NCBI GenBank assembly: GCA_016845525.1
Contig: JAERSQ010000103.1
Coordinates: forward strand, 1 to 64,000
Reading direction: 5' to 3'
DNA from: Pseudomonadota bacterium
GTDB taxonomy: Bacteria > Pseudomonadota > Gammaproteobacteria > Arenicellales > UBA868
Length of the DNA: 64,000 nt
Position numbers and translations under genes: made by a program. Shown piece by piece: positions 1 through 64,000 of the stretch. A model generated the notes under the pieces. That model saw nothing but the letters and a program-made list of their open reading frames with translations. It was not told the origin of the DNA and did not search any database. Position 1 is the stretch's first letter, and the number at the start of each line of letters is the position of its first letter.

Positions 1-60
1 CAGTCCGATCGTCCCGATATCAAACCCAATATGGATTCGCCCGCGGGCGATTCTGCCTGA
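1..60 (+). CDS. 3' end of a gene cut by the window edge, probably ftsH
   Basis: The first frame is open from base 1 and ends at a TGA at 58-60, giving a hydrophilic, Pro/Asp-rich tail of 19 residues ending PAGDSA. A disordered polar tail is usual at the C-terminus of FtsH, the membrane-bound AAA+ zinc protease, and ftsH lies directly upstream of folP and glmM in many gammaproteobacteria. The identification rests on this gene order, because the visible part carries no motif. It lies 35 bases before folP in the same direction. Confidence 0.5.
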   Translation, partial: QSDRPDIKPNMDSPAGDSA

Positions 61-95
61 TCCCTAGCGAGGGGAAATAGCCTGAGCGAGGCCTA

Positions 96-926
96 ATGCC
101 TGCTCTTGTCCCGAGCGACGATCCCCAGATAATGGGGGTCGTCAACGTTACGCCTGATTCCTTTTCGGACGGCGGAGAGTTCTCTTCCCATGCGGCCGCG
201 ATAGATCACGGCCGCAAACTTGCGGTAGACGGGGCGAATATAGTGGACGTGGGCGGGGAGTCAACTCGACCAGGCGCAGAGTCGGTCAGTGCAGAAGAGG
301 AAATTTCGCGGGTGCTGCCGGTTATCGAAGCTCTCGTGAAAGACGGCATAAAGGTGTCGGTCGATACGAGCAAGCCCGAGGTCATGGAAGCCGCCGTTGC
401 TGCGGGGGCCTGCATGATTAATGATATCTATGCGCTACGAAAACCGGGAGCCCTTGCAACGGTCGCGCGTATGGATGTGCCGGTGTGTCTTATGCATATG
501 CAGGGTACTCCAGCCACAATGCAGAACGCGCCCAGCTACAAAGATATCGGCCGGGAGATTAGAGAGTTTTTGCAGTCCCGGATTAATGCTTGCTGTCTTG
601 CGGGAGTCGATCGTGAGCGGATTGTTATTGATCCTGGATTTGGATTTGGCAAGACCCGTCAACATAACCACACGCTTATCACTCAGTTGGGATGGTTTAC
701 CGAGATTGGAGTTCCTGTCCTGATCGGCGTCTCGCGTAAGAAGTTTGTTCGCTCGCTCTCGCAGGTTGCGTCCAGGCAAACTCTAGATGAAGTTAGCGCG
801 CTGCTGGCTTTGATGGCTGTTGAGCAGGGCGCGCGGTTTGTGCGTGTTCATAATGTTGACGTTACCCGAAAATTGCTGGGTCAGGCTTATGGACTGGTTC
901 CAGCCCAACGATCGCCGGTAAACTGA
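96..926 (+). CDS. folP: dihydropteroate synthase
   Basis: Joins 4-aminobenzoate to 6-hydroxymethyl-dihydropterin diphosphate in cytoplasmic folate synthesis; it is the sulfonamide target. The 276-residue product has the TIM-barrel signatures of the family: MGVVNVTPDSFSDGG at residues 13-27, GGESTRPG at 53-60, an Asp-Thr-Ser at 90-92, IDPGFGFGKT at 178-187 and SRKKF at 213-217. Length is normal. The ATG at 96 follows a GAGG-like site at close spacing. Four bases separate it from glmM, so the two are almost certainly cotranscribed. Confidence 0.97.
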   Translation: MPALVPSDDPQIMGVVNVTPDSFSDGGEFSSHAAAIDHGRKLAVDGANIVDVGGESTRPGAESVSAEEEISRVLPVIEALVKDGIKVSVDTSKPEVMEAAVAAGACMINDIYALRKPGALATVARMDVPVCLMHMQGTPATMQNAPSYKDIGREIREFLQSRINACCLAGVDRERIVIDPGFGFGKTRQHNHTLITQLGWFTEIGVPVLIGVSRKKFVRSLSQVASRQTLDEVSALLALMAVEQGARFVRVHNVDVTRKLLGQAYGLVPAQRSPVN

Positions 927-930
927 GCTT

Positions 931-2274
931 ATGGCAAAGCGTCGTTATTTCGGTACGGACGGTGTCCGGGGCAGGGTGGGAACCTCACCCATTACCCCAG
1001 CAGAAGTTCTGCATCTCGGATGGGCCGCAGGCCGGGTCCTCGGTGCCGGCCACGCACGTGGTCGGGTCATTATCGGCAAGGACACCCGCATATCTGGATA
1101 CCTTCTGGAATCGGCGCTGGAGGCGGGTCTGAGCGCTGCCGGGGTTGATATCGCCCTCACTGGTCCCTTACCCACTCCCGGCATAGCCTATCTGACGCGG
1201 CAGGTGGGTGCCTGCGGAGGGATCGTGATCAGCGCTTCGCACAATCCCTACCACGACAACGGCATCAAGTTTTTCTCAGAATCCGGTAAAAAACTGGATG
1301 ATGAGACAGAAGAGTCAATTGAGGCGTTGATGTCAGAGCCGATGAGCACGGTCGGGCCGGAGGCACTTGGGAAAGCAGAGCGCCTGATTGATGCGCTGCC
1401 TCGCTATGCGGAACATTGCCGCAACACGCTTCCGCCCGGAGTTAGATTGGACGGACTCAAGGTAGCCGTTGATTGCGCTAATGGCGCCGCTTACCAGGTG
1501 GGGCCGCTCGTATTGCGGGAGCTCGGTGCTGAGGTCACCGGCATCGGCATTGAGCCGGACGGGTTCAATATCAATCGGGAATCCGGGTCGACTTATCCGC
1601 AGACGATCTGCAGTCTTGTGAAGGATTGCGGTGCAGACGTGGGGATTGCATTCGATGGGGACGCCGATCGGGTGGTACTCGCCGACGCCCAAGGCCGTCT
1701 TGTTGGTGGGGATGGCATCCTTTTTATCCTCAGTCAGTATCGCCGACAGCGGGGCGATTGCGAAGGGATCGTCGGCACCTTGATGACTAATCTGGGTGTC
1801 GAGGTGGCGTGTGAGGCGCAGGGAATCCAATTTGTGCGTGCCAGGGTAGGCGATCGCTTTGTCCTGGAAGAGCTTGTCAGCCGACACTGGACGCTGGGAG
1901 GAGAGACCTCCGGACATATCCTGTCTTTGGATCGAAGTACAACCGGAGACGGGCTGGTCGCTGCCCTTGCCGTGCTGGAGGTCATGCAGAAAACCGGAAA
2001 ATCGCTGGCGGACCTTGTGAAAGACTTGCAAGTCTTTCCGCAGAAGCTCGTAAATGTCTCGACAGAGCACGCGCGACCTGCCGAATTGCTCAAACAGCCC
2101 CGGGTGACTGAGGCGGTGAAAGCCTGCGAGAAGCAGTTGGGGTCGCGGGGGCGGGTGGTTTTGCGCGCCTCAGGAACAGAGCCGCTCATTCGGGTGATGG
2201 TGGAGGGAGAGGACGAAGCCAAGGTGGGAGAACTGGCGAGAGAACTCGCGGACCAAATTCGCGTGTTGGCTTGA
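931..2274 (+). CDS. glmM: phosphoglucosamine mutase
   Basis: Interconverts glucosamine-6-phosphate and glucosamine-1-phosphate, the step before GlmU makes UDP-GlcNAc for peptidoglycan and LPS. The 447-residue length is that of the family. The N-terminal KRRYFGTDGVRG is typical. The phosphoserine loop SASHNP puts the active serine at residue 103, and the metal-binding DGDADR lies at 242-247. The C-terminal phosphate-binding loop RASGTEP is present. The folP-glmM linkage is widespread in proteobacteria. A hairpin followed by six T's starts 45 bases after the stop. Confidence 0.97.
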   Translation: MAKRRYFGTDGVRGRVGTSPITPAEVLHLGWAAGRVLGAGHARGRVIIGKDTRISGYLLESALEAGLSAAGVDIALTGPLPTPGIAYLTRQVGACGGIVISASHNPYHDNGIKFFSESGKKLDDETEESIEALMSEPMSTVGPEALGKAERLIDALPRYAEHCRNTLPPGVRLDGLKVAVDCANGAAYQVGPLVLRELGAEVTGIGIEPDGFNINRESGSTYPQTICSLVKDCGADVGIAFDGDADRVVLADAQGRLVGGDGILFILSQYRRQRGDCEGIVGTLMTNLGVEVACEAQGIQFVRARVGDRFVLEELVSRHWTLGGETSGHILSLDRSTTGDGLVAALAVLEVMQKTGKSLADLVKDLQVFPQKLVNVSTEHARPAELLKQPRVTEAVKACEKQLGSRGRVVLRASGTEPLIRVMVEGEDEAKVGELARELADQIRVLA

Positions 2275-2318
2275 GCGGTGGCAGGACCTCTGTTGCGGCG
2301 CTTGCGTCGCTACCTGCC

Positions 2319-2344
2319 GGCCGTTACCATTCACGGCCTTTTTT
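2319..2344 (+). terminator. rho-independent terminator after glmM
   Basis: A perfect 6-bp stem (GGCCGT at 2319-2324 with ACGGCC at 2333-2338) with an 8-base loop is followed by six T's at 2339-2344. It sits between glmM and tpiA and suggests that tpiA-secG has its own promoter in the remaining bases up to 2393. I could not pick a convincing promoter there. Confidence 0.7.
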
Positions 2345-2393
2345 GCCTGAGAAAACCACGCTACAGACCTAGAGTCGGTATCGGAGCATATCT

Positions 2394-3149
2394 ATGAGAA
2401 GGCCGCTGGTTGCTGGAAACTGGAAGATGAATGGAAGTCGAGAGATGACCGAGACATTGGTCTCGGGCATCGGTTCAGGGCTTCCAGAAAGTGATGCAGT
2501 GGACGTAGTAGTGTGTCCGCCCTTTGTTTATCTCGATCTATGTTCAGCAGCGGCAGGTGGAACGCCCATCGCCATGGGTGCGCAGGATCTGGATCTCCAT
2601 GAGCCGGGAGCCTTCACGGGCGCTATCGCTGCAGACATGCTTGTCGATATAGGGTGTGAGTTCGTCATTTTGGGGCATTCGGAGCGGCGCAGTCTTTATG
2701 CGGAGAGTGATGCCGACGTCGGTGTGAAAGCCTCTGTGGCGGCAGCGAAGGGTCTGACGCCAATTATTTGCGTCGGCGAGACTCGAGAAGAACGGGAAAG
2801 CAATGTGACGGCGGATGTGGTGTGTCGGCAGTTGGATGCGGTGATCGACGGGGCGGGAATTGACATTTTTCCTAAAGCGTTAGTTGCCTACGAGCCCGTC
2901 TGGGCAATCGGCACTGGCCTGACCGCGACTGACGAACAGGCACAGGAAGTCCATAGCCTGATTCGGCAGAGAATTTCTGACGCCAGTGGACAGGCAGCCG
3001 AGGGCACCCGGATACTATATGGCGGCAGCGTCAAACCAGACAATGCGGCCGGGTTGTTTTCGCAACCCGATATTGATGGAGGCTTAATCGGCGGCGCCTC
3101 GCTAAAGGCTGCCGACTTTCTTGGTATCATTGAGGCGGCTATCCCATGA
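2394..3149 (+). CDS. tpiA: triosephosphate isomerase
   Basis: Interconverts dihydroxyacetone phosphate and glyceraldehyde-3-phosphate in glycolysis and gluconeogenesis. The 251 residues have the catalytic set at canonical positions: Lys11 in GNWKMNG, His95 in ILGHSERR and Glu167 in AYEPVWAIGTG. The phosphate-gripping GGSVK and the GLIGGASL loop are near the C-terminus. The ATG at 2394 is preceded by a GGAG about 8 bases upstream. Its stop overlaps the start of secG by 4 bases (ATGA), indicating translational coupling. Confidence 0.98.
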   Translation: MRRPLVAGNWKMNGSREMTETLVSGIGSGLPESDAVDVVVCPPFVYLDLCSAAAGGTPIAMGAQDLDLHEPGAFTGAIAADMLVDIGCEFVILGHSERRSLYAESDADVGVKASVAAAKGLTPIICVGETREERESNVTADVVCRQLDAVIDGAGIDIFPKALVAYEPVWAIGTGLTATDEQAQEVHSLIRQRISDASGQAAEGTRILYGGSVKPDNAAGLFSQPDIDGGLIGGASLKAADFLGIIEAAIP

Positions 3150-3523
3150 ACCTGCTTACCAGTATTTTTACCGTCGTCCATCTCGTCGCAGCGATTGCGA
3201 TCGTAGTCCTTGTTCTCCTTCAGCAGGGGAAAGGAGCGGATATGGGCGCTGCTTTTGGGGGAGGATCTTCCAGTTCCGTGTTTGGCAGTCGGGGGTCAGC
3301 GACTTTCTTAAGCAGGGTCACCGCAGGATTGGCAGCGGTCTTTTTTATCACCGGGCTTAGTCTTGCCTATATCTATACCCAGCAAAGTGCCACGCCGCGG
3401 AGCGTGATGGCTGGGGAGAGTACTCAGCAGTCTTCAGATGTTCCAAGCGTTGCGAATGGGGATGCAGTGAAAGGGGATGGTGGGGCTGAATCGGATATCC
3501 CGTCCGCACCTAACAACAATTAG
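3146..3523 (+). CDS. secG: protein translocase subunit SecG
   Basis: Small inner-membrane subunit of the SecYEG protein-export channel. The 125-residue product has two membrane segments (about residues 4-22 and 53-74) flanking the conserved loop LLQQGKGADMGAAFGGGSS, the hallmark of SecG. The C-terminal 45 residues are polar, Ser/Asp-rich and probably disordered. tpiA-secG-tRNA-Leu is a conserved order; E. coli also has a tRNA-Leu(GAG) gene directly after secG. The ATG overlaps the tpiA stop. Confidence 0.95.
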   Translation: MNLLTSIFTVVHLVAAIAIVVLVLLQQGKGADMGAAFGGGSSSSVFGSRGSATFLSRVTAGLAAVFFITGLSLAYIYTQQSATPRSVMAGESTQQSSDVPSVANGDAVKGDGGAESDIPSAPNNN

Positions 3524-3571
3524 CATTCCAGAGATAAAATAGAGCGATATCCTGATGTGGCTGATCAATTT

Positions 3572-3656
3572 GCCGAAGTGGTGGAACTGGTAGACACGCC
3601 GTCTTGAGGGGGCGGTGGCGCAAGCCGTGCCGGTTCGAGTCCGGCCTTCGGCACCA
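3572..3656 (+). tRNA. tRNA-Leu (anticodon GAG)
   Basis: An 85-base class II tRNA with a 7-bp acceptor stem (GCCGAAG 3572-3578 with CTTCGGC 3646-3652), discriminator A and an encoded CCA at 3654-3656. The anticodon stem CCGTC/GGCGG surrounds loop TTGAGGG, with anticodon GAG at 3606-3608. A long variable arm and the T-arm GGTTCGAGTCC are visible. It lies 48 bases after secG. The following region up to 3727 holds no clear terminator or other gene. Confidence 0.97.
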
Positions 3657-3727
3657 AGATCAGAAGTTACCGGTGGAGCGCGTTCTGCTCTTTGCCGCCG
3701 TCGGTCAAGCGTCCGGGAGTGGTATTC

Positions 3728-5695
3728 ATGCGCTCTGAAAATACAGCCTGCTCGCCAATTCTAGGCTCTGCCAACGAATTGGTCTGCGTCAACGGTATCT
3801 GGAGGCAAGCTAAACAGGACTCCAGCGTTGACTACAGTGATGGGCAGGAGGAAGAGTCGATTCTGCGCGAGACTCTGGAAGGGGCGGCAGATTTATCCTG
3901 GAATTCGGCTGAGTTTGGCCCGCCGTACTCGAGTTGGGCGCAGGAATATCACCTGTCCCCCTTGCGCGCGAATTTGCTGCGGGGATTACACCTCCCGGAA
4001 GGAATCCGTGTTCTTGAAGTGGGAGCAGGCTGTGGCGCTGTGACACGGTTTCTGGGCGACCAGGGTTTTCAGGTGGATGCAGTCGAGGGCAGCACCAGTC
4101 GCGCTGCACTTGCCCGCGCGCGCTGCGCTGATCTAGACAACGTCCGCATCATTTCTGCGGACTTTCATCAATTACATCTTCCGGACGCCGGTTATGACCT
4201 CGTATTGTTCGTCGGGGTGCTCGAATATGCTCAGCGGTTTGCGCCGGACGGGTTGTCTTCCCGTGACGCCGTGATCCGGATGCTCGCCAATGCTACAACA
4301 GCACTTGCGCCGGACGGCAAAATCATCATTGCGATTGAGAATCGTCTTGGAGCTAAATATCTGGCGGGCTGGCCTGAAGATCACCTGGGCACGTCCTGGT
4401 CGGGCGTAGCCGGATACCCGGCCGGTGCAGCAGCCAAGTCAGGTATCCGGACGTTTGATCAAGCGGAATGGAAGAGCATTTTTGGGGAAATGGGTCTCCA
4501 GCACCGCAGCTTCTTTCCACTGCCGGATTACAAGTTGCCCGAAGCTTTCGTCAGCGACAGAGGGTATCTTGCACCGGGTGCGAATGCGATCTGGGGTCGA
4601 TATGTCTCAGTCAATCGGACACCCGCTTCGCCGCCATCGACGCCGGCAAGGTTTCAGCAAAACGCGCTCTACCGCGCAGGACTGCTCCCCTCCTGCGCGG
4701 ATTCCTTCGGTATCGTGGCGGCCCGTTCTGATGAGAGTCTCGAGGGAGTGATGCCCCACGACTGGATCGTTTTTAGCGTCAAATCTGAAGCGGTCGATAA
4801 AGGCCTCTGTATCGAAGCCGGGTCGAGCACGGCAGGGCGTTTTCCCGCTAGCAGTCCGGATGATCCCTCAATAATCCTGCCGCCGGGAGAGCCGATTTAC
4901 CAGTATTGGTTACGGTGTGCTGTTACCGGTGTAAATGAAGAAGATCTTTCGAAGGTGTTGGCCGGCCATCTTGCAATTGCAGCACGGTCTGGTCTGCGGG
5001 CACCGGGATGGTGTTTGCTGGTCAACGATACCGGGGAGCTAGTGCCTCAGTCATTCCCATGGCCGTCGGGTTGTGACTCAGCGCCGGCAGCGGATGACAG
5101 GTCTTGGGAGGAATCGGTATTGGACGGGTTTTTTGAATTCGCCGCGGCCGATCTTGAATTTAATGTCAGGATCGGACCATGGGATGCGCCCGGCGGACTA
5201 AAGCAACAGACCCTTCAGCGCTTGAGTGATCCGCCGGCTAGTTTGGCAGACCCGGGAAAGAAGGACTCTTTTGCTGCAATCTATTGGGCGGCGGGGGCAG
5301 CGTTTTCCGAAGAACAAAAATCTACCGTTCAGTTGTCGCAGAAAGGTAAGGAGATCCTGACTTTTTTCCTGCCGAGGTCTGCTAGGTCAGATATGTTGCT
5401 GCGTTTTGACCCGTTGGATCATGATATTGGCGGAAATAGCGTAACGGTTCAGCTCGAGTCAATGCGTCTTTATCCTGCCGATGATTCGGTTGGCGTCGAT
5501 TTGATGCCGGTATTTAAGAACGACGGCGCCTCGTCTTGCAATCAACTGCAAATCAGACCGTCCGAAAGCGGAGTGATTCTTGCTATTGCGGGAAATGATC
5601 CCTGGGTGGTTGTGGACCCGGCCTTCCTCGGGATGCCCCCCGACCTTACCCTGGTCAAGGTAGAAGCCCACCTTGACTGGGGGTCAAAAGATTAG
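3728..5695 (+). CDS. class I SAM methyltransferase with C-terminal beta-rich domain
   Basis: A 655-residue protein. Residues about 60-300 form a Rossmann-type methyltransferase: motif I VLEVGAGCGAVTRFL at 95-109, an acidic VEGS end of strand 2, a downstream ADFHQL, and LFVGVLEYAQ. IIAIENRLGAKYLAG and PLPDYKLPEAFVS are typical of methyltransferases from polysaccharide loci. Residues about 540-655 are predicted beta-rich, with LRFDPLD and a late SGVILAIAGNDPW. I prefer the ATG at 3728 (GGGAG 8 bases upstream) to an in-frame TTG at 3692. It sits between tRNA-Leu and nuoA, where a surface-polysaccharide gene is out of place. Substrate unknown; modification of the polysaccharide made by the 32-49 kb island is an inference. 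It lacks the kinase-like region seen in the giant protein at 39579. Confidence 0.75.
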   Translation: MRSENTACSPILGSANELVCVNGIWRQAKQDSSVDYSDGQEEESILRETLEGAADLSWNSAEFGPPYSSWAQEYHLSPLRANLLRGLHLPEGIRVLEVGAGCGAVTRFLGDQGFQVDAVEGSTSRAALARARCADLDNVRIISADFHQLHLPDAGYDLVLFVGVLEYAQRFAPDGLSSRDAVIRMLANATTALAPDGKIIIAIENRLGAKYLAGWPEDHLGTSWSGVAGYPAGAAAKSGIRTFDQAEWKSIFGEMGLQHRSFFPLPDYKLPEAFVSDRGYLAPGANAIWGRYVSVNRTPASPPSTPARFQQNALYRAGLLPSCADSFGIVAARSDESLEGVMPHDWIVFSVKSEAVDKGLCIEAGSSTAGRFPASSPDDPSIILPPGEPIYQYWLRCAVTGVNEEDLSKVLAGHLAIAARSGLRAPGWCLLVNDTGELVPQSFPWPSGCDSAPAADDRSWEESVLDGFFEFAAADLEFNVRIGPWDAPGGLKQQTLQRLSDPPASLADPGKKDSFAAIYWAAGAAFSEEQKSTVQLSQKGKEILTFFLPRSARSDMLLRFDPLDHDIGGNSVTVQLESMRLYPADDSVGVDLMPVFKNDGASSCNQLQIRPSESGVILAIAGNDPWVVVDPAFLGMPPDLTLVKVEAHLDWGSKD

Positions 5696-5755
5696 AAGAA
5701 GTGAGGTCTCTCAGTCAGTCCGTTGATTGACCGTCAACATGGGGGAGACTAGAAT

Positions 5756-6157
5756 TTGGTCTTCCGATTTCGGCTGCTTTTGGCAACGTTTCCCAGTCGA
5801 GTGCTCGCAAATTATCTTCCCGTACTCCTGTTCTTGGTAACAGGAATAGTCATTGGCGTCGTCGCGCTTGCGGCGGGTCGCGTATTGAGTCCCCGTAACC
5901 CGTATCCCGCGAAGCTGTCGGCCTATGAGTGTGGTTTCGAGGCGTTTGAGGACGCCAGAATGAAATTTGACATTCGTTACTATCTTGTGGCGATTCTTTT
6001 CATTATCTTTGATCTTGAAATCGCGTTTCTTTTCCCCTGGGCCATTGTTTTGGATGAGATTGGGGTATTTGGTTTCTGGGCGATGATGATCTTTCTCGCG
6101 ATTCTTGTCGTGGGGTTTATTTATGAGTGGATGAAAGGAGCCCTGGAGTGGGAGTGA
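5756..6157 (+). CDS. nuoA: NADH-quinone oxidoreductase subunit A
   Basis: First gene of the complex I operon; a three-helix membrane subunit next to the quinone site. The 133 residues contain the conserved loop [20 protein letters not shown] and the acidic helix [11 protein letters not shown]. The start is TTG at 5756, preceded at good spacing by GGGGGAG (5741-5747). A GTG at 5801 would give the more usual N-terminus ([11 protein letters not shown]) but lacks a good ribosome site, so the TTG is favoured. Gap to nuoB is 6 bases. Confidence 0.93.
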
Positions 6158-6163
6158 CAACTA

Positions 6164-6640
6164 ATGCCGCTTGAAGGAGTGATGTCCCAGGGCTGGGCAA
6201 CAGCTCGTCTTGATGATCTGATTAACTGGGCACGGACGGGCTCCATGTGGCCCATGACCTTCGGTCTCGCCTGTTGCGCTGTCGAGATGATGCACGCGGG
6301 TGCGTCGCGTTACGACCTTGACCGATTCGGCGTGATTTTCAGGCCAAGCCCGCGGCAGTCGGATGTGATGATTGTCGCCGGGACGCTAACCAACAAAATG
6401 GCACCGGCGCTAAGGCGGGTGTACGACCAGATGCCTGAACCGCGCTGGGTGATTTCCATGGGATCCTGTGCGAATGGCGGCGGGTACTATCACTATTCAT
6501 ACTCTGTGGTCCGGGGTTGTGATCGGATCGTTCCGGTTGACGTTTACGTTCCAGGTTGCCCCCCCACGCCAGAAGCCCTGATGTACGGGATCATTCAGCT
6601 TCAAAAGAAGATCAAGCGTGACGACACCATCGCCCGCTGA
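6164..6640 (+). CDS. nuoB: NADH-quinone oxidoreductase subunit B
   Basis: Carries the terminal [4Fe-4S] cluster N2 that reduces quinone. In the 158-residue product the four ligands are visible: the tandem Cys37-Cys38 in [10 protein letters not shown], Cys102 in [10 protein letters not shown] and Cys132 in [12 protein letters not shown]. Length and motifs are normal. Its last 23 bases overlap the start of nuoC, so the two are translationally coupled. Confidence 0.97.
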
Positions 6641-7241
6641 TCCTTCGGACAGCGAAGACGCGTGCCAATCGGGCGAGGATGCGCTCGCCAGTTTAGTGAT
6701 GTCGTTTGGCGGCAGCGTTTCGACGGCTTTTCACGAACGTACCGTAACGGTCGGTTGTGATCAGGCGTTTGCGCTTTTGCGTTCCCTGCGGGATAACGCC
6801 GCAACCCGTTTTGAACAGCTTATCGATCTGTGTGGCGTGGACTACAGTAACAGCGCTCCAGTAGAAAACGACCACCCTGAACGCTTTGCGGTGGTGTATC
6901 ACCTGCTGTCGGTGTCGCGAAACGACAGACTCCGGGTGGTCGCTTATCTGGCGGAAGATAGCCCCCGTATCAGGAGCGTGGTCGGTATCTGGGCGTGCGC
7001 CAACTGGTATGAAAGAGAAGCGTTTGATCTCTTTGGCATCCTGTTTGAGGGCCACCCGGATCTGCGCCGTCTGCTCACGGACTATGGCTTCATCGGGCAT
7101 CCGATGCGCAAGGACTTCCCGTTGAGCGGCCATGTCGAAATGCGGTTTGACGAGAAAAAAGGGCGCGTTGTGTATGAGCCCGTGTCTATTGACCCAAGAG
7201 TGACCGTACCGCGGGTCATTCGGCAGGAGTCTGTCGAATGA
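6618..7241 (+). CDS. nuoC: NADH-quinone oxidoreductase subunit C
   Basis: Peripheral-arm 30-kDa subunit of complex I. The 207 residues include the diagnostic [26 protein letters not shown] stretch in two parts ([25 protein letters not shown]) and HPMRKDFPL. The start is GTG at 6618, inside nuoB, with AAAAGAAG about 8 bases upstream. nuoC is a separate gene here, unlike the fused nuoCD of E. coli. ATGA overlap with nuoD. Confidence 0.96.
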
Positions 7242-8491
7242 GCGAGATTCGCAACTACACCATGAATTTCGGTCCTCAGCATCCGGCAGCGCACGGCGTT
7301 CTTCGGCTGGTCATGGAGATGGACGGTGAGGTGGTCGAGCGTATCGATCCCCATATTGGACTCTTGCACCGGGGCACAGAAAAACTTGCCGAAAGCAAAC
7401 CGTATAACCACAGCATTGGCTACATGGACCGGCTCGATTATGTATCAATGATGTGTAACGAGCATGCCTATGTCCTGGCAATAGAAAAACTGCTTGGTGT
7501 CGTACCGCCCCTTCGGGCTCAGTACATCCGGGTCATGTTTTCGGAGATCACCCGAATCAGAAATCATTTGCTGTGGATCGCGGCTCATGGCCTCGATATC
7601 GGCGCAATGGCGGTGTTCCTATATGCCTTCCGGGAGCGGGAGGATTTGTGTGATGTTTACGAAGCCACGTCCGGGGCCCGCCTGCACGCAGCCTATTTTC
7701 GCCCGGGCGGGGTGTACCGCGATCTTCCCGATCGCATGCCGCAGTATGAGGCATCGAGGGTGCATTCCGAGGATGAAGTCCGCGAAAAGAACATCAATCG
7801 GGAAGGGTCCGTGCTGGATTTTATCGAGTCATTTGTTGACCGCTTTCCCGGCTGTGTCGATGAATACGAAAATCTCTTGACCGATAACCGTATCTGGAAA
7901 CAACGGACTGTTGATATCGGGATCGTCACCCCAGAACGGGCGATGCAGCTGGGCTTTACTGGCCCAATGTTGCGGGGCTCGGGGGTGGAGTGGGATCTTC
8001 GGCGCAAGCAGCCCTATGAGGTGTACCCGGAGCTGGAATTTGATATCCCGGTCGGGGTCACGGGGGATTGTTACGACCGTTACCTTGTTCGGGTCGAAGA
8101 GATGCGCCAGTCGAACCGCGTCATTCGGCAATGTATCCAATGGCTCCGTCAGAATCCCGGCCCGGTGATGGTGGATGATCACAAGCTGGCGCCGCCAGAG
8201 CGCAACGAGATGAAGGAGGGCATGGAGTCGCTGATTCACCACTTCAAGTTGTTCACCGAAGGCTACAGCACCCCGCCGGGGCAGGTGTATCAAGCCGTTG
8301 AGGCCCCGAAAGGTGAGTTTGGCATTTACATTGTTTCAGACGGGGCGAACAAGCCTTTCCGTCTCAAAATCCGGGCGCCCGGCTTCGCTCACCTGGCTTC
8401 ACTGGACGAGATGGCCCGGGGACATATGCTCGCTGACGTTGTTGCAATCATCGGGACGCAGGACATTGTGTTCGGAGAGGTGGACCGCTGA
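7238..8491 (+). CDS. nuoD: NADH-quinone oxidoreductase subunit D
   Basis: The 49-kDa subunit of complex I, which with NuoB forms the quinone-binding pocket and descends from hydrogenase large subunits. The 417 residues start with the family signature [42 protein letters not shown] and the C-terminal DIVFGEVDR are also typical. Overlaps nuoC by 4 bases and shares one base with nuoE. Confidence 0.97.
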
Positions 8492-8973
8492 TGACAGAGT
8501 CAGGCAACGTGCTTCCCGGGGCAATCATCAAAAAGATTGAGGCGGAAGTAGGCAAGTACCCAACGCGCCGCGCTGCGGTGAAGTCGGCCTTGCGATATGC
8601 GCAAGCGGAGTTCGGGTGGATTAGCGAGGATGTGGTCAAGGCCGTTGCCGAGGTTCTGGACCTCGAGCGTATCGAGGTATTTGAGGTCGCGACTTTTTAC
8701 GACATGTTTTATACGCGACCGGTCGGCCGGTTTCCGGTCCGCGTGTGTACGAATGTGTCATGCCTGCTGCGCGGCGCTGACGGCATCATGAATTCGTTAT
8801 GCCAGCGTCTGGGTGTTGAGGCGGGCGAGACGACGGCGGATGGCCGATTTACGGTTTTTCCTGCTGAGTGCCTCGGCGCCTGCGGCGGAGCCCCGATGAT
8901 GGCTGTGGGAGATGATTATCACGAAGACCTTGAGGCGGATGGTCTGGATGAGATTCTGGAGCGCTATCGATGA
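8491..8973 (+). CDS. nuoE: NADH-quinone oxidoreductase subunit E
   Basis: 24-kDa thioredoxin-fold subunit of the NADH-oxidising module, holding the [2Fe-2S] cluster N1a. In the 160-residue protein the ligands are Cys86, Cys91, Cys127 and Cys131 (VCTNVSC and [11 protein letters not shown]). The start ATG shares its A with the stop of nuoD, and its own stop overlaps the nuoF start by 4 bases. Confidence 0.97.
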
Positions 8974-10244
8974 GCGAGCCCTCGGAACTCCGGGTTTGCC
9001 TGCCGCCAGAGGATGCGGCGACACCGTGGACCCTCTCATCCTACCAAGAGCGCGGGGGCTATCAGGCCTGGGAGGAAGTTCTCAGGAATCAGACGCCCCG
9101 AGAAGAGATTATCGAGACGCTGAAAGCCTCAGGACTGCGTGGCCGGGGCGGGGCGGGCTTCCCGACGGGCCTGAAGCTGAGTTTCATGCCCCGGGACGCA
9201 CAAGGACAGAAATACATCGTTTGTAACTCAGATGAAAGTGAGCCGGGGACATTCAAGGATCGCGATATTCTTCGGTTCAATCCGCATCAGGTGATCGAGG
9301 GAATGGCTTTGGCCGGGTACGCCATCGGCGCCACCGTCGGATTCAATTACATCCGCGGTGAATACTATGAACCCTGGCAGCGCTTTGAAGCCGCTTTGGT
9401 CGAGGCACGGCAAGCAGGTCTTCTCGGCGAAGATCTAAAGGGATCCGGGATCGCGTTTGAGCTACACAGTCAGCGGGGTGCCGGTGCGTATATCTGCGGC
9501 GAGGAGACTGCACTGCTGGAGTCGCTGGAGGGCAAAAAAGGACAGCCGCGTTTCAAGCCGCCGTTTCCAGCCCAGGTCGGCGCCTTTGGAAAACCCACCA
9601 CTATAAACAATACAGAAACCCTGGCCTCGATTCCCCCGATTATCCGAAACGGAGCTGAGTGGTTCTCCAGGATCGGTGTTGAGAACAGCGGCGGCACCAA
9701 GATCTACTCCGTCTCGGGACACGTTAACCGGCCAGGCAACTATGAGGTCCCCATGGGCATTCCCTTCCGGGATCTGCTGGCGATGGCGGGAGGTGTCCAG
9801 GACGGCCGGGCCCTGAAGGCGGTAATTCCGGGAGGGTCATCGGTGCCCGTTGTCCCGGCGGATGCCATTATGGAATGCACGATGGACTACGATGGGCTTT
9901 CGCAGGCCGGCTCCGCATTGGGTGCGGGTTCCGTGATTGTCATGGACGAGACCACCTGCATGGTAGAGGTCTTGGAACGTATCTCGTATTTCTACTTTGT
10001 TGAATCGTGCGGCCAGTGCACCCCGTGCCGCGAAGGCACCGGTTGGCTGTATCGCATGATCAGGCGCATACGGACCGGAGAAGGGACGCATGAGGATCTC
10101 GACCGCCTGAAGTCAGTAGCGGATCGGATCGAAGGTCGCACCATATGCGCACTGGGCGATGCTGCCGCGTGGCCCGTGCAGAGCTTTCTAAAACACTTCC
10201 GGCACGAATTCGAAGCCATGATCCCGCGCAAGGACGCTGCCTGA
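8970..10244 (+). CDS. nuoF: NADH-quinone oxidoreductase subunit F (NADH-binding)
   Basis: Binds NADH, FMN and the [4Fe-4S] cluster N3, where electrons enter complex I. The 424-residue product has [15 protein letters not shown] and [14 protein letters not shown] for nucleotide/FMN binding. The N3 ligands are Cys347, Cys350 and Cys353 in [12 protein letters not shown] and Cys393 in [12 protein letters not shown]. Normal length. Overlaps nuoE by 4 bases and nuoG by 1. Confidence 0.98.
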
Positions 10245-12634
10245 TGGACGCGCAGACAACCGTGACGATCGTCATCGACGGCCGCGAAGTGGAGGCGCAG
10301 CCGGGAAGCATGGTTATTGAGGCAGCGGACGCCGCCAATATCTACATCCCGCGGTTCTGCTATCACCCGAAACTGTCGATCGCGGCCAACTGCCGCATGT
10401 GCCTGGTCGAGGTAGAAAAGGCGCCCAAGCCGCTGCCGGCGTGCGCGACCCCGGTATCCGAGGGAATGATCGTCCAGACCCGCTCAGCAACCGCGGTTGA
10501 CGCGCAGCAAGGCACGATGGAATTCCTGCTGATCAATCATCCTCTGGACTGCCCCGTTTGTGATCAAGGCGGAGAGTGTCCGCTTCAGGATCAGGCTATG
10601 GGGTACGGTCAGGATTCGTCACGGTATCAGGAAGATAAGAGGGCAAAGGCGCCGCTGGATCTCGGTCCGTTGGTCGCGACGGCGATGACACGGTGTATTC
10701 ACTGCACGCGGTGTGTTCGTTTCGGGCGGGAGATCGCCGGTACGATGGAGTTGGGTGCGACGGGTCGGGGCGAGGATATGACCATAGAGACCTATCTCGA
10801 CGGTTCTGTGGACAGCGAAGTCTCGGGAAACATCATTGACCTTTGTCCGGTGGGCGCGTTGACTTCAAAACCATACCGGTTCACGGCCCGGCCGTGGGAA
10901 CTCTTCAGTCATGAGGGGATCTCTCCGCACGACAGCCTTGGCACCAATATCACGCTGCAGACGGCGCATCAGGCGGTAAAGCGCGTGGTTCCAAGAAATA
11001 ACGACGAAATTAATGAGTGCTGGATCTCAGACCGGGATAGATTTGGGTACGAAGGTGCAGAGTGCGATGACCGGTTGACGCAGCCGATGATCCGGCGCAA
11101 AGAAGGATTGGTCGAGACATCCTGGGAGGAGGCGCTTACCGAGACAGCCGCGGCGATGCGAGAGGCCGCTCGGCACGATGGTTCGCAACTCGCCGCGCTC
11201 ATTCATCCGATGAGCTCTATGGAGGAGTCGTTCCTTCTGCAAAAGATCATGCGCGGGCTCGGATCAGACCAGATTGACCATCGATTGCTGCAGCGGGACT
11301 TCTCTGATGACGCTTTTGCGCCGGCCTATCCAGGGCTGGAAGTCGCGCTCTCTGATATCGAGTCGCTTAAAGGTATCCTGTTGGTCGGGTGTAATCCCCG
11401 CAAGGAAGCACCGTTGCTGGCTTTGCGGATACGCAAGATGGTCGAACAAGGCGGAGTGGTCGGGATGCTCGGCTCACACGTCCCGGATTTGAATTTTTCG
11501 GTCCGTGCATCGCACGCTGTAAAGCCCACGAATCTTCCCAGCGCTTTTGCCGCTCTTGCCCGGGGCGTGGGAGTATCCGATTTGGCCGCGGTGGCTGCGT
11601 CCGGTCACGATGGGGATCCGCAGGTGCCAGAACTCGATGGACTGTTAGGGGTCCTCAACCAGGCTGGAGGCGACGGCATGATCCTGCTGGGGCAGGGCGC
11701 GCTCAACCATCCGGCCGCAGGGATCCTTCGAACGATAACCGGCCGACTGGCGGAACAGACCGGCATGCAACGTTGCGTGTTGAGCCCGGCAAACAGCGCC
11801 GGCGCCTGGTGGGCGGGTGCCGTACCGCATAGAACTGCACAGGGAAAACCCGCAAAGACGGCAGGGGCGAACGCATCCCAGATGGCGGATCTGACGGTTC
11901 ATACAGCTTTGCTGTATGGCTTGGAGCCTTCGATCGACCATTCTGATCCGGTTCGACTGGAAGGTATGCTTGACCGGGCGAAAAGGGTGGTTTCGTTCAG
12001 TGCATTTCGATCCGCGGTGTCTGATCAAGCGGACATCGTGCTGCCTATCGCGCCGTACACAGAGTTCTCTGGCCGTTATCTCAACTGCAACGGCGTGGTT
12101 CAGTCTGCAAATGCCGCGTTAGCCCCGCGCGGCAATTCCCGCCCAGGCTGGAAGGTCTTGCGAGTACTTGGCAACTTTCTGTCCTTGGCTGATTTTGATT
12201 ATGACGACCTGGACCAGGTCGGCGCGGAGTTGAGTCGTCCGCCGGCGGTCTCAATGCGCTCGGCAGACGGGGCAGGCAACGTCCCTGTCCCGGCAGGTGA
12301 TGGGAGCGACGCCGCCACGGCTGAGGACCTGTTTACGCTCGTTGCTGAGCGATCCATCTACCAGGCAGACCCAGTTGTTCGACGCTCCAACGCGCTCGCT
12401 GGAACCCGCGATGGTTCGGCAGAAGCGTTTTGCCGCTTTCATCCGGCAGATCTCGAAGCGGCGGGTTTGGCGGGAGTCTCGCAAGTTCAGTTGGTGGGAC
12501 AGCGTCACCAAGCCACATTGCAGGTCACTGTCGATCGTGGCGTTGTGCGTGGTTCTGTCCTTGTTTTTGTGGGGTCATCAACGACGGCAGGGTTCGGCTC
12601 GGATTCAGTTGTCAGCGTCAGGCCGGTGACATAA
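10244..12634 (+). CDS. nuoG: NADH-quinone oxidoreductase subunit G
   Basis: 75-kDa iron-sulfur subunit that carries electrons from NuoF toward NuoB. The 796 residues start with a ferredoxin-type [2Fe-2S] domain (Cys39, Cys50, Cys53, Cys67). Next is the His/Cys cluster [16 protein letters not shown] and a [4Fe-4S] site (RCIHCTRC with DLCPVGAL). The rest is a molybdopterin-oxidoreductase-like domain without a visible catalytic site, as in other NuoG. I chose ATG 10244, sharing a base with the nuoF stop; upstream in-frame sequence lies inside nuoF. Confidence 0.97.
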
Positions 12635-12635
12635 C

Positions 12636-13670
12636 GTGATCGAAGCATTGATCACCCTTTGGAGCGGGTTGCCTCTGTTCCTGCAGTTGGGCCTCAAAAT
12701 CGGGGCGATCATCCTGCCGTTACTCGGAATGGTCGCCTATTACACGCTTGCTGAGCGCAAGGTGATTGCCTATATGCACGTGAGAGTGGGGCCCAACCGG
12801 GTGGGGCCGAAGGGTCTGCTGCAGCCGATTGCGGACGCAGTCAAGCTGATGTTCAAGGAGATGATCATCCCGACCCATGCAGACCGTTACCTTTTTCTCA
12901 TTGCGCCCGTTCTAGCGCTCGCTCCCGCACTCGGCGCGTGGGCCGTCGTACCGTTTACCGACACTCTGGTGCTTGCCGACATCGATGCGAGCCTGCTCTA
13001 CGTGCTTGCCCTCACGTCAATGGGGGTATATGGCGTAGTGATTGCGGGCTGGGCATCAAATTCCAAATATGCGTTTCTCGGTGCGATGCGCTCTGCAGCC
13101 CAGATCGTTGCTTATGAGATTGCAATGGGATTCGCCCTGGTCGGGGTCCTGATGGCTGCGGGTTCGCTGAATCTGAGAGAGATCGTAGTGGCTCAGTCAG
13201 GGGGGATGCATGAATGGTTTTTCCTGCCCTTGTTTCCGCTGTTCCTGGTCTACCTGATAAGCGGCGTCGCCGAAACAAACCGCTCACCCTTTGATGTCGC
13301 GGAGGGTGAATCAGAGATCGTGGCGGGATTCCATGTGGATTATTCCGGAATGGGGTTCGCGGTATTTTTCCTCGCGGAATACGCGAACATGATCCTGATT
13401 TCTGCGTTGACGGTTATCATGTTTCTCGGCGGGTGGCACGCGCCACTTGAGATCGCGCCGTTCATCTGGATTCCGGGGATTTTCTGGTTTTTTGGGAAGT
13501 TAGCTGCAGTTGCGTTTCTCTTTCTCTGGTTTCGCGCGACATTCCCAAGGTACCGCTATGACCAAATCATGCGGCTGGGATGGAAAGTGTTTATTCCAGT
13601 TACCTTGGTGTGGATTACCGTCATCGGCGTTGCGAAGTTCTTTACCCCAATCGGGCACTGGTTTGGCTAA
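12636..13670 (+). CDS. nuoH: NADH-quinone oxidoreductase subunit H
   Basis: Membrane subunit that joins the peripheral and membrane arms and forms the quinone entry channel. The 344-residue, eight-helix-type protein has [40 protein letters not shown] and the glutamate-rich loop [19 protein letters not shown]. The start is GTG at 12636, one base after the nuoG stop, with AGGCCGGTGA just upstream. Confidence 0.97.
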
Positions 13671-13676
13671 GAGAAG

Positions 13677-14159
13677 ATGCTTACTCGATTCCTGAAAACC
13701 TGGTCGTTGTCGGAACTGCTTCGCGGTTTATCGGTAACCGGTGGATACTTCTTCCGCAAGAAATTTACGGTTCAGTACCCGGATGAGAAGACCCCGAAAT
13801 CGCCCCGTTTTCGCGGACTGCATGCATTGCGCCGCTATGGCAATGGCGAGGAAAGGTGCATCGCCTGCAAATTGTGCGAGGCCGTGTGTCCGGCGCTGGC
13901 AATCACCATAGAGTCCGAAGAGCGCGATGACGGCACCCGTCGCACCACCCGCTACGACGTCGACCTCTTTAAGTGTATTTACTGCGGATATTGCGAGGAG
14001 GCGTGCCCGGTCGATTCCATCGTGCTGACGGATCTGCATGAATACCATTTCGAGACTGGCGCCTCTGGAACCATCAGCAAAGAAGATCTCCTTCGGATTG
14101 GCGACGCCCATGAAGAATCGATCGCAGGGGCCCGACGGGCGGATGCCCCGTATCGCTAG
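13677..14159 (+). CDS. nuoI: NADH-quinone oxidoreductase subunit I
   Basis: Holds the two [4Fe-4S] clusters N6a and N6b that relay electrons to NuoB. The 160 residues contain two ferredoxin-type motifs, [12 protein letters not shown] and [12 protein letters not shown], about 40 residues apart, after an N-terminal amphipathic segment that docks on the membrane. A GAGAAG ribosome site lies directly upstream of the ATG. Confidence 0.97.
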
Positions 14160-14162
14160 CTT

Positions 14163-14774
14163 ATGACCTTTCTTGAAATCGTCTTCTACGTTTTCTCGGC
14201 GGCCCTGGTTGTGTCCAGCCTGTTGGTCGTGACCGTGCGCAATCCGGTCCGTGCGGCGCTCTTTCTGGTGCTGGCCTTTTTCAGTGCCGCCTGTTTATGG
14301 CTGACCCTCGAAGCCGAATTCCTCGCCATTACCCTGGTCTTGGTTTATGTCGGGGCGGTAATGGTGCTGTTCCTGTTTGTCATCATGATGCTGGATATCG
14401 ATATCGCTCAAATGCGCGCCGGATTTGCCAACTATTTGCCGTTGGGGCTGATCGTCGCCCTGATCATGGCGGGTGAACTGACGTTGGTCATGCTCTCAGG
14501 TGAGTTCGGGGATACCCAACTGCCTCGGCCGGTGGGGCACGATGCTGATTACAGCAACACCGAGGCACTTGGAAGGGTGGTCTATACAGATTATGTGTAC
14601 ACGTTTGAACTAGCCGCGGTGATCCTTCTCGTCGCAATTATTGCCGCCATTTCGCTCACTCTGCGCCGACGGCCCGAAACGCGGTACCAGGCCCCCGAAG
14701 AACAGGTGAAGGTGAGAAAAGAAGATCGTATTCGAATCGTGAAGATGCCTCCGAGGCCGGAGGAAAAGCCGTGA
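14163..14774 (+). CDS. nuoJ: NADH-quinone oxidoreductase subunit J
   Basis: Five-helix membrane subunit near the E-channel; its third helix ([16 protein letters not shown] in this protein) contains the pi-bulge region that changes shape during turnover in known structures. 203 residues, with a charged C-terminal tail. Three bases after nuoI; overlaps nuoK by 4 bases. Confidence 0.95.
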
Positions 14775-15076
14775 TTCCCCTTTCCCATTATTTGATCGTC
14801 GGGGCGCTGCTTTTTGCGATAAGCGTGGTCGGCATTTTTTTGAATCGGAAAAATCTCGTCATTATCCTGATGGCGATCGAACTGCTCTTGCTCGCCGCCA
14901 ACATGAACTTTGTCGCGTTTTCACATTATCTGGAGGATCTCTCGGGGCAAGTGTTTGTATTCTTCGTGCTGACCGTAGCGGCAGCTGAAGCTGCGATCGG
15001 GCTTGCGATCCTGATTGTGCTTTTCAGGACCCGCCGCTCGATCAATGTTCAGGATTTGGATCGCCTTAAGGGCTGA
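14771..15076 (+). CDS. nuoK: NADH-quinone oxidoreductase subunit K
   Basis: Small three-helix proton-channel subunit. The 101 residues carry the two essential membrane glutamates at Glu37 ([10 protein letters not shown]) and Glu73 ([10 protein letters not shown]). The start is GTG at 14771, overlapping nuoJ by 4 bases. Confidence 0.96.
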
Positions 15077-15094
15077 TCGTACGGATAACCCACG

Positions 15095-17029
15095 ATGAGT
15101 CGAGAACTCCTTTACCTGCTTATCCCGCTCTCTTGCCTGGTAGCGGCCCTGGTTGCCGGGTTCCTGGGTTCGCGGATCGGCAGAGTGGCGGCGCACCGCG
15201 CCGCAATCGGGGGCGTCGGATTTGCGTTCGTCCTCTCGTGCGTTGTGGCCTGGGATGTTTTCTCAGGCAATCAGTTCGATGGACCGGTTTATACCTGGGC
15301 GGTTAGTGGCGGGACCCATTTTGAGATCGGGTTTCTGATAGACCCCCTCTCTGCAGTGATGATGGTGGTCGTGACCTTCGTCTCACTGATGGTGCATATC
15401 TACACCATCGGCTACATGGCCGAAGATCCGGGATATACCCGGTTTTTCAGTTATATCGCACTCTTTACGTTCGCAATGTTGATGTTGGTGATGTCGAACA
15501 ACTTTCTCCAACTGTTCTTCGGCTGGGAAGCCGTGGGGTTGGTCTCCTACCTGCTGATCGGATTCTGGTATGAGCGTGATAGCGCGATCCGGGCCAATCT
15601 GAAAGCCTTCCTGGTTAATCGCGTCGGAGACTTTGGCTTTATTCTCGGAATTGGCGCAGTACTCGCGCTTTTCGGCAGTCTGGATTACCAGAGCGTGTTT
15701 GACGCCGCTCCGTCTCTCGCTGGTGAGACCACTCAAGGGCCGTTCGGGTTCGAGTGGCACTGGGTAACGCTCATCTGCTTGTTACTGTTTGTGGGTGCAA
15801 TGGGCAAGTCGGCCCAGGTCCCGCTGCACGTTTGGCTGCCGGATTCCATGGAGGGGCCGACTCCGATTTCGGCGCTCATCCACGCGGCGACCATGGTCAC
15901 GGCGGGCATCTTCCTGGTGGCCCGGATGTCCCCGCTGTTTGAGCTATCGACAACGGCTTTGTCGGTTGTCTTGATAGTAGGTGCGTTGACCGCGCTGCTG
16001 ATGGCGTTTGTTGCGCTGGTGCAGACAGATATAAAAAGGGTGGTAGCCTACTCCACGCTGTCCCAGCTCGGGTACATGACTGTGGCGCTTGGGGCATCCG
16101 CGTACTCCGTTGCCATTTTTCATCTGGCCACCCATGCCTTCTTCAAGGCGCTGCTCTTTCTCGCCGCCGGGTCCGTCATCATTGCGATGCATCATGAGCA
16201 GGACATGCGGCGTATGGGTGGATTACGTAAGGTGATGCCCGTGACCTATATCACCTGTGTTATCGGAAGTCTCGCCTTGGCCGGGATTCCACCTTTTGCC
16301 GGTTTCTTTTCAAAGGATGCCATTATCGAAGCGGTGCATTATTCCTCCACACCTGGGGCAGGATTTGCCTATGCAGCCGTGTTGATCGGGGTAGTGCTGA
16401 CGGCGTTTTATTCTTTCCGACTGGTGTTTATGGCATTTCACGGTGAAGGCCGTATGGATACAAAGACCCGGGAACACCTGCAGGAGTCACCCTGGGTGGT
16501 GACCGTCCCGCTGGTCGCGCTGGCCGTGCCGTCGGTATTGGCAGGCCTGCTGCTGGTCAACGCAACGATGGACGGCAGCCTGTTCGGCAGCAGCATCGTC
16601 GTGGGCGGCGTTCCGGAAGCCTTAGACATGACTGCCAGCGGTATGCTCGCTCATGCCCCGGTTGCGGTCCCATTCTGGCTTGCTGTTCTGGGCATCGTCG
16701 GCGCCTGGGTCTGTTATCTATGGAAACCTGAACTCCCTGGGAAGGTGGCGGAGCGGTGGAACGGCATTTATCGGGTGCTGATGAAAAAGTACGGCTTCGA
16801 TGAGTTTTATCAATGGGCGTTTGCGGATGGTGCGCGAGGATTGGGTCACGCGCTTTCGGAGTGGGGTGATCGGCGCCTCATCGACGGCTGGTTGGTGAAT
16901 GGTGCCGCCAGGGCGGTGGCGCGGACAGCGAATCTGGTACGGCATGTCCAGAGCGGGCTGGTGTATCACTATGCCTTCGTGATGATTATCGGCCTGGTGG
17001 CGCTGATGTCATGGTTTCTCTTCCGCTAG
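15095..17029 (+). CDS. nuoL: NADH-quinone oxidoreductase subunit L
   Basis: Antiporter-like proton-pumping subunit at the tip of the membrane arm, with a long lateral helix at its C-terminus. 644 residues, many membrane segments. FFGWEAVGLVSYLLIGFWY, WLPDSMEGPTPISALIHAAT and the Lys-containing AYSTLSQLGYM are family marks. An 18-base gap follows nuoK. Confidence 0.97.
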   Translation: MSRELLYLLIPLSCLVAALVAGFLGSRIGRVAAHRAAIGGVGFAFVLSCVVAWDVFSGNQFDGPVYTWAVSGGTHFEIGFLIDPLSAVMMVVVTFVSLMVHIYTIGYMAEDPGYTRFFSYIALFTFAMLMLVMSNNFLQLFFGWEAVGLVSYLLIGFWYERDSAIRANLKAFLVNRVGDFGFILGIGAVLALFGSLDYQSVFDAAPSLAGETTQGPFGFEWHWVTLICLLLFVGAMGKSAQVPLHVWLPDSMEGPTPISALIHAATMVTAGIFLVARMSPLFELSTTALSVVLIVGALTALLMAFVALVQTDIKRVVAYSTLSQLGYMTVALGASAYSVAIFHLATHAFFKALLFLAAGSVIIAMHHEQDMRRMGGLRKVMPVTYITCVIGSLALAGIPPFAGFFSKDAIIEAVHYSSTPGAGFAYAAVLIGVVLTAFYSFRLVFMAFHGEGRMDTKTREHLQESPWVVTVPLVALAVPSVLAGLLLVNATMDGSLFGSSIVVGGVPEALDMTASGMLAHAPVAVPFWLAVLGIVGAWVCYLWKPELPGKVAERWNGIYRVLMKKYGFDEFYQWAFADGARGLGHALSEWGDRRLIDGWLVNGAARAVARTANLVRHVQSGLVYHYAFVMIIGLVALMSWFLFR

Positions 17030-17038
17030 GCCAGGTGA

Positions 17039-18526
17039 ATGGATTTTTTTAGCCAACATTTGCTGTCCTTGTTGATTTGGTTTCCGGTCGTCGGCGGGGT
17101 GCTGGTGCTGGCGACGGGCGGCGACCGGCGCGCCGTAGCGGCGCGATGGCTCGCACTGGGTATCTCGGTCGTAACCTTTATTTTGAGTGTGCCGCTTTGG
17201 ACCGGCTTTAACCGGCTCACAGCTGACATGCAGTTTGTTGAGCGCTCGCCCTGGATCGAGCGGTTTCAGATTGAATACTTTCTGGGCGTTGACGGAATCT
17301 CTGTTCCGCTGGTACTGCTGACCACGATCTTGACCATTGTGGTCGTGGTAGCAGGGTGGCAGGTAATCCAGAGCCGGGTTGCCCAGTATTTTGCGGCCTT
17401 CCTGATCATGGAAGGGTTGATGATCGGGGTGTTCTGCGCGCTTGACGGTATTCTGTTTTATCTTTTCTGGGAGGCCATGCTGATCCCCATGTTCCTGATC
17501 ATTGGGGTTTGGGGTGGACCGAATCGGGTGTACGCAGCGATCAAGTTTTTCCTCTACACCCTGCTGGGATCGCTCCTGATGCTGGTCGCGCTCCTCTACC
17601 TTTATCGTGCGTCTGGGGGATCGTTTGATCTGCTTGTATTCCATCACCTGCCGCTCTCCAGCGGCGTACAGACACTGGTCTTTCTTGCGTTTTTCGCGGC
17701 ATTCGCCGTCAAGATCCCCATGGTACCGGTGCATACCTGGTTACCGGATGCTCATGTCGAGGCGCCGACAGGCGGGTCGGTCATCCTGGCCGCGATCACA
17801 TTGAAGATGGGCGCTTACGGTTTTCTTCGGATTGCCATGCCTATTGCGCCGGACGCAGCTCAGCAGATCGCACCGGTCATTATTGGTCTATCCCTGCTGG
17901 CGGTGGTCTACATTGCCCTGGTCGCGCTTGTTCAGCAGGATATGAAAAAGCTGATTGCCTACTCGTCGATTTCCCACATGGGGTTCGTGACGCTTGGGTT
18001 TTTCGTCTTTGAGACACGGGCAATGGAGGGCGCCATCGTTCAGATGATCTCCCATGGGTTTGTTTCCGGAGCGCTGTTTCTCTGTGTTGGCGTGCTTTAC
18101 GACCGGCTACATTCACGGGAGATTGCGACTTACGGCGGAGTCATCAAGGTCATGCCGATTTTCGCGTTTTTCATCGTATTTTTTGCAATGGCGAATGCGG
18201 GACTTCCCGGTACATCGGGATTTGTAGGGGAGTTTCTGGTGATACTGGGCACTTTTTCTGTCAACGCCTGGTATGCGGCAATTGCAGCGCTCACCCTGAT
18301 TGTTGGGGCGGCTTACACGTTGTGGATGGTCAAGCGGGTGGTCTTCGGTGCGATCCAGAATCCGAAAGTGGCTGAACTGAAAGACCTTGACCGTCGTGAG
18401 TTTGGTGTATTACTGCTCGTTGCCTTAGGTGTCTTAATTATCGGCGTCTGGCCGGCTCCGCTGCTGGAAGTCATGGATGCGAGCGTGGACCAACTGCTCG
18501 CACACATAGCGGTATCAAAACTATGA
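17039..18526 (+). CDS. nuoM: NADH-quinone oxidoreductase subunit M
   Basis: Second antiporter-like subunit of complex I. 495 residues with FWEAMLIPMFLIIGVWGG (channel glutamate), HTWLPDAHVEAPTGGSVILA and KLIAYSSISHMGFV. Nine bases after nuoL and a 4-base overlap with nuoN. Confidence 0.97.
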   Translation: MDFFSQHLLSLLIWFPVVGGVLVLATGGDRRAVAARWLALGISVVTFILSVPLWTGFNRLTADMQFVERSPWIERFQIEYFLGVDGISVPLVLLTTILTIVVVVAGWQVIQSRVAQYFAAFLIMEGLMIGVFCALDGILFYLFWEAMLIPMFLIIGVWGGPNRVYAAIKFFLYTLLGSLLMLVALLYLYRASGGSFDLLVFHHLPLSSGVQTLVFLAFFAAFAVKIPMVPVHTWLPDAHVEAPTGGSVILAAITLKMGAYGFLRIAMPIAPDAAQQIAPVIIGLSLLAVVYIALVALVQQDMKKLIAYSSISHMGFVTLGFFVFETRAMEGAIVQMISHGFVSGALFLCVGVLYDRLHSREIATYGGVIKVMPIFAFFIVFFAMANAGLPGTSGFVGEFLVILGTFSVNAWYAAIAALTLIVGAAYTLWMVKRVVFGAIQNPKVAELKDLDRREFGVLLLVALGVLIIGVWPAPLLEVMDASVDQLLAHIAVSKL

Positions 18527-19992
18527 CAGGCCTGACTGCACAAGACTTTTGGGCGGTCGCGCCGGAAATCTACGTGGCAACATTGGCTTGCCTGATCCTG
18601 GTGGCTGATCTTTATATCCGCTCTTCCAGGCCGTGTGCCGTGGCATATCCCCTTACCATCGTCACGCTGGTCTCTGCAGGACTGCTCTGTCTAGATGGAC
18701 TGTTCGAGCCGTCGCAAACCGTGCTGAACGGTCTTGTTGTGAAAGATACCGTGTCGGCGGTTCTCAAATCAGGCACCTGCTTCGGTACTGCAGGCGTGTT
18801 GTTTTATGCCCGGGACTATGCAGAGGAGCGGGGTTTGTGGCGGGGCGAATACCTGGTGCTATCTCTGTTTGGTGTGGTCGGGATGATGGCCATGATCGGC
18901 GCGGCGCATCTGCTCACCCTGTATGTGGGCATTGAACTCCTCGCGCTATGTCTGTACGGCATGATTGCGATGGAGCGCGACTCTGTCCGGGCAGCGGAAG
19001 CGGCCATGAAATATTTTATCCTCGGGGCGCTCGCGTCGGGCGTATTGCTCTATGGCATGTCGTTGTTGTACGGCTTAACCGGGTCGCTTTCGCTCGGGGA
19101 TGTCTCGGGAACATCCGTAAGCCTGAAAGGGGACAGCCTTCCGCTGATGCTTGCTATCGCGATGGTTGTGGTCGGACTGTTGTTCAAGCTCGGGGCCGTG
19201 CCCTTTCATATGTGGGTCCCGGATGTGTATGACGGTTCTGCCACCTCCACCACGTTGTATCTCTCGGCCGTACCGAAGCTTGCTGCGTTCGCGATTCTGC
19301 TGCGTTTGCTGTCTACGGGGCTAGAAGGATGGATCGAGGTCTGGCAGGACATGCTGGTGGTGGCTGCGCTCCTGTCCATCGCCTTGGGCAATGTGGTGGC
19401 GATCGCGCAGAGCAGTATTAAGCGTATGCTGGCTTACTCGACCATTTCCAATATGGGCTTTTTGCTGCTTGGATTCTTTGCCGGTACGCATGCCGGATAT
19501 TCTGCCGCGATGGTCTACGCCGTGATCTATACGGTGACTACGCTGGCTGCGTTCGGCGTCATTCTTGCACTTAGCCGGTCAGGGTTTGAATCAGACAGGC
19601 TCAATGATTTCCGGGGTCTGAATAGACGCAATCCATGGCTTGCCCTGCTCATGCTGATCGTGATGTTTTCACTTGCCGGGATTCCGCCTACGGCTGGGTT
19701 TTTTGCCAAACTGATGGTTCTGCAGGCGGCACTGGATGCCGGTTTTGTTGCCGTGGTCGTGGCGGCAGTAATCCTTGCAGTCGTCGGGGCCTTCTACTAT
19801 CTGCGTATCGTAAAATTGATGTACTTCGATGACGTCGAGGAAGGGGTGCTCGCTCTGTCTGCGCACGGGTATCGGGGCACCATGATCTGGGTATTATCCG
19901 TAAATGCGATCGGCCTGGTTGCCATCACCCCATGGATTGGCAAAGTGATGGATTTTGTCGGCCGCTCCCTGACGGGTTTTGGGCTGTACTAA
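18523..19992 (+). CDS. nuoN: NADH-quinone oxidoreductase subunit N
   Basis: Third antiporter-like subunit and last gene of the operon. 489 residues with YVGIELLALCLYGMIAM, FHMWVPDVYDGSATSTTLYL and RMLAYSTISNMGFLLLG. All 14 subunits nuoA-N are therefore present, intact and in the usual order. Confidence 0.97.
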   Translation: MTGLTAQDFWAVAPEIYVATLACLILVADLYIRSSRPCAVAYPLTIVTLVSAGLLCLDGLFEPSQTVLNGLVVKDTVSAVLKSGTCFGTAGVLFYARDYAEERGLWRGEYLVLSLFGVVGMMAMIGAAHLLTLYVGIELLALCLYGMIAMERDSVRAAEAAMKYFILGALASGVLLYGMSLLYGLTGSLSLGDVSGTSVSLKGDSLPLMLAIAMVVVGLLFKLGAVPFHMWVPDVYDGSATSTTLYLSAVPKLAAFAILLRLLSTGLEGWIEVWQDMLVVAALLSIALGNVVAIAQSSIKRMLAYSTISNMGFLLLGFFAGTHAGYSAAMVYAVIYTVTTLAAFGVILALSRSGFESDRLNDFRGLNRRNPWLALLMLIVMFSLAGIPPTAGFFAKLMVLQAALDAGFVAVVVAAVILAVVGAFYYLRIVKLMYFDDVEEGVLALSAHGYRGTMIWVLSVNAIGLVAITPWIGKVMDFVGRSLTGFGLY

Positions 19993-20052
19993 GGCCCCTT
20001 CCAGAGCGGTCTCATCACATAGAAATCAGTTGCGTTTTCCCGGTGATAACGC

Positions 20053-20069
20053 TGCGGAAACGCTCCGCA
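20053..20069 (+). promoter_or_regulatory. short inverted repeat upstream of gyrA
   Basis: A perfect 6-bp inverted repeat (TGCGGA 20053-20058, TCCGCA 20064-20069, loop AACGC) lies in the 186-base gap between nuoN and gyrA. TAAAAT at 20076-20081 just downstream could be a -10 box, but the hexamer 17 bases above it (TGCGGA) is a poor -35. No T-run follows, so it is not a clear terminator. An operator or leader hairpin is possible. The rest of the gap shows no other motif I trust. Confidence 0.3.
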
Positions 20070-20178
20070 ACGTGGTAAAATTAAGCCTCGTGAAGAGTTC
20101 GTTTTTGTGTCCCCAATTCAGCGGGTCACGACCCTAATTTCTGCCTTCTACCTGCTCTAAAAGGGTAGGGAAACCGTT

Positions 20179-22773
20179 ATGGATGAGATAGCCAAAGAAA
20201 CGCTGCCTGCCAATCTGGAGCAGGAAATGCGTCAGTCTTACCTCGACTATGCGATGAGTGTCATCGTGGGCCGAGCGCTGCCCGATGTCCGCGACGGTCT
20301 CAAGCCGGTGCACAGGCGGGTCTTGTATGCGATGTCGGTGCTGAACAACGACTGGAACAAGCCGTATAAGAAATCCGCACGGGTAGTAGGTGATGTCATC
20401 GGTAAGTATCACCCTCATGGCGATAGCGCCGTGTACGATGCGATTGTCCGACTGGCGCAGCCCTTTTCGCTTCGTTATCCGCTTGTGGATGGGCAGGGTA
20501 ACTTTGGTTCCGTCGATGGGGATGCACCTGCCGCCATGCGGTATACCGAGATCCGTCTCGATCGAATTGCGCATGAACTGCTCAACGATCTTGATCGCGA
20601 GACCGTCGACTTCATCCCGAACTACGACGAAACCGAACAACAACCCGCGGTACTGCCGGCCCGGTTCCCAAATCTGCTGGTGAATGGGTCAGCGGGTATT
20701 GCGGTGGGTATGGCGACGAATATTCCGCCTCATAACCTCACCGAAACGATCAATGCCTGCCTTGCCGTTATTGAGGACCCAACCGTAACGCTGGAGCAGT
20801 TGCTGAACATAATGCCTGGGCCGGATTTCCCCACGAGCGGGATCATCAATGGCAACCGCGGAATCAGAGAAGCCTACCAGACGGGCCGAGGCCGTGTTCA
20901 TATCCGCGCGCGTGTTGAGGTCGAGACGGTTTCCGGAAGCGACCGAGCGGCGCTTGTTGCGACTGAACTTCCTTATCAGGTTAACAAAGCGAGACTGCTC
21001 GAGAAAATCGCGGAACTCGTCCGAGACAAGAAGCTTGAGGGCATCTCGGGCCTGCGCGATGAGTCCGACAAATCCGGGATGCGTGTTGTGATCGAGCTCA
21101 AGAAGGGTGAGAACCCTGAGGTTATCCTCAATAACCTGTATCAGCACACCCAGATGCAGACCGTGTTCGGAATCAATCTGGTTGCCCTTCGAAATAACCA
21201 GCCTCGACTCTTTACCCTGATTGAGCTGCTTGAGGATTTCATCCGTCATCGACGGGAAGTGGTTACCCGCAGGACGTTGTTTGACCTCAAGAAAGCGCGG
21301 GCCCGTGCGCACTTACTCGAGGGGTTAGCGGTTGCGCTGGAGAACATTGATCCGGTTATCGCCCTGATTAAACAGGCGGCGAGTCCGGCTGAGGCCCGGG
21401 CGGGGCTGCTCGCTCAATGCTGGGAGTCGGCGGTAGTGACCCGGATGCTGGAAGCGTCCGACCTTGAAGACGGCGCGCTGGGTGAAACCGAACCTGGCTG
21501 CGGCCCGACCGAGGAGGGCTATCGGCTGTCGGAGACTCAGGCGCAGGCCATACTGGACTTACGCCTGCATCGTCTCACCGGTTTGGAGCAGGAGAAAATC
21601 CGCAATGAATATCTCGAGGTGCTGGATCGGATTCGGGAGTATCTCCAAATCCTGGGCGACCCCGATCGATTGATGTGTGTCATCAGGGAGGAATTGGTTG
21701 CGATTCGTGATCAATATGGGGACGAGCGCCGCACCGAAATTCTTGAGCGCCACGAGGATCTTGAAAACGAGGATTTGATTACCCCTGAAGACAGGGTCGT
21801 GACACTCTCGCATGAAGGCTACGCGAAATCCCAGCCAGTAGCCGATTACCAGGCTCAGCGGCGCGGGGGAAAAGGACGTGTCGCAACGCGAACGAAAGAA
21901 GAAGATTTCGTCAAGACAGTGTTTGTGGCCAATACGCACGACACCGTTATGTGCTTCACCAATCTCGGCAAAGTCTACTGGTTGAAGGTATATCAACTGC
22001 CTGTTGCTGGACGTCAGGCGCGCGGCAAGCCTCTGGTGAACCTGCTCCCGCTTGGGGAGAGTGAGCGGGTGACGGCCGTGCTTCCTCTTAATCAGGACAA
22101 TACAGGCCAATACGTCTGCATGGTGACGAGGGACGGCGTTATCAAAAAATCGCTCCTTGAGAGTTTCTCCCGGCCTCGGTCAGTGGGATTGATCGCGGTC
22201 AATTTACTCGAGGGCGATGAACTGGTCGAAGTCTGCCTGACCGATGGCGAGTCTGATGTTCTGATTTTCAGTTCTGCAGGAAAGGCCATTCGATTCTCAG
22301 AGAAGCAGGTGCGTCCGATGGGGCGAAGCGCGCGCGGCGTGCGCGCATTGAACATGAGACCCGGGCAGGGCGTTATTGCAATGCTGATCTGTAAGCCGGG
22401 TGCGCAGGACAGCAAGGTGCTGGTTGCCACTGAAAACGGTTATGGCAAGCAAACTGCCTTTGCCGATTTCCCAGTGAAGAACCGGGGAGGACAAGGTGTT
22501 ATCGCAATCAAGGTTAATGGCCGGAACGGGCGGGTAGTCGGAGCGGAGGAAGTTGAGGGGACAGACGGGCTCATGTTGATTACCGGTGGCGGCCGTCTGG
22601 TGCGAATCCGAACCAGTGAAATCCCGGTCGTTGGACGGAACACGCAGGGCGTGAGATTAATTCGACTCGGCGACGATGAGAGGTTGGTGAGCCTCGGCAA
22701 AGTGATTGAAGCGGACGATGATTCTGTCGCGCAAGGAAACGAATCCGACACCGAGTCTGCGGACGCCAATTAG
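20179..22773 (+). CDS. gyrA: DNA gyrase subunit A
   Basis: Breaks and rejoins DNA in the A2B2 gyrase that introduces negative supercoils. 864 residues. Catalytic Tyr122 lies in [10 protein letters not shown]. The quinolone-resistance region reads [10 protein letters not shown] with Ser83 and Asp87, the susceptible wild-type residues by E. coli numbering. The C-terminal pinwheel has the GyrA box QRRGGKG. The ATG follows an AAAAGGGTAGGG ribosome site. Downstream, pheA follows after 50 bases; serC, often found between the two, is absent. Confidence 0.98.
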
Positions 22774-22823
22774 CGGAATTCATTTCCCAGAAAACGCGAT
22801 ATACGCTTTGTGACAATCGAATC

Positions 22824-23897
22824 ATGGCTGCTAAAAAAAACCTGGAATCGCTGCGTAACCGAATCGACGAGATCGACCTCAAACTGCTTGAGTTGATTAA
22901 CGAGCGCGTCAAAACGGCGGCCGAAATCGGGGCCGAGAAAGCATCCCATGGGGAAACGGTTTACCGACCAGAACGCGAAGCCCAGGTACTCAGGCGGTTG
23001 CGCGAGCACAATGCTGGCCCAGTCAGTGACGAGGGCGTTCGGACTATCTTCACCGAGATCGTCTCCTGCGCGCGAGGCGCAGAAGAACCCATCCGGGTTG
23101 CAGCTCTTGGTCCCCGGGGGACCTTCAGCGAACAGGCCGCGCTTAAGGTCTTCGGCAAACAGATCACGCTTCTGGAGGCCGCAAGCATTAAAGAGGTGTT
23201 CCGCCTGACCGAAGCCGGAGACGCCCAGTTTGGCGTGGTCCCGGTGGAGAATTCCTCGGAAGGCGGTGTGAATGCCACGCTCGACCTGCTGATAGACACG
23301 CCGCTTCAGGTCTGTAACGAGATTGAACTTCGTGTGACACACTGCCTGCTTTCCAGTTCAAGCTGCGACGCGCCACGGGAGATTGCGGGACACGAGCAGG
23401 CGCTCGCACAATGCCGGAACTGGTTGTTGAGTCATTATCCCGGAGTCACGCTCGCACCGACAGCAAGTACGGCGGACGCGGCCCGCGCTGCCAGCGAGCG
23501 CTCCGGCGTTATGGCCGTGGCTTCCGCGGAGGCAGCGGGACTTTATGAGCTGGACGTGATTGCGCGCGACATTGCAGATGTGCCGGACAACACCACCCGG
23601 TTTCAGGTGTTGTCTACGCAATCTCCGCCACCCAGTGGAAATGATAAAACCAGCCTGGTGGCCGCCTGCTCAGACGACGCAGGGTCGTTACTGCAATTGC
23701 TCGGGCCACTCGCAAAGGCCGGAATCAGCATGACGCGGATCGAGTCCCGACCCACGCGCTCCGGCCTGTGGAAATATGTGTTCTTTATCGACCTTGAGGG
23801 TCATGTTGACGATCCCCGAGTGGGCCAGGCACTTGAAGAGATCGATAAGGCTTCTTCGCTCCTGCGGATCCTGGGATCTTACCCCCGAGCATCCTAA
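22824..23897 (+). CDS. pheA: bifunctional chorismate mutase / prephenate dehydratase
   Basis: Makes phenylpyruvate from chorismate for phenylalanine synthesis. Three domains in 357 residues: an AroQ-type chorismate mutase (about 1-90, LRNRIDEIDLKLLELINER), a prephenate dehydratase (about 95-270, with GPRGTFSEQAAL, PVENSSEGGV and NTTRFQVL) and an ACT regulatory domain (about 280-357, with the Phe-binding ESRP motif). It heads the block pheA-hisC-tyrA-aroA-cmk with gaps of 0-8 bases. Confidence 0.97.
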   Translation: MAAKKNLESLRNRIDEIDLKLLELINERVKTAAEIGAEKASHGETVYRPEREAQVLRRLREHNAGPVSDEGVRTIFTEIVSCARGAEEPIRVAALGPRGTFSEQAALKVFGKQITLLEAASIKEVFRLTEAGDAQFGVVPVENSSEGGVNATLDLLIDTPLQVCNEIELRVTHCLLSSSSCDAPREIAGHEQALAQCRNWLLSHYPGVTLAPTASTADAARAASERSGVMAVASAEAAGLYELDVIARDIADVPDNTTRFQVLSTQSPPPSGNDKTSLVAACSDDAGSLLQLLGPLAKAGISMTRIESRPTRSGLWKYVFFIDLEGHVDDPRVGQALEEIDKASSLLRILGSYPRAS

Positions 23898-23900
23898 GCC

Positions 23901-25013
23901 ATGCCGCAGATTGCCGGACTGATCGCACTGGGTGTGCGGAACCTGCAGCCCTACCAACCGGGCAAACCCGCCGAGGCCCTGGAGCGGGAATTGGGCATTA
24001 CGGATATCGTCAAACTGGCTTCTAACGAGAATCCTCGGGGGCCCAGTCCCGCGGTGATCCAGGCGATGAGTGAGGTGCTGTCCGGCACGACCCGTTACCC
24101 TGATGGGTCCGGCCACTCCCTCAAACGGACATTGTCCGAGAAGTTAAACGTTTCGATTGAAAGTCTCACCTTGGGTAACGGCTCCAACGATGTGCTGGAT
24201 CTTGTGGCTCGCGCTTTCGTCAACCCGGGTGACGAAGTGGTGGTTTCGGAGCACGCGTTTGCCGTTTACGTTCTCGCATCCATGAGCGTAAATGCGCAAC
24301 TGAGAGTCGTCCCGGCCTGCGAGTTCGGCCATGATCTTAAAGCAATGGCTGCCGCTGTGACGCCGAAAACGAAGGTCATATTTGTTGCCAACCCGAATAA
24401 TCCCACTGGGACTTACTCGGAAGCAGGCGCCGTAGAGCAGTTTTTGGACGGGCTGCCGGGTACGGTTCTTGTGGTGTTAGATGAGGCCTATTTCGAATAC
24501 GTCACGAGGGGTGACTACCCCAATGGGGTAGAGCTGCTGTCACGGTTTTCCAATCTCATTGTTGTTAGAACTTTTTCCAAGGCCTTCGGGCTGGCAGGGC
24601 TGAGGGTGGGGTACGGCATCGCATCGGAAGAGATTACCGAGGTGCTGAACCGGGTTCGGCATCCGTTTAACGTGAACTCTCTGGCACTGGCTGGGGCGGA
24701 AGCCGCGCTCAACGACGAAACTTTCGTTGCGCAAAGTGTGGCTCAGAACCTTGAAGGATTGCAGCAGTTGGGGTCTGGACTGGACAAACTGGGTTTGGAG
24801 TGGATACCGTCAGTGGCGAATTTCATCTGCGCCAAGGTGGGTCCAAATGCAGCAGAGGTCTATGAGGCGATGCTCAAGCAGGGCGTTATCGTTCGCCCAG
24901 TGGCTAACTATGGGCTCCCGGAACACCTGCGAATCAGCGTTGGTCTTGAAGACGAAAACACGCGGGCTTTGATTGCTCTGGACAAAGCCCGTTCAGCCAT
25001 CTCCGGATCCTGA
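23901..25013 (+). CDS. hisC: histidinol-phosphate aminotransferase
   Basis: PLP-dependent fold-type I aminotransferase of histidine synthesis. 370 residues with SNENPRGPSP near the N-terminus, the PNNPTGTYS loop, VLDEAYFEY and the PLP lysine Lys227 in RTFSKAFGLAGLRVGYG. Its place between pheA and tyrA suggests a role as an aromatic aminotransferase as well, since HisC relatives can act on phenylpyruvate and hydroxyphenylpyruvate; that is inference from context. Confidence 0.94.
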   Translation: MPQIAGLIALGVRNLQPYQPGKPAEALERELGITDIVKLASNENPRGPSPAVIQAMSEVLSGTTRYPDGSGHSLKRTLSEKLNVSIESLTLGNGSNDVLDLVARAFVNPGDEVVVSEHAFAVYVLASMSVNAQLRVVPACEFGHDLKAMAAAVTPKTKVIFVANPNNPTGTYSEAGAVEQFLDGLPGTVLVVLDEAYFEYVTRGDYPNGVELLSRFSNLIVVRTFSKAFGLAGLRVGYGIASEEITEVLNRVRHPFNVNSLALAGAEAALNDETFVAQSVAQNLEGLQQLGSGLDKLGLEWIPSVANFICAKVGPNAAEVYEAMLKQGVIVRPVANYGLPEHLRISVGLEDENTRALIALDKARSAISGS

Positions 25014-25016
25014 TTC

Positions 25017-25910
25017 ATGTCTCAACAAGGCCAGATGCTGGATACCCTGGCGGTGATTGGAGTCGGACTGATCGGCGGTTCGCTGGCCGGGGCGCTGAAA
25101 AAGCGCGGCGCCGTGGGTACGGTCGTCGGCTGCGGCCGCAGTGTAGAAAATCTTGAAACCGCCTTGGCCCGGGGTTTGATCGACCAGTACACGACCGACC
25201 TGATCGAGGCAGTGGCTGCAGCTGATCTTGTCTTGCTTGCGACACCCGTCGGTTCCCTGGCTGACCTTCTGCCCCGGATCGCGGGGCATCTGAAACCGGG
25301 TGCAATCTTGTCGGATGCGGGCAGTGTTAAAGGTGATGTCGTAGAAGTAGCGCGGGCGGTTCTGGGCTCGCATTTTCCCCAATTCGTGCCCGCGCATCCG
25401 ATCGCGGGACGAGAACGCAGTGGTGCTGAAGCCGCTGATGCCGATTTATTTCGCGATCATTGGGTGGTCCTCACCCCAACGCACGATACGGAGGCGCATG
25501 CGGTTGAGACTGTGAGGCAGATGTGGGAGTGTGTAGAAGCAAAAGTCCGGTTTATGGATACCCGGGCACACGACCAAATTCTGGGAATGACGAGTCATCT
25601 ACCCCACGCGGTGGCGTATGCTTTGGTGGCGCAGTTGGCTGATCTCGACAGTAGCGAAGATTACTCCTCCATGACGGCAGGTGGTTTTCTGGATATCACG
25701 CGAGTGGCCTCAAGTGATCCGGTTATGTGGCGTGACATTTTCATGCACAACGCCCAGATTACAGCAGACCTGATCCAGGATCACCGAGCCGTCCTGAAGC
25801 GCCTGGAAGACCTGATCCGAAACAACGACGCTGCCGGACTTGAGGCATGGTTTCGGGCAGCAAAAGAGCTGAGATCGCAGCTCAAGTCGGCGAAGACCGG
25901 CGACGAGTAG
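25017..25910 (+). CDS. tyrA: prephenate dehydrogenase
   Basis: Oxidative decarboxylation of prephenate (or arogenate) in tyrosine synthesis. 297 residues with an N-terminal NAD(P) fingerprint VIGVGLIGGSLAGAL, the segment PAHPIAGRERSG and the helical C-terminal domain containing MTSHLPHAVAYAL. No fused chorismate mutase or ACT domain is visible, unlike the E. coli enzyme. Cofactor and substrate preference cannot be read from the sequence. Confidence 0.95.
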   Translation: MSQQGQMLDTLAVIGVGLIGGSLAGALKKRGAVGTVVGCGRSVENLETALARGLIDQYTTDLIEAVAAADLVLLATPVGSLADLLPRIAGHLKPGAILSDAGSVKGDVVEVARAVLGSHFPQFVPAHPIAGRERSGAEAADADLFRDHWVVLTPTHDTEAHAVETVRQMWECVEAKVRFMDTRAHDQILGMTSHLPHAVAYALVAQLADLDSSEDYSSMTAGGFLDITRVASSDPVMWRDIFMHNAQITADLIQDHRAVLKRLEDLIRNNDAAGLEAWFRAAKELRSQLKSAKTGDE

Positions 25911-25918
25911 AGTCCCAG

Positions 25919-27220
25919 ATGGTTGAAATCATTTCGTCTCCGACCCGTGGGATTTCGGGCACTGCGATCGTGCCTGCAGATAAATCGATCAGTCATCGCA
26001 CAGTGATATTCGGCGCGCTGGCCGATGGCGTCACTGAGGTATCGAATCTGTTGGAGGGAGAGGATGTTCTGGCAACGGTCGCAGCGTTTCGGAATATGGG
26101 GGTGGCGATAGAAGGCCCCGACGCGGGCGAACTGCGCATCTCGGGGGTGGGAAAGTTTGGGCTGCAGGCGCCGGCACGGGACGTTGATCTAGGGAATTCC
26201 GGTACTTCAATTCGCCTGCTGGCCGGTTTATTGGCGGGTCAGCGCTTTGCCAGCCGACTCACCGGGGATGCGTCGTTGAGACGCCGCCCGATGGGTCGTG
26301 TCGTTGATCCGTTATCCCAGATGGGCGCCGTCATCAAATCAACGGACGGATGCCCGCCTCTCGATATACAGCAAAGTAAAGGCCTGGCAGGTTTCGAGTA
26401 TCGTCTGCCGGTTGCAAGCGCTCAGGTTAAATCAGCACTTCTGCTTGCAGGCCTCTATGCGACTGGAAATACGACGCTCCACGAACCTGCCCCGACCCGG
26501 GATCACACGGAACGGATGCTGGCTGGCTTTTCGAACGCGCAGTGGCATGCTGGGTCTCCCATCAGGAGCGCCGGTGACATCACGCTGTCAGGTCAGCGTG
26601 TTTCAGTGCCTGGGGATATCTCTTCGGCCGCATTTTTGATCGTGGCAGCAACGATCTGTCCGGGCAGTGACCTAAGGCTTCCGGGTGTCGGCATCAACCC
26701 AACACGTTCGGCCGTTCTCGATATTCTAGGCATGATAGGCGCGAGGATAGATGTGTCCGCAAAACGTCTGGAGTCTAACGAACCGGTATGTGATCTTCGG
26801 GTGCGCTCTGCTCCACTGCGCGGGATTGATATCCCTGCCGAATCGGTAGCCAATGCGATAGATGAGTTTCCCATTATCGCGATCGCCGCGTCCGCTGCAT
26901 CGGGCCTGACTCGCCTTCGTGGGGCATCGGAGCTTAGGGTCAAGGAGTCCGATCGTATCGCAGCAGTGGTTCAAGGCCTCGGTGCGTTGGGTATTGATAC
27001 CGTTGAGTATCCAGACGGGATGGATATCACAGGCGGATCGCTCGGTACCGGCTCTGTTGAAAGTTTTGGAGATCATCGAATTGCGATGGCTTTTGCAGTG
27101 GCCGGTTGTATATCGGAAGGACCCATTGAAATCGGTGAGGCAGAAAACATCAAGACATCATTTCCTAATTTCCTGCCTCTTGCCAATTCGATTGGGCTGT
27201 CGGTAAAAGAGCAGTCCTGA
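25919..27220 (+). CDS. aroA: 3-phosphoshikimate 1-carboxyvinyltransferase (EPSP synthase)
   Basis: Adds enolpyruvate from PEP to shikimate-3-phosphate; the glyphosate target. 433 residues from ATG 25919: PADKSISHR near residue 20, LGNSGTSIRLLAGLLAG with the PEP-binding loop, RRPMGRV, DEFPIIAIAAS and the C-terminal KESDRI. In-frame sequence reaches back into tyrA to 25847, but the enzyme normally starts shortly before the PADKS loop, so 25919 is preferred. The stop shares a base with the cmk start. Confidence 0.96.
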   Translation: MVEIISSPTRGISGTAIVPADKSISHRTVIFGALADGVTEVSNLLEGEDVLATVAAFRNMGVAIEGPDAGELRISGVGKFGLQAPARDVDLGNSGTSIRLLAGLLAGQRFASRLTGDASLRRRPMGRVVDPLSQMGAVIKSTDGCPPLDIQQSKGLAGFEYRLPVASAQVKSALLLAGLYATGNTTLHEPAPTRDHTERMLAGFSNAQWHAGSPIRSAGDITLSGQRVSVPGDISSAAFLIVAATICPGSDLRLPGVGINPTRSAVLDILGMIGARIDVSAKRLESNEPVCDLRVRSAPLRGIDIPAESVANAIDEFPIIAIAASAASGLTRLRGASELRVKESDRIAAVVQGLGALGIDTVEYPDGMDITGGSLGTGSVESFGDHRIAMAFAVAGCISEGPIEIGEAENIKTSFPNFLPLANSIGLSVKEQS

Positions 27221-27936
27221 TGTCGACTGTGGAGCACAGCGCCCCGGTCCTGGCGATAGACGGGCCGAGCGGCACGGGCAAGGGAACGATTGCGGGTCGT
27301 GTTGCCGATCACCTGGGTTGGCATACCCTAGACAGCGGGGCACTTTATCGAGCTATAGCGTACGTTGCCGTTGAGCATGGCATCACGCCGGACGATACCC
27401 TTGAGCTTGAAAAGCTCACCAGAACGATCGCCGTGGAGTTCGTGCATACCGCGGATGGGCTTAATATTTTGGTGGATGGGCGCGACATCACCGACCATGT
27501 CCGCAGCGAATCCGGAGGAAAGCGAGCCTCGATTTACGCGAAAATTCCCGTGGTTCGGGAGGGTCTGCTATCAAGGCAGCGACAGATGCGGACCGCACCC
27601 GGCCTGGTCGCCGACGGCCGCGATATGGGCACTGTTGTATTTCCGGATGCCTTCCTAAAGGTCTTCCTGGATGCCTCAGCATCTGTTAGAGCACAAAGGC
27701 GTTATAACCAGTTGAAGGCAAAGGGTTTTGATGTTAAATTGCGCGCCCTCGAACGGGAGATCGCGAATCGTGACGCGCAAGACAGGAGTCGGCCCGTGTC
27801 GCCGCTCGTTCCCGCAGGAGACGCGATCGTGCTGGATACGTCGCAGAAGGGCATAGGCCAAGTCTTCGCCGAGGTCACGAAGCTCGTGGAAGACCGGCTC
27901 GCGTCCGGCCAGAGAAGCAGTAATACAGGTGGCTGA
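27220..27936 (+). CDS. cmk: cytidylate kinase
   Basis: Phosphorylates CMP and dCMP with ATP. 238 residues with the P-loop AIDGPSGTGKGTIAGRVA, the HTLDSGALYRA nucleotide-binding stretch and DGRDMGTVVFPDA. Directly coupled to aroA by a one-base overlap; aroA-cmk-rpsA-ihfB is a classical gammaproteobacterial order. A 6-bp hairpin spans its stop codon. Confidence 0.96.
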   Translation: MSTVEHSAPVLAIDGPSGTGKGTIAGRVADHLGWHTLDSGALYRAIAYVAVEHGITPDDTLELEKLTRTIAVEFVHTADGLNILVDGRDITDHVRSESGGKRASIYAKIPVVREGLLSRQRQMRTAPGLVADGRDMGTVVFPDAFLKVFLDASASVRAQRRYNQLKAKGFDVKLRALEREIANRDAQDRSRPVSPLVPAGDAIVLDTSQKGIGQVFAEVTKLVEDRLASGQRSSNTGG

Positions 27937-27989
27937 TCGAGAATCAGCTGAAATTCACTATTAACCATACCGCCTGATGTTCCGGCGGT
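27932..27989 (+). promoter_or_regulatory. structured leader of rpsA with two hairpins and no Shine-Dalgarno site
   Basis: Hairpin 1: GCTGAT at 27932-27937 with ATCAGC at 27943-27948, overlapping the cmk stop. Hairpin 2: ACCGCC at 27969-27974 with GGCGGT at 27984-27989, ending 11 bases before the rpsA ATG at 28001. Bases 27990-28000 contain no Shine-Dalgarno-like purine run. In E. coli the rpsA initiation region is also folded, has a degenerate Shine-Dalgarno site and is repressed by free S1. The same autogenous control is inferred here. Confidence 0.6.
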
Positions 27990-28000
27990 CCCCGCAGAAA

Positions 28001-29674
28001 ATGTCAGAAACTTTTGAACAACTCCTTGAAGAAAGCCTGAAGGGCTCGGTCATGCAGACGGGTGCCGTTATCTCAGCCGAAGTGGTCGATGTCAACGGAG
28101 ATTACGTTGTCGTCAACGCCGGATTAAAGTCCGAGTCAGAAATTCCCGCTACTCAATTCCGCGATGCAGACGGAGCCGTCTCCGTGCAGGTCGGTGACTT
28201 CGTCGAGGTAGCAATTGAGGCGCTTGAAGACGGTTTCGGGAATACCCGATTGTCTCGAGAACGGGCCAGGCGCGCAAAATCCTGGGAGACGCTCAAGGTG
28301 GCTTTCGAAAGCGAGTCGGTGGTCACAGGCTTTCTCACGGGGAAGGTGAAAGGCGGATTTACCGTCTCTCTCGACGAAGTGCGGGCATTCTTGCCAGGGT
28401 CTTTGGCGGATGTTCGGCCCGTAACAGATTCCGCACACCTTGAGAATCGGGAACTTGAATTTAAGGTGATTAAGCTCGATCAGGGCCGTAACAACGTGGT
28501 CGTTTCACGCCGCGCGGTCGTTGAGCAGGAAATGCAGGAAGAGCGCAGCGCCCTTCTTGAAAATCTCGAGGAAGGTCAGGTTATCACCGGGATCGTTAAG
28601 AACCTCACGGACTATGGTGCGTTTGTCAACCTGGGCGGCCTGGACGGGTTGTTGCACATAACGGACATCGCCTGGAAGCGCGTGAAGCATCCGTCAGAGG
28701 CGCTGAACGTGGGAGATGAAGTCACGGTTCGGGTATTGAAGTTTGACCGAGAGCGAAATCGTGTCTCTCTTGGGATGAAGCAACTGGGCGAGGACCCGTG
28801 GGCCGACATTGCGCGTCGGTATCCCGAGAAGACCCGGATTTTCGGCAAAGTTACCAACATCACGGATTACGGCGCGTTTGTTGAGCTTGAAGAAGGGGTA
28901 GAGGGCTTGGTTCACGTTTCGGAAATGGACTGGACCAATAAAAACGTTCACCCCAATAAGGTCTGTCACTTGGGAGACGAAGTCGAAGTCATGGTGCTGG
29001 AGGTCGACTCAGAGCGGCGGAGAATTTCCCTCGGGATGAAGCAGTGTACCGGTAACCCGTGGGACGAATTCGCTGCGACTCACCAGCGCAACGACAAAAT
29101 TACCGGTGAGATTAAGTCGATTACGGATTTCGGCGTCTTCATTGGGTTGGAAGGCGGTATCGATGGCCTGATTCATTTGAGCGACCTGTCGTGGGACCGA
29201 GAGGGTGAAGATGCGGTCCGGGATTTTAAAAAGGGTGATCAGATCACTGCGGTCGTACTGTCCGTAGATCCGGACCGGGAGCGAATTTCTCTCGGGATTA
29301 AGCAGGCCCAGGACGATCCCTTTAACGCCTATGTCGGCGCCCACTCCAAGGGAGCGTCGGTAAGGGGAGTCATCTCCAGTGTTGATGCAAAAGGTGCGGT
29401 GGTGGAACTGGGTGAGGGGGTAGAAGGCTATCTTCGCGCAACGGAACTCTCCCGGGACTACGTAGAAGACGCCCGGTTAATCTTGAGTGCCGATTCAGAG
29501 GTTGAGGCGAAGATCACGAGTATTGACCGCAAGACTCGTCGAATCACGCTTTCTATCAAAGCGCTCGAGGCCGAGATTGAAGACAAGGCGGTTCAGCAGT
29601 ACAGCGGTCAGGTGTCAGCGATGACTTCTTTGGGTGACAAGCTCAAAGAGGAGCTCGACAAACAGGACGGCTGA
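28001..29674 (+). CDS. rpsA: 30S ribosomal protein S1
   Basis: Binds mRNA on the 30S subunit and assists initiation on messages with weak or structured start sites. Starting at ATG 28001 ([13 protein letters not shown]) it has 557 residues, the E. coli length, and six S1 OB-fold repeats can be traced, the third to fifth by recurring ITDYGAFV / ITDFGVFI stretches. An in-frame ATG at 27977 lies inside the leader hairpin and is not favoured. Confidence 0.97.
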
Positions 29675-29718
29675 GACTGGCGTCGGTTTCATTGGCACGG
29701 TGTGACGTAATGAAGACC

Positions 29719-30045
29719 ATGACCAAATCCGAACTGATCGAGCGGCTGTCGCAAGAGCAGCCGCACCTTCCGCCCCGTGACGTGGAATTTTCGGTTAACG
29801 CCGTACTGGACCACATGCGCCGGGCACTCGTGGCTGGAGACCGCATTGAGATTCGTGGATTTGGCAGTATCGGCCTAAGGTATAGGATGCCGAGAACCGG
29901 AAGGAATCCCAAGACGGGCGAGGCCGTAAGTGTGCCGGGAAAATACGTGCCACACTTCAAGCCGGGTCGCTTGCTCCGCGAGCGTGTAAATCAGGATGGG
30001 CGAAGCCATGAGGTGGATGTTCCTGATTTGCCCGAGGCAGACTAG
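29719..30045 (+). CDS. ihfB: integration host factor subunit beta
   Basis: DNA-bending HU-family protein that works as a heterodimer with IhfA. 108 residues from ATG 29719 ([15 protein letters not shown]). The family DNA-contacting region [12 protein letters not shown] and the KYVPHFKPG arm base are present. An ATG at 29710 gives three extra residues. The C-terminus extends about 14 residues past E. coli IhfB with a charged tail. rpsA-ihfB linkage is conserved. Confidence 0.96.
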
Positions 30046-30099
30046 TTCGATCACGCTGCGGTTGAGGTACCGGCAAGTTCTGCGCCCCGATACGCGTTG

Positions 30100-30360
30100 A
30101 TGCTGAAAAAACTGCTGACAATAGTCATCGTGCTTGCCGCGATCGTGGCCGGAGTCACACTCGCGGCGCGAAATCCCCAAGAAGTATCCCTATCCTATTA
30201 TTTCGACCTCACCTGGCAGGGCCCACTGGTTTTTGCGTTGCTGACCGCGTTGGTGACGGGGTTTGTGCTAGCCGCCGTTCCGCTGTGGTTTCGTATTTTC
30301 CGATTGAGACGAAAGCTTGCTGCGGCTTCGACGACGCAGGGGCTTGAGGTAAAGCGGTGA
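30100..30360 (+). CDS. lapA: lipopolysaccharide assembly protein A (LapA/YciS family)
   Basis: Small inner-membrane protein of 86 residues with two hydrophobic segments (about 4-22 and 42-65) and a basic cytoplasmic end, matching the LapA (DUF1049) family. In E. coli LapA and LapB act together to control LPS synthesis through FtsH-mediated LpxC turnover. The ATG at 30100 is preferred over the adjoining TTG at 30097. lapB begins two bases after its stop. Confidence 0.88.
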   Translation: MLKKLLTIVIVLAAIVAGVTLAARNPQEVSLSYYFDLTWQGPLVFALLTALVTGFVLAAVPLWFRIFRLRRKLAAASTTQGLEVKR

Positions 30361-30361
30361 G

Positions 30362-31543
30362 ATGATGGACCCAATCTGGCTTTTGCTTCTGTTGCCCCTT
30401 GCCGGCTTTTCGGGCTGGGTGGCGGCTCAACGGGGCCGACTCCATCGGCGCAATGCTTCCGGGCCGAAGGCGATCTCCGACAGCTATGTCCGCAGCATCA
30501 ACTTTCTTGCGAACGATCAGCACGACGAAGCCCTTGATGTATTAGCCAAGGCGCTTGAAGATTATGATGAGTCGTTGGAAATTCAATTGGCGTTGGGCAC
30601 CTTGTTTCGGCGGCGAGGTGAGATCGAGAAGGCAACGCAGATTCACCAAGGGCTGATCTCTCGCCCAGGAATCAGCTCCGAGCAGAAAAGCCAGGTGCTC
30701 TTTGAGCTGGCGAATGACTACTTTAAAGCAGGATTACTCGACAGGGCCGAAAACCTGCTGCTGGAGTTAGGGGCGAGCGAAAGCTTCCGGGAGGCTTCAC
30801 TTCGGCTGCTGGTCCAGATCTATGAGAGTGAGCGGGAATGGGAGCGGGTGATTGCGGCTGCTGGGCACCTCGATAAGTTGACGACCGAAGTGTGGGCACC
30901 GCGGATCGCACAATATCAATGTGAGCTGGCTGAGCGTGCGCTTAATGCTGGAGATTACTCAGCAGCGAAGGATAGGACAACTAGTGCCCTGAATTTAAAC
31001 CGCAACTGTGCCCGGGCAATCATTTTACGGGGCAGACTGGAGGCTCTCTCGGGCCGTCATCGTCAGGCGGTGACGACGTGGACCCGACTTTGTGACGATC
31101 ATCCGGAGATGCTCAACGAGGTCGCGCGGCTAGTGCAGACGAGCGCTGAAAGTGTGGGCAAATCAGGGCTGTACGTCGACTTTTTGCTTCGGGCGCTCGA
31201 AAGCAGTTCTGATGAGCGTCTGCAGTTGTTGCTGGTCGACTTTCTTGCTCAAGAGGGGCGCAATGCAGAGGCGGAGGCCCATCTTGAGTCGTGGGTGGAG
31301 GAACACGGTAGCTTATCGGGTCTGAACCGACTGCTGGAAATACGGGTGGATAGTGGTTCGAGGAGTGACTCCAGTTCAGACTACGAACTGATGCGCAAGG
31401 TTTCGGGAAAGTTGTTGGCGGATCGCTCTGGCTATGAGTGTCGTTTCTGTGGATTTCAGGGTAAGTCCATGCACTGGCAGTGCCCTGGATGTCGACACTG
31501 GGATACCACTGCTCCGAGGCTGGCCACCATCAAACTCTCATAG
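30362..31543 (+). CDS. lapB: lipopolysaccharide assembly protein B (LapB/YciM)
   Basis: Membrane-anchored scaffold that in E. coli directs LpxC to FtsH and balances LPS output. 393 residues (or 392 from the second ATG at 30365): one N-terminal membrane helix (about 4-20), a TPR array over about 45-340 (for example ALEIQL-type repeats from LALGTLFRRRGEIEKA), then a C-terminal rubredoxin-like zinc/iron knuckle CRFCGF...CPGC. It lies immediately upstream of the surface-polysaccharide island. Confidence 0.93.
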   Translation: MMDPIWLLLLLPLAGFSGWVAAQRGRLHRRNASGPKAISDSYVRSINFLANDQHDEALDVLAKALEDYDESLEIQLALGTLFRRRGEIEKATQIHQGLISRPGISSEQKSQVLFELANDYFKAGLLDRAENLLLELGASESFREASLRLLVQIYESEREWERVIAAAGHLDKLTTEVWAPRIAQYQCELAERALNAGDYSAAKDRTTSALNLNRNCARAIILRGRLEALSGRHRQAVTTWTRLCDDHPEMLNEVARLVQTSAESVGKSGLYVDFLLRALESSSDERLQLLLVDFLAQEGRNAEAEAHLESWVEEHGSLSGLNRLLEIRVDSGSRSDSSSDYELMRKVSGKLLADRSGYECRFCGFQGKSMHWQCPGCRHWDTTAPRLATIKLS

Positions 31544-31598
31544 ACTATTGTGAACTATTTACCTTGAAGGCGCATTCAGAAAAAACGACTATCTCCTG

Positions 31599-31624
31599 TA
31601 TCGCGGTATCCGCGATAGTTTTCT
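31599..31624 (+). terminator. possible terminator or leader hairpin between lapB and the ComEA-like gene
   Basis: Perfect 8-bp stem TATCGCGG (31599-31606) / CCGCGATA (31610-31617) with a three-base loop, followed by GTTTTCT. This could end the rpsA-ihfB-lapAB transcript. The T-run is short and the next ATG is only 31 bases away, so a hairpin in the 5' leader of the next gene is equally possible. Confidence 0.45.
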
Positions 31625-31654
31625 GGAAACAAGCAACTACAAGGAGAGTAGATC

Positions 31655-31948
31655 ATGTATCAGTCAAAACTGAACCCGCTGTACGGCGCCCTGATTGCAG
31701 CGTTTTTGTCCTTTGGTCACGCGGCCAGTGCCGAACCGGTAGATATCAATCAGGCAGACGCGCAAAGTCTGGCAGAGAATATCCTCGGGGTCGGACCTGT
31801 GCTGGCTGGAGCGATTGTCACCTACCGCGACGAGAATGGAGCATTCCATACCGTCGACGAATTGCTGCAGGTCCCGGGAATTGGTCCCAAAGTGCTGGAG
31901 AAAAACGAGGAAACGCTGTTGGTGGATGGAAAAGCCCACCAGAACTGA
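31655..31948 (+). CDS. ComEA-like helix-hairpin-helix DNA-binding protein, exported
   Basis: 97 residues. An N-terminal signal peptide (hydrophobic 10-22, cleavage likely after GHAASA) is followed by a ComEA-type double helix-hairpin-helix: INQADAQSLAENILGVGPVLA and VDELLQVPGIGPKVL. ComEA binds incoming DNA in the periplasm during natural transformation; short ComEA paralogues of this kind are common and often of unknown role. Strong ribosome site AAGGAGAG. In Pseudomonas aeruginosa a similar small gene flanks the wbp O-antigen locus, which is also adjacent here. A strong terminator follows. Confidence 0.88.
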   Translation: MYQSKLNPLYGALIAAFLSFGHAASAEPVDINQADAQSLAENILGVGPVLAGAIVTYRDENGAFHTVDELLQVPGIGPKVLEKNEETLLVDGKAHQN

Positions 31949-31972
31949 TAGAATTCAACCTCGGATTCGAAG

Positions 31973-32003
31973 AAGGGTGCCTGAGAGGGCGCCCTTTCTT
32001 TTT
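31973..32003 (+). terminator. rho-independent terminator after the ComEA-like gene
   Basis: 9-bp stem AAGGGTGCC (31973-31981) / GGCGCCCTT (31988-31996), with one G-T pair, a TGAGAG loop, and TCTTTTT after it. It separates the ComEA-like gene from ugd, so the polysaccharide genes probably start their own transcript. The remaining bases to 32040 hold the ugd ribosome site. Confidence 0.85.
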
Positions 32004-32039
32004 GCCCAAAAAATGCTCTGAAATTTTGGAGTTTCGCCA

Positions 32040-33377
32040 GTGAAAGTAACGATCGTGGGTAGCGGTTATGTAGGTCTCGTCTCAGGTGCGTGCCTTGCCG
32101 ACGTGGGGAATGACGTACTGTGCATGGACGCGGATCAATCAAAGATCGAGAGCCTTAGACAGGGCCGAATCCCGATCTATGAGCCCGGACTGGAAGACCT
32201 GATTAGCGCGAACACGGCAGAGGGGCGACTGGATTTTACGACCGACCTTTCCGAGGGAGTGCAGTTTGCCCAGATCATATTTATCGCAGTGGGGACACCT
32301 CCCGACGAAGACGGGGCGGCCGATTTGCAACATGTTCTGGCAGTCGCAAGGGCAATAGGAGATGCGCTGACGGATTATCGGGTCATTGTGAACAAATCAA
32401 CCGTTCCGGTCGGCACCGCCGACAAAGTCCGCGCCGAGATTCAGTCTCGTCTCGATAACCGAGGTGTTGACCTTGAGTTCTCTGTTGTTTCCAACCCCGA
32501 GTTTCTGAAAGAAGGCGCGGCAATCGAGGATTTTCTTAAGCCCGACCGCATTGTCGTTGGCGTAGATAATGAGCGTCCCAGGCAATTGATGCGGGAACTT
32601 TATGCGCCGTTCAATCGAAGTCATGACCGATTGCTGTTTATGGATCTGTCCTCGGCTGAACTCACCAAGTACGCGGCGAATGCAATGTTGGCAACCAAGA
32701 TTTCATTCATGAACGAATTGGCGAACATCTCGGAGCGGGTCGGGGCGGATATAGAGACAGTTCGACTGGGGATGGGTTCAGATCCGCGCATCGGCTACCA
32801 TTTCATCTATCCCGGCTGCGGCTATGGGGGCTCGTGTTTTCCAAAAGATGTCCAGGCTCTCGCGAGAACGGCGCAGACTAGCGGTTGTGAGCCAAGAATT
32901 CTGGACGCGGTCGAGGCGGTTAACCAGAGTCAGAAACTCAGCCTCGTTGAGAAGGTGGTTTCGCGATTTGGGGAAAATCTGAATGGCTGTCATTTTGCGG
33001 TGTGGGGTCTGGCTTTCAAGCCCAATACGGATGACATGCGCGAAGCGCCGAGCGGCGTCATCATCAGGGAACTTTGCAACCGAGGGGCAACCGTCAGCGC
33101 GTTTGATCCAGTGGCAGTTGACGAAGCGAAGAAGGTGTTTTCTGGTGATGAACGTGTGACCTTTGAGGCAGAACGCTACCGGGTGTTGGATGGTGCCGAT
33201 GGACTCATTCTCGTGACCGAGTGGAAAGCGTTTCGTAGCCCCGATTTGACCCGTATTCGTAAAGCGCTTCGCAGCGCAATTATTTTTGACGGCCGCAATG
33301 TATTTGATCCGGAACTCGTGAGGGAGCATGGCCTTGATTACTACAGTATCGGCCGACGCCCCATTCTCGCGGGGTAG
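32040..33377 (+). CDS. ugd: UDP-glucose 6-dehydrogenase
   Basis: Oxidises UDP-glucose to UDP-glucuronate with two NAD+, supplying uronic acid or its derivatives for surface polysaccharide. 445 residues: NAD fingerprint VGSGYVGL near the N-terminus, [12 protein letters not shown], and catalytic Cys266 in YGGSCFPKD. The start is GTG at 32040 with GGAG about 9 bases upstream. First gene of the polysaccharide island; rfaE1 begins 5 bases after its stop. Confidence 0.96.
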
Positions 33378-33382
33378 GGAAA

Positions 33383-34342
33383 ATGTCGCCTATGGATGAT
33401 GACTTTCTCAGCGGGCTCCGTGCCAAGCGGGTCCTGGTAGTGGGCGACACGATGCTCGACCGTTATTGGATTGGCGATGTGACCCGTGTGTCGCCCGAGG
33501 CGCCAGTGCCGATTGTGAATATCGGAGAGGTTAAAGAATGTGCGGGAGGTGCAGGCAATGTAGCGGCGAACATCGCTTCTCTTGGTGCCAACTGCGAATT
33601 AGTATCATTTATTGGTGATGACGATGCCGGGCGTCGTTTGAGTGAGTTGTTAGCGAACGCGGGGGTGGATCGGCACTTTCACATCGACCCGCAGGGACGT
33701 ACCACTGAAAAACTCAGGATCGTGTCCCGGAACCAGCAGCTCCTTCGGGCGGATTTCGAGTCGCGCCCATCGACCCAGTTACTCGAGCAAAGTGTCGCCG
33801 ATTACCGGGAGATCAGCCAGAACGTTGATTCGATCGTTATCTCGGACTATGGCAAGGGCGGGCTGGCGTATATCGAGCAGATGATCCAGGTCGCGAGGGA
33901 CCGTGAGATTCCGGTTATTGTGGATCCCAAAGGAGCTGACTATGCCCGCTACCGGGGCGCCACTTTGGTTACGCCGAACCGTGATGAGTTTGCCTTGGCC
34001 ACCGGCATTACAACCGATCATCCGGGGTTTTCGGACACCGCACAGAATCTGGTTCAGCAAGCGGATCTAACCGGTCTGTTGGTCACTCGGGGAGATGAGG
34101 GAATGACGCTCTTTCTCGCATCAGGGGAGATCATCCATCGGGACGCAACTGCCCGGGAAGTGTTTGATGTGAGTGGAGCAGGCGATACCGTAGTTGCGGT
34201 AATTTCTGTGGGTATTGCTGCAAGCCTCGCTTGGGCTGACTGCATTAAGTTAGCCACTCTCGGCGCCAGTGCCGTCGTGGGCCGGTTTGGAACAAGCGTG
34301 GTTCGCCAGTCGGATCTGATGCCTGCCAGTCAAGGGGGGTGA
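33383..34342 (+). CDS. rfaE1: D-glycero-beta-D-manno-heptose-7-phosphate kinase (RfaE domain I type)
   Basis: PfkB-family sugar kinase that forms heptose-1,7-bisphosphate on the way to ADP-heptose for the LPS inner core. 319 residues with CAGGAGNVAANIASLGA near the N-terminus and the catalytic DVSGAGDTVVAV near residue 255. E. coli HldE adds a C-terminal adenylyltransferase domain; here the protein ends after the kinase, so the nucleotidyltransferase must be encoded elsewhere. hldD follows 6 bases later, supporting the heptose assignment. Confidence 0.92.
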   Translation: MSPMDDDFLSGLRAKRVLVVGDTMLDRYWIGDVTRVSPEAPVPIVNIGEVKECAGGAGNVAANIASLGANCELVSFIGDDDAGRRLSELLANAGVDRHFHIDPQGRTTEKLRIVSRNQQLLRADFESRPSTQLLEQSVADYREISQNVDSIVISDYGKGGLAYIEQMIQVARDREIPVIVDPKGADYARYRGATLVTPNRDEFALATGITTDHPGFSDTAQNLVQQADLTGLLVTRGDEGMTLFLASGEIIHRDATAREVFDVSGAGDTVVAVISVGIAASLAWADCIKLATLGASAVVGRFGTSVVRQSDLMPASQGG

Positions 34343-34348
34343 CTGAAG

Positions 34349-35359
34349 ATGATCATCGTCACCGGAGGGGCCGGATTTATTGGATCGAACTTGATTGCGA
34401 CGCTGAATTCGCTCGATCGCGCGGACATAATTCTGGTAGATGATCTCTCGGATGCGGCGAAGATTCAAAACATCAGTGACCTTGCTATTGCGGATTATCT
34501 CGACAAAGATGATTTTCGAAAAGAGATCATAAGTTCGGGGCTGCCCGGAAACGTAAGCGCAGTATTTCATCAGGGAGCCTGCTCCGATACGATGGCGAGC
34601 GATGGTCGATACGTCATGGAGGTGAACTACGAATATTCGAAGGTCCTGCTCGGCGCGTGCATCGAGAAGGGGGTATCCATGATCTATGCTTCTTCGGCAT
34701 CTGTTTACGGCTCCAACGGGCCGTTTGATGAAGCACTTGAAAATGAACGCCCACTGAATGCTTACGCCTATTCGAAGACACTATTCGATCGCTACGCGTT
34801 TGCACGCCGCCGGGGCCTTTCATCCCAGATTGTGGGGCTAAGATACTTCAACGTCTATGGTCCTCGCGAGGCGCATAAAGGCCGCATGGCCTCTGTCGCC
34901 TGGCATCTGACGCATCAATACTTCGAGACGGGCTCCGTCCGGCTGTTTGAGGGTTCGGGCGGCTATCAGGCCGGTGAGCAAAGGCGTGACTTCATTCACG
35001 TGGATGACGTTATTCAGGCAAATCTGTATTTCTTGAATAATCCAGAGAAAAGCGGAATCTTTAACGTCGGTACAGGAAGCGCCCAAAGCTTCAATGATGT
35101 CGCTTTAGCGGTTATCAACGCGTGCCGGAAAATCGATGGCGAGCCCCGCTTGTCGCTCGAAGACGCTTGTCGCGATGGGTTACTAAGTTACTTCCCAATG
35201 CCCGAAGCGTTGCAAGGGAAGTACCAGAGTTTTACCGAAGCCAATATTGACCGCTTGAAGGCGGCCGGTTTTTCAAACCCCTGCGATAACGTTGAACAAG
35301 GCGTAGGACGATATGCAGGCGGGCTGTACTCCGAGCTCAAGGGGGAGACCCAAGAATGA
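34349..35359 (+). CDS. hldD: ADP-L-glycero-D-manno-heptose 6-epimerase
   Basis: Extended SDR enzyme that inverts C6 of ADP-heptose. 336 residues: [15 protein letters not shown] at the N-terminus, HQGACSDT (diagnostic for the family), YASSASVYG and the catalytic YAYSKTLFDRYA, then RYFNVYGPREAHKGRMAS. Overlaps rmlB by 4 bases, so it is in the same operon. Confidence 0.96.
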   Translation: MIIVTGGAGFIGSNLIATLNSLDRADIILVDDLSDAAKIQNISDLAIADYLDKDDFRKEIISSGLPGNVSAVFHQGACSDTMASDGRYVMEVNYEYSKVLLGACIEKGVSMIYASSASVYGSNGPFDEALENERPLNAYAYSKTLFDRYAFARRRGLSSQIVGLRYFNVYGPREAHKGRMASVAWHLTHQYFETGSVRLFEGSGGYQAGEQRRDFIHVDDVIQANLYFLNNPEKSGIFNVGTGSAQSFNDVALAVINACRKIDGEPRLSLEDACRDGLLSYFPMPEALQGKYQSFTEANIDRLKAAGFSNPCDNVEQGVGRYAGGLYSELKGETQE

Positions 35360-36480
35360 CCGCGCACCCCTCCATTTCAACGCCAACCCAGATACTCCCG
35401 GAGCCCAATCAGTGCTGCGTCATGGTGACCGGCGGGGCTGGATTTATCGGTTCGGCCGTGATTCGTCAATTGATCGCTGATCAATATGCAGCGATTATCA
35501 ACGTTGACGTTCTGACTTATGCGGGAAACGAGGCAACGTTGGCCAAGGAGTCGGCCTATCCGGGATACCGGCATGAGAAAACCGACATCCGTGAGGCGGG
35601 CGCGATCCGGGAATTGGTGGATCGTTATCGCCCCGATGCCATCATGCATTTAGCCGCGGAGTCTCACGTGGATCGGTCCATCGATGGCCCAGGCGATTTC
35701 ATCAACACAAATATCCATGGCACCTATAATCTTCTTGAAGCGGTCCGGGCAGAAGATGAAAGGCGCGCAACTGAATCGGGTGCTCAAGCCGCTAGAATCC
35801 GCTTTCATCATATTTCTACAGATGAGGTCTTTGGTTCCCTTGGGGCGACGGGTCTGTTTCATGAGGATTCGTCCTATCAGCCGAATTCACCGTATTCGGC
35901 GAGCAAGGCGGCCTCTGACCACTTGGTCCGGGCCTGGGGGGAAACGTTTGGCATCAATGCCGTGGTGTCTAACTGTTCGAACAATTACGGTCCGTATCAA
36001 TACCCCGAGAAGCTGGTTCCCGTGGTAATTCATCAGGCCATGGCAGGAAACCCGATTCCTGTTTACGGAAAGGGGGACAATATTCGCGATTGGCTCTATG
36101 TCGATGACCACGCCAGGGCACTCGTCATGGTCATGAGCCGGGGCCAATCGGGCCGCACTTACAACATCGGGGGCGACGCCGAGAGAACGAATCTTGAAGT
36201 GGTGGAGACGATCTGTCGGGAATTGGGTGGGATTTCGCCTCGGAGGGAAGGTCGATATTCAGATCTGATCGCCTTTGTTAAAGACCGGCCAGGCCACGAT
36301 TTCCGGTATGCGATCGATGCTTCGCGGATCAAAAATGAGCTTGGGTGGCAACCGCAAGAGCGGTTTGAATCCGGGATTCAGCGGACGATCGAGTGGTATT
36401 TGAATAATCAGCAATGGGTCGAGGAAGTCGGAGGCAAACAATCGGCATCGACACGTTTAGGCCTTGGAGGTTCAAGATGA
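35356..36480 (+). CDS. rmlB: dTDP-glucose 4,6-dehydratase
   Basis: Converts dTDP-glucose to dTDP-4-keto-6-deoxyglucose, precursor of dTDP-rhamnose and other deoxysugars. 374 residues: [14 protein letters not shown] about residue 25, [12 protein letters not shown], and [12 protein letters not shown]. The N-terminus is about 20 residues longer than usual. Its stop overlaps the rmlA start by 4 bases; rmlC and rmlD are not in the window. Confidence 0.96.
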
Positions 36481-37361
36481 GAGGGCTGATTCTGGCGGGC
36501 GGAGCGGGAACCCGGTTGGCGCCGGTAACACAGGTGGTCTCCAAGCAGCTTTTGCCGGTCTACGATAAACCGATGATTTACTACCCGCTTAGCGTCCTGA
36601 TGTTGGCGGGTATCCGGGACATCATGTTGATTTCTACGCCGCAGGATACACCGCGGTTTCAGGAACTGCTGGGAACCGGAGAGCAATGGGGCTTAAACCT
36701 CGCCTATGCGGTCCAGCCCTCTCCGGACGGCCTTGCGCAGGCACTGATCATCGGCTCCGAATTTGTCGGGAACGGGCCTTGCTCGCTCATCCTCGGAGAT
36801 AACATTTTTCACGGCGATCAATTATCCGATGCCGTCAGGCGTGCCGCCGCGCTGAAGGCCGGGGCGACGGTATTCGCCTATCCTGTAAATGATCCCGAGC
36901 GTTACGGGGTGGTGAGCTTCGACGATCAGGGTAGAGCGCAAACACTTGAAGAAAAACCGACAAAACCGCGTTCACGATACGCGGTGACGGGCCTGTATTT
37001 TTACGATCAGAACGCGGCTGACTATGCACGATCGTTGAAACCGTCGGATCGCGGTGAACTGGAAATCACCGACCTTAACCGGGTTTATCTTGAGCAAGGC
37101 AGCCTCAACGTCGAGTTGCTGGGACGGGGTACCGCCTGGCTTGATACCGGTACCCATGAGTCTCTCCTGCAGGCTTCGGTGTTTATCGAGACGCTCGAGA
37201 CGCGTCAGGGAATGAAGATCTGTTGTCCCGAGGAGATCGCATTCCGTATGGACTACATCGGGATCGAAGCTCTTGCAGAGCTGGCCTCAAACCTAGGCAA
37301 GAGCACGTATGGAAAGTATCTTCGTGAGTTGGTGACGGAGCATCATTCGGGCGACTCTTAA
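36477..37361 (+). CDS. rmlA: glucose-1-phosphate thymidylyltransferase
   Basis: Makes dTDP-glucose, the substrate of RmlB. 294 residues with [38 protein letters not shown] and [11 protein letters not shown] 36477 is fixed by a perfect GGAGG 6 bases upstream and the ATGA overlap with rmlB; in-frame sequence back to 36414 lies within rmlB and is not used. Confidence 0.97.
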
Positions 37362-37376
37362 GGCATCCTTAGCACA

Positions 37377-38222
37377 GTGCGGAGAGAGCTTTTGCGATCA
37401 ACTACCACGCGCCATCGCGCGGATCCGCTCTATATTCCCGGGAGCATTGTCGAACACCGCTTTGTCATTGGCCAGCTCGCAAAGCGGGCGATTCTGGGGC
37501 GATACCGCGGGACAGTGCTGGGTTTGCTATGGTCTCTATTAACGCCACTTCTGTTGCTTGCTGTCTATACCTTCGTTTTTGGCACGATCCTCCAGGTCCG
37601 GTGGGTTTCGCAGAGTGGAGGCAATGCGGAATTTGCTGCTATCCTGTTTTCCGGTATGTTGGTCCACGGCATCCTGGCGGAGTGCCTCACACAGGCCTCA
37701 ACCCTGATTGTCTCCAACCCGCAATACGTTAAAAAAGTCGTCTTCCCTTTGGAGGCGTTGCCCTGGGTCACCGTGATCAGCGCGTTCTTTCAGGGTGTAA
37801 TCAGCACAGGAATCCTTCTAGCGTATCTCTTTTTCGTCCAGGGAAGCATTCCCTGGACGGCGGTGCTTTTCCCAATTCCGTTGTTTGTTCTTGCCTTCGT
37901 TTGTATCGCCGTCGGTTGGCTTATCTCGGCGACGGCGGTGTACCTCAAGGATATTGCGCAGATGATGGGCCTGCTCAGCACGGTGCTTTTTTTCATGGCG
38001 CCCATTCTTTACCCCAAGACCGCGTTGCCTGTCGAGTTCCAAAACCTGCTCTACCTTAATCCTCTTACCTACATCATCGAACAGTTTAGGGCGGTCGTGT
38101 TGTGGGGTGAACTCCCCAACTGGAATGGATTAGGCCTGTATGGAGTTGCTTCAGTCGTGATTGCCTGGATGTCGCTCGCTTGGTTCCAAAGAACGCGAAG
38201 AGGATTCGCAGATGTCCTCTGA
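37377..38222 (+). CDS. wzm: polysaccharide ABC exporter, permease subunit (Wzm type)
   Basis: ABC-2 type membrane subunit that, with Wzt, moves a finished lipid-linked polysaccharide across the inner membrane. 281 residues, about six membrane segments, with the amphipathic RAILGRYRGTVLGLLWSLL typical of the family before the first helix. The start is GTG 37377; a TTG at 37392 with GGAGAG upstream is an alternative. The last 11 bases overlap wzt. Confidence 0.93.
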   Translation: MRRELLRSTTTRHRADPLYIPGSIVEHRFVIGQLAKRAILGRYRGTVLGLLWSLLTPLLLLAVYTFVFGTILQVRWVSQSGGNAEFAAILFSGMLVHGILAECLTQASTLIVSNPQYVKKVVFPLEALPWVTVISAFFQGVISTGILLAYLFFVQGSIPWTAVLFPIPLFVLAFVCIAVGWLISATAVYLKDIAQMMGLLSTVLFFMAPILYPKTALPVEFQNLLYLNPLTYIIEQFRAVVLWGELPNWNGLGLYGVASVVIAWMSLAWFQRTRRGFADVL

Positions 38223-39582
38223 GTCGTCAATCAGTGTAACGGGGCTGGGCAAGGATTACCGAATTTACGGCAGGCCGATCGACCGGATCCGCGAGATGTA
38301 TTCGGTCCGCGGGCGCACCTACCATTCGGTCTTTACGGCATTGAATGACGTCAGCTTTGACGTCGTTTCGGGAGAGACGGTCGGGATTATCGGCCCAAAT
38401 GGTTCCGGAAAATCCACCCTGCTTGAGATGGTATGCGGTACGCTCACTCCAACCCGGGGCACAGTAGCGGTGAGCGGCAGATTGGCCGCGCTTTTGGAGC
38501 TCGGCGCGGGCTTTAATCCCGCGTTTTCTGGGCGGGAGAATGTTTATCTGAATGCAGCTTTGTTGGGCATTTCCAGAGAAGAGGTTGAGGATCGTTTCGA
38601 GGATATCGTCGAGTTTGCCGGCATCGGAGAGTTTATCGAGCACCCGGTCAGTACCTACTCCAGCGGTATGTATGTCCGGCTTGCTTTTGCAACTGCTGTG
38701 AATACGGACCCAGACATCCTGATTGTCGACGAAGCTCTCGCCGTCGGTGATATTCGATTTCAGCGAAAGTGTTTCCGTCGTTTTCAGGAGATGCAAAAAG
38801 CAGGAAAAACGATTCTTTTTGTTACCCATTCGGTAGACCTTGTTCAAGCCCACTGCTCACGTGCGATTTATTTGAAGTCTGGAAATATCCGGTCAAAAGG
38901 CGAGCCTAAGGCCGTGATCCAGGACTATCTGGAAGATCTTTTTGGATCAGAGCGTTCAGCTGCAACTCAACCTCAGTTAATGGAATCGCCGGCGTCGCCT
39001 CCATCAGGCACTATGGAAGAAGACAGGGCCGGGGTCGGCGGGAAGATTAGAGTATCTTCAGGAAAAACGCGAAGCCCCGTGAGCGTAAAGTGCCCGCCGG
39101 ACCTTTGCCCAACTCGGCCGCTTTACAATTCGAATGAGTATCGCTGGGGTGATCAGCGGGTCGCGATCTATGACTATGCGCTACATGGGGAGAATGGACC
39201 CGTAAGAGGCGGGTTCGAGCGCGGACAAAAAGTGGGCCTTGATCTCTCCGTGTTCTTTGTTGAGAACGTCAAAGATCTGATCATCGGATTCACGGTGAAA
39301 ACGGTTGATGGTCGAACTGTTTTTGGCGCGAATACCCGAGAAAGGGGTATTGAGGTGCCAAGTCTCGCGGCAGGCTGTGAGATCCTCGTGCGCTTCGACT
39401 TCATTTGTGCTCTTATTCCCGGGGAATACTTTCTTTCGATTGGTATCGCGCAGGATGATCTCAGTCGTGACAATGTCGCCGTAGATCGAAGGTACGATCT
39501 CATTCATATGCCGGTGCGGGGTGCGCCGGGCGACTTTGGGGTGGCAGATCTTGGCCTCGCGATCGCGTTCCCCCATTCATGA
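38212..39582 (+). CDS. wzt: polysaccharide ABC exporter, ATPase with C-terminal carbohydrate-binding domain (Wzt type)
   Basis: 456 residues from ATG 38212 (AGAGG 9 bases upstream). Residues 1-250 are the ATPase: Walker A GPNGSGKST at 61-69, signature YSSGMYVRLAFA at 149-160, Walker B ILIVDEALAVGD at 169-180. A polar linker (about 255-300) leads to a beta-sandwich region (about 305-456; RWGDQRVAIYDYAL, FGANTRERG, PGEYFLSIGI) matching the Wzt C-terminal domain, which in E. coli O8/O9a recognises the capped end of the O-antigen. Export of a terminally marked chain is therefore inferred. Coupled to wzm (11-base overlap) and to the giant protein (ATGA). Confidence 0.93.
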   Translation: MSSESSISVTGLGKDYRIYGRPIDRIREMYSVRGRTYHSVFTALNDVSFDVVSGETVGIIGPNGSGKSTLLEMVCGTLTPTRGTVAVSGRLAALLELGAGFNPAFSGRENVYLNAALLGISREEVEDRFEDIVEFAGIGEFIEHPVSTYSSGMYVRLAFATAVNTDPDILIVDEALAVGDIRFQRKCFRRFQEMQKAGKTILFVTHSVDLVQAHCSRAIYLKSGNIRSKGEPKAVIQDYLEDLFGSERSAATQPQLMESPASPPSGTMEEDRAGVGGKIRVSSGKTRSPVSVKCPPDLCPTRPLYNSNEYRWGDQRVAIYDYALHGENGPVRGGFERGQKVGLDLSVFFVENVKDLIIGFTVKTVDGRTVFGANTRERGIEVPSLAAGCEILVRFDFICALIPGEYFLSIGIAQDDLSRDNVAVDRRYDLIHMPVRGAPGDFGVADLGLAIAFPHS

Positions 39583-42500
39583 ATGACAGCGCTAACAATC
39601 CGGACACGCCATTGAGCTTCGGTCTCCTCCCTGAGAAGTTGCGTCGGGCAGTCAACCGGTTCCCTGATTTGTCTGGGATTGCAGGGGAGGCTCAACCCCT
39701 AGGCGCAGCGGTCGAGGGACTACCTCACCTTCGGCTCGAGTCAGCGGGAGTGTCTGATTTGCTGGGTTTGCCAGAGCACCCTTCGGTGCTGCTCTGGAAC
39801 TGGGAAGGGCTTGTGATGGCGCGCCAACTTCTGGATGACGCAAGTCGAGTCCGTATTTGTGATTCCAGAGCCGAATATCTGGAAGTTGCACGTTTGCTGT
39901 GCGGCGATGACAGTATTCACTCACCGGGCGAGCCGTTTACAGATATCCCAGTTCCTGATGTTGTCTTTGTTGGCAGCAAAAGCAACGATTCGGAAGATCT
40001 CTTCGATGGACTAGGGCAAATTCTGATAAAAACCCTTGATCAGGGCGGGGTGATTATGGCGGCCGAGCCACAATCCTCACGCCACCCGATCACATCCATT
40101 CTCCGCGCCAACAGCCCGGAAGGCGACTCACTGGGTGAAGAGAGTATCCTGGTGCTGCCGGATGTTGATAATCCAGAACTGCTGATCCGCCAAACCTTCC
40201 TATATGAAACCCCGGAAGCGTGGAGACATCTCGCCGGTTATGTCGATGAATTCGGGGGGGCACGTTTCCCCGGCTCGGTTCCCATTAGGCACGTGTGGTC
40301 ACTGTTTGAGGAATCGCGAAGATTTCCGCTTCAGGATGTTTCGAAATACCAGGTCTTCTGGAGGCGCGACAAAGCCGAGCGCGACCCTATAGAGCTTGAC
40401 TTTATCCATCAGTCGATCGGGCAACGTGTGCGCCAGTATTGGACGAAAACGGTCAAGCCCCGCGGTGAAACGATAGTTGAGCGGCGACCCATATTTGAAA
40501 CAGAGAATCTATCGGAGGGGGGAAGGGAAGAACAGAAAGATATTGAGCACGTGTTGGACCGGGAAGACTACAAAACCGGTCCGACCTTGGATGAGTTATG
40601 GTTGGATGCGCTTCGGCTAAACGATGTTGAACGATTCAAAGATCTAGCACAAAGGTTTTTCGAATTTCTTGAGGCCATTACGAAGGGCCAAACTACGGTA
40701 TGGGTCGACCTGCTTCCCGATAATATTCTGGTAGACGACGACAACTTCATCCCGATAGATCAGGAGTGGCGTTGTCCGGCCAAGCGACTTAGCTTAGACG
40801 CCATGTACTGCCGGGCGCTGGTCTATTTCCTAAGTCGAAGCGCCCTCGCACTAGACAGCCTACCTGCTGCTAGGCGGTGGGGCACCACTCATTATGAGTT
40901 TTTAGTTGGTGCGTGTAGCGAAGTGGGGGTTGCCCCAGATCCGGCGCTCACCGCGGTCGAAGAGTTCGAAAGGATGTTTCGAAGGGAGACTCTGCTAAGT
41001 TTTGGTGTTATCGAAATAACCAGCATGCTTGAACGTCGGTTTGGTGATCAGGACGCAGTTGAACTAGTCGGGTCGCTCGGGGGAGATGAAGACTCAGAGC
41101 GATCACACGCTGTGATTCCGTTTCCTTCCAGCTCGAGCGGATCTGGATGTCGGTTTGTCTTCCGTTTTTCCAGCTACCCAGGAATTCCCGAGGCACTCGA
41201 TCTGATTTTTCCATCGTGGCTGGGATTGCCTCGAATCAAGGCGGGAACAGTGACGAGCGCTGGCAATACTTTCCCCTTGGGGGGAGCCGATACGAAAGAA
41301 ATTGATGTCGGGACCCTGGCAGGCGTCTTTAAGGGACGTTTTTCCAATCGGGCGAGAGGAGTGAGAGTCGCAATTGACTCAGGGTTGCTGATTTCGGGTC
41401 CCGATGTCTCGTACGTGATTGACCTTGAAATGGTATGGCCCAAGATGGTCTTTGGTCCTGATGCAGATGAGAGATTGGTTCGCGGACTTTGGGGCAAAGA
41501 GGGTATGCTCGACGCGGCCCGGAATCGCGTCTTGGAGCTCGAATCGGAACTTGCGCAAAGTGAGAAAAAGCATAGCCTTAAACACGCCGAGCTCGAGCTT
41601 CTAAAGTCATCCAAGGCCTGGAGGGTTGCAGAGGTTCTTCGAAAAATCTTCTTTGGATGGAGAAAGCCTCAGGACGAGGTACGCAATCTTAGTGCTATTG
41701 AGCAACTCTCTCAGAAGCCTGCATCTCCGACGGAACGGTTTTCGTACCTGACTGAAGTCGGACAGAATAATGTCGACTTAGATATTACAGCTACCCCCGC
41801 CGGGCCGTTGATTTCGGTAGTGATTCCGGTTTACAACACGCCGAAGGCTTGGTTGGCGGATGCCGTTAATTCAGTCCTAGGGCAGTCCTACCCCCATTGG
41901 CACTTGATTCTGGCCAACGACGGCTCTACGAACGTAGGCACACGAGAATTCCTGGATAACCTCGATGACCCAAGAGTCACGAAGATTCAGCTCACCAGAA
42001 GTGCGGGAATTTCAGTGGCCACGCAGATGGCGGTTGACGGAGCACACGGCGAATTTATCGCACTGATGGATCATGACGACATGCTGGCGCCAAGCGCCCT
42101 TCAGAAAGTGGCCGAGAAGATCGCGGATCATAACGCTGATGTTGTCTATACCGATGAAACCACATTCAGCGATAGGACAGAGCAAAAACACGACGGCTAT
42201 TTTGGTCTGCCGCATCTGAAGCCGGCTTATTCGCCGGATCTGTTGTTATGCCACAACTACATTACGCATTTGCTGGTGATCAGGAAGAATCTGATCGATC
42301 AGGTCGGAGGATTTCGGCCTGAATTCGACGGGGCGCAGGACTTCGATCTGCTTTTGCGGGTGACAGAGCAGACAGATCGTGTGATTCATATCTCTGAGCC
42401 GCTGTACCACTGGCGCCAGTCCGTCCAGTCTACGAGCCTTGATACAGGTGCCAAGCCATTGGCGCACATGCGCGGTTGCCAGGCTGTTACCGAAGCGCTG

Positions 42501-43424
42501 GATCGTCGAGGTATCAAGGGAGAGGTGCTGACTGCCAACGGGCCGCATTTTTTTCGGGTCCGGCGGAAAATTATTAATCAGCCCCTGGTGGAGATCGTTA
42601 TACCGTTTCGTGACCAACCCCTCATGCTTCGGAAGTGCATCGACGCGCTCTTAGCAAATACCCGCTATCCGCAATACCGAATCCTCGGTGTGGACAACGG
42701 AAGCACGGAGACCTTGACCCACGAGTTGATGTCCCAATATCAGTCAGAAACCGACCACGTTCGTTTTGCCAGGCTGGACGTCCCGTTTAACTTTTCTCAA
42801 ATTGTCAATTTTGGCGTGCACAATGCCCGGGGTGCCCATGTGGTGCTCATGAATAATGATATCGAGGTGATCAATAGCGATTGGCTCGAGGCGATGCTTG
42901 AGCATTCTCAACGCCCTGAGGTCGGGGCCGTCGGGGCCAAACTGTACTATCCCGACGACACCATTCAGCACGCCGGCATCGCGATAGGAATCGGAACTTA
43001 TGCGGGTCATCCCCATAAACATGTGGAGGGCGGGTATTCGGGGTATCTGAATAGGCTCCACAATATTCAAAACGTATCTGCCGTGACGGGTGCAATGCTG
43101 ATGGTGAAGCGCGATTTATACAATGCTCTGGGCGGATTCGACGAGCATCTGTTTGAAATTGCCTGCAATGATGTTGATTTTTGTCTCCGCTTGCGAAGTC
43201 AGGGCCTGTTGAATATTTTTACGCCGTATGCCCGAGCGTATCACCATGAATCTGTCAGTCGCGGATATGAAGATACGCCGGAAAAGAAAGCCCGGTTTGA
43301 AAAAGAGGTCGATGCGTTCAGAAAGCGTCACGGCGAGGTCCTCGCCAAAGGCGACCCGTACTACAATCGTCACCTACGCTTAGACACGGAAGCAGTTTTG
43401 GCGCGCCCCTGGAGCGAGGCATAG
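39579..43424 (+). CDS. giant multidomain polysaccharide protein: MT-like, kinase-like, beta-rich, coiled coil, two GT2 domains
   Basis: 1281 residues. About 55-170: a Rossmann-like part without a readable SAM motif I, probably a decayed methyltransferase. About 215-480: a kinase-like part with VDLLPDNIL (Asp377, Asn382) and IDQEW (Asp394, Glu396), recalling the HxDxxxxN/DxE arrangement of aminoglycoside-kinase folds. About 510-625: beta-rich, ending near SGLLISGPDVSY. About 645-685: charged heptads (LELESELAQSEKKH). About 743-990: GT2 domain 1 (ISVVIPVYN, MDHDD at 830-834). About 1003-1250: GT2 domain 2 (VEIVIPFRD, MNNDIEV from 1091). It starts inside wzt, so it is made with the exporter. The order recalls WbdD, which caps O9a chains and carries a coiled coil, but here polymerising-type transferases are fused on. 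Acceptor and sugars are unknown. Confidence 0.85.
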   Translation: MNDSANNPDTPLSFGLLPEKLRRAVNRFPDLSGIAGEAQPLGAAVEGLPHLRLESAGVSDLLGLPEHPSVLLWNWEGLVMARQLLDDASRVRICDSRAEYLEVARLLCGDDSIHSPGEPFTDIPVPDVVFVGSKSNDSEDLFDGLGQILIKTLDQGGVIMAAEPQSSRHPITSILRANSPEGDSLGEESILVLPDVDNPELLIRQTFLYETPEAWRHLAGYVDEFGGARFPGSVPIRHVWSLFEESRRFPLQDVSKYQVFWRRDKAERDPIELDFIHQSIGQRVRQYWTKTVKPRGETIVERRPIFETENLSEGGREEQKDIEHVLDREDYKTGPTLDELWLDALRLNDVERFKDLAQRFFEFLEAITKGQTTVWVDLLPDNILVDDDNFIPIDQEWRCPAKRLSLDAMYCRALVYFLSRSALALDSLPAARRWGTTHYEFLVGACSEVGVAPDPALTAVEEFERMFRRETLLSFGVIEITSMLERRFGDQDAVELVGSLGGDEDSERSHAVIPFPSSSSGSGCRFVFRFSSYPGIPEALDLIFPSWLGLPRIKAGTVTSAGNTFPLGGADTKEIDVGTLAGVFKGRFSNRARGVRVAIDSGLLISGPDVSYVIDLEMVWPKMVFGPDADERLVRGLWGKEGMLDAARNRVLELESELAQSEKKHSLKHAELELLKSSKAWRVAEVLRKIFFGWRKPQDEVRNLSAIEQLSQKPASPTERFSYLTEVGQNNVDLDITATPAGPLISVVIPVYNTPKAWLADAVNSVLGQSYPHWHLILANDGSTNVGTREFLDNLDDPRVTKIQLTRSAGISVATQMAVDGAHGEFIALMDHDDMLAPSALQKVAEKIADHNADVVYTDETTFSDRTEQKHDGYFGLPHLKPAYSPDLLLCHNYITHLLVIRKNLIDQVGGFRPEFDGAQDFDLLLRVTEQTDRVIHISEPLYHWRQSVQSTSLDTGAKPLAHMRGCQAVTEALDRRGIKGEVLTANGPHFFRVRRKIINQPLVEIVIPFRDQPLMLRKCIDALLANTRYPQYRILGVDNGSTETLTHELMSQYQSETDHVRFARLDVPFNFSQIVNFGVHNARGAHVVLMNNDIEVINSDWLEAMLEHSQRPEVGAVGAKLYYPDDTIQHAGIAIGIGTYAGHPHKHVEGGYSGYLNRLHNIQNVSAVTGAMLMVKRDLYNALGGFDEHLFEIACNDVDFCLRLRSQGLLNIFTPYARAYHHESVSRGYEDTPEKKARFEKEVDAFRKRHGEVLAKGDPYYNRHLRLDTEAVLARPWSEA

Positions 43425-43469
43425 GGAATGTCTGGTCGCGCTCCCCACAACCAAAAGAAATAGAAAATC

Positions 43470-44429
43470 ATGTCAAATCTAGCGGTATCGGTCATCCTAC
43501 CGGTCTTTAACGAGGCGGACAATCTGGAGCCACTGACCAGGGACATTCTGGCGGCTCTGGAGGATACCGGGAGGTCCTATGAGATCATCTTCATAGATGA
43601 TGGCAGTACAGATCGGTCTCTGGAGGTGCTGACCGCGCTGCAAAGAACCCACTCGTCGATCGTGGTGATTGAGTTTCGACGAAATTTCGGACAAACCGCG
43701 GCGCTTGCTGCGGGGCTTCGCGCCGCTGAAGGAGAAGTTGTGGTGACGATGGACGCGGACCGCCAGAACGACCCACAAGATATTGGGATGCTGCTGCGGG
43801 AAATCGATCAGGGAATGGATCTGGTCTGTGGGTGGCGGCACGAGCGCAAAGACGGATTGTGGCTCCGATTACTCCCATCGCGCGCTGCCAACTGGCTGAT
43901 TTCGACAACCACGGATGTCAAACTCCATGACTACGGCTGCACGCTAAAGGCCATGCGCAAGGACGTAGCAAAGAACCTGCGTCTGTATGGAGAAATGCAT
44001 CGTTTCATACCGGCCATTGCCAGTTGGTATGGGGTTCGCATGAGCGAAGTCAAGGTGCGGCATCATCCCCGGACCGCCGGCGTATCGAAGTACGGGTTAT
44101 CGCGCACATTCCGAGTGCTGCTTGATCTGCTTACGGTGAAGTTCCTGATGGGCTATTCTGCGCGGCCTATCCAGTTTTTTGGCAGTATTGGGCTCGCGTG
44201 CACCGTCGCCGGTGGGAGTGTACTCGGATGGCTTTTCATTGAGCGAGTCTTCCTTGGGATAGCGCTCGCCGGTAGACCCGCTGTTCTGGCCGGTATTGTC
44301 TTGACACTAATCGGGCTTCAATTTGTTACGGTGGGACTCCTTGCCGAGCTCCAGGCTCGAACCTACCACGAGTCCCAGGACAAACCCATCTACGAGATTC
44401 GCCATACTTATAGAGGCCGAGAATCCTAA
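43470..44429 (+). CDS. membrane-anchored GT2 glycosyltransferase (DPM1/GtrB/ArnC type)
   Basis: 319 residues. N-terminal GT2 domain (about 1-230) with SVILPVFNEADNL, FIDDGSTDRSLEVL and MDADRQNDPQDI, then two C-terminal membrane helices (about 232-258 and 266-290). Proteins of this build transfer a sugar from a nucleotide to undecaprenyl phosphate, for later use outside the membrane (GtrB, ArnC). No GtrA-type flippase or GtrC-type transferase adjoins it, so its partner is unknown. It lies 45 bases after the giant gene. Confidence 0.9.
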   Translation: MSNLAVSVILPVFNEADNLEPLTRDILAALEDTGRSYEIIFIDDGSTDRSLEVLTALQRTHSSIVVIEFRRNFGQTAALAAGLRAAEGEVVVTMDADRQNDPQDIGMLLREIDQGMDLVCGWRHERKDGLWLRLLPSRAANWLISTTTDVKLHDYGCTLKAMRKDVAKNLRLYGEMHRFIPAIASWYGVRMSEVKVRHHPRTAGVSKYGLSRTFRVLLDLLTVKFLMGYSARPIQFFGSIGLACTVAGGSVLGWLFIERVFLGIALAGRPAVLAGIVLTLIGLQFVTVGLLAELQARTYHESQDKPIYEIRHTYRGRES

Positions 44430-44487
44430 CGGTAGAGGGCAATCTTCGATGGGTGAAGATCGGGTCGTGTAGGTTGGGTATATCTCC

Positions 44488-46305
44488 GTGTCCAGTATCT
44501 CGATAGTTATTGTCAACTTCAATTCGGGCGCCTTCCTGGAGGCGGCGATAAGTTCTCTGCGCCGGTTGACACCGAGTAGTGAGCTGATTGTTGTCGATAA
44601 TGACTCTTCGGATACCAGTGCAGACTTTCTAAGCCGCCAGTCCGACGTGCGCTTGATACAACTAGACCAAAACTATGGTTTTGGCGCCGCGTCGAATATT
44701 GGGGCGACCAAGGCCACCAACGACCTGATATTGTTCTTAAACCCCGATGCGTTCATGCCTGAGGGAGCTCTCCAGAAGATGGCAGCGTACCTTGCTGCTC
44801 ATCCCGAGAGCGGGATTTGCGGCACGCTGTTGCTTGACTTTCAAGGGCGTGAGCAAGCGGGAAGCAGACGTCATGATCCGACATTGCTTCGCGCCTGCGG
44901 CAAGGTGGCAAGATCGATCAGCCCGCTTCGGATGCTGCCAACTTTTGATCGACATGATGAGCCGCTTCCGAGAACATCTGTTTATGTTGATGCGATTTCG
45001 GGTGCGTGCATGATGGTTCGACGGGAGGTACATGAGCAAATCCGGGGGTTTGACGAGGGCTATTTTCTTCACTTTGAGGATTTGGACTATTGCAGGCGTG
45101 CTCGTGAACACGGTTGGAAGATCGGATTTCTTCCTGACGCGTCTGTTTTTCATTATCAGGGGGGTTCGGGGTTGGTAACAGAGATCTCGCTGCTACGGCA
45201 TAAAGAGGAGGGGCTTCGGCGTTATTTGAATAAATTCGGCGCTCAGGGTGTACTGTCGCGGGCTCTTAGGGCGTGCATATTGACCGTGCTGGGCCTATGC
45301 GGAAAGGTTTTGTTTATCACGATAAGTGCTCGCCGCAACCGGCATGCGGCTCAAGGGAGCCGACCGGTTGACAGTTCACTGGTCAAGATCGGGCAAACGC
45401 TGACTGGACAGCATCCGGTCGTGCTGGTTTTCGGCGCAAGGAGTGATGTGGGTGATGCGGTTAACTCGCGCCTAAATGCCTGTGGCTTGCGGACGGTCAG
45501 CGTCACTCGACATCCCGACGCTGTGAGGAGATCCCCGCCTTCGAGCACGATTCATCCGGAGATGGCGGTTCGCAACAATATCGGCGCAGGTTTGAATGTG
45601 GTTGCGGTCGTGAGCCTTTGCCCAGTTTGGGAACTGTCTGCTTTTGAAAGATTCTTAGGAGCATCTGTCGGAGATCGAACGCCCTGGATCGTCTTGAGTT
45701 CTACCAGCGCTGTCACGAAAATGGACTCGGATGATGAACGTGCCCCCGGTATCGCGTCCAGACTCCGGGAGGGGGAAGAGTGGCTCGCGCGATTCCGGTC
45801 CGGCGCTTCGGGGTTAACCGTTGTCCTGCGACCGACACTAATTTACGGAGGAGTGCGGGGTAGAAATATCAATAAAATCAAAGCGTTCACAAGGTATACC
45901 AGAATCCGCCCGAATCTCGAATTCGCAGAAGGCCGCAGGCAGCCTGTTCACTGCGATGACATCGCGGAGTGGACAACAGCCCTATTGAGCCAGGCGTTAG
46001 ATGAGCCGGGAACGGCCCGTCCGGCAAGCGGAAAATCTGCGCCGACTCTTGTTGAATTGGGTGGAGGCGAAACTTTGTCCTTTGCGGAAATGGTCAACCG
46101 CACGCAAGCAGCAGCTTGTGTGGGTGGAGTCAAGTTGCTGTGCAGGCGTAGAAGTGTCCGCTTCCTCTTTTCCTTGGTGAACTGGCTGCCGTGGTTCAGT
46201 GAGGTGCCCAAGGATTTTGTGAGTCGCCTCGAAAAGGATTTTCTGTTTTCAAATAACAGGGCCCTCGGGCTTCAACCCCAGTCGTTGAGGCGGTTTTACC
46301 CATAG
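44488..46305 (+). CDS. GT2 glycosyltransferase fused to an NAD-dependent epimerase/reductase-like domain
   Basis: 605 residues from GTG 44488. About 1-270: rhamnosyltransferase-like GT2 (ISIVIVNFNSGAFL, VDNDSSD, LFLNPDAFMP, GACMMVRREV). About 305-605: an extended SDR domain with FGARSDVGDAV as Rossmann loop, SSTSAVTK, LRPTLIYGG and RQPVHCDDIAEW. No YxxxK pair is visible in the expected place. The C-terminal half resembles the WbpV-type enzymes that accompany WbpL and WbpM, whose homologues follow directly, so reduction of a 4-keto sugar to QuiNAc or FucNAc is the likely role. A weak hairpin (44442-44460) lies in its leader. Confidence 0.85.
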   Translation: MSSISIVIVNFNSGAFLEAAISSLRRLTPSSELIVVDNDSSDTSADFLSRQSDVRLIQLDQNYGFGAASNIGATKATNDLILFLNPDAFMPEGALQKMAAYLAAHPESGICGTLLLDFQGREQAGSRRHDPTLLRACGKVARSISPLRMLPTFDRHDEPLPRTSVYVDAISGACMMVRREVHEQIRGFDEGYFLHFEDLDYCRRAREHGWKIGFLPDASVFHYQGGSGLVTEISLLRHKEEGLRRYLNKFGAQGVLSRALRACILTVLGLCGKVLFITISARRNRHAAQGSRPVDSSLVKIGQTLTGQHPVVLVFGARSDVGDAVNSRLNACGLRTVSVTRHPDAVRRSPPSSTIHPEMAVRNNIGAGLNVVAVVSLCPVWELSAFERFLGASVGDRTPWIVLSSTSAVTKMDSDDERAPGIASRLREGEEWLARFRSGASGLTVVLRPTLIYGGVRGRNINKIKAFTRYTRIRPNLEFAEGRRQPVHCDDIAEWTTALLSQALDEPGTARPASGKSAPTLVELGGGETLSFAEMVNRTQAAACVGGVKLLCRRRSVRFLFSLVNWLPWFSEVPKDFVSRLEKDFLFSNNRALGLQPQSLRRFYP

Positions 46306-46338
46306 ACCTGGATCAACGAAGAAGATAAATCGTATTCA

Positions 46339-47382
46339 ATGTCGGGCGGAATCTATTTAATAACGCTCCTTGGGAGCGGGGTGATGACGGGCTTAGTCTT
46401 GGGGTGGTTTCTGAGGACGGATAGCCTTCTCCTGAGCAAGGACGAGCCTTCCTCTCGGGGTCTTCATGACCACGTGGTGCCGAGGGGCGGTGGCTTGGCC
46501 ATCTTTGGCTGTGTCGCAATAGCAGGCGTTATGGTCCACCTACTGCAGGGTACGAAAAACGCCCATCTAGATCTTCTTGTGATCGTATCGCTAACCGGTG
46601 TTGGCGTAATGGGGTTTCTCGATGATCGATTCAGTCTCGGCGTTGGTCTGCGTCTGATAGCGGGTCTAACCTTAACAACCCTTCTCGCCGTTGGATCGAT
46701 CGGGGATCACTCGCTCCTAATTTTTGGGCAGACCTCCGACTGGTCGTTCGCCGCAGTGCTTCTTGCAGGAACGATTGGGCTTTTCTGGCTTATGAATCTG
46801 TTCAACTTCATGGACGGAGCAGACGGAGTTGCAGGAGTTCAGAGTCTTATAGCGAGCGGTACGCTTGCAATCTGGTTTGCAGCGTCGGGCCAAGAGTTTT
46901 TGGCTCTCACGAACGTAGGGCTAGCCGGGGCATGCTTGGGCTTTTTGTGGTTCAACTGGGCTCCCGCGCGGGTGTTTATGGGGGATGTGGGAAGCCTCGC
47001 CTTGGGCGCCTGGTTTGGCGCGATGAGCCTGATCGGGGTGAGTGAGTATGGGCTACCGGCCGAGGCGTTCTTGATTCTCCTCGGCGTATTTGTGTTTGAC
47101 GCGACGCTCACGCTGGGTCACAGACTGCTGAAACGAAAGCGAATTACCCAGGCGCACCGTGAACATCTCTATCAGAAACTAATTCTGGCGGGCTGGAGCC
47201 ATGGGAAGGTCGCCGTGCTGATAGGGGCAATGGCTTTTGTTGCAGCCGTTCTGGCAACCCTGGTGGTTTGGTATCCGCAGCACGGCCTATGGTTCTTTCT
47301 TGTGACGCTTGTTATGCTCCTTGGGTACGCAATCCTCGCGATTCGCGCGAGTGCAAACATCTCGAGACGGGCAGCGAATTAA
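46339..47382 (+). CDS. wbpL: polyprenyl-phosphate HexNAc-1-phosphate transferase (WbpL/WecA family)
   Basis: 347 residues, about ten to eleven membrane helices. HDHVVPRGGGLAIFG near the N-terminus, FLDDRFSLG, the catalytic NLFNFMDGADGVAGV and FMGDVGSLALG define the GT4 phosphotransferase family that starts O-chains by moving a sugar-1-phosphate from UDP to undecaprenyl phosphate. Coupling with WbpM- and WbpV-like enzymes suggests that FucNAc or QuiNAc is the first sugar. It stops 7 bases before wbpM. Confidence 0.88.
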   Translation: MSGGIYLITLLGSGVMTGLVLGWFLRTDSLLLSKDEPSSRGLHDHVVPRGGGLAIFGCVAIAGVMVHLLQGTKNAHLDLLVIVSLTGVGVMGFLDDRFSLGVGLRLIAGLTLTTLLAVGSIGDHSLLIFGQTSDWSFAAVLLAGTIGLFWLMNLFNFMDGADGVAGVQSLIASGTLAIWFAASGQEFLALTNVGLAGACLGFLWFNWAPARVFMGDVGSLALGAWFGAMSLIGVSEYGLPAEAFLILLGVFVFDATLTLGHRLLKRKRITQAHREHLYQKLILAGWSHGKVAVLIGAMAFVAAVLATLVVWYPQHGLWFFLVTLVMLLGYAILAIRASANISRRAAN

Positions 47383-47389
47383 CATCGGT

Positions 47390-49288
47390 ATGGAGCGATC
47401 CTGGTTAGATCGGGTGAGAGCCGCGGTGCGGTATCTTTTCGGCCGCTGGCCGGTACTGGCGCACGATGCGGCTGCTGCGTGTGTCGCTTGGTTAGGGGCA
47501 TACTGGTTCCGGTTCAACCTCGACCAGATTCCGGACGTGTTCTTGGATCAGGCATTCGCAGTGCTTCCGCTGGTCGTGTTCTGGCATCTGGTCTTTTTCG
47601 TAGTTTTCGGCGTCCATCGGGGTGCATGGCGCTTCACGTCGACACACGATCTTTCGGTCATTTTGAAGTCTGTGGTCGTCGGGACCGCGGTGGTGGCCTT
47701 CTCGATCTTTCTTGCGACCCGACTTGTTGCGGTACCGAGGTCTGTTTTCCCGTTACATGGTGTTTTCCTTGTGGGGCTTTTGATCGGAAGCAGAATCCTT
47801 TATCGGCTTTTCCGTGACCGCCAAGTGAGCCGGGGCGAGGGCAAACGGGTTTTGATTGTGGGGGCAGGGGCTGCGGGAGATATGCTGCTGAAAGACCTTG
47901 GCCGCAATCAGGAGATTCATTATGACGTCGTGGGTTTCATCGACGACGATCAGACCAAGAAAGGGCGCGAAATTCAGGGCGTTCGGGTACTGGACCGGTG
48001 CGCGGCGATTCCGCAGTTGGCGCGACTCTTGCGAGTTGAACTGATCCTGATCGCGGTCCCAAGCGCCAATGCAGAACAAATGCGCTCAATTGTGGACTAC
48101 TGTGAAAGAGCGAAAACGCCGTTCAGGACGCTGCCCAAGGTTCAGGATATCCTTGACGGTACGGCATCCAGCGCAGATCTTCGATCGGTAGAGTTGGACG
48201 ATCTTCTTGGACGCGACCCTGTCAACCTCGATTGGGAAGCAATGGCGGGGATGATCAACGGCCGGCGAGTTTTGATTACAGGCGGAGCGGGATCCATTGG
48301 GAGTGAATTATGCCGGCAGGTGGCTCGGCTTGAGCCCGAGGAGATTACGCTTTTCGAGCAGAACGAGTTTAGCCTGTACTCATTGGCACTGGAGCTCGAG
48401 GAACAGTTTCCTGACGTTCGCTTCCGGCGCTTGTTGGGCGATGTCTGCGATTCACAAGCCGTGCGGTTTGTCTTTTCCCAATATAGCCCCCAGGTCGTTT
48501 TTCATGCAGCTGCATACAAACATGTTCCAATGCTGCAGGCCCAACTGCGGGAGACAATCCGAAACAATACTGTAGGGACCATCGTTACGGCGCGTGCCGC
48601 TGTTGAGAGTGGGGTGGAGAAATTTATCCTGATCTCTACGGACAAAGCGGTAAATCCGACCAGTATGATGGGTGTAAGTAAGCGGCTGGCAGAAATGGTT
48701 GCACAACTGAATAACGCGGAATCGACGACCGCCTTTATCACGGTTCGATTTGGCAATGTCCTTGGCTCAGCAGGGAGCGTTGTCCCGCTTTTTGAAAGGC
48801 AAATTCGTGCGGGCGGCCCGGTTACGGTGACGGATCCTATGATGACACGGTACTTTATGACCATCTCGGAGGCCTGCCAGTTGATTCTCCAAGCCTGCGC
48901 GATCGGCAGGGGAGGGGAGATATTCGTGCTCAACATGGGTGAGCCCGTAAAGATCGATTATCTGGCACGCCAGATAATCCGCCTGTCCGGAAAGGTGCCT
49001 GACGAAGAGATCGAGATTAGATACACAGGCTTGCGGCCCGGAGAGAAACTGACCGAAGAACTTTTCCATCCGGATGAGAACCTGACCCCAACCTCCTACG
49101 AGAAGATCCTGCTCGCGCAAAGTCGCAGTTTCGATAGAACACATTTGGAGAGCCGACTCGAGGAGTTACGCCAGTGTGTCGAGATTTACGATCACGAGCG
49201 GGCACGCGAGATCGCTATCGGGCTGGTTCCCGAGTACCGGGAAGATCAAAACGGCAACACAGCAGAGTTTCCCAATCAGGCAGCGTAA
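47390..49288 (+). CDS. wbpM: membrane-bound UDP-GlcNAc 4,6-dehydratase (WbpM/CapD family)
   Basis: 632 residues from ATG 47390. Four N-terminal membrane helices (about 15-135), a first nucleotide-binding domain (IVGAGAAGDMLLKDL) and a catalytic SDR domain with GGAGSIGSEL from residue 298. The catalytic site reads ISTDKAVNPTSMMGVSK: Asp418, Lys419, and Met427 in place of Tyr with Lys431, the SMK triad known from WbpM/FlaA1 relatives. Forms UDP-4-keto-6-deoxy-HexNAc. Upstream in-frame sequence to 47309 lies in wbpL. It converges with csiV, with only 7 bases between stops and no terminator visible. Confidence 0.93.
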   Translation: MERSWLDRVRAAVRYLFGRWPVLAHDAAAACVAWLGAYWFRFNLDQIPDVFLDQAFAVLPLVVFWHLVFFVVFGVHRGAWRFTSTHDLSVILKSVVVGTAVVAFSIFLATRLVAVPRSVFPLHGVFLVGLLIGSRILYRLFRDRQVSRGEGKRVLIVGAGAAGDMLLKDLGRNQEIHYDVVGFIDDDQTKKGREIQGVRVLDRCAAIPQLARLLRVELILIAVPSANAEQMRSIVDYCERAKTPFRTLPKVQDILDGTASSADLRSVELDDLLGRDPVNLDWEAMAGMINGRRVLITGGAGSIGSELCRQVARLEPEEITLFEQNEFSLYSLALELEEQFPDVRFRRLLGDVCDSQAVRFVFSQYSPQVVFHAAAYKHVPMLQAQLRETIRNNTVGTIVTARAAVESGVEKFILISTDKAVNPTSMMGVSKRLAEMVAQLNNAESTTAFITVRFGNVLGSAGSVVPLFERQIRAGGPVTVTDPMMTRYFMTISEACQLILQACAIGRGGEIFVLNMGEPVKIDYLARQIIRLSGKVPDEEIEIRYTGLRPGEKLTEELFHPDENLTPTSYEKILLAQSRSFDRTHLESRLEELRQCVEIYDHERAREIAIGLVPEYREDQNGNTAEFPNQAA

Positions 49289-49295
49289 GTCCGTT

Positions 49296-49943
49296 CTAGC
49301 GTTTCTCGGCTAAAACGAAAAGCATTCCGAAATTAGGGTGTCCCAGGTATTGCACTTTCCCGAGGACTAGCCGGCGGGAGTCGCGAATGATCCAGGGAAC
49401 AGGCTGCGTTTCCTGAGGTTGTGGGGGGGCGGTTTTCTCGGGCGTCAACGTGTCTCCAGAGTGCGGCGTGTAAACCACGGACGTTGTGATCGGCCGATTC
49501 GGCGCACCCTGATACTGAAAAACGATGCGAATATCAGATGGCCGTGGGGCCCCTTTGCGTTTTACCCGGAAGCGAATTGGAGAAACTTTTCCCGAGGCCA
49601 GGATCACGGCTTGTGCGTGAAGGGTAACGCGATAAAACGGGCTTGCACTCAATCGTGTTTTGTATGCCTTCAGTATCCCTGAGTTTGAAAGGAGCGAGTG
49701 ACCTCTCCCGAAAACCGTATCGATGCTGGAGAGTTCGTCCAGCGCCAGCAGATGGTTGTGCCGGGTGTCCTGCTCTGGTGAGGATTGGGAGGATCCCTGG
49801 TGGGTAAAGATGAGGTACTCTAATCCCAGGGGCTCATTTCCCCAGGAGACAGATACTCCGGCTACATAAAGCGTAACAAAAAAGCAGGGTCCTAGGGTCC
49901 GGCGAAGCCACATGGAAACCAAAGGCCGATGTTTAAGTCCCAT
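49296..49943 (-). CDS. csiV: CsiV-family periplasmic protein
   Basis: 215 residues with a signal peptide (hydrophobic about 15-32, cleavage likely after VSWG), then a beta-rich region and a conserved end LGHPNFGMLFVLAEKR. In Vibrio, CsiV is a peptidoglycan-binding periplasmic protein linked to cell shape, and its gene lies beside mfd, as here. It overlaps the mfd stop by 11 bases. The assignment rests on mfd linkage plus the C-terminal HPNFG pattern. Confidence 0.75.
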   Translation of the reverse strand: MGLKHRPLVSMWLRRTLGPCFFVTLYVAGVSVSWGNEPLGLEYLIFTHQGSSQSSPEQDTRHNHLLALDELSSIDTVFGRGHSLLSNSGILKAYKTRLSASPFYRVTLHAQAVILASGKVSPIRFRVKRKGAPRPSDIRIVFQYQGAPNRPITTSVVYTPHSGDTLTPEKTAPPQPQETQPVPWIIRDSRRLVLGKVQYLGHPNFGMLFVLAEKR

Positions 49944-52900
49944 GAGTAAACTGATGGGTTATTTCAGCAGGAAGTGGTGTCAGTGCCTGAGATTCGTCCA
50001 GGGTGTCGAGTACCCAATCCGCCAGCATGGCCCGAAGCGCTGAATCAGCAAGATCAGAGGGCAGGGAAAGTTCAAGCGGGCTTTTCATTGAAAACAATCC
50101 GGAATGTTCGCTAAGAAGGGTCACAAATCGGTCGGGTGAGACGCCGGCGTCAGGATGGAACGTCATTCGACCGCCGCGCGGGCCGCACCTCAGTTCCCTG
50201 ATCCCGGCAGTTTTTCCTTTGATCCGGATCCCGCTTACCTGAAAGAGCATTTTCGTTTCAGGAGGCAACAAACCAAAGCGATCAACCATCTCGAGATTTA
50301 ACTCGTAAAGCGAGCCTTTATCCTCGCAATCGGCTATGCGTTGATAGAGCACAAGGCGCGTATGCACATCCGGGATGTAATCTTCCGGAATATAGGCACT
50401 CGTTTCCAGATCAATCTCGCATACTGAGTCATCAGGAAGCTGCCGGGCAGCCGGCTCTTCGGAAAGATCCCGGATTGCTCGGTTCAGGTAGTCGGAATAC
50501 ATCGAGAATCCGATTTCTTCGATGACCCCGCTCTGGCCCTCTCCGAGCAGTTCGCCGGCACCTCTTATTTCGAGATCATGATTTGCGAGGGCGAACCCAG
50601 CGCCAAGTTCTGTCAGGGCTTCCAGAGCCTGCAGTCGCCTTTTCGCTGATGCCGTCATCAATTCAGGATCAGGCACCAACAAAAAGGCATAGGCTTGATG
50701 CCGAGATCGGCCAACGCGTCCACGCAACTGGTGAAGCTGCGCAAGGCCGAACCGGTCAGCCCGGTTCATGATGATGGTGTTGGCGGTTGGGATATCAATA
50801 CCGCTTTCGATGATGGTGCTGCAGACCAACAAATCGAACCGCTGATGATAGAAATCCCGCATCACGGATTCGAGATCACCCTTGGGCATTTGGCCGTGGG
50901 CGATTTCAATTGATGCTTCGGGAATCAGCTCTTTCAGATCCGTCGCGACCCGGTCGATCGTCCTCACTTCGTTGTGGAGGAAATACACCTGTCCGCCACG
51001 ATGCATCTCACGCAGACAAGCCTCCCGAATTAGATGCGTCGAGTAGCGCTGCACCGAAGTCTTTATCGAGACCCGTCCGGGCGGCGGAGAACCGATCAAG
51101 GAAATGGAGCGCAGCCCGGATAAAGCGATGTTGAGGGTCCTGGGAATCGGGGTGGCGGTGAGCGTGAGGACATCGACCTCTTCACGAAGCTGCTTCAGCC
51201 GCTCCTTTTGACGCACACCAAAGCGATGTTCCTCATCAATGATCACGAGACCGAGACGCTGGAATTCAAGGTCCCCCTGAAGCAGGCGATGCGTGCCGAT
51301 CACGATGTCGACCGCACCGCTGCGGATGCCCCGCACCAGTTCGGCATTGGCGGCGTGTGACTTGAAGCGGGAGAGCCCTTCTATTCTGATGGGGTAATCA
51401 GAAAAGCGCTCAGTAAAGGTGTTCTGGTGCTGATTGGCCAGTAAGGTCGTTGGGGTCAGTACCGCTACCTGATATCCGTTTTGCGCCACGACGAAGGCAG
51501 CCCGCAGGGCGACCTCAGTCTTGCCGAATCCGACATCGCCGCACACCAGCCGATCCATCGGTGCCGACCCCTCAAGATCCGAGAGCACTTCCTGAATCGC
51601 CTGCTCTTGGTCAGGGGTCTCATCATAGGAGAATCCGGCCCGAAAGGCAGCATACTCCACTTGGGGCTGGGGGAAGCGGCGGCCCGGGCGAAGTGTCCGC
51701 AATGCCTGTGTTTTTAAAAGTTCCGCGGCTGCATCGTGGGCACGTTTCTTCGCACGGCCTCGTGCCTTTTTCCATTGATCGCTTCCCAGGCGATGCAGTG
51801 GCGCATGCTCCGGATCTCCACCGATATACCGCGAGAGCACATTGATATTGATCACGGGTATGTAGAGTTTGCCGTCGTCGAGATAGTGGATCACCAGAAA
51901 CTCGTTCTTTCGGCTGTTAATTTCCAGCCACTGCAGGCCTCCGAATCTACCGACGCCGTGTTCCAGGTGAACGACGGGGTCCCCGTCATGGAGCTCCGCA
52001 ATAGAACGAATAATCGCTTCGGGATCCTGAGTCTTGCCTCGTTTTCGGCGATGCACCCGTTCACCGTAGAGTTGGGATTCCACGACGATCTCAACATAAG
52101 GCTGGGCCGAGACGAGCCCTCGATCAAGTTGAGAGGAGATGACGGCGAGGGTGTCGCTTGGAGAATCAAGAAACGCTTCCCAGTTGCCGACCGGCTTCGC
52201 GTGAAAATTATGACCGGCCAAAACCTCTGTTAATGATTGAGCCCGGCCCGGGGTCTCTGTGCTTAGCAGAATCTTCGGCTTGGAACGGCCGGAGAGTCGG
52301 TCAATTAGAGCAGCAAAGGGTGAGTTAGATTTGTGATCGACGGGATAGACTGGCGGAGAGTCGGTATACCGCGAGGCGGAGCCCGGAGTTCCATGATGGC
52401 CGATCTCAATAACCTCAGAGTCCAAAATCTGATTTGCCGCGGTGTCGGGGTCGAGACACAGCGTCTCGGGAGAGAGCGGTTGTCGCTCAGAGTCAAGGCT
52501 GCAGTACTCAAACCGATCCCGGACACTCGCAAGTTCAGTGTGGATCTGATCTCGCCAGTCTTTTGGAACAAGCCATTGAAGATCTTTCGGAAGAAAGTCA
52601 AAAATGATGCCCGGCGGATTGAAAAAGAGTGGAAGATAAAACTCTATGCCCGCAGGGAAGCGGCCCGCAGAGACTTCGCGGTAAATCAATGACGACTGAG
52701 GATCACCCGCCATCTGTTGTCGGTATGATTTACGGAATTGCTCGATCGCAGCCTGGTCCGTGGGAAACTCCCTGGCAGGGAGAATGCTGAGAGTTGTGGT
52801 TTCCCCCGTTGATTTCTGATTCTCAGGATCGAAAAAGCGAATGTTTTCTATTTCGTCTCCAAATAGATCGAGTCGGAAGGGTGCTGTCGCCCCCATGGGA

Positions 52901-53436
52901 AACACATCAATAATCCCCCCGCGGATCGCATATTCACCCTCAGATTGAACTTGGGAGACGCCGAGGTAGCCGGCATCCGAGAGTTGATCTCGAAGCTTGA
53001 ACGCATCGATCGTATCCCCGCGGGAAAGATTAAAGCTGGCGCCAGAGATAAACTCTTTTTTTGGTAACCGAAACAGGATCTGCTCGGCGCAAACGAGCAG
53101 AATAAAGGGATCCGGTCGGCACAACTGCTCCAATGTGCGGATCCGCTGTGAAGTAATCTCCGGATGAGGTGAATAACGGTCGTAGGGCAGGCATTCCCAG
53201 CCAGGCAGGACACAGACTCGGTTGCTGTCCTCATCCAGAAAGAACCGGAGTTCGTCAACCAGAAGCTCGAGCTCTCTGACGGACGGCGCGAGAACCGCAA
53301 GGTGAGGTTGAGTCTGTGCGAACTCAGCGATTCTCAGGGCCAACGCAGAGCCCGGAGAGTGCGGCCAGTTTTTTGGCTGTTTGCTCGCTGGTGGAGCTGG
53401 CGAGACAGCAGAGGAGGGTGACACGAGTGCGGGCAA
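49933..53436 (-). CDS. mfd: transcription-repair coupling factor Mfd
   Basis: Removes RNA polymerase stalled at DNA lesions and recruits UvrA. 1167 residues: UvrB-homology N-terminus (VCVLPGWECLPYDRYSPHPE), RNA-polymerase-interacting domain with the usual GDPVVHLEHGVGRF, then a RecG-type translocase with Walker A VCGDVGFGKTEVA, IIDEEHRFGV and QLRGRVGRSRHQAYA, and the C-terminal TRCF domain. The start is TTG at 53436, with a GTG four codons further in as alternative. Divergent from ispD across 48 bases. Confidence 0.97.
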   Translation of the reverse strand: MPALVSPSSAVSPAPPASKQPKNWPHSPGSALALRIAEFAQTQPHLAVLAPSVRELELLVDELRFFLDEDSNRVCVLPGWECLPYDRYSPHPEITSQRIRTLEQLCRPDPFILLVCAEQILFRLPKKEFISGASFNLSRGDTIDAFKLRDQLSDAGYLGVSQVQSEGEYAIRGGIIDVFPMGATAPFRLDLFGDEIENIRFFDPENQKSTGETTTLSILPAREFPTDQAAIEQFRKSYRQQMAGDPQSSLIYREVSAGRFPAGIEFYLPLFFNPPGIIFDFLPKDLQWLVPKDWRDQIHTELASVRDRFEYCSLDSERQPLSPETLCLDPDTAANQILDSEVIEIGHHGTPGSASRYTDSPPVYPVDHKSNSPFAALIDRLSGRSKPKILLSTETPGRAQSLTEVLAGHNFHAKPVGNWEAFLDSPSDTLAVISSQLDRGLVSAQPYVEIVVESQLYGERVHRRKRGKTQDPEAIIRSIAELHDGDPVVHLEHGVGRFGGLQWLEINSRKNEFLVIHYLDDGKLYIPVININVLSRYIGGDPEHAPLHRLGSDQWKKARGRAKKRAHDAAAELLKTQALRTLRPGRRFPQPQVEYAAFRAGFSYDETPDQEQAIQEVLSDLEGSAPMDRLVCGDVGFGKTEVALRAAFVVAQNGYQVAVLTPTTLLANQHQNTFTERFSDYPIRIEGLSRFKSHAANAELVRGIRSGAVDIVIGTHRLLQGDLEFQRLGLVIIDEEHRFGVRQKERLKQLREEVDVLTLTATPIPRTLNIALSGLRSISLIGSPPPGRVSIKTSVQRYSTHLIREACLREMHRGGQVYFLHNEVRTIDRVATDLKELIPEASIEIAHGQMPKGDLESVMRDFYHQRFDLLVCSTIIESGIDIPTANTIIMNRADRFGLAQLHQLRGRVGRSRHQAYAFLLVPDPELMTASAKRRLQALEALTELGAGFALANHDLEIRGAGELLGEGQSGVIEEIGFSMYSDYLNRAIRDLSEEPAARQLPDDSVCEIDLETSAYIPEDYIPDVHTRLVLYQRIADCEDKGSLYELNLEMVDRFGLLPPETKMLFQVSGIRIKGKTAGIRELRCGPRGGRMTFHPDAGVSPDRFVTLLSEHSGLFSMKSPLELSLPSDLADSALRAMLADWVLDTLDESQALTPLPAEITHQFTHGT

Positions 53437-53484
53437 GCCAAGAAAAACCCTATTTTATCGTAAACTCCTGCGACATCTCCTAAT

Positions 53485-54219
53485 TTGAAACCAAGTTATC
53501 AGAGTGTGAAAACAAGAATCTGGGCAATCGTTCCCGCAGCGGGCACCGGAACACGGTTCGGCAGTGATTTGCCGAAGCAATACCATACGCTCAACGGGGA
53601 AGAGGTGATTCTTCGAACATTGCGCCGGCTAAACGCAGTGACGCGTATCTCGGGCATCGGCGTGGGTCTTGCTGTTGATGATCCCGCGTGGCCCAGCATC
53701 ATTCCTCGGCTTCCAGGCTCCGTTTGGTCATATGAGGGGGGTCAAAATAGGAGCGAGACGGTGAGAAACGGCCTATCCGAGCTCACGCGCCAGGGGAAAG
53801 AGGCCGATTGGGTACTGGTGCACGATTCAGTTCGACCCTGTGTAGAGGTGGCGGATATTAACCGACTGATCGATGAAATCGAATTTCGTTTTCCGGGCGG
53901 ATTGCTTGCGACCCCTGTCAGTGACACCCTAAAGGCCGCAACAAGGCAAAGTGAAGTGACGCAGACAGTGTCTAGAGGAAGCCTATGGCGCGCGCAGACT
54001 CCGCAGTTGTTTCCTGTGGCATTGCTCCAGGAGGGGCTCAATAAGGTGGGAGCTGAAAACCTGGAATGCACAGACGATGCCCAGGCCGTTGAATATTTGG
54101 GCCTGTATCCGAGGATTGTTGCGGGTTCTTCTCACAATCTCAAAATCACGTCCGGTTCCGACCTGTCACTCGCCGGTGCCATTTTGGACCTACAGGAGCG
54201 CGTACCATGTTCCGAATAG
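53485..54219 (+). CDS. ispD: 2-C-methyl-D-erythritol 4-phosphate cytidylyltransferase
   Basis: Third step of the MEP isoprenoid pathway. 244 residues with AIVPAAGTGTRFGSDLPKQY near the N-terminus and LVHDSVRPCV for metal/substrate binding. The start is TTG 53485; a GTG at 53506, seven codons in, fits the family's length as well, and neither has a clear ribosome site. Its end overlaps ispF by 13 bases. Confidence 0.95.
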   Translation: MKPSYQSVKTRIWAIVPAAGTGTRFGSDLPKQYHTLNGEEVILRTLRRLNAVTRISGIGVGLAVDDPAWPSIIPRLPGSVWSYEGGQNRSETVRNGLSELTRQGKEADWVLVHDSVRPCVEVADINRLIDEIEFRFPGGLLATPVSDTLKAATRQSEVTQTVSRGSLWRAQTPQLFPVALLQEGLNKVGAENLECTDDAQAVEYLGLYPRIVAGSSHNLKITSGSDLSLAGAILDLQERVPCSE

Positions 54220-54692
54220 GTCAGGGTTACGATGTCCACCGGCTGGTTGAGAATTGTGAACTCCGGCTGGGCGGGGTGTTGATTCCGTACCCGTTGGGGT
54301 TATCCGGGCACAGCGACGCTGACGTACTGCTTCATGCCATTTGCGACGCGCTATTTGGCGCGGTTGGCGCCGGAGATATCGGGCGACACTTTCCCGACTC
54401 GGACCCGGCTCACCGGGGACGCAGCAGTCGGGAATTCCTAAAGGCAGCCGGTGAGATAGTCAAAGCCGACGGGTGGAGTGTCTCAAATATCGACGCAACT
54501 ATCATCACAGAAAAGCCCAAGGTCGCTCCCTACATTACGGAGATGTGCGGCAATATTGCGGCGGATCTGAATATTTCGCCCGTGCAAGTCAATATTAAGG
54601 CAACGACCACTGAGCGACTGGGTTTCACAGGCAGGGAGGAGGGCATTGCTGCCCTCGCCGTTGCAATGGTTACGAGCGAAGCTTCCGAGTGA
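54207..54692 (+). CDS. ispF: 2-C-methyl-D-erythritol 2,4-cyclodiphosphate synthase
   Basis: Forms the cyclic diphosphate in the MEP pathway, two steps after IspD. 161 residues with zinc-binding GQGYDVHRL and GHSDADVLLHAICDAL, and the C-terminal TTTERLGFTGREEGI. Coupled to ispD. Its last 23 bases overlap the convergent smr gene. Confidence 0.97.
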   Translation: MFRIGQGYDVHRLVENCELRLGGVLIPYPLGLSGHSDADVLLHAICDALFGAVGAGDIGRHFPDSDPAHRGRSSREFLKAAGEIVKADGWSVSNIDATIITEKPKVAPYITEMCGNIAADLNISPVQVNIKATTTERLGFTGREEGIAALAVAMVTSEASE

Positions 54693-55188
54693 GCACATAG
54701 AACGCTCCTGTACCCCCATCTTCTGGCTGTGCCCAGCAATAGGCCTGTACCCACGATTGAGATTGCAACAGATCGAGAGCTGCCACACGGACGGGGGAAT
54801 AGCCCTCAGGAGAGTGCGAACCTTTTCCCGTAATCACAAGGAGGCAGCGAAAACTGAAGTCGGTATGCGTGTTTAAAAATTGCAGTAGAGACTGTTCCGC
54901 TTGCGCAACCGTCTGTCGGTGCAGGTCGATAGTCGCGCTTGGCCGAAAACGTCCGCGCTGTAACTCCTTCAGTCTTTCTTTGGCAAGATCCGCGCGATAG
55001 AAGAGTTCGCCTTCTTCGCGAAAGAGGCCTTGTGCGGGCCGCTCGCTTGCCTGAGCAGAGGTTCGTTTGACCTGAGCACGAGGGGCAGCTGCGCGTGGTT
55101 CATGTGGCAGAGGTTGGACCTTTGCCACTGCCGCCTTGAATAACTCAGCATCCTCGGGCGAGATTCCGGATCCTGGTTTTTTTCCCAT
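54670..55188 (-). CDS. Smr-domain protein (SmrA/SmrB type)
   Basis: 172 residues: a charged N-terminal half, then an Smr domain with IDLHRQTVAQAEQSLLQFL, LLVITGKGSHS and GGTGAFYVLTRK. Stand-alone Smr proteins are nucleases or nicking enzymes related to the MutS2 C-terminus; E. coli SmrB cleaves mRNA at collided ribosomes. The DLH...TGKG pair is intact. It begins 9 bases after trxB on the same strand and is probably cotranscribed with it. Confidence 0.9.
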   Translation of the reverse strand: MGKKPGSGISPEDAELFKAAVAKVQPLPHEPRAAAPRAQVKRTSAQASERPAQGLFREEGELFYRADLAKERLKELQRGRFRPSATIDLHRQTVAQAEQSLLQFLNTHTDFSFRCLLVITGKGSHSPEGYSPVRVAALDLLQSQSWVQAYCWAQPEDGGTGAFYVLTRKLRS

Positions 55189-55197
55189 GAGGCGTGC

Positions 55198-56226
<1,029 letters not shown>

Positions 56227-56261
56227 TCATTTAGGTTATTAGGGAAGAGGGCAGGATTCGA

Positions 56262-56294
56262 TATAATTCGCCTTTCAATTGGTCGAGCGACCAA
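56262..56294 (+). promoter_or_regulatory. ftsK -10 box and a 16-bp perfect palindrome in its leader
   Basis: TATAAT at 56262-56267 is a consensus -10; the best -35 at 17-bp spacing (TTAGGG, 56239-56244) is weak. Just downstream, over the expected start point or early leader, lies TTGGTCGAGCGACCAA (56279-56294), two 7-bp arms around AG. This is the shape of a repressor site. It is not a LexA box. The regulator is unknown. Confidence 0.45.
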
Positions 56295-56307
56295 CAGGTC
56301 AAACCCC

Positions 56308-58620
56308 TTGGCTCAGGCAAAAACGAAAAACACCCGCAATCCTTCTGAGCCTGCTATCCCGCCTAGACTCATCCGACTGGGCAGAGAGGTGCTGGTTATC
56401 GCCCTTGCGGCGCTGACGGGCTATCTCCTGATCTGTCTGGTGTCGTATTCCTCAGCGGATCCAGGCTGGACTTCGACGGGCGATGGTGGACCGATTCGCA
56501 ATCTGGGAGGTCGTTTTGGCGCCTGGTTTGCGGATCTCTTTTTGCACGCCTTCGGATATTCTGCATATCTTTTCCCCCTGATTTTCGGCCTTTTGAGCGC
56601 TCGGATTCTCAGAAACCGGTCGGAGCCCCTGAGCCCGCAAGTGCGCATCGTTCATGGCATCGGCCTTGCGCTCACGGTCTTCTCGGCGTGCGGGATTGGA
56701 TTCCTGCATTTCAATGCATCCGGCTCCGTCCTGGGATTTTCGGGCGGCGGTTGGCTTGGACTGGTTGCAGGGGGTTGGCTGTTGGATGCGTTCGGCTCGG
56801 TTGGTGCAACGGTCATGTTGCTCGTAGCCCTCGTGGCGGGCATTTCCTGGGCTATGGATATCTCCTGGTTCACCGTGATGGATCGACTCGGAGAGGAGGC
56901 CTGGAAGTGGTCTGAGCGGGCAAAAGCCTGGTTGGCGGGGATAGCGGACAAGACGCGAGGGGCCAGATCCCGGCGGCAACGCCAGGAATCGGTCGCGGAG
57001 ATAAGGCGCGAACGTGAGCATAAAGAGCCGCCCCGGATCGAACCCAAGATAAAAGCGGCCAAAGAGGGTGTGCGTATCCAGAAAGAAAAACAGGCATCGA
57101 TCCCGCTCTTTATTGAGGGAAAGGCGCCCCAAGGGGATCTTCCCGCGCTGAAGCTGCTCGACCAGCCCGAGCAACAGGCGGGAGGATACAGCAAGGAAAC
57201 GCTTGAAATGATGTCGCGCTTGGTAGAGAAAAAACTGCGCGACTTTAACGTGGATGTGACCGTGGTATCGGTTCAGCCGGGTCCTGTGATTACCCGATTC
57301 GAAATCGATCCGGCAGCCGGTGTGAAGGCAAGTCAAATCGTTGGTCTCTCACGGGATCTGGCACGGGCCCTGTCGGTGGTCAGTGTTCGCGTGGTCGAAA
57401 ACATTCCCGGAAAAACCTATATCGGTCTCGAAATTCCAAATGAGAGCCGTGAGACCGTATTTCTGCTGGAGGGGCTGGCATCAGAGATCTACGAGAGCAG
57501 CAAGAGCCCGCTGACGGTCGTTCTTGGAAAGGACATCGCCGGCGAGGCAATTGTGTCTGATCTTTGCAAGATGCCGCATCTTTTGATCGCCGGTACCACG
57601 GGCGCGGGGAAGTCGGTATGTGTAAATGCAATCGTTCTCAGCATTCTCTACAAAGCGACGCCAGAGGATGTGCGCATGATTATGGTCGATCCAAAAATGC
57701 TGGAACTCTCCTCCTACGACGGGATTCCCCACCTGCTGACCCCGGTCGTGACCGATATGCAAAAGGCGGCCAATGCCCTGCGATGGTGTATCGTGGAGAT
57801 GGATCGGCGGTTCCGGCTGATGGCATCACTTGGGGTTCGGAATATCGTCGGCTACAACCGCAAGGTGGAGGCCGCAATTAACAGCGGCAAGCCGCTGGAT
57901 GATCCGCTATATGAACCGATTCCCGGAGATGAAACTCCGGCGCCCAAGCTTGGCAAGATTCCGTATGTGGTGGTCATCGTGGATGAATTTGCAGACCTGA
58001 TGATGGTTGTCGGGAAGAAGATCGAGGAATTGATTACCCGAATTGCACAACGGGCTAGAGCGGCCGGGATTCACCTCGTGCTGGCAACGCAACGGCCGTC
58101 TGTGGATGTGGTAACAGGGCTGATAAAAGCGAATATTCCCACGCGTATCGCTTTTCAGGTCTCCTCTCGAGCCGACTCTCGAACCGTGCTGGATCAGATG
58201 GGGGCAGAGCAGTTGCTCGGACATGGTGACATGCTGTTTCTGCCGCCCGGCACGGGTTTTCCGGTTCGGGTCCACGGTTCCTTTGTATCCGACCAGGAAG
58301 TGCATCGGGTTACGGAGGAGTTGAGGCAGAGTGGGACGCCGGAGTATCTTGAGGCCGTTATCGACAGTTCGGCATTGGGCGCCGCGGCATCCAGTGGGGA
58401 GAACGATGAGGCGGGAAACGGGGAAGATGACCCTCTCTACGATAAGGCGCTAGCATTTGTGACAGAGACCCGTCGAGCGTCCATCTCCTCAGTGCAAAGG
58501 CATCTGCGCGTCGGATACAACCGGGCTGCCAGAATGATTGAATCGATGGAGGCCGCTGGAGCGGTGGGCCCTCTTGAGAACGGCAAACGCGAGGTACTTG
58601 CTCCGGAGCCCGTGGAGTGA
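56308..58620 (+). CDS. ftsK: DNA translocase FtsK
   Basis: Pumps DNA at the division septum and activates XerCD at dif. 770 residues: four N-terminal membrane helices (about 30-185), a short basic linker (about 200-260, far shorter than in E. coli), the RecA-type motor with Walker A AGTTGAGKSVCVNA and Walker B VVIVDEFADLMMV, and a C-terminal winged-helix gamma domain (ASISSVQRHLRVGYNRAARM) that reads KOPS. The start is TTG 56308. lolA overlaps by 4 bases. Confidence 0.96.
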   Translation: MAQAKTKNTRNPSEPAIPPRLIRLGREVLVIALAALTGYLLICLVSYSSADPGWTSTGDGGPIRNLGGRFGAWFADLFLHAFGYSAYLFPLIFGLLSARILRNRSEPLSPQVRIVHGIGLALTVFSACGIGFLHFNASGSVLGFSGGGWLGLVAGGWLLDAFGSVGATVMLLVALVAGISWAMDISWFTVMDRLGEEAWKWSERAKAWLAGIADKTRGARSRRQRQESVAEIRREREHKEPPRIEPKIKAAKEGVRIQKEKQASIPLFIEGKAPQGDLPALKLLDQPEQQAGGYSKETLEMMSRLVEKKLRDFNVDVTVVSVQPGPVITRFEIDPAAGVKASQIVGLSRDLARALSVVSVRVVENIPGKTYIGLEIPNESRETVFLLEGLASEIYESSKSPLTVVLGKDIAGEAIVSDLCKMPHLLIAGTTGAGKSVCVNAIVLSILYKATPEDVRMIMVDPKMLELSSYDGIPHLLTPVVTDMQKAANALRWCIVEMDRRFRLMASLGVRNIVGYNRKVEAAINSGKPLDDPLYEPIPGDETPAPKLGKIPYVVVIVDEFADLMMVVGKKIEELITRIAQRARAAGIHLVLATQRPSVDVVTGLIKANIPTRIAFQVSSRADSRTVLDQMGAEQLLGHGDMLFLPPGTGFPVRVHGSFVSDQEVHRVTEELRQSGTPEYLEAVIDSSALGAAASSGENDEAGNGEDDPLYDKALAFVTETRRASISSVQRHLRVGYNRAARMIESMEAAGAVGPLENGKREVLAPEPVE

Positions 58621-59294
58621 AGTCCGCGCGTCGTCCCCTTGTCGAGGCTAATCGACGGACATTCTGTCAGGCACTGGCGATAGGTGTTTTTGGATGGACG
58701 CCAGCGATATCGCCGCTTGCCTGCGCTGCTGCTTCGGACCCTCTAGAGCATTTCTTTTCAAATGTGAAGACCCTGCGCGCGGCTTTCCATCAGTCAGTCC
58801 TGACCGAAAACCTGGAACTGATTGACGAGAGTCAGGGAGAGCTTTGGTTGTCGCGTCCAGGGCGCTTCAGATGGAACTACGGAACCCCCTTGGAGCAAGT
58901 CGTGGTCGCGGACGGCGAAAGATTATGGGTTTATGATCCTGGCCTTGAACAGGCTGTACTGCGTGATCAGGATGAAGCACTTGGCCATACTCCGGCGGGG
59001 TTATTGGCGGGGAGTATCAGCCCCGCTCGCTCATATCTGGTAGAGCACCTGGGTGACCAGGGCGGGATTGATTGGGTGTCGGTTTTTCCAAAAGAGGCAG
59101 ATGCCACGTTCTCGCAGATTCAGTTCGGCTTTGAATCTGACACGTTGAGACTGGTTCAGATGCTCGACCCGCTTCAGCAGATCACGCGTATCCGCTTCTC
59201 CGATGTCCAGGTCAACATCGCAATCCCCGCTGAGCGATTTTCATTAGAAATCCCCGAGGGAACAGATATTATTCGGGAGACCGGAAGCGGATGA
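58617..59294 (+). CDS. lolA: outer-membrane lipoprotein carrier protein LolA
   Basis: Periplasmic chaperone that carries lipoproteins from LolCDE to LolB. 225 residues: signal peptide (about 1-38, cleavage likely after ACA-AA), then FFSNVKTLRAAFHQSV, GELWLSRPGRFRWNY and VVADGERLWVYDPGLEQ, all typical. The start is GTG 58617, overlapping the ftsK stop by 4 bases. The signal is long, with an Arg-Arg pair at residues 13-14, but no full twin-arginine motif. Confidence 0.95.
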   Translation: MKSARRPLVEANRRTFCQALAIGVFGWTPAISPLACAAASDPLEHFFSNVKTLRAAFHQSVLTENLELIDESQGELWLSRPGRFRWNYGTPLEQVVVADGERLWVYDPGLEQAVLRDQDEALGHTPAGLLAGSISPARSYLVEHLGDQGGIDWVSVFPKEADATFSQIQFGFESDTLRLVQMLDPLQQITRIRFSDVQVNIAIPAERFSLEIPEGTDIIRETGSG

Positions 59295-59671
59295 TCAGCC
59301 AATATCTGGCGGTCGGCGCAGGCGGAGCTCTAGGGGCGATGCTGCGCTATTGGTTGAGCTTGCGCGTGACCGGGGCAATGGGTTTCTCCTTCCCGTGGGG
59401 CACAATCACGGTCAACCTGCTCGGATCATTTCTGGTTGGCGTTTGCATGGTGCTGATTGCCGGCAAAATGGCAGGTGCCGAACTCTGGAGGTTGGGTCTG
59501 ATGGTGGGGTTGCTGGGGGGATTTACTACCTTTTCCGCGTTCTCAAGCGATACGCTGAGCCTGCTGGAAGCTGAGCAATGGTTCCGTGCCGTGGTCTATA
59601 TCAGTTCCAGCATCTTATTGTGCATAACGGCTGCTGCGGCTGGTGTCGGCGCTGCCCGTCAGATTTTCTAG
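59291..59671 (+). CDS. crcB: fluoride ion channel CrcB (Fluc)
   Basis: Dimeric channel that expels fluoride. 126 residues, four membrane helices; GGALGAMLRYWLS, GTITVNLLGSFLVG and the signature GGFTTFSAFSSDTLSL are present. It overlaps lolA by 4 bases, so there is no room for a fluoride riboswitch directly in front of it and expression probably follows ftsK-lolA. Confidence 0.95.
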   Translation: MISQYLAVGAGGALGAMLRYWLSLRVTGAMGFSFPWGTITVNLLGSFLVGVCMVLIAGKMAGAELWRLGLMVGLLGGFTTFSAFSSDTLSLLEAEQWFRAVVYISSSILLCITAAAAGVGAARQIF

Positions 59672-59686
59672 GAAAGGAGTCAGTCC

Positions 59687-60964
59687 ATGCTCGATCCTCA
59701 ATTGTTGCGAACCGAACCGGAATCTGTTGCCGAGCGTCTTGCCGTCAAGAGATATACCCTTGACGTCAGCCAGCTCAGGTCTTTGGATGAACAACGGAAA
59801 GCCCTGCAGACCCGGCTACAAGAGCTCCAGGCGGAGCGTAATCGATCAGCCAAGGAGGTTGGGCGCCGCAAGGCAGCAGGCGAGGATGCATCCGATCTCA
59901 TAGAGCAGACCGGAGGATTATCGGGCCAGATATCTGCAGTCGAGGATGATCTCGAGGAAGTTCGCGCGGCGCTGGACGAGTTGATACACGGGATTCCCAA
60001 TGTTCCGCACGAATCCGTCCCGGCCGGGGACAGCGATGCAGACAATGAAGAGATCCGTCGATGGGGAGAGCCAACCAAGTTCGAGTTTGAGGCTGCAGAT
60101 CACGTGAGTCTCGGATCCGGGCTCGGGATGATGGATTTCGAACTGGCGGCAAAGATTACCGGCAGCAGGTTTGTTGTCATGTCCCGCGAAATAGCCCGGC
60201 TGCATCGAGCGCTCATCCAGTTCATGTTGGACCTTCACACGACAGAACACGGATATCAGGAGACCTACGTTCCTTATCTGGTGAATTCAAATTCACTTTT
60301 TGGGACCGGACAGTTACCGAAGTTCGCCGAAGATCAGTTCATGACTTCGGGTGATCCGTCGTATTTCCTGATACCCACTGCTGAAGTTCCGGTGACCAAC
60401 ATTTATGCCCAGAGTATCGTCTCAGAAGAGGAGCTGCCCATCCGGCACGTGTGCCACACACCGTGTTTTAGGAGTGAGGCGGGATCCTACGGAAAGGACA
60501 CGCGGGGCATGATCCGTCAGCATCAGTTTGAAAAAGTGGAGTTGGTCCAGTTGGTACTGCCGGAACACTCCTGGGATGCTCTTGAAGAGTTGACCGGGCA
60601 TGCAGAGGCCGTGCTGCAACGTCTGGAGTTACCCTATCGGGTAGTGACGCTGTGCGGCGGGGATCTTGGGTTTTCTGCGGCGAAAACATATGATCTGGAA
60701 GTCTGGCTGCCGGGGCAGAACCGATACCGAGAAATCTCGTCCTGCAGCAACTTCGAAAGTTTTCAGGCCCGCAGAATGCAGGCCCGGTGGAGAAACCCTT
60801 CCACGTCAAAGCCGGAGTTATTGCATACGCTTAACGGCTCGGGCCTTGCGGTTGGGAGAACCCTGGTGGCGATAATGGAGAACTATCAGGACGTCAATGG
60901 GGCGATTCGTGTTCCTGACGTTTTGCGTGATTACATGGGCGGGTTAGAGAGCATTTCCCCATAA
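59687..60964 (+). CDS. serS: seryl-tRNA synthetase
   Basis: Charges tRNA-Ser. 425 residues: an N-terminal long antiparallel coiled coil (about 30-105) that holds the tRNA variable arm, then a class II core with motif 2 [20 protein letters not shown] and motif 3 [26 protein letters not shown] precedes the ATG. A strong bidirectional terminator begins at its stop. A tRNA-Ser gene lies 0.9 kb downstream. Confidence 0.98.
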
Positions 60965-60993
60965 AAAACCCCGGCGGGAGGCCGGGGTTTTTT
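60963..60993. terminator. bidirectional terminator between serS and the BI-1 family gene
   Basis: CCCCGGC (60969-60975) / GCCGGGG (60981-60987) around a GGGAG loop, with six A's before and six T's after, so it works in both directions between the convergent genes. Confidence 0.93.
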
Positions 60994-61010
60994 ATAAAAC
61001 GCCCGGGCAG

Positions 61011-61685
61011 TCAGTCGTCGCCCCCGAAAATCCCCAATATCTGAAGGAGGCTCAGAAAGAGGTTGTAAATCGACACATAGAGCGTAATGGTCGCCATGAT
61101 GTAGTTGGTTTCCCCGCCATGGATGATTGCGCTGGTCTGGTAGAGGATCATTCCGCTCATCAGGATGATAAACATCGCCGAGACGGCTAAAGAGAGCGCC
61201 GGAATGCTGAAGACCACGGCTCCGAGTCCAGCCAGGAAGGCCACCAGAATGCCGGCAAACAGCATGCCACCAATAAAACTGAAGTCTTTGCGAGACTTTA
61301 GCGCATAGGCGGACAGACCCAGAAAAATCACACCCGTGCCGCCGAGCGCGGTCATGACCAACTGGTCTCCGTTGGGAATGGCGTTGATGTAGTAGCCAAC
61401 AATCGGCCCCAGCGTGAGACCCATAAAGCCGGTCAGCGCGAACACAAACACCAGGCCCAACGCCGAGTTACGAAAGCGGCCCGCGAGGAAAAGCAGGCCA
61501 AAGTATCCCACCAGCGTAATCACCAGTCCTGGATGCGGCCAGTTCATCAACATCGACAGGCCGGCAGTGACCCCGCTGAAAATAAGCGTTGCCGAGAGCA
61601 GGGCGTAGGTATTCTTTAGTACCTTATTGAATTCAACGCCTTCAACTGCCGGGCGCGACGCACTCAAAGTTTGACGAGTAATCAT
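61011..61685 (-). CDS. Bax inhibitor-1 / YccA family membrane protein
   Basis: 224 residues from ATG at 61685 (MITRQTLSASRPAVEG). Seven membrane segments from about residue 25 to the end, with NTYALLSATLIFSGVTAG and IYNLFLSLLQILGIFGG. E. coli YccA modulates FtsH activity; other bacterial members leak calcium. The frame continues upstream through the tRNA-Ser complement, which is excluded. Convergent with serS. Confidence 0.9.
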   Translation of the reverse strand: MITRQTLSASRPAVEGVEFNKVLKNTYALLSATLIFSGVTAGLSMLMNWPHPGLVITLVGYFGLLFLAGRFRNSALGLVFVFALTGFMGLTLGPIVGYYINAIPNGDQLVMTALGGTGVIFLGLSAYALKSRKDFSFIGGMLFAGILVAFLAGLGAVVFSIPALSLAVSAMFIILMSGMILYQTSAIIHGGETNYIMATITLYVSIYNLFLSLLQILGIFGGDD

Positions 61686-61802
61686 GTCGAGAAAAATCTC
61701 CGTATGGTCGATCGTAGTGTCTACAGAAGAATATGGGGTAATTATGCCAGATTTCAATAGTATCGAAATGCCCGCCAGGCGCTGCCTGTACGAAAATGGC
61801 TC

Positions 61803-61808
61803 TATAAT
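61803..61808 (+). promoter_or_regulatory. -10 box of the tRNA-Ser promoter
   Basis: A consensus TATAAT lies 45 bases before the tRNA. No good -35 hexamer is seen at 16-18 bp spacing, so only the -10 is claimed. Confidence 0.5.
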
Positions 61809-61853
61809 TTCCGACAGGTTGGCAAGACCAACCGGTGCGCTAGGCGCCAGCAC

Positions 61854-61941
61854 GGAGAGGTGGCAGAGTGGTCGAATGCGGCGGTCTTGAAAACCGTTGT
61901 ACCGCAAGGTACCGGGGGTTCGAATCCCTCCCTCTCCGCCA
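61854..61941 (+). tRNA. tRNA-Ser (anticodon UGA)
   Basis: 88-base class II tRNA: acceptor GGAGAGG (61854-61860) with CCTCTCC (61931-61937), G discriminator and encoded CCA. The anticodon TGA is at 61888-61890 in loop CTTGAAA; the long variable arm and the T-arm GGTTCGAATCC are present. Confidence 0.97.
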
Positions 61942-61966
61942 TCCACCAATTTCTTTGAGCCGCTAA

Positions 61967-61988
61967 AGCTATCCCGTGATAGTTATTT
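61967..61988 (+). terminator. possible weak terminator after tRNA-Ser
   Basis: AGCTATC (61967-61973) / GATAGTT (61978-61984), with one G-T pair and a CCGT loop, followed by ATTT. It lies between tRNA-Ser and the convergent deacetylase gene. Weak T-run. Confidence 0.35.
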
Positions 61989-61996
61989 AAACGCGT

Positions 61997-62902
61997 CTAG
62001 GCTGATGGTTCAGACGCGCGCCACTTTTCGACCCAATCACAGTAACGCCATACCGAGCACCGCCGCATCAGTTCGGTGAGGCGGTGCAGGGCTTGATCAC
62101 GGTTGATGTACATCAACCAGTTCATTGCCTTGCTGTCATTCAGATCGGGGTGCATGAAGCGTTCCTGGTCTGTATCGATGTCGTAAGGGTGGATATAGGT
62201 CGTTATAGGTTCATCCACATCTTTTCGCTTTAATGACCATAAGCTGAGACCGAGCGGCAGGACTCGTAGGTAGACGCCGCCCGCGAGAGGCACTTGCGGC
62301 AAGGGCTTTGCGTGAAGACTCATCGGAATCTCCAGAACACCGCTCTCTGGCGAAACGATTCTCGGCAGCGAGCCAAAATCCGGCCAGCCAAAAAGTGGAT
62401 TGCGCGCCGGCAGGACTGAACTACTGTACTTGACCCCATGCTCGGCTAACACCTCATAGGCCCATTGGGTTTTCGGGGTCAGGGAAAATGTCGGCGCACG
62501 AAAGCCGACTACATTATGGGACTGCGTCTGGCCGAGCGCGCTCAGATTGTCCGCCAGGTCCTCGCTAAACTCTGCACGAGTCATTTTGGTGAGCTGAGTA
62601 TGAGTGTTGCCATGGGCAGCAATCTCGTGTCCCTGGGAGGCGATTTTCCGGATCAACTCCGGGTGACGGCGCGCGAGCGTACCAACGGTGAAAAAGGTGC
62701 CCTTAGCCTGGCTCTCTTTCAGTGATTTCAAAAGTCTCAAGACGTTCCCTTCCAGACGGTGCGGGTACTGGTGACCGTTTGGTATCTGGTCTCTTACGTC
62801 CTCGAGGTCTATCCCAAGAAGCAGGGGTTGACGGGCTTCGACCGACGACATGGGCTTATGCTGAATCAGCCGACGCTCGCTGGTCTTGATCCCTTCGATC
62901 AC
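61997..62902 (-). CDS. polysaccharide deacetylase (NodB domain, exosortase-locus type)
   Basis: 301 residues from GTG 62902, or 284 from ATG 62851 (MSSVEARQPLLLGIDLED). NodB metal site: Asp/Glu in GIDLED, HGNTH in AAHGNTHTQL, and FRAPTFSLT; the tail with TTYIHPYDID and a long C-terminal region resembles the deacetylases linked to exosortase/PEP-CTERM exopolysaccharide loci. It likely removes acetyl groups from an amino-sugar polymer or precursor. The GTG start overlaps the upstream membrane gene by 47 bases; start uncertain. Confidence 0.85.
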   Translation of the reverse strand: MIEGIKTSERRLIQHKPMSSVEARQPLLLGIDLEDVRDQIPNGHQYPHRLEGNVLRLLKSLKESQAKGTFFTVGTLARRHPELIRKIASQGHEIAAHGNTHTQLTKMTRAEFSEDLADNLSALGQTQSHNVVGFRAPTFSLTPKTQWAYEVLAEHGVKYSSSVLPARNPLFGWPDFGSLPRIVSPESGVLEIPMSLHAKPLPQVPLAGGVYLRVLPLGLSLWSLKRKDVDEPITTYIHPYDIDTDQERFMHPDLNDSKAMNWLMYINRDQALHRLTELMRRCSVWRYCDWVEKWRASEPSA

Positions 62903-64000
62903 GCCGTGACGCGATCAACGACATCGCGCAGCTCATGATAAACGCCAAGACTATAGGGTAGGTTGTATTGAGCTGGCGCCCGATCTGGGAATAAGAGGTG
63001 ACTTGGAGAATTGTCAGGATAAAAGTGTATGAAAAGAGTCCGGCTAAAAGTCCGACGCCGATAATGTCTGACACACGTAGCAAGGATCCGCGGGAAATCT
63101 GAACCAGCCTGTACCCGAGGCCTCCCAGTGCCAGAACAAACAAAACTTGCGGCACACGGCGATACACCCAAGCAAATCCCAAAAGGACTTGCCGTTTTTC
63201 CTCAAGCCGAGCCTTGTGGAAGGACGGAGTCATGATAATCAACTCCTGAGACTGAGGCCTAACCGGGGAATTTGTAACATACCGATAATTTGTCACCAGT
63301 TTATCGTCGTCAAGACTCCAACCTCTGGGTCCGTTTTCCACGAATCCCGCGAACTTGACCATGCGGGCTACCGTGTCGTAAAAGATGTGCACCGCCAGCC
63401 TGTTCCATTCAGAGTGCCATGCAGGCGCGAGGTTCGTATAACGCGGTCGACAATCAATTCTTCCGGACCCACAGGCTTGATCTATCTCGAAACCAATTGC
63501 CTCCAAAAATTCATGCGTAGTCGGTGCATCGCGAAAATAACCGATTGAAAATAGAGCGTCTCTAAAGGCCCATGGAAAGTAGGCGGCCGGATAATCGGAC
63601 ATCCCAACCATCCAGCTTTTCGTCCCTCGACCATATTCAAAGTAATGTTCCAGCCTGCCAAAACTGGGACTAACGCCATAAGCGATCTCCCGTGCTTCAC
63701 GGTTTACGGGAATGAAACGTTCCCAACGAACCGTCCGTATTCTGAGCAAAGCCCCGTAAGCAGACTTGAAGGCAGGACTCGTCATTTCATTAGTCATATA
63801 GACGCCGTAAGTGTGATAGTTCTTTACCGCGATACTCACGTTAACCGCGAAAAAACCCGCTATCGTTAGGGTAATGAGCCTGGTTGCGGAGAACCATATC
63901 TGAGTTTGCCCAGGGCAATCACCGGACCGATGCTTGAGGTACAAGTAAGCCAGGAGAAAAATCCCCAAAGACGGGAGAATCCAGATTGTTTCACCTCGGA
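62856..64000 (-). CDS. multi-spanning membrane protein with large extracytoplasmic loop, N-terminus beyond the window
   Basis: About 380 visible residues; the frame is open to the window end, so the start is missing. One or two hydrophobic segments at the visible start (SLGIFLLAYLYL, LITLTIAGFFAVNVSI), a polar region of about 200 residues (rich in Trp/Tyr; includes RYTNLAPAWHSEW), then three further membrane segments and a basic tail. The build fits the C-terminal part of a GT39/ArnT-like or similar membrane glycosyltransferase, but no catalytic motif is visible. It is upstream of, and probably cotranscribed with, the deacetylase. Confidence 0.7.
   Translation of the reverse strand, partial: RGETIWILPSLGIFLLAYLYLKHRSGDCPGQTQIWFSATRLITLTIAGFFAVNVSIAVKNYHTYGVYMTNEMTSPAFKSAYGALLRIRTVRWERFIPVNREAREIAYGVSPSFGRLEHYFEYGRGTKSWMVGMSDYPAAYFPWAFRDALFSIGYFRDAPTTHEFLEAIGFEIDQACGSGRIDCRPRYTNLAPAWHSEWNRLAVHIFYDTVARMVKFAGFVENGPRGWSLDDDKLVTNYRYVTNSPVRPQSQELIIMTPSFHKARLEEKRQVLLGFAWVYRRVPQVLFVLALGGLGYRLVQISRGSLLRVSDIIGVGLLAGLFSYTFILTILQVTSYSQIGRQLNTTYPIVLAFIMSCAMSLIASRRDRRDQDQRASADSA

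Follow-up and report, generated by a model that had tools for sequence, protein, structure and literature searches.

Reciprocally decayed paralogues of a fused methyltransferase-kinase enzyme as a candidate two-protein terminator of O-polysaccharide chains

Gene content and domain architecture of the two loci

The window, by which we mean the entire stretch of 64,000 nucleotides analysed here, carries two genes, P0001 and the gene for a giant protein, which are located about 34 kb apart on a single contig (Table 1). The genome to which it belongs (G000) is 88% complete with 7% contamination, and the genomes used throughout are MAGs with a completeness of 60-95%. P0001 occupies a slot between tRNA-Leu and nuoA. 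Its ORF extends from an ATG at 3728 to a stop codon ending at 5695 and specifies 655 residues, with an in-frame TTG at 3692, upstream of this ATG, providing an alternative start that would add 12 aa. The N-terminal part contains a class I methyltransferase (Pfam PF13489, residues 79-258, 1.1e-10) with an intact SAM motif I, VLEVGAGCGAVTRFLG, in agreement with the preliminary description of this DNA, which had reported a 655-residue protein with a clear SAM motif. The SAM-site residues are Y36, Y74, G99, G101, E120 and Y167. In the degenerate kinase domain that follows, the sequence at the position of the kinase loop is PGWCLLVNDTGELVPQSFPW, as against VDLLPDNILVDDDNFIPIDQEW in the giant. In the AlphaFold model of P0001 (pLDDT 80) the kinase region comprises four strands and two helices at the position of the N-lobe, whereas the catalytic-loop strands seen in the model of the giant N-terminal part (pLDDT 84) are missing.

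The giant is encoded in an O-polysaccharide (O-PS) cluster. A heptose-7-phosphate kinase domain and an ADP-heptose epimerase are encoded at 33383-35359, directly upstream of the rmlB/rmlA genes of this cluster. The SAM loop of the giant reads VLLWNWEGLVMARQLL where P0001 has VLEVGAGCGAVTRFLG, and a later part of its methyltransferase domain has been deleted. Pfam gave no match in the giant ahead of the GT2 domains (residue ~745), and because neither the kinase nor the decayed methyltransferase was matched, kinase-only giants are hard to recognise. The best match of the N-terminal model in a Foldseek search was WbdD (4azt, E=4e-5, with low TM-scores), covering both the methyltransferase and the kinase. 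The long helix that the predicted model shows after the β domain is probably a coiled-coil ruler. The GT2 pair is probably a polymerase.

Table 1. Features of the two loci in the window, and positions of a mirror-image arrangement in related genomes
Feature	Position	Strand	Remarks
tRNA-Leu(GAG)	3572..3656	+	upstream border of P0001 slot
P0001	3728..5695	+	655 aa; stand-alone methyltransferase, paralogue of fused methyltransferase-kinase chain terminator
P0001 methyltransferase domain	3728..4762	+	residues 1-345; six SAM-site residues all present
P0001 degenerate kinase domain	4763..5242	+	residues 346-505; catalytic-loop D and N and Mg-binding D lost
P0001 β domain	5243..5692	+	residues 506-655; position of CBM-like domain in K. 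pneumoniae O7 ORF6
nuoA	5756..6157	+	downstream border of P0001 slot
rmlB-type dTDP-glucose 4,6-dehydratase	35356..36480	+	above TIGR01181 curated cut-off
rmlA, glucose-1-phosphate thymidylyltransferase	36414..37361	+	above TIGR01207 curated cut-off
Wzm-type ABC-2 export permease	37377..38222	+	PF01061
Wzt export ATPase	38161..39582	+	C-terminal Wzt_C domain, PF14524, 1.6e-26
Giant protein	39579..43424	+	1281 aa; decayed methyltransferase, kinase, β domain, coiled coil, two GT2
Giant decayed methyltransferase domain	39579..40148	+	residues 1-190; motif I replaced by VLLWNWEGLVMARQL
Giant kinase domain	40371..41003	+	residues 265-475; K293, D377, N382, D394, E396, W397 intact
Giant β domain	41004..41453	+	residues 476-625
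Giant long helix	41457..41648	+	from residue 627; helix 627-663 closes predicted model
Giant two GT2 glycosyltransferase domains	41799..43421	+	Pfam; start at residue ~745
GT2 glycosyltransferase	43470..44429	+	directly 3' of giant; conserved neighbour
f10/g15 mirror split	L240-L248 (G049, G072, G073, G061, G054); L082, L083 (G059)		methyltransferase-only gene next to wzt

Kinship through a family of fused enzymes and reciprocal loss of active sites

Used as queries against 60 related genomes, P0001 and the N-terminal part of the giant converged on an identical set of ORFs from other genera and families. These homologues are single polypeptides of ~750-1400 aa that unite the methyltransferase, kinase and β domains in one chain, often with an additional coiled coil and two GT2 domains. 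They resemble residues 1-350 of P0001 at 40-45% identity (about 43%) and the giant from ~187 to 480. In profile comparisons with hhalign, the P0001 family aligned to the fused family over 645 columns (6e-113) and the giant N-terminal part over 598 columns (1.6e-40), while the direct match between P0001 and the giant was confined to the methyltransferase part (3e-6). The decayed methyltransferase domain of the giant matched P0001 at 1.5e-7 and the fused family at 1.1e-11. The kinase remnant of P0001, taken alone, gave a weak score (0.004), yet it is collinear. Matches from VIA-align were to single-domain methyltransferases and are uninformative on the kinase and β parts. Taken together, these sequence comparisons establish the shared descent of P0001 and the giant.

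The preliminary description had proposed a common C-terminal pattern in the two proteins, pairing SGVILAIAGND with SGLLISGPD, and had suggested a profile alignment of the β domains as a check. The two motifs lie ~10 columns apart in alignments to the fused family, i.e. out of register, and the direct profile comparison of the β domains gave E=0.05, the same as column-shuffled controls; direct similarity was accordingly dropped as stand-alone evidence. What stands of the proposed C-terminal similarity is an indirect relationship, in that the β domain of P0001 matches the fused family at E=1.7e-19 and that of the giant at E=9e-6, so that the two are related via the fused family as an intermediate. 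The two proteins had also been regarded as split pieces of one system. Their complementarity is upheld, with both aligning near full length to the fused family, but a single gene cut in two was rejected, since a methyltransferase-type, a kinase-type and a β domain are all still present in either of them. P0001 and the giant are thus two paralogous copies that have decayed reciprocally, and the comparisons support their interpretation as complementary parts of one methyltransferase-kinase system.

The reciprocal pattern recurs among orthologues of both proteins. In the residue table, the SAM-site Y, Y, G, G, E and Y are kept in 15 of 15 P0001-type proteins, and the kinase D, N or D in none of these 15. 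Conversely, all nine giants keep the kinase K, D, N, D, E and W, and none of the nine retains a single one of the six SAM-site residues, which bears out the earlier characterization of the giant as having a kinase-like part and a decayed methyltransferase. P0001 had been described as its reverse; this is correct with regard to the intact SAM site and the lost kinase residues, with the qualification that a degenerate kinase domain is still retained. The pattern holds clade-wide and is no accident of a single sequence. Most fused homologues retain both residue sets, the exceptions being found in splits of the f10/g15 type and in G035 (see below).

Estimates of dN/dS were below 1 in all domains, namely 0.11-0.20 for the P0001 methyltransferase domain, 0.21-0.44 for its pseudokinase, 0.17-0.19 for the giant kinase, 0.23-0.29 for its pseudo-methyltransferase and 0.09-0.10 for its GT2 domains. 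The live domains had the lowest values in most, not all, comparisons. All domains are accordingly under purifying selection, which in most comparisons is weaker for the decayed ones.

Phyletic distribution, gene order and other splits

The gene order tpiA-secG-tRNA-Leu-P0001-nuoA is common to the genera g1, g3 and g4. P0001 had been called an orphan, a label that can no longer be maintained: orthologues are present in the nuoA slot of 17 of the 20 genomes of the window's genus and of two other genera (g3 and g4), and an 18th genome of the genus (G009) has a C-terminal P0001 fragment before nuoA. The accompanying statement that nuoA normally follows the tRNA is confirmed by relatives devoid of the gene, in which only 90-355 nt lie between tRNA-Leu and nuoA. 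Such an empty slot is seen in the f1 genera g2, g5 and g6 and in the families f2, f7 and f9, among them the three f1 genomes whose full-length fused enzyme is encoded at another locus, and no f1 genome examined has a P0001-type gene together with an intact fused enzyme. In f8/g13, an intact fused enzyme is located directly before nuoA in all three genomes (G039, G086 and G087), and in G039 tRNA-Leu lies upstream of it. The stretch between this tRNA-Leu and the fused enzyme (L074:1874-4490) spans ~2.6 kb with small unassigned ORFs only; the corresponding junction is tight in the window's genus. In the phylogenetic trees, the P0001-type proteins form one clade (support 100/99), which is grouped weakly with the f8 slot enzymes (75/54), and the giants form another (100/100). 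P0001 may have entered the slot through one ancestral insertion accompanied by losses or through more than one event.

The location of P0001 directly downstream of a tRNA gene, together with the empty slot in many relatives, is compatible with P0001 being the cargo of a mobile element integrated at tRNA-Leu, which the preliminary description had regarded as the likely landing site. This scenario is largely refuted and we regard it as extremely improbable. The 3' end of tRNA-Leu is unduplicated, being present as a single copy in the window; the slot holds one gene, and no integrase-like gene was recognised there. Neither of these two hallmarks of tRNA-targeted integrative elements, the duplicated tRNA 3' end in the window and the integrase in the slot, was thus seen. 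Furthermore, P0001 is conserved at the same place in 18 of the 20 genomes of the genus, counting the fragment, and in two further genera, indicating vertical conservation in three genera, and a related intact enzyme occupies the same slot in another family, f8.

The slot also invites the interpretation that P0001 has taken on some unrelated function next to the complex I operon, or acts on some other glycan, with its kinship to the giant being historical only. It is alone in a housekeeping region where co-transcription with nuoA-N is possible, and a promoter-like site ahead of nuoA scores no higher than expected by chance. The retention of the SAM-site residues and of the terminator domain order in P0001 makes such a recruitment quite improbable, and, as an intact fused enzyme uses the same slot in f8/g13, the position does not imply a function connected with complex I.

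The giant adjoins wzt, in the order wzm-wzt-giant-GT2, in every genome of the genus in which the region is assembled. In those without the giant, either the contig ends at or inside its gene or no wzt was recovered; that the giant is truly absent from genomes of the genus was hence mostly rejected. In the distribution comparison that the preliminary description had called for, the occurrence of P0001 and the giant is linked within the genus when contig breaks are allowed for. Since the β domains are related via an intermediate and the occurrence of the genes is linked, neither of the two outcomes that would have spoken against the earlier proposal, dissimilar β domains and independently distributed genes, was clearly found. 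G004 matches the window in having the two genes on a single contig, in the same order and at a distance of 34 kb. G006 (91% complete) has P0001, but wzt and the downstream GT could not be recovered from it. The GT half of the giant lies at a contig edge in G021 and G026 (g3), running off the contig in the former; the cluster was not found in G022, and the kinase half was not recovered in G021 and G022, both of which have P0001. G017 has two divergent giants (L098:2623-6480 and L099:494-4396), which lie on different short contigs and are both accompanied by a wzt and a GT2 gene; this points either to two O-PS clusters or to a bin of mixed origin.

A separation of the two activities is also seen in f10/g15, where 13 genomes have a methyltransferase-only ORF of 409-433 aa along with a separate ORF of 800-1450 aa that matches mainly the kinase and β part. 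At the loci inspected, the methyltransferase-only gene lies inside the wzm-wzt cluster (Table 1) and the kinase-bearing giant, which has a decayed methyltransferase, is elsewhere, constituting a mirror image of the window. The sister genera of f10/g15 have a fused enzyme. Tree tests rejected a single origin of all methyltransferase-only forms (p=0.003), while a single origin of all giants with a decayed methyltransferase was not rejected (p=0.27). One may tentatively envisage, as a rather doubtful extension of our proposal below, an obligate two-protein terminator with the dead domains as partner scaffolds, which would have arisen at least twice with mirrored gene positions in the window's genus and f10/g15.

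G035 encodes one protein with intact SAM residues and altered kinase residues (L071:6309-8321) and another with an intact kinase that has lost the SAM tyrosines (L072:6360-8702), possibly a third complementary case. Separately, ORFs of ~270 aa that match the β/CBM part of the terminator family only (G051:C280:35409-35876, G081:C61:55716-56180 and G083:C199:8586-9050) are possible stand-alone glycan-binding proteins.

A proposed division of labour and comparison with known terminators

As reciprocally decayed paralogues of a terminator of the O7 ORF6 type, P0001 and the giant would, on balance, probably work as a two-protein terminator. The giant, encoded directly after wzm-wzt, would keep its kinase at the far end of the coiled coil and, once the chain reaches it, would phosphorylate the non-reducing end of the growing O-polysaccharide, which would stop elongation by the giant's own GT2 domains. 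P0001 would then methylate the terminal phosphate in trans, and the capped end would be read by the C-terminal domain of Wzt, leading to export of the chain. The pseudokinase of P0001 and the pseudo-methyltransferase of the giant are probably scaffolds that hold the proteins together or bind glycan. We infer the cooperation of the two proteins, and likewise the substrate, the methylation in trans, the physical interaction and the role of the dead domains. Genes cooperating in one step are usually adjacent, and the 34 kb between P0001 and the giant count against this model, as do the results for G006, G021 and G022 described above, the weak score of the P0001 kinase remnant taken alone and the incompleteness of the MAGs. 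In E. coli O9a, phosphorylation is sufficient to stop chain growth, with methylation as the subsequent step, and the Wzt_C domain recognises capped chain ends (PMC3482155); hence, methylation need not be carried out by the ruler protein itself. Given that the kinase has stayed on the coiled coil of the giant and the methyltransferase has been freed, we propose phosphorylation by the giant and methylation in trans by P0001.

The main rival interpretation is that P0001 is a methyltransferase-only terminator that works by itself and modifies a sugar hydroxyl, either of the same glycan or of a different one, with the giant capping chains with an unmethylated phosphate, i.e. shared descent without cooperation. 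Such terminators exist, as exemplified by the WbdD of E. coli O8, which directly methylates a sugar hydroxyl (PMC3482155), and both the termination of O9a chains by phosphorylation alone and the P0001-type genes of G021 and G022, for which the kinase half was not recovered, could be accommodated in this manner. In the case of G021, however, the GT half of a giant is at the contig edge. Moreover, P0001 has retained all six SAM residues along with the remainder of the fused-type methyltransferase domain, its ancestor belonged to a phosphate-methylating type of enzyme, and no f1 genome was seen to combine a P0001-type gene with an intact fused enzyme. On these grounds, independent action of P0001 appears unlikely.

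In known methylphosphate terminators, the kinase and the methyltransferase are in one coiled-coil protein. A natural split, as proposed here for P0001 and the giant, would separate the two steps and allow a direct test of whether only the kinase needs the length-setting ruler. It would also be a clear-cut case of duplicates losing complementary functions, with the pseudoenzymes retained under selection, and would give a likely function to a conserved, unannotated gene beside nuoA.

Among characterized systems, the closest architecture is that of ORF6 of K. pneumoniae O7, which adds a phosphate and then a methyl group to O-3 of the terminal rhamnose (PMC11231755). ORF6 consists of a methyltransferase, an unannotated kinase, an Ig-like/CBM domain, a coiled coil and two GT2 modules; its D441A variant lacks kinase activity, and orthologues with and without the C-terminal GT modules have been reported (PMC11231755). 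The fused homologues have an identical domain order, and ORF6 Y28, Y66, G91, G93, E112, Y158 and D441 correspond, with an offset of 4-6, to the invariant Y33, Y71, G96, G98, E117, Y164 and D445 of the fused enzyme in L074, a comparison based on published residue positions and architecture. In ORF6 both activities reside on one polypeptide, whereas in the window they are on two, each with the other domain decayed. The SAM-binding residues of the ORF6 type (Y, Y, GxG, E, Y) are present in P0001 and not in the giant; the kinase with its catalytic Asp (D441) is present in the giant and not in P0001, so that the combination is found only in the pair jointly. At the position of the Ig-like/CBM domain after the kinase, both proteins have a β domain with a putative role in carbohydrate binding, and only the giant has a coiled coil with GT2 modules behind it and lies beside wzm-wzt, the Wzt of which has a C-terminal domain. 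Because neither protein retains both active sites, the pair constitutes a split variant, not a plain member of the ORF6-type family.

The WbdD of E. coli O9a and K. pneumoniae O3 is a bifunctional kinase-methyltransferase terminator with a coiled coil (PMC3482155; PDB 4azs, 4azt). Unlike the window pair, it has neither a β/CBM domain nor GT domains and is not split; PDB sequence searches with single sequences or profiles gave no match to it, and the O7 terminator kinase has been reported to differ from WbdD in sequence and structure (PMC11231755). With respect to the O8 WbdD, P0001 differs in descending from a phosphate-methylating type and in coexisting with a kinase-only paralogue. The open literature searched contained no report of a split terminator.
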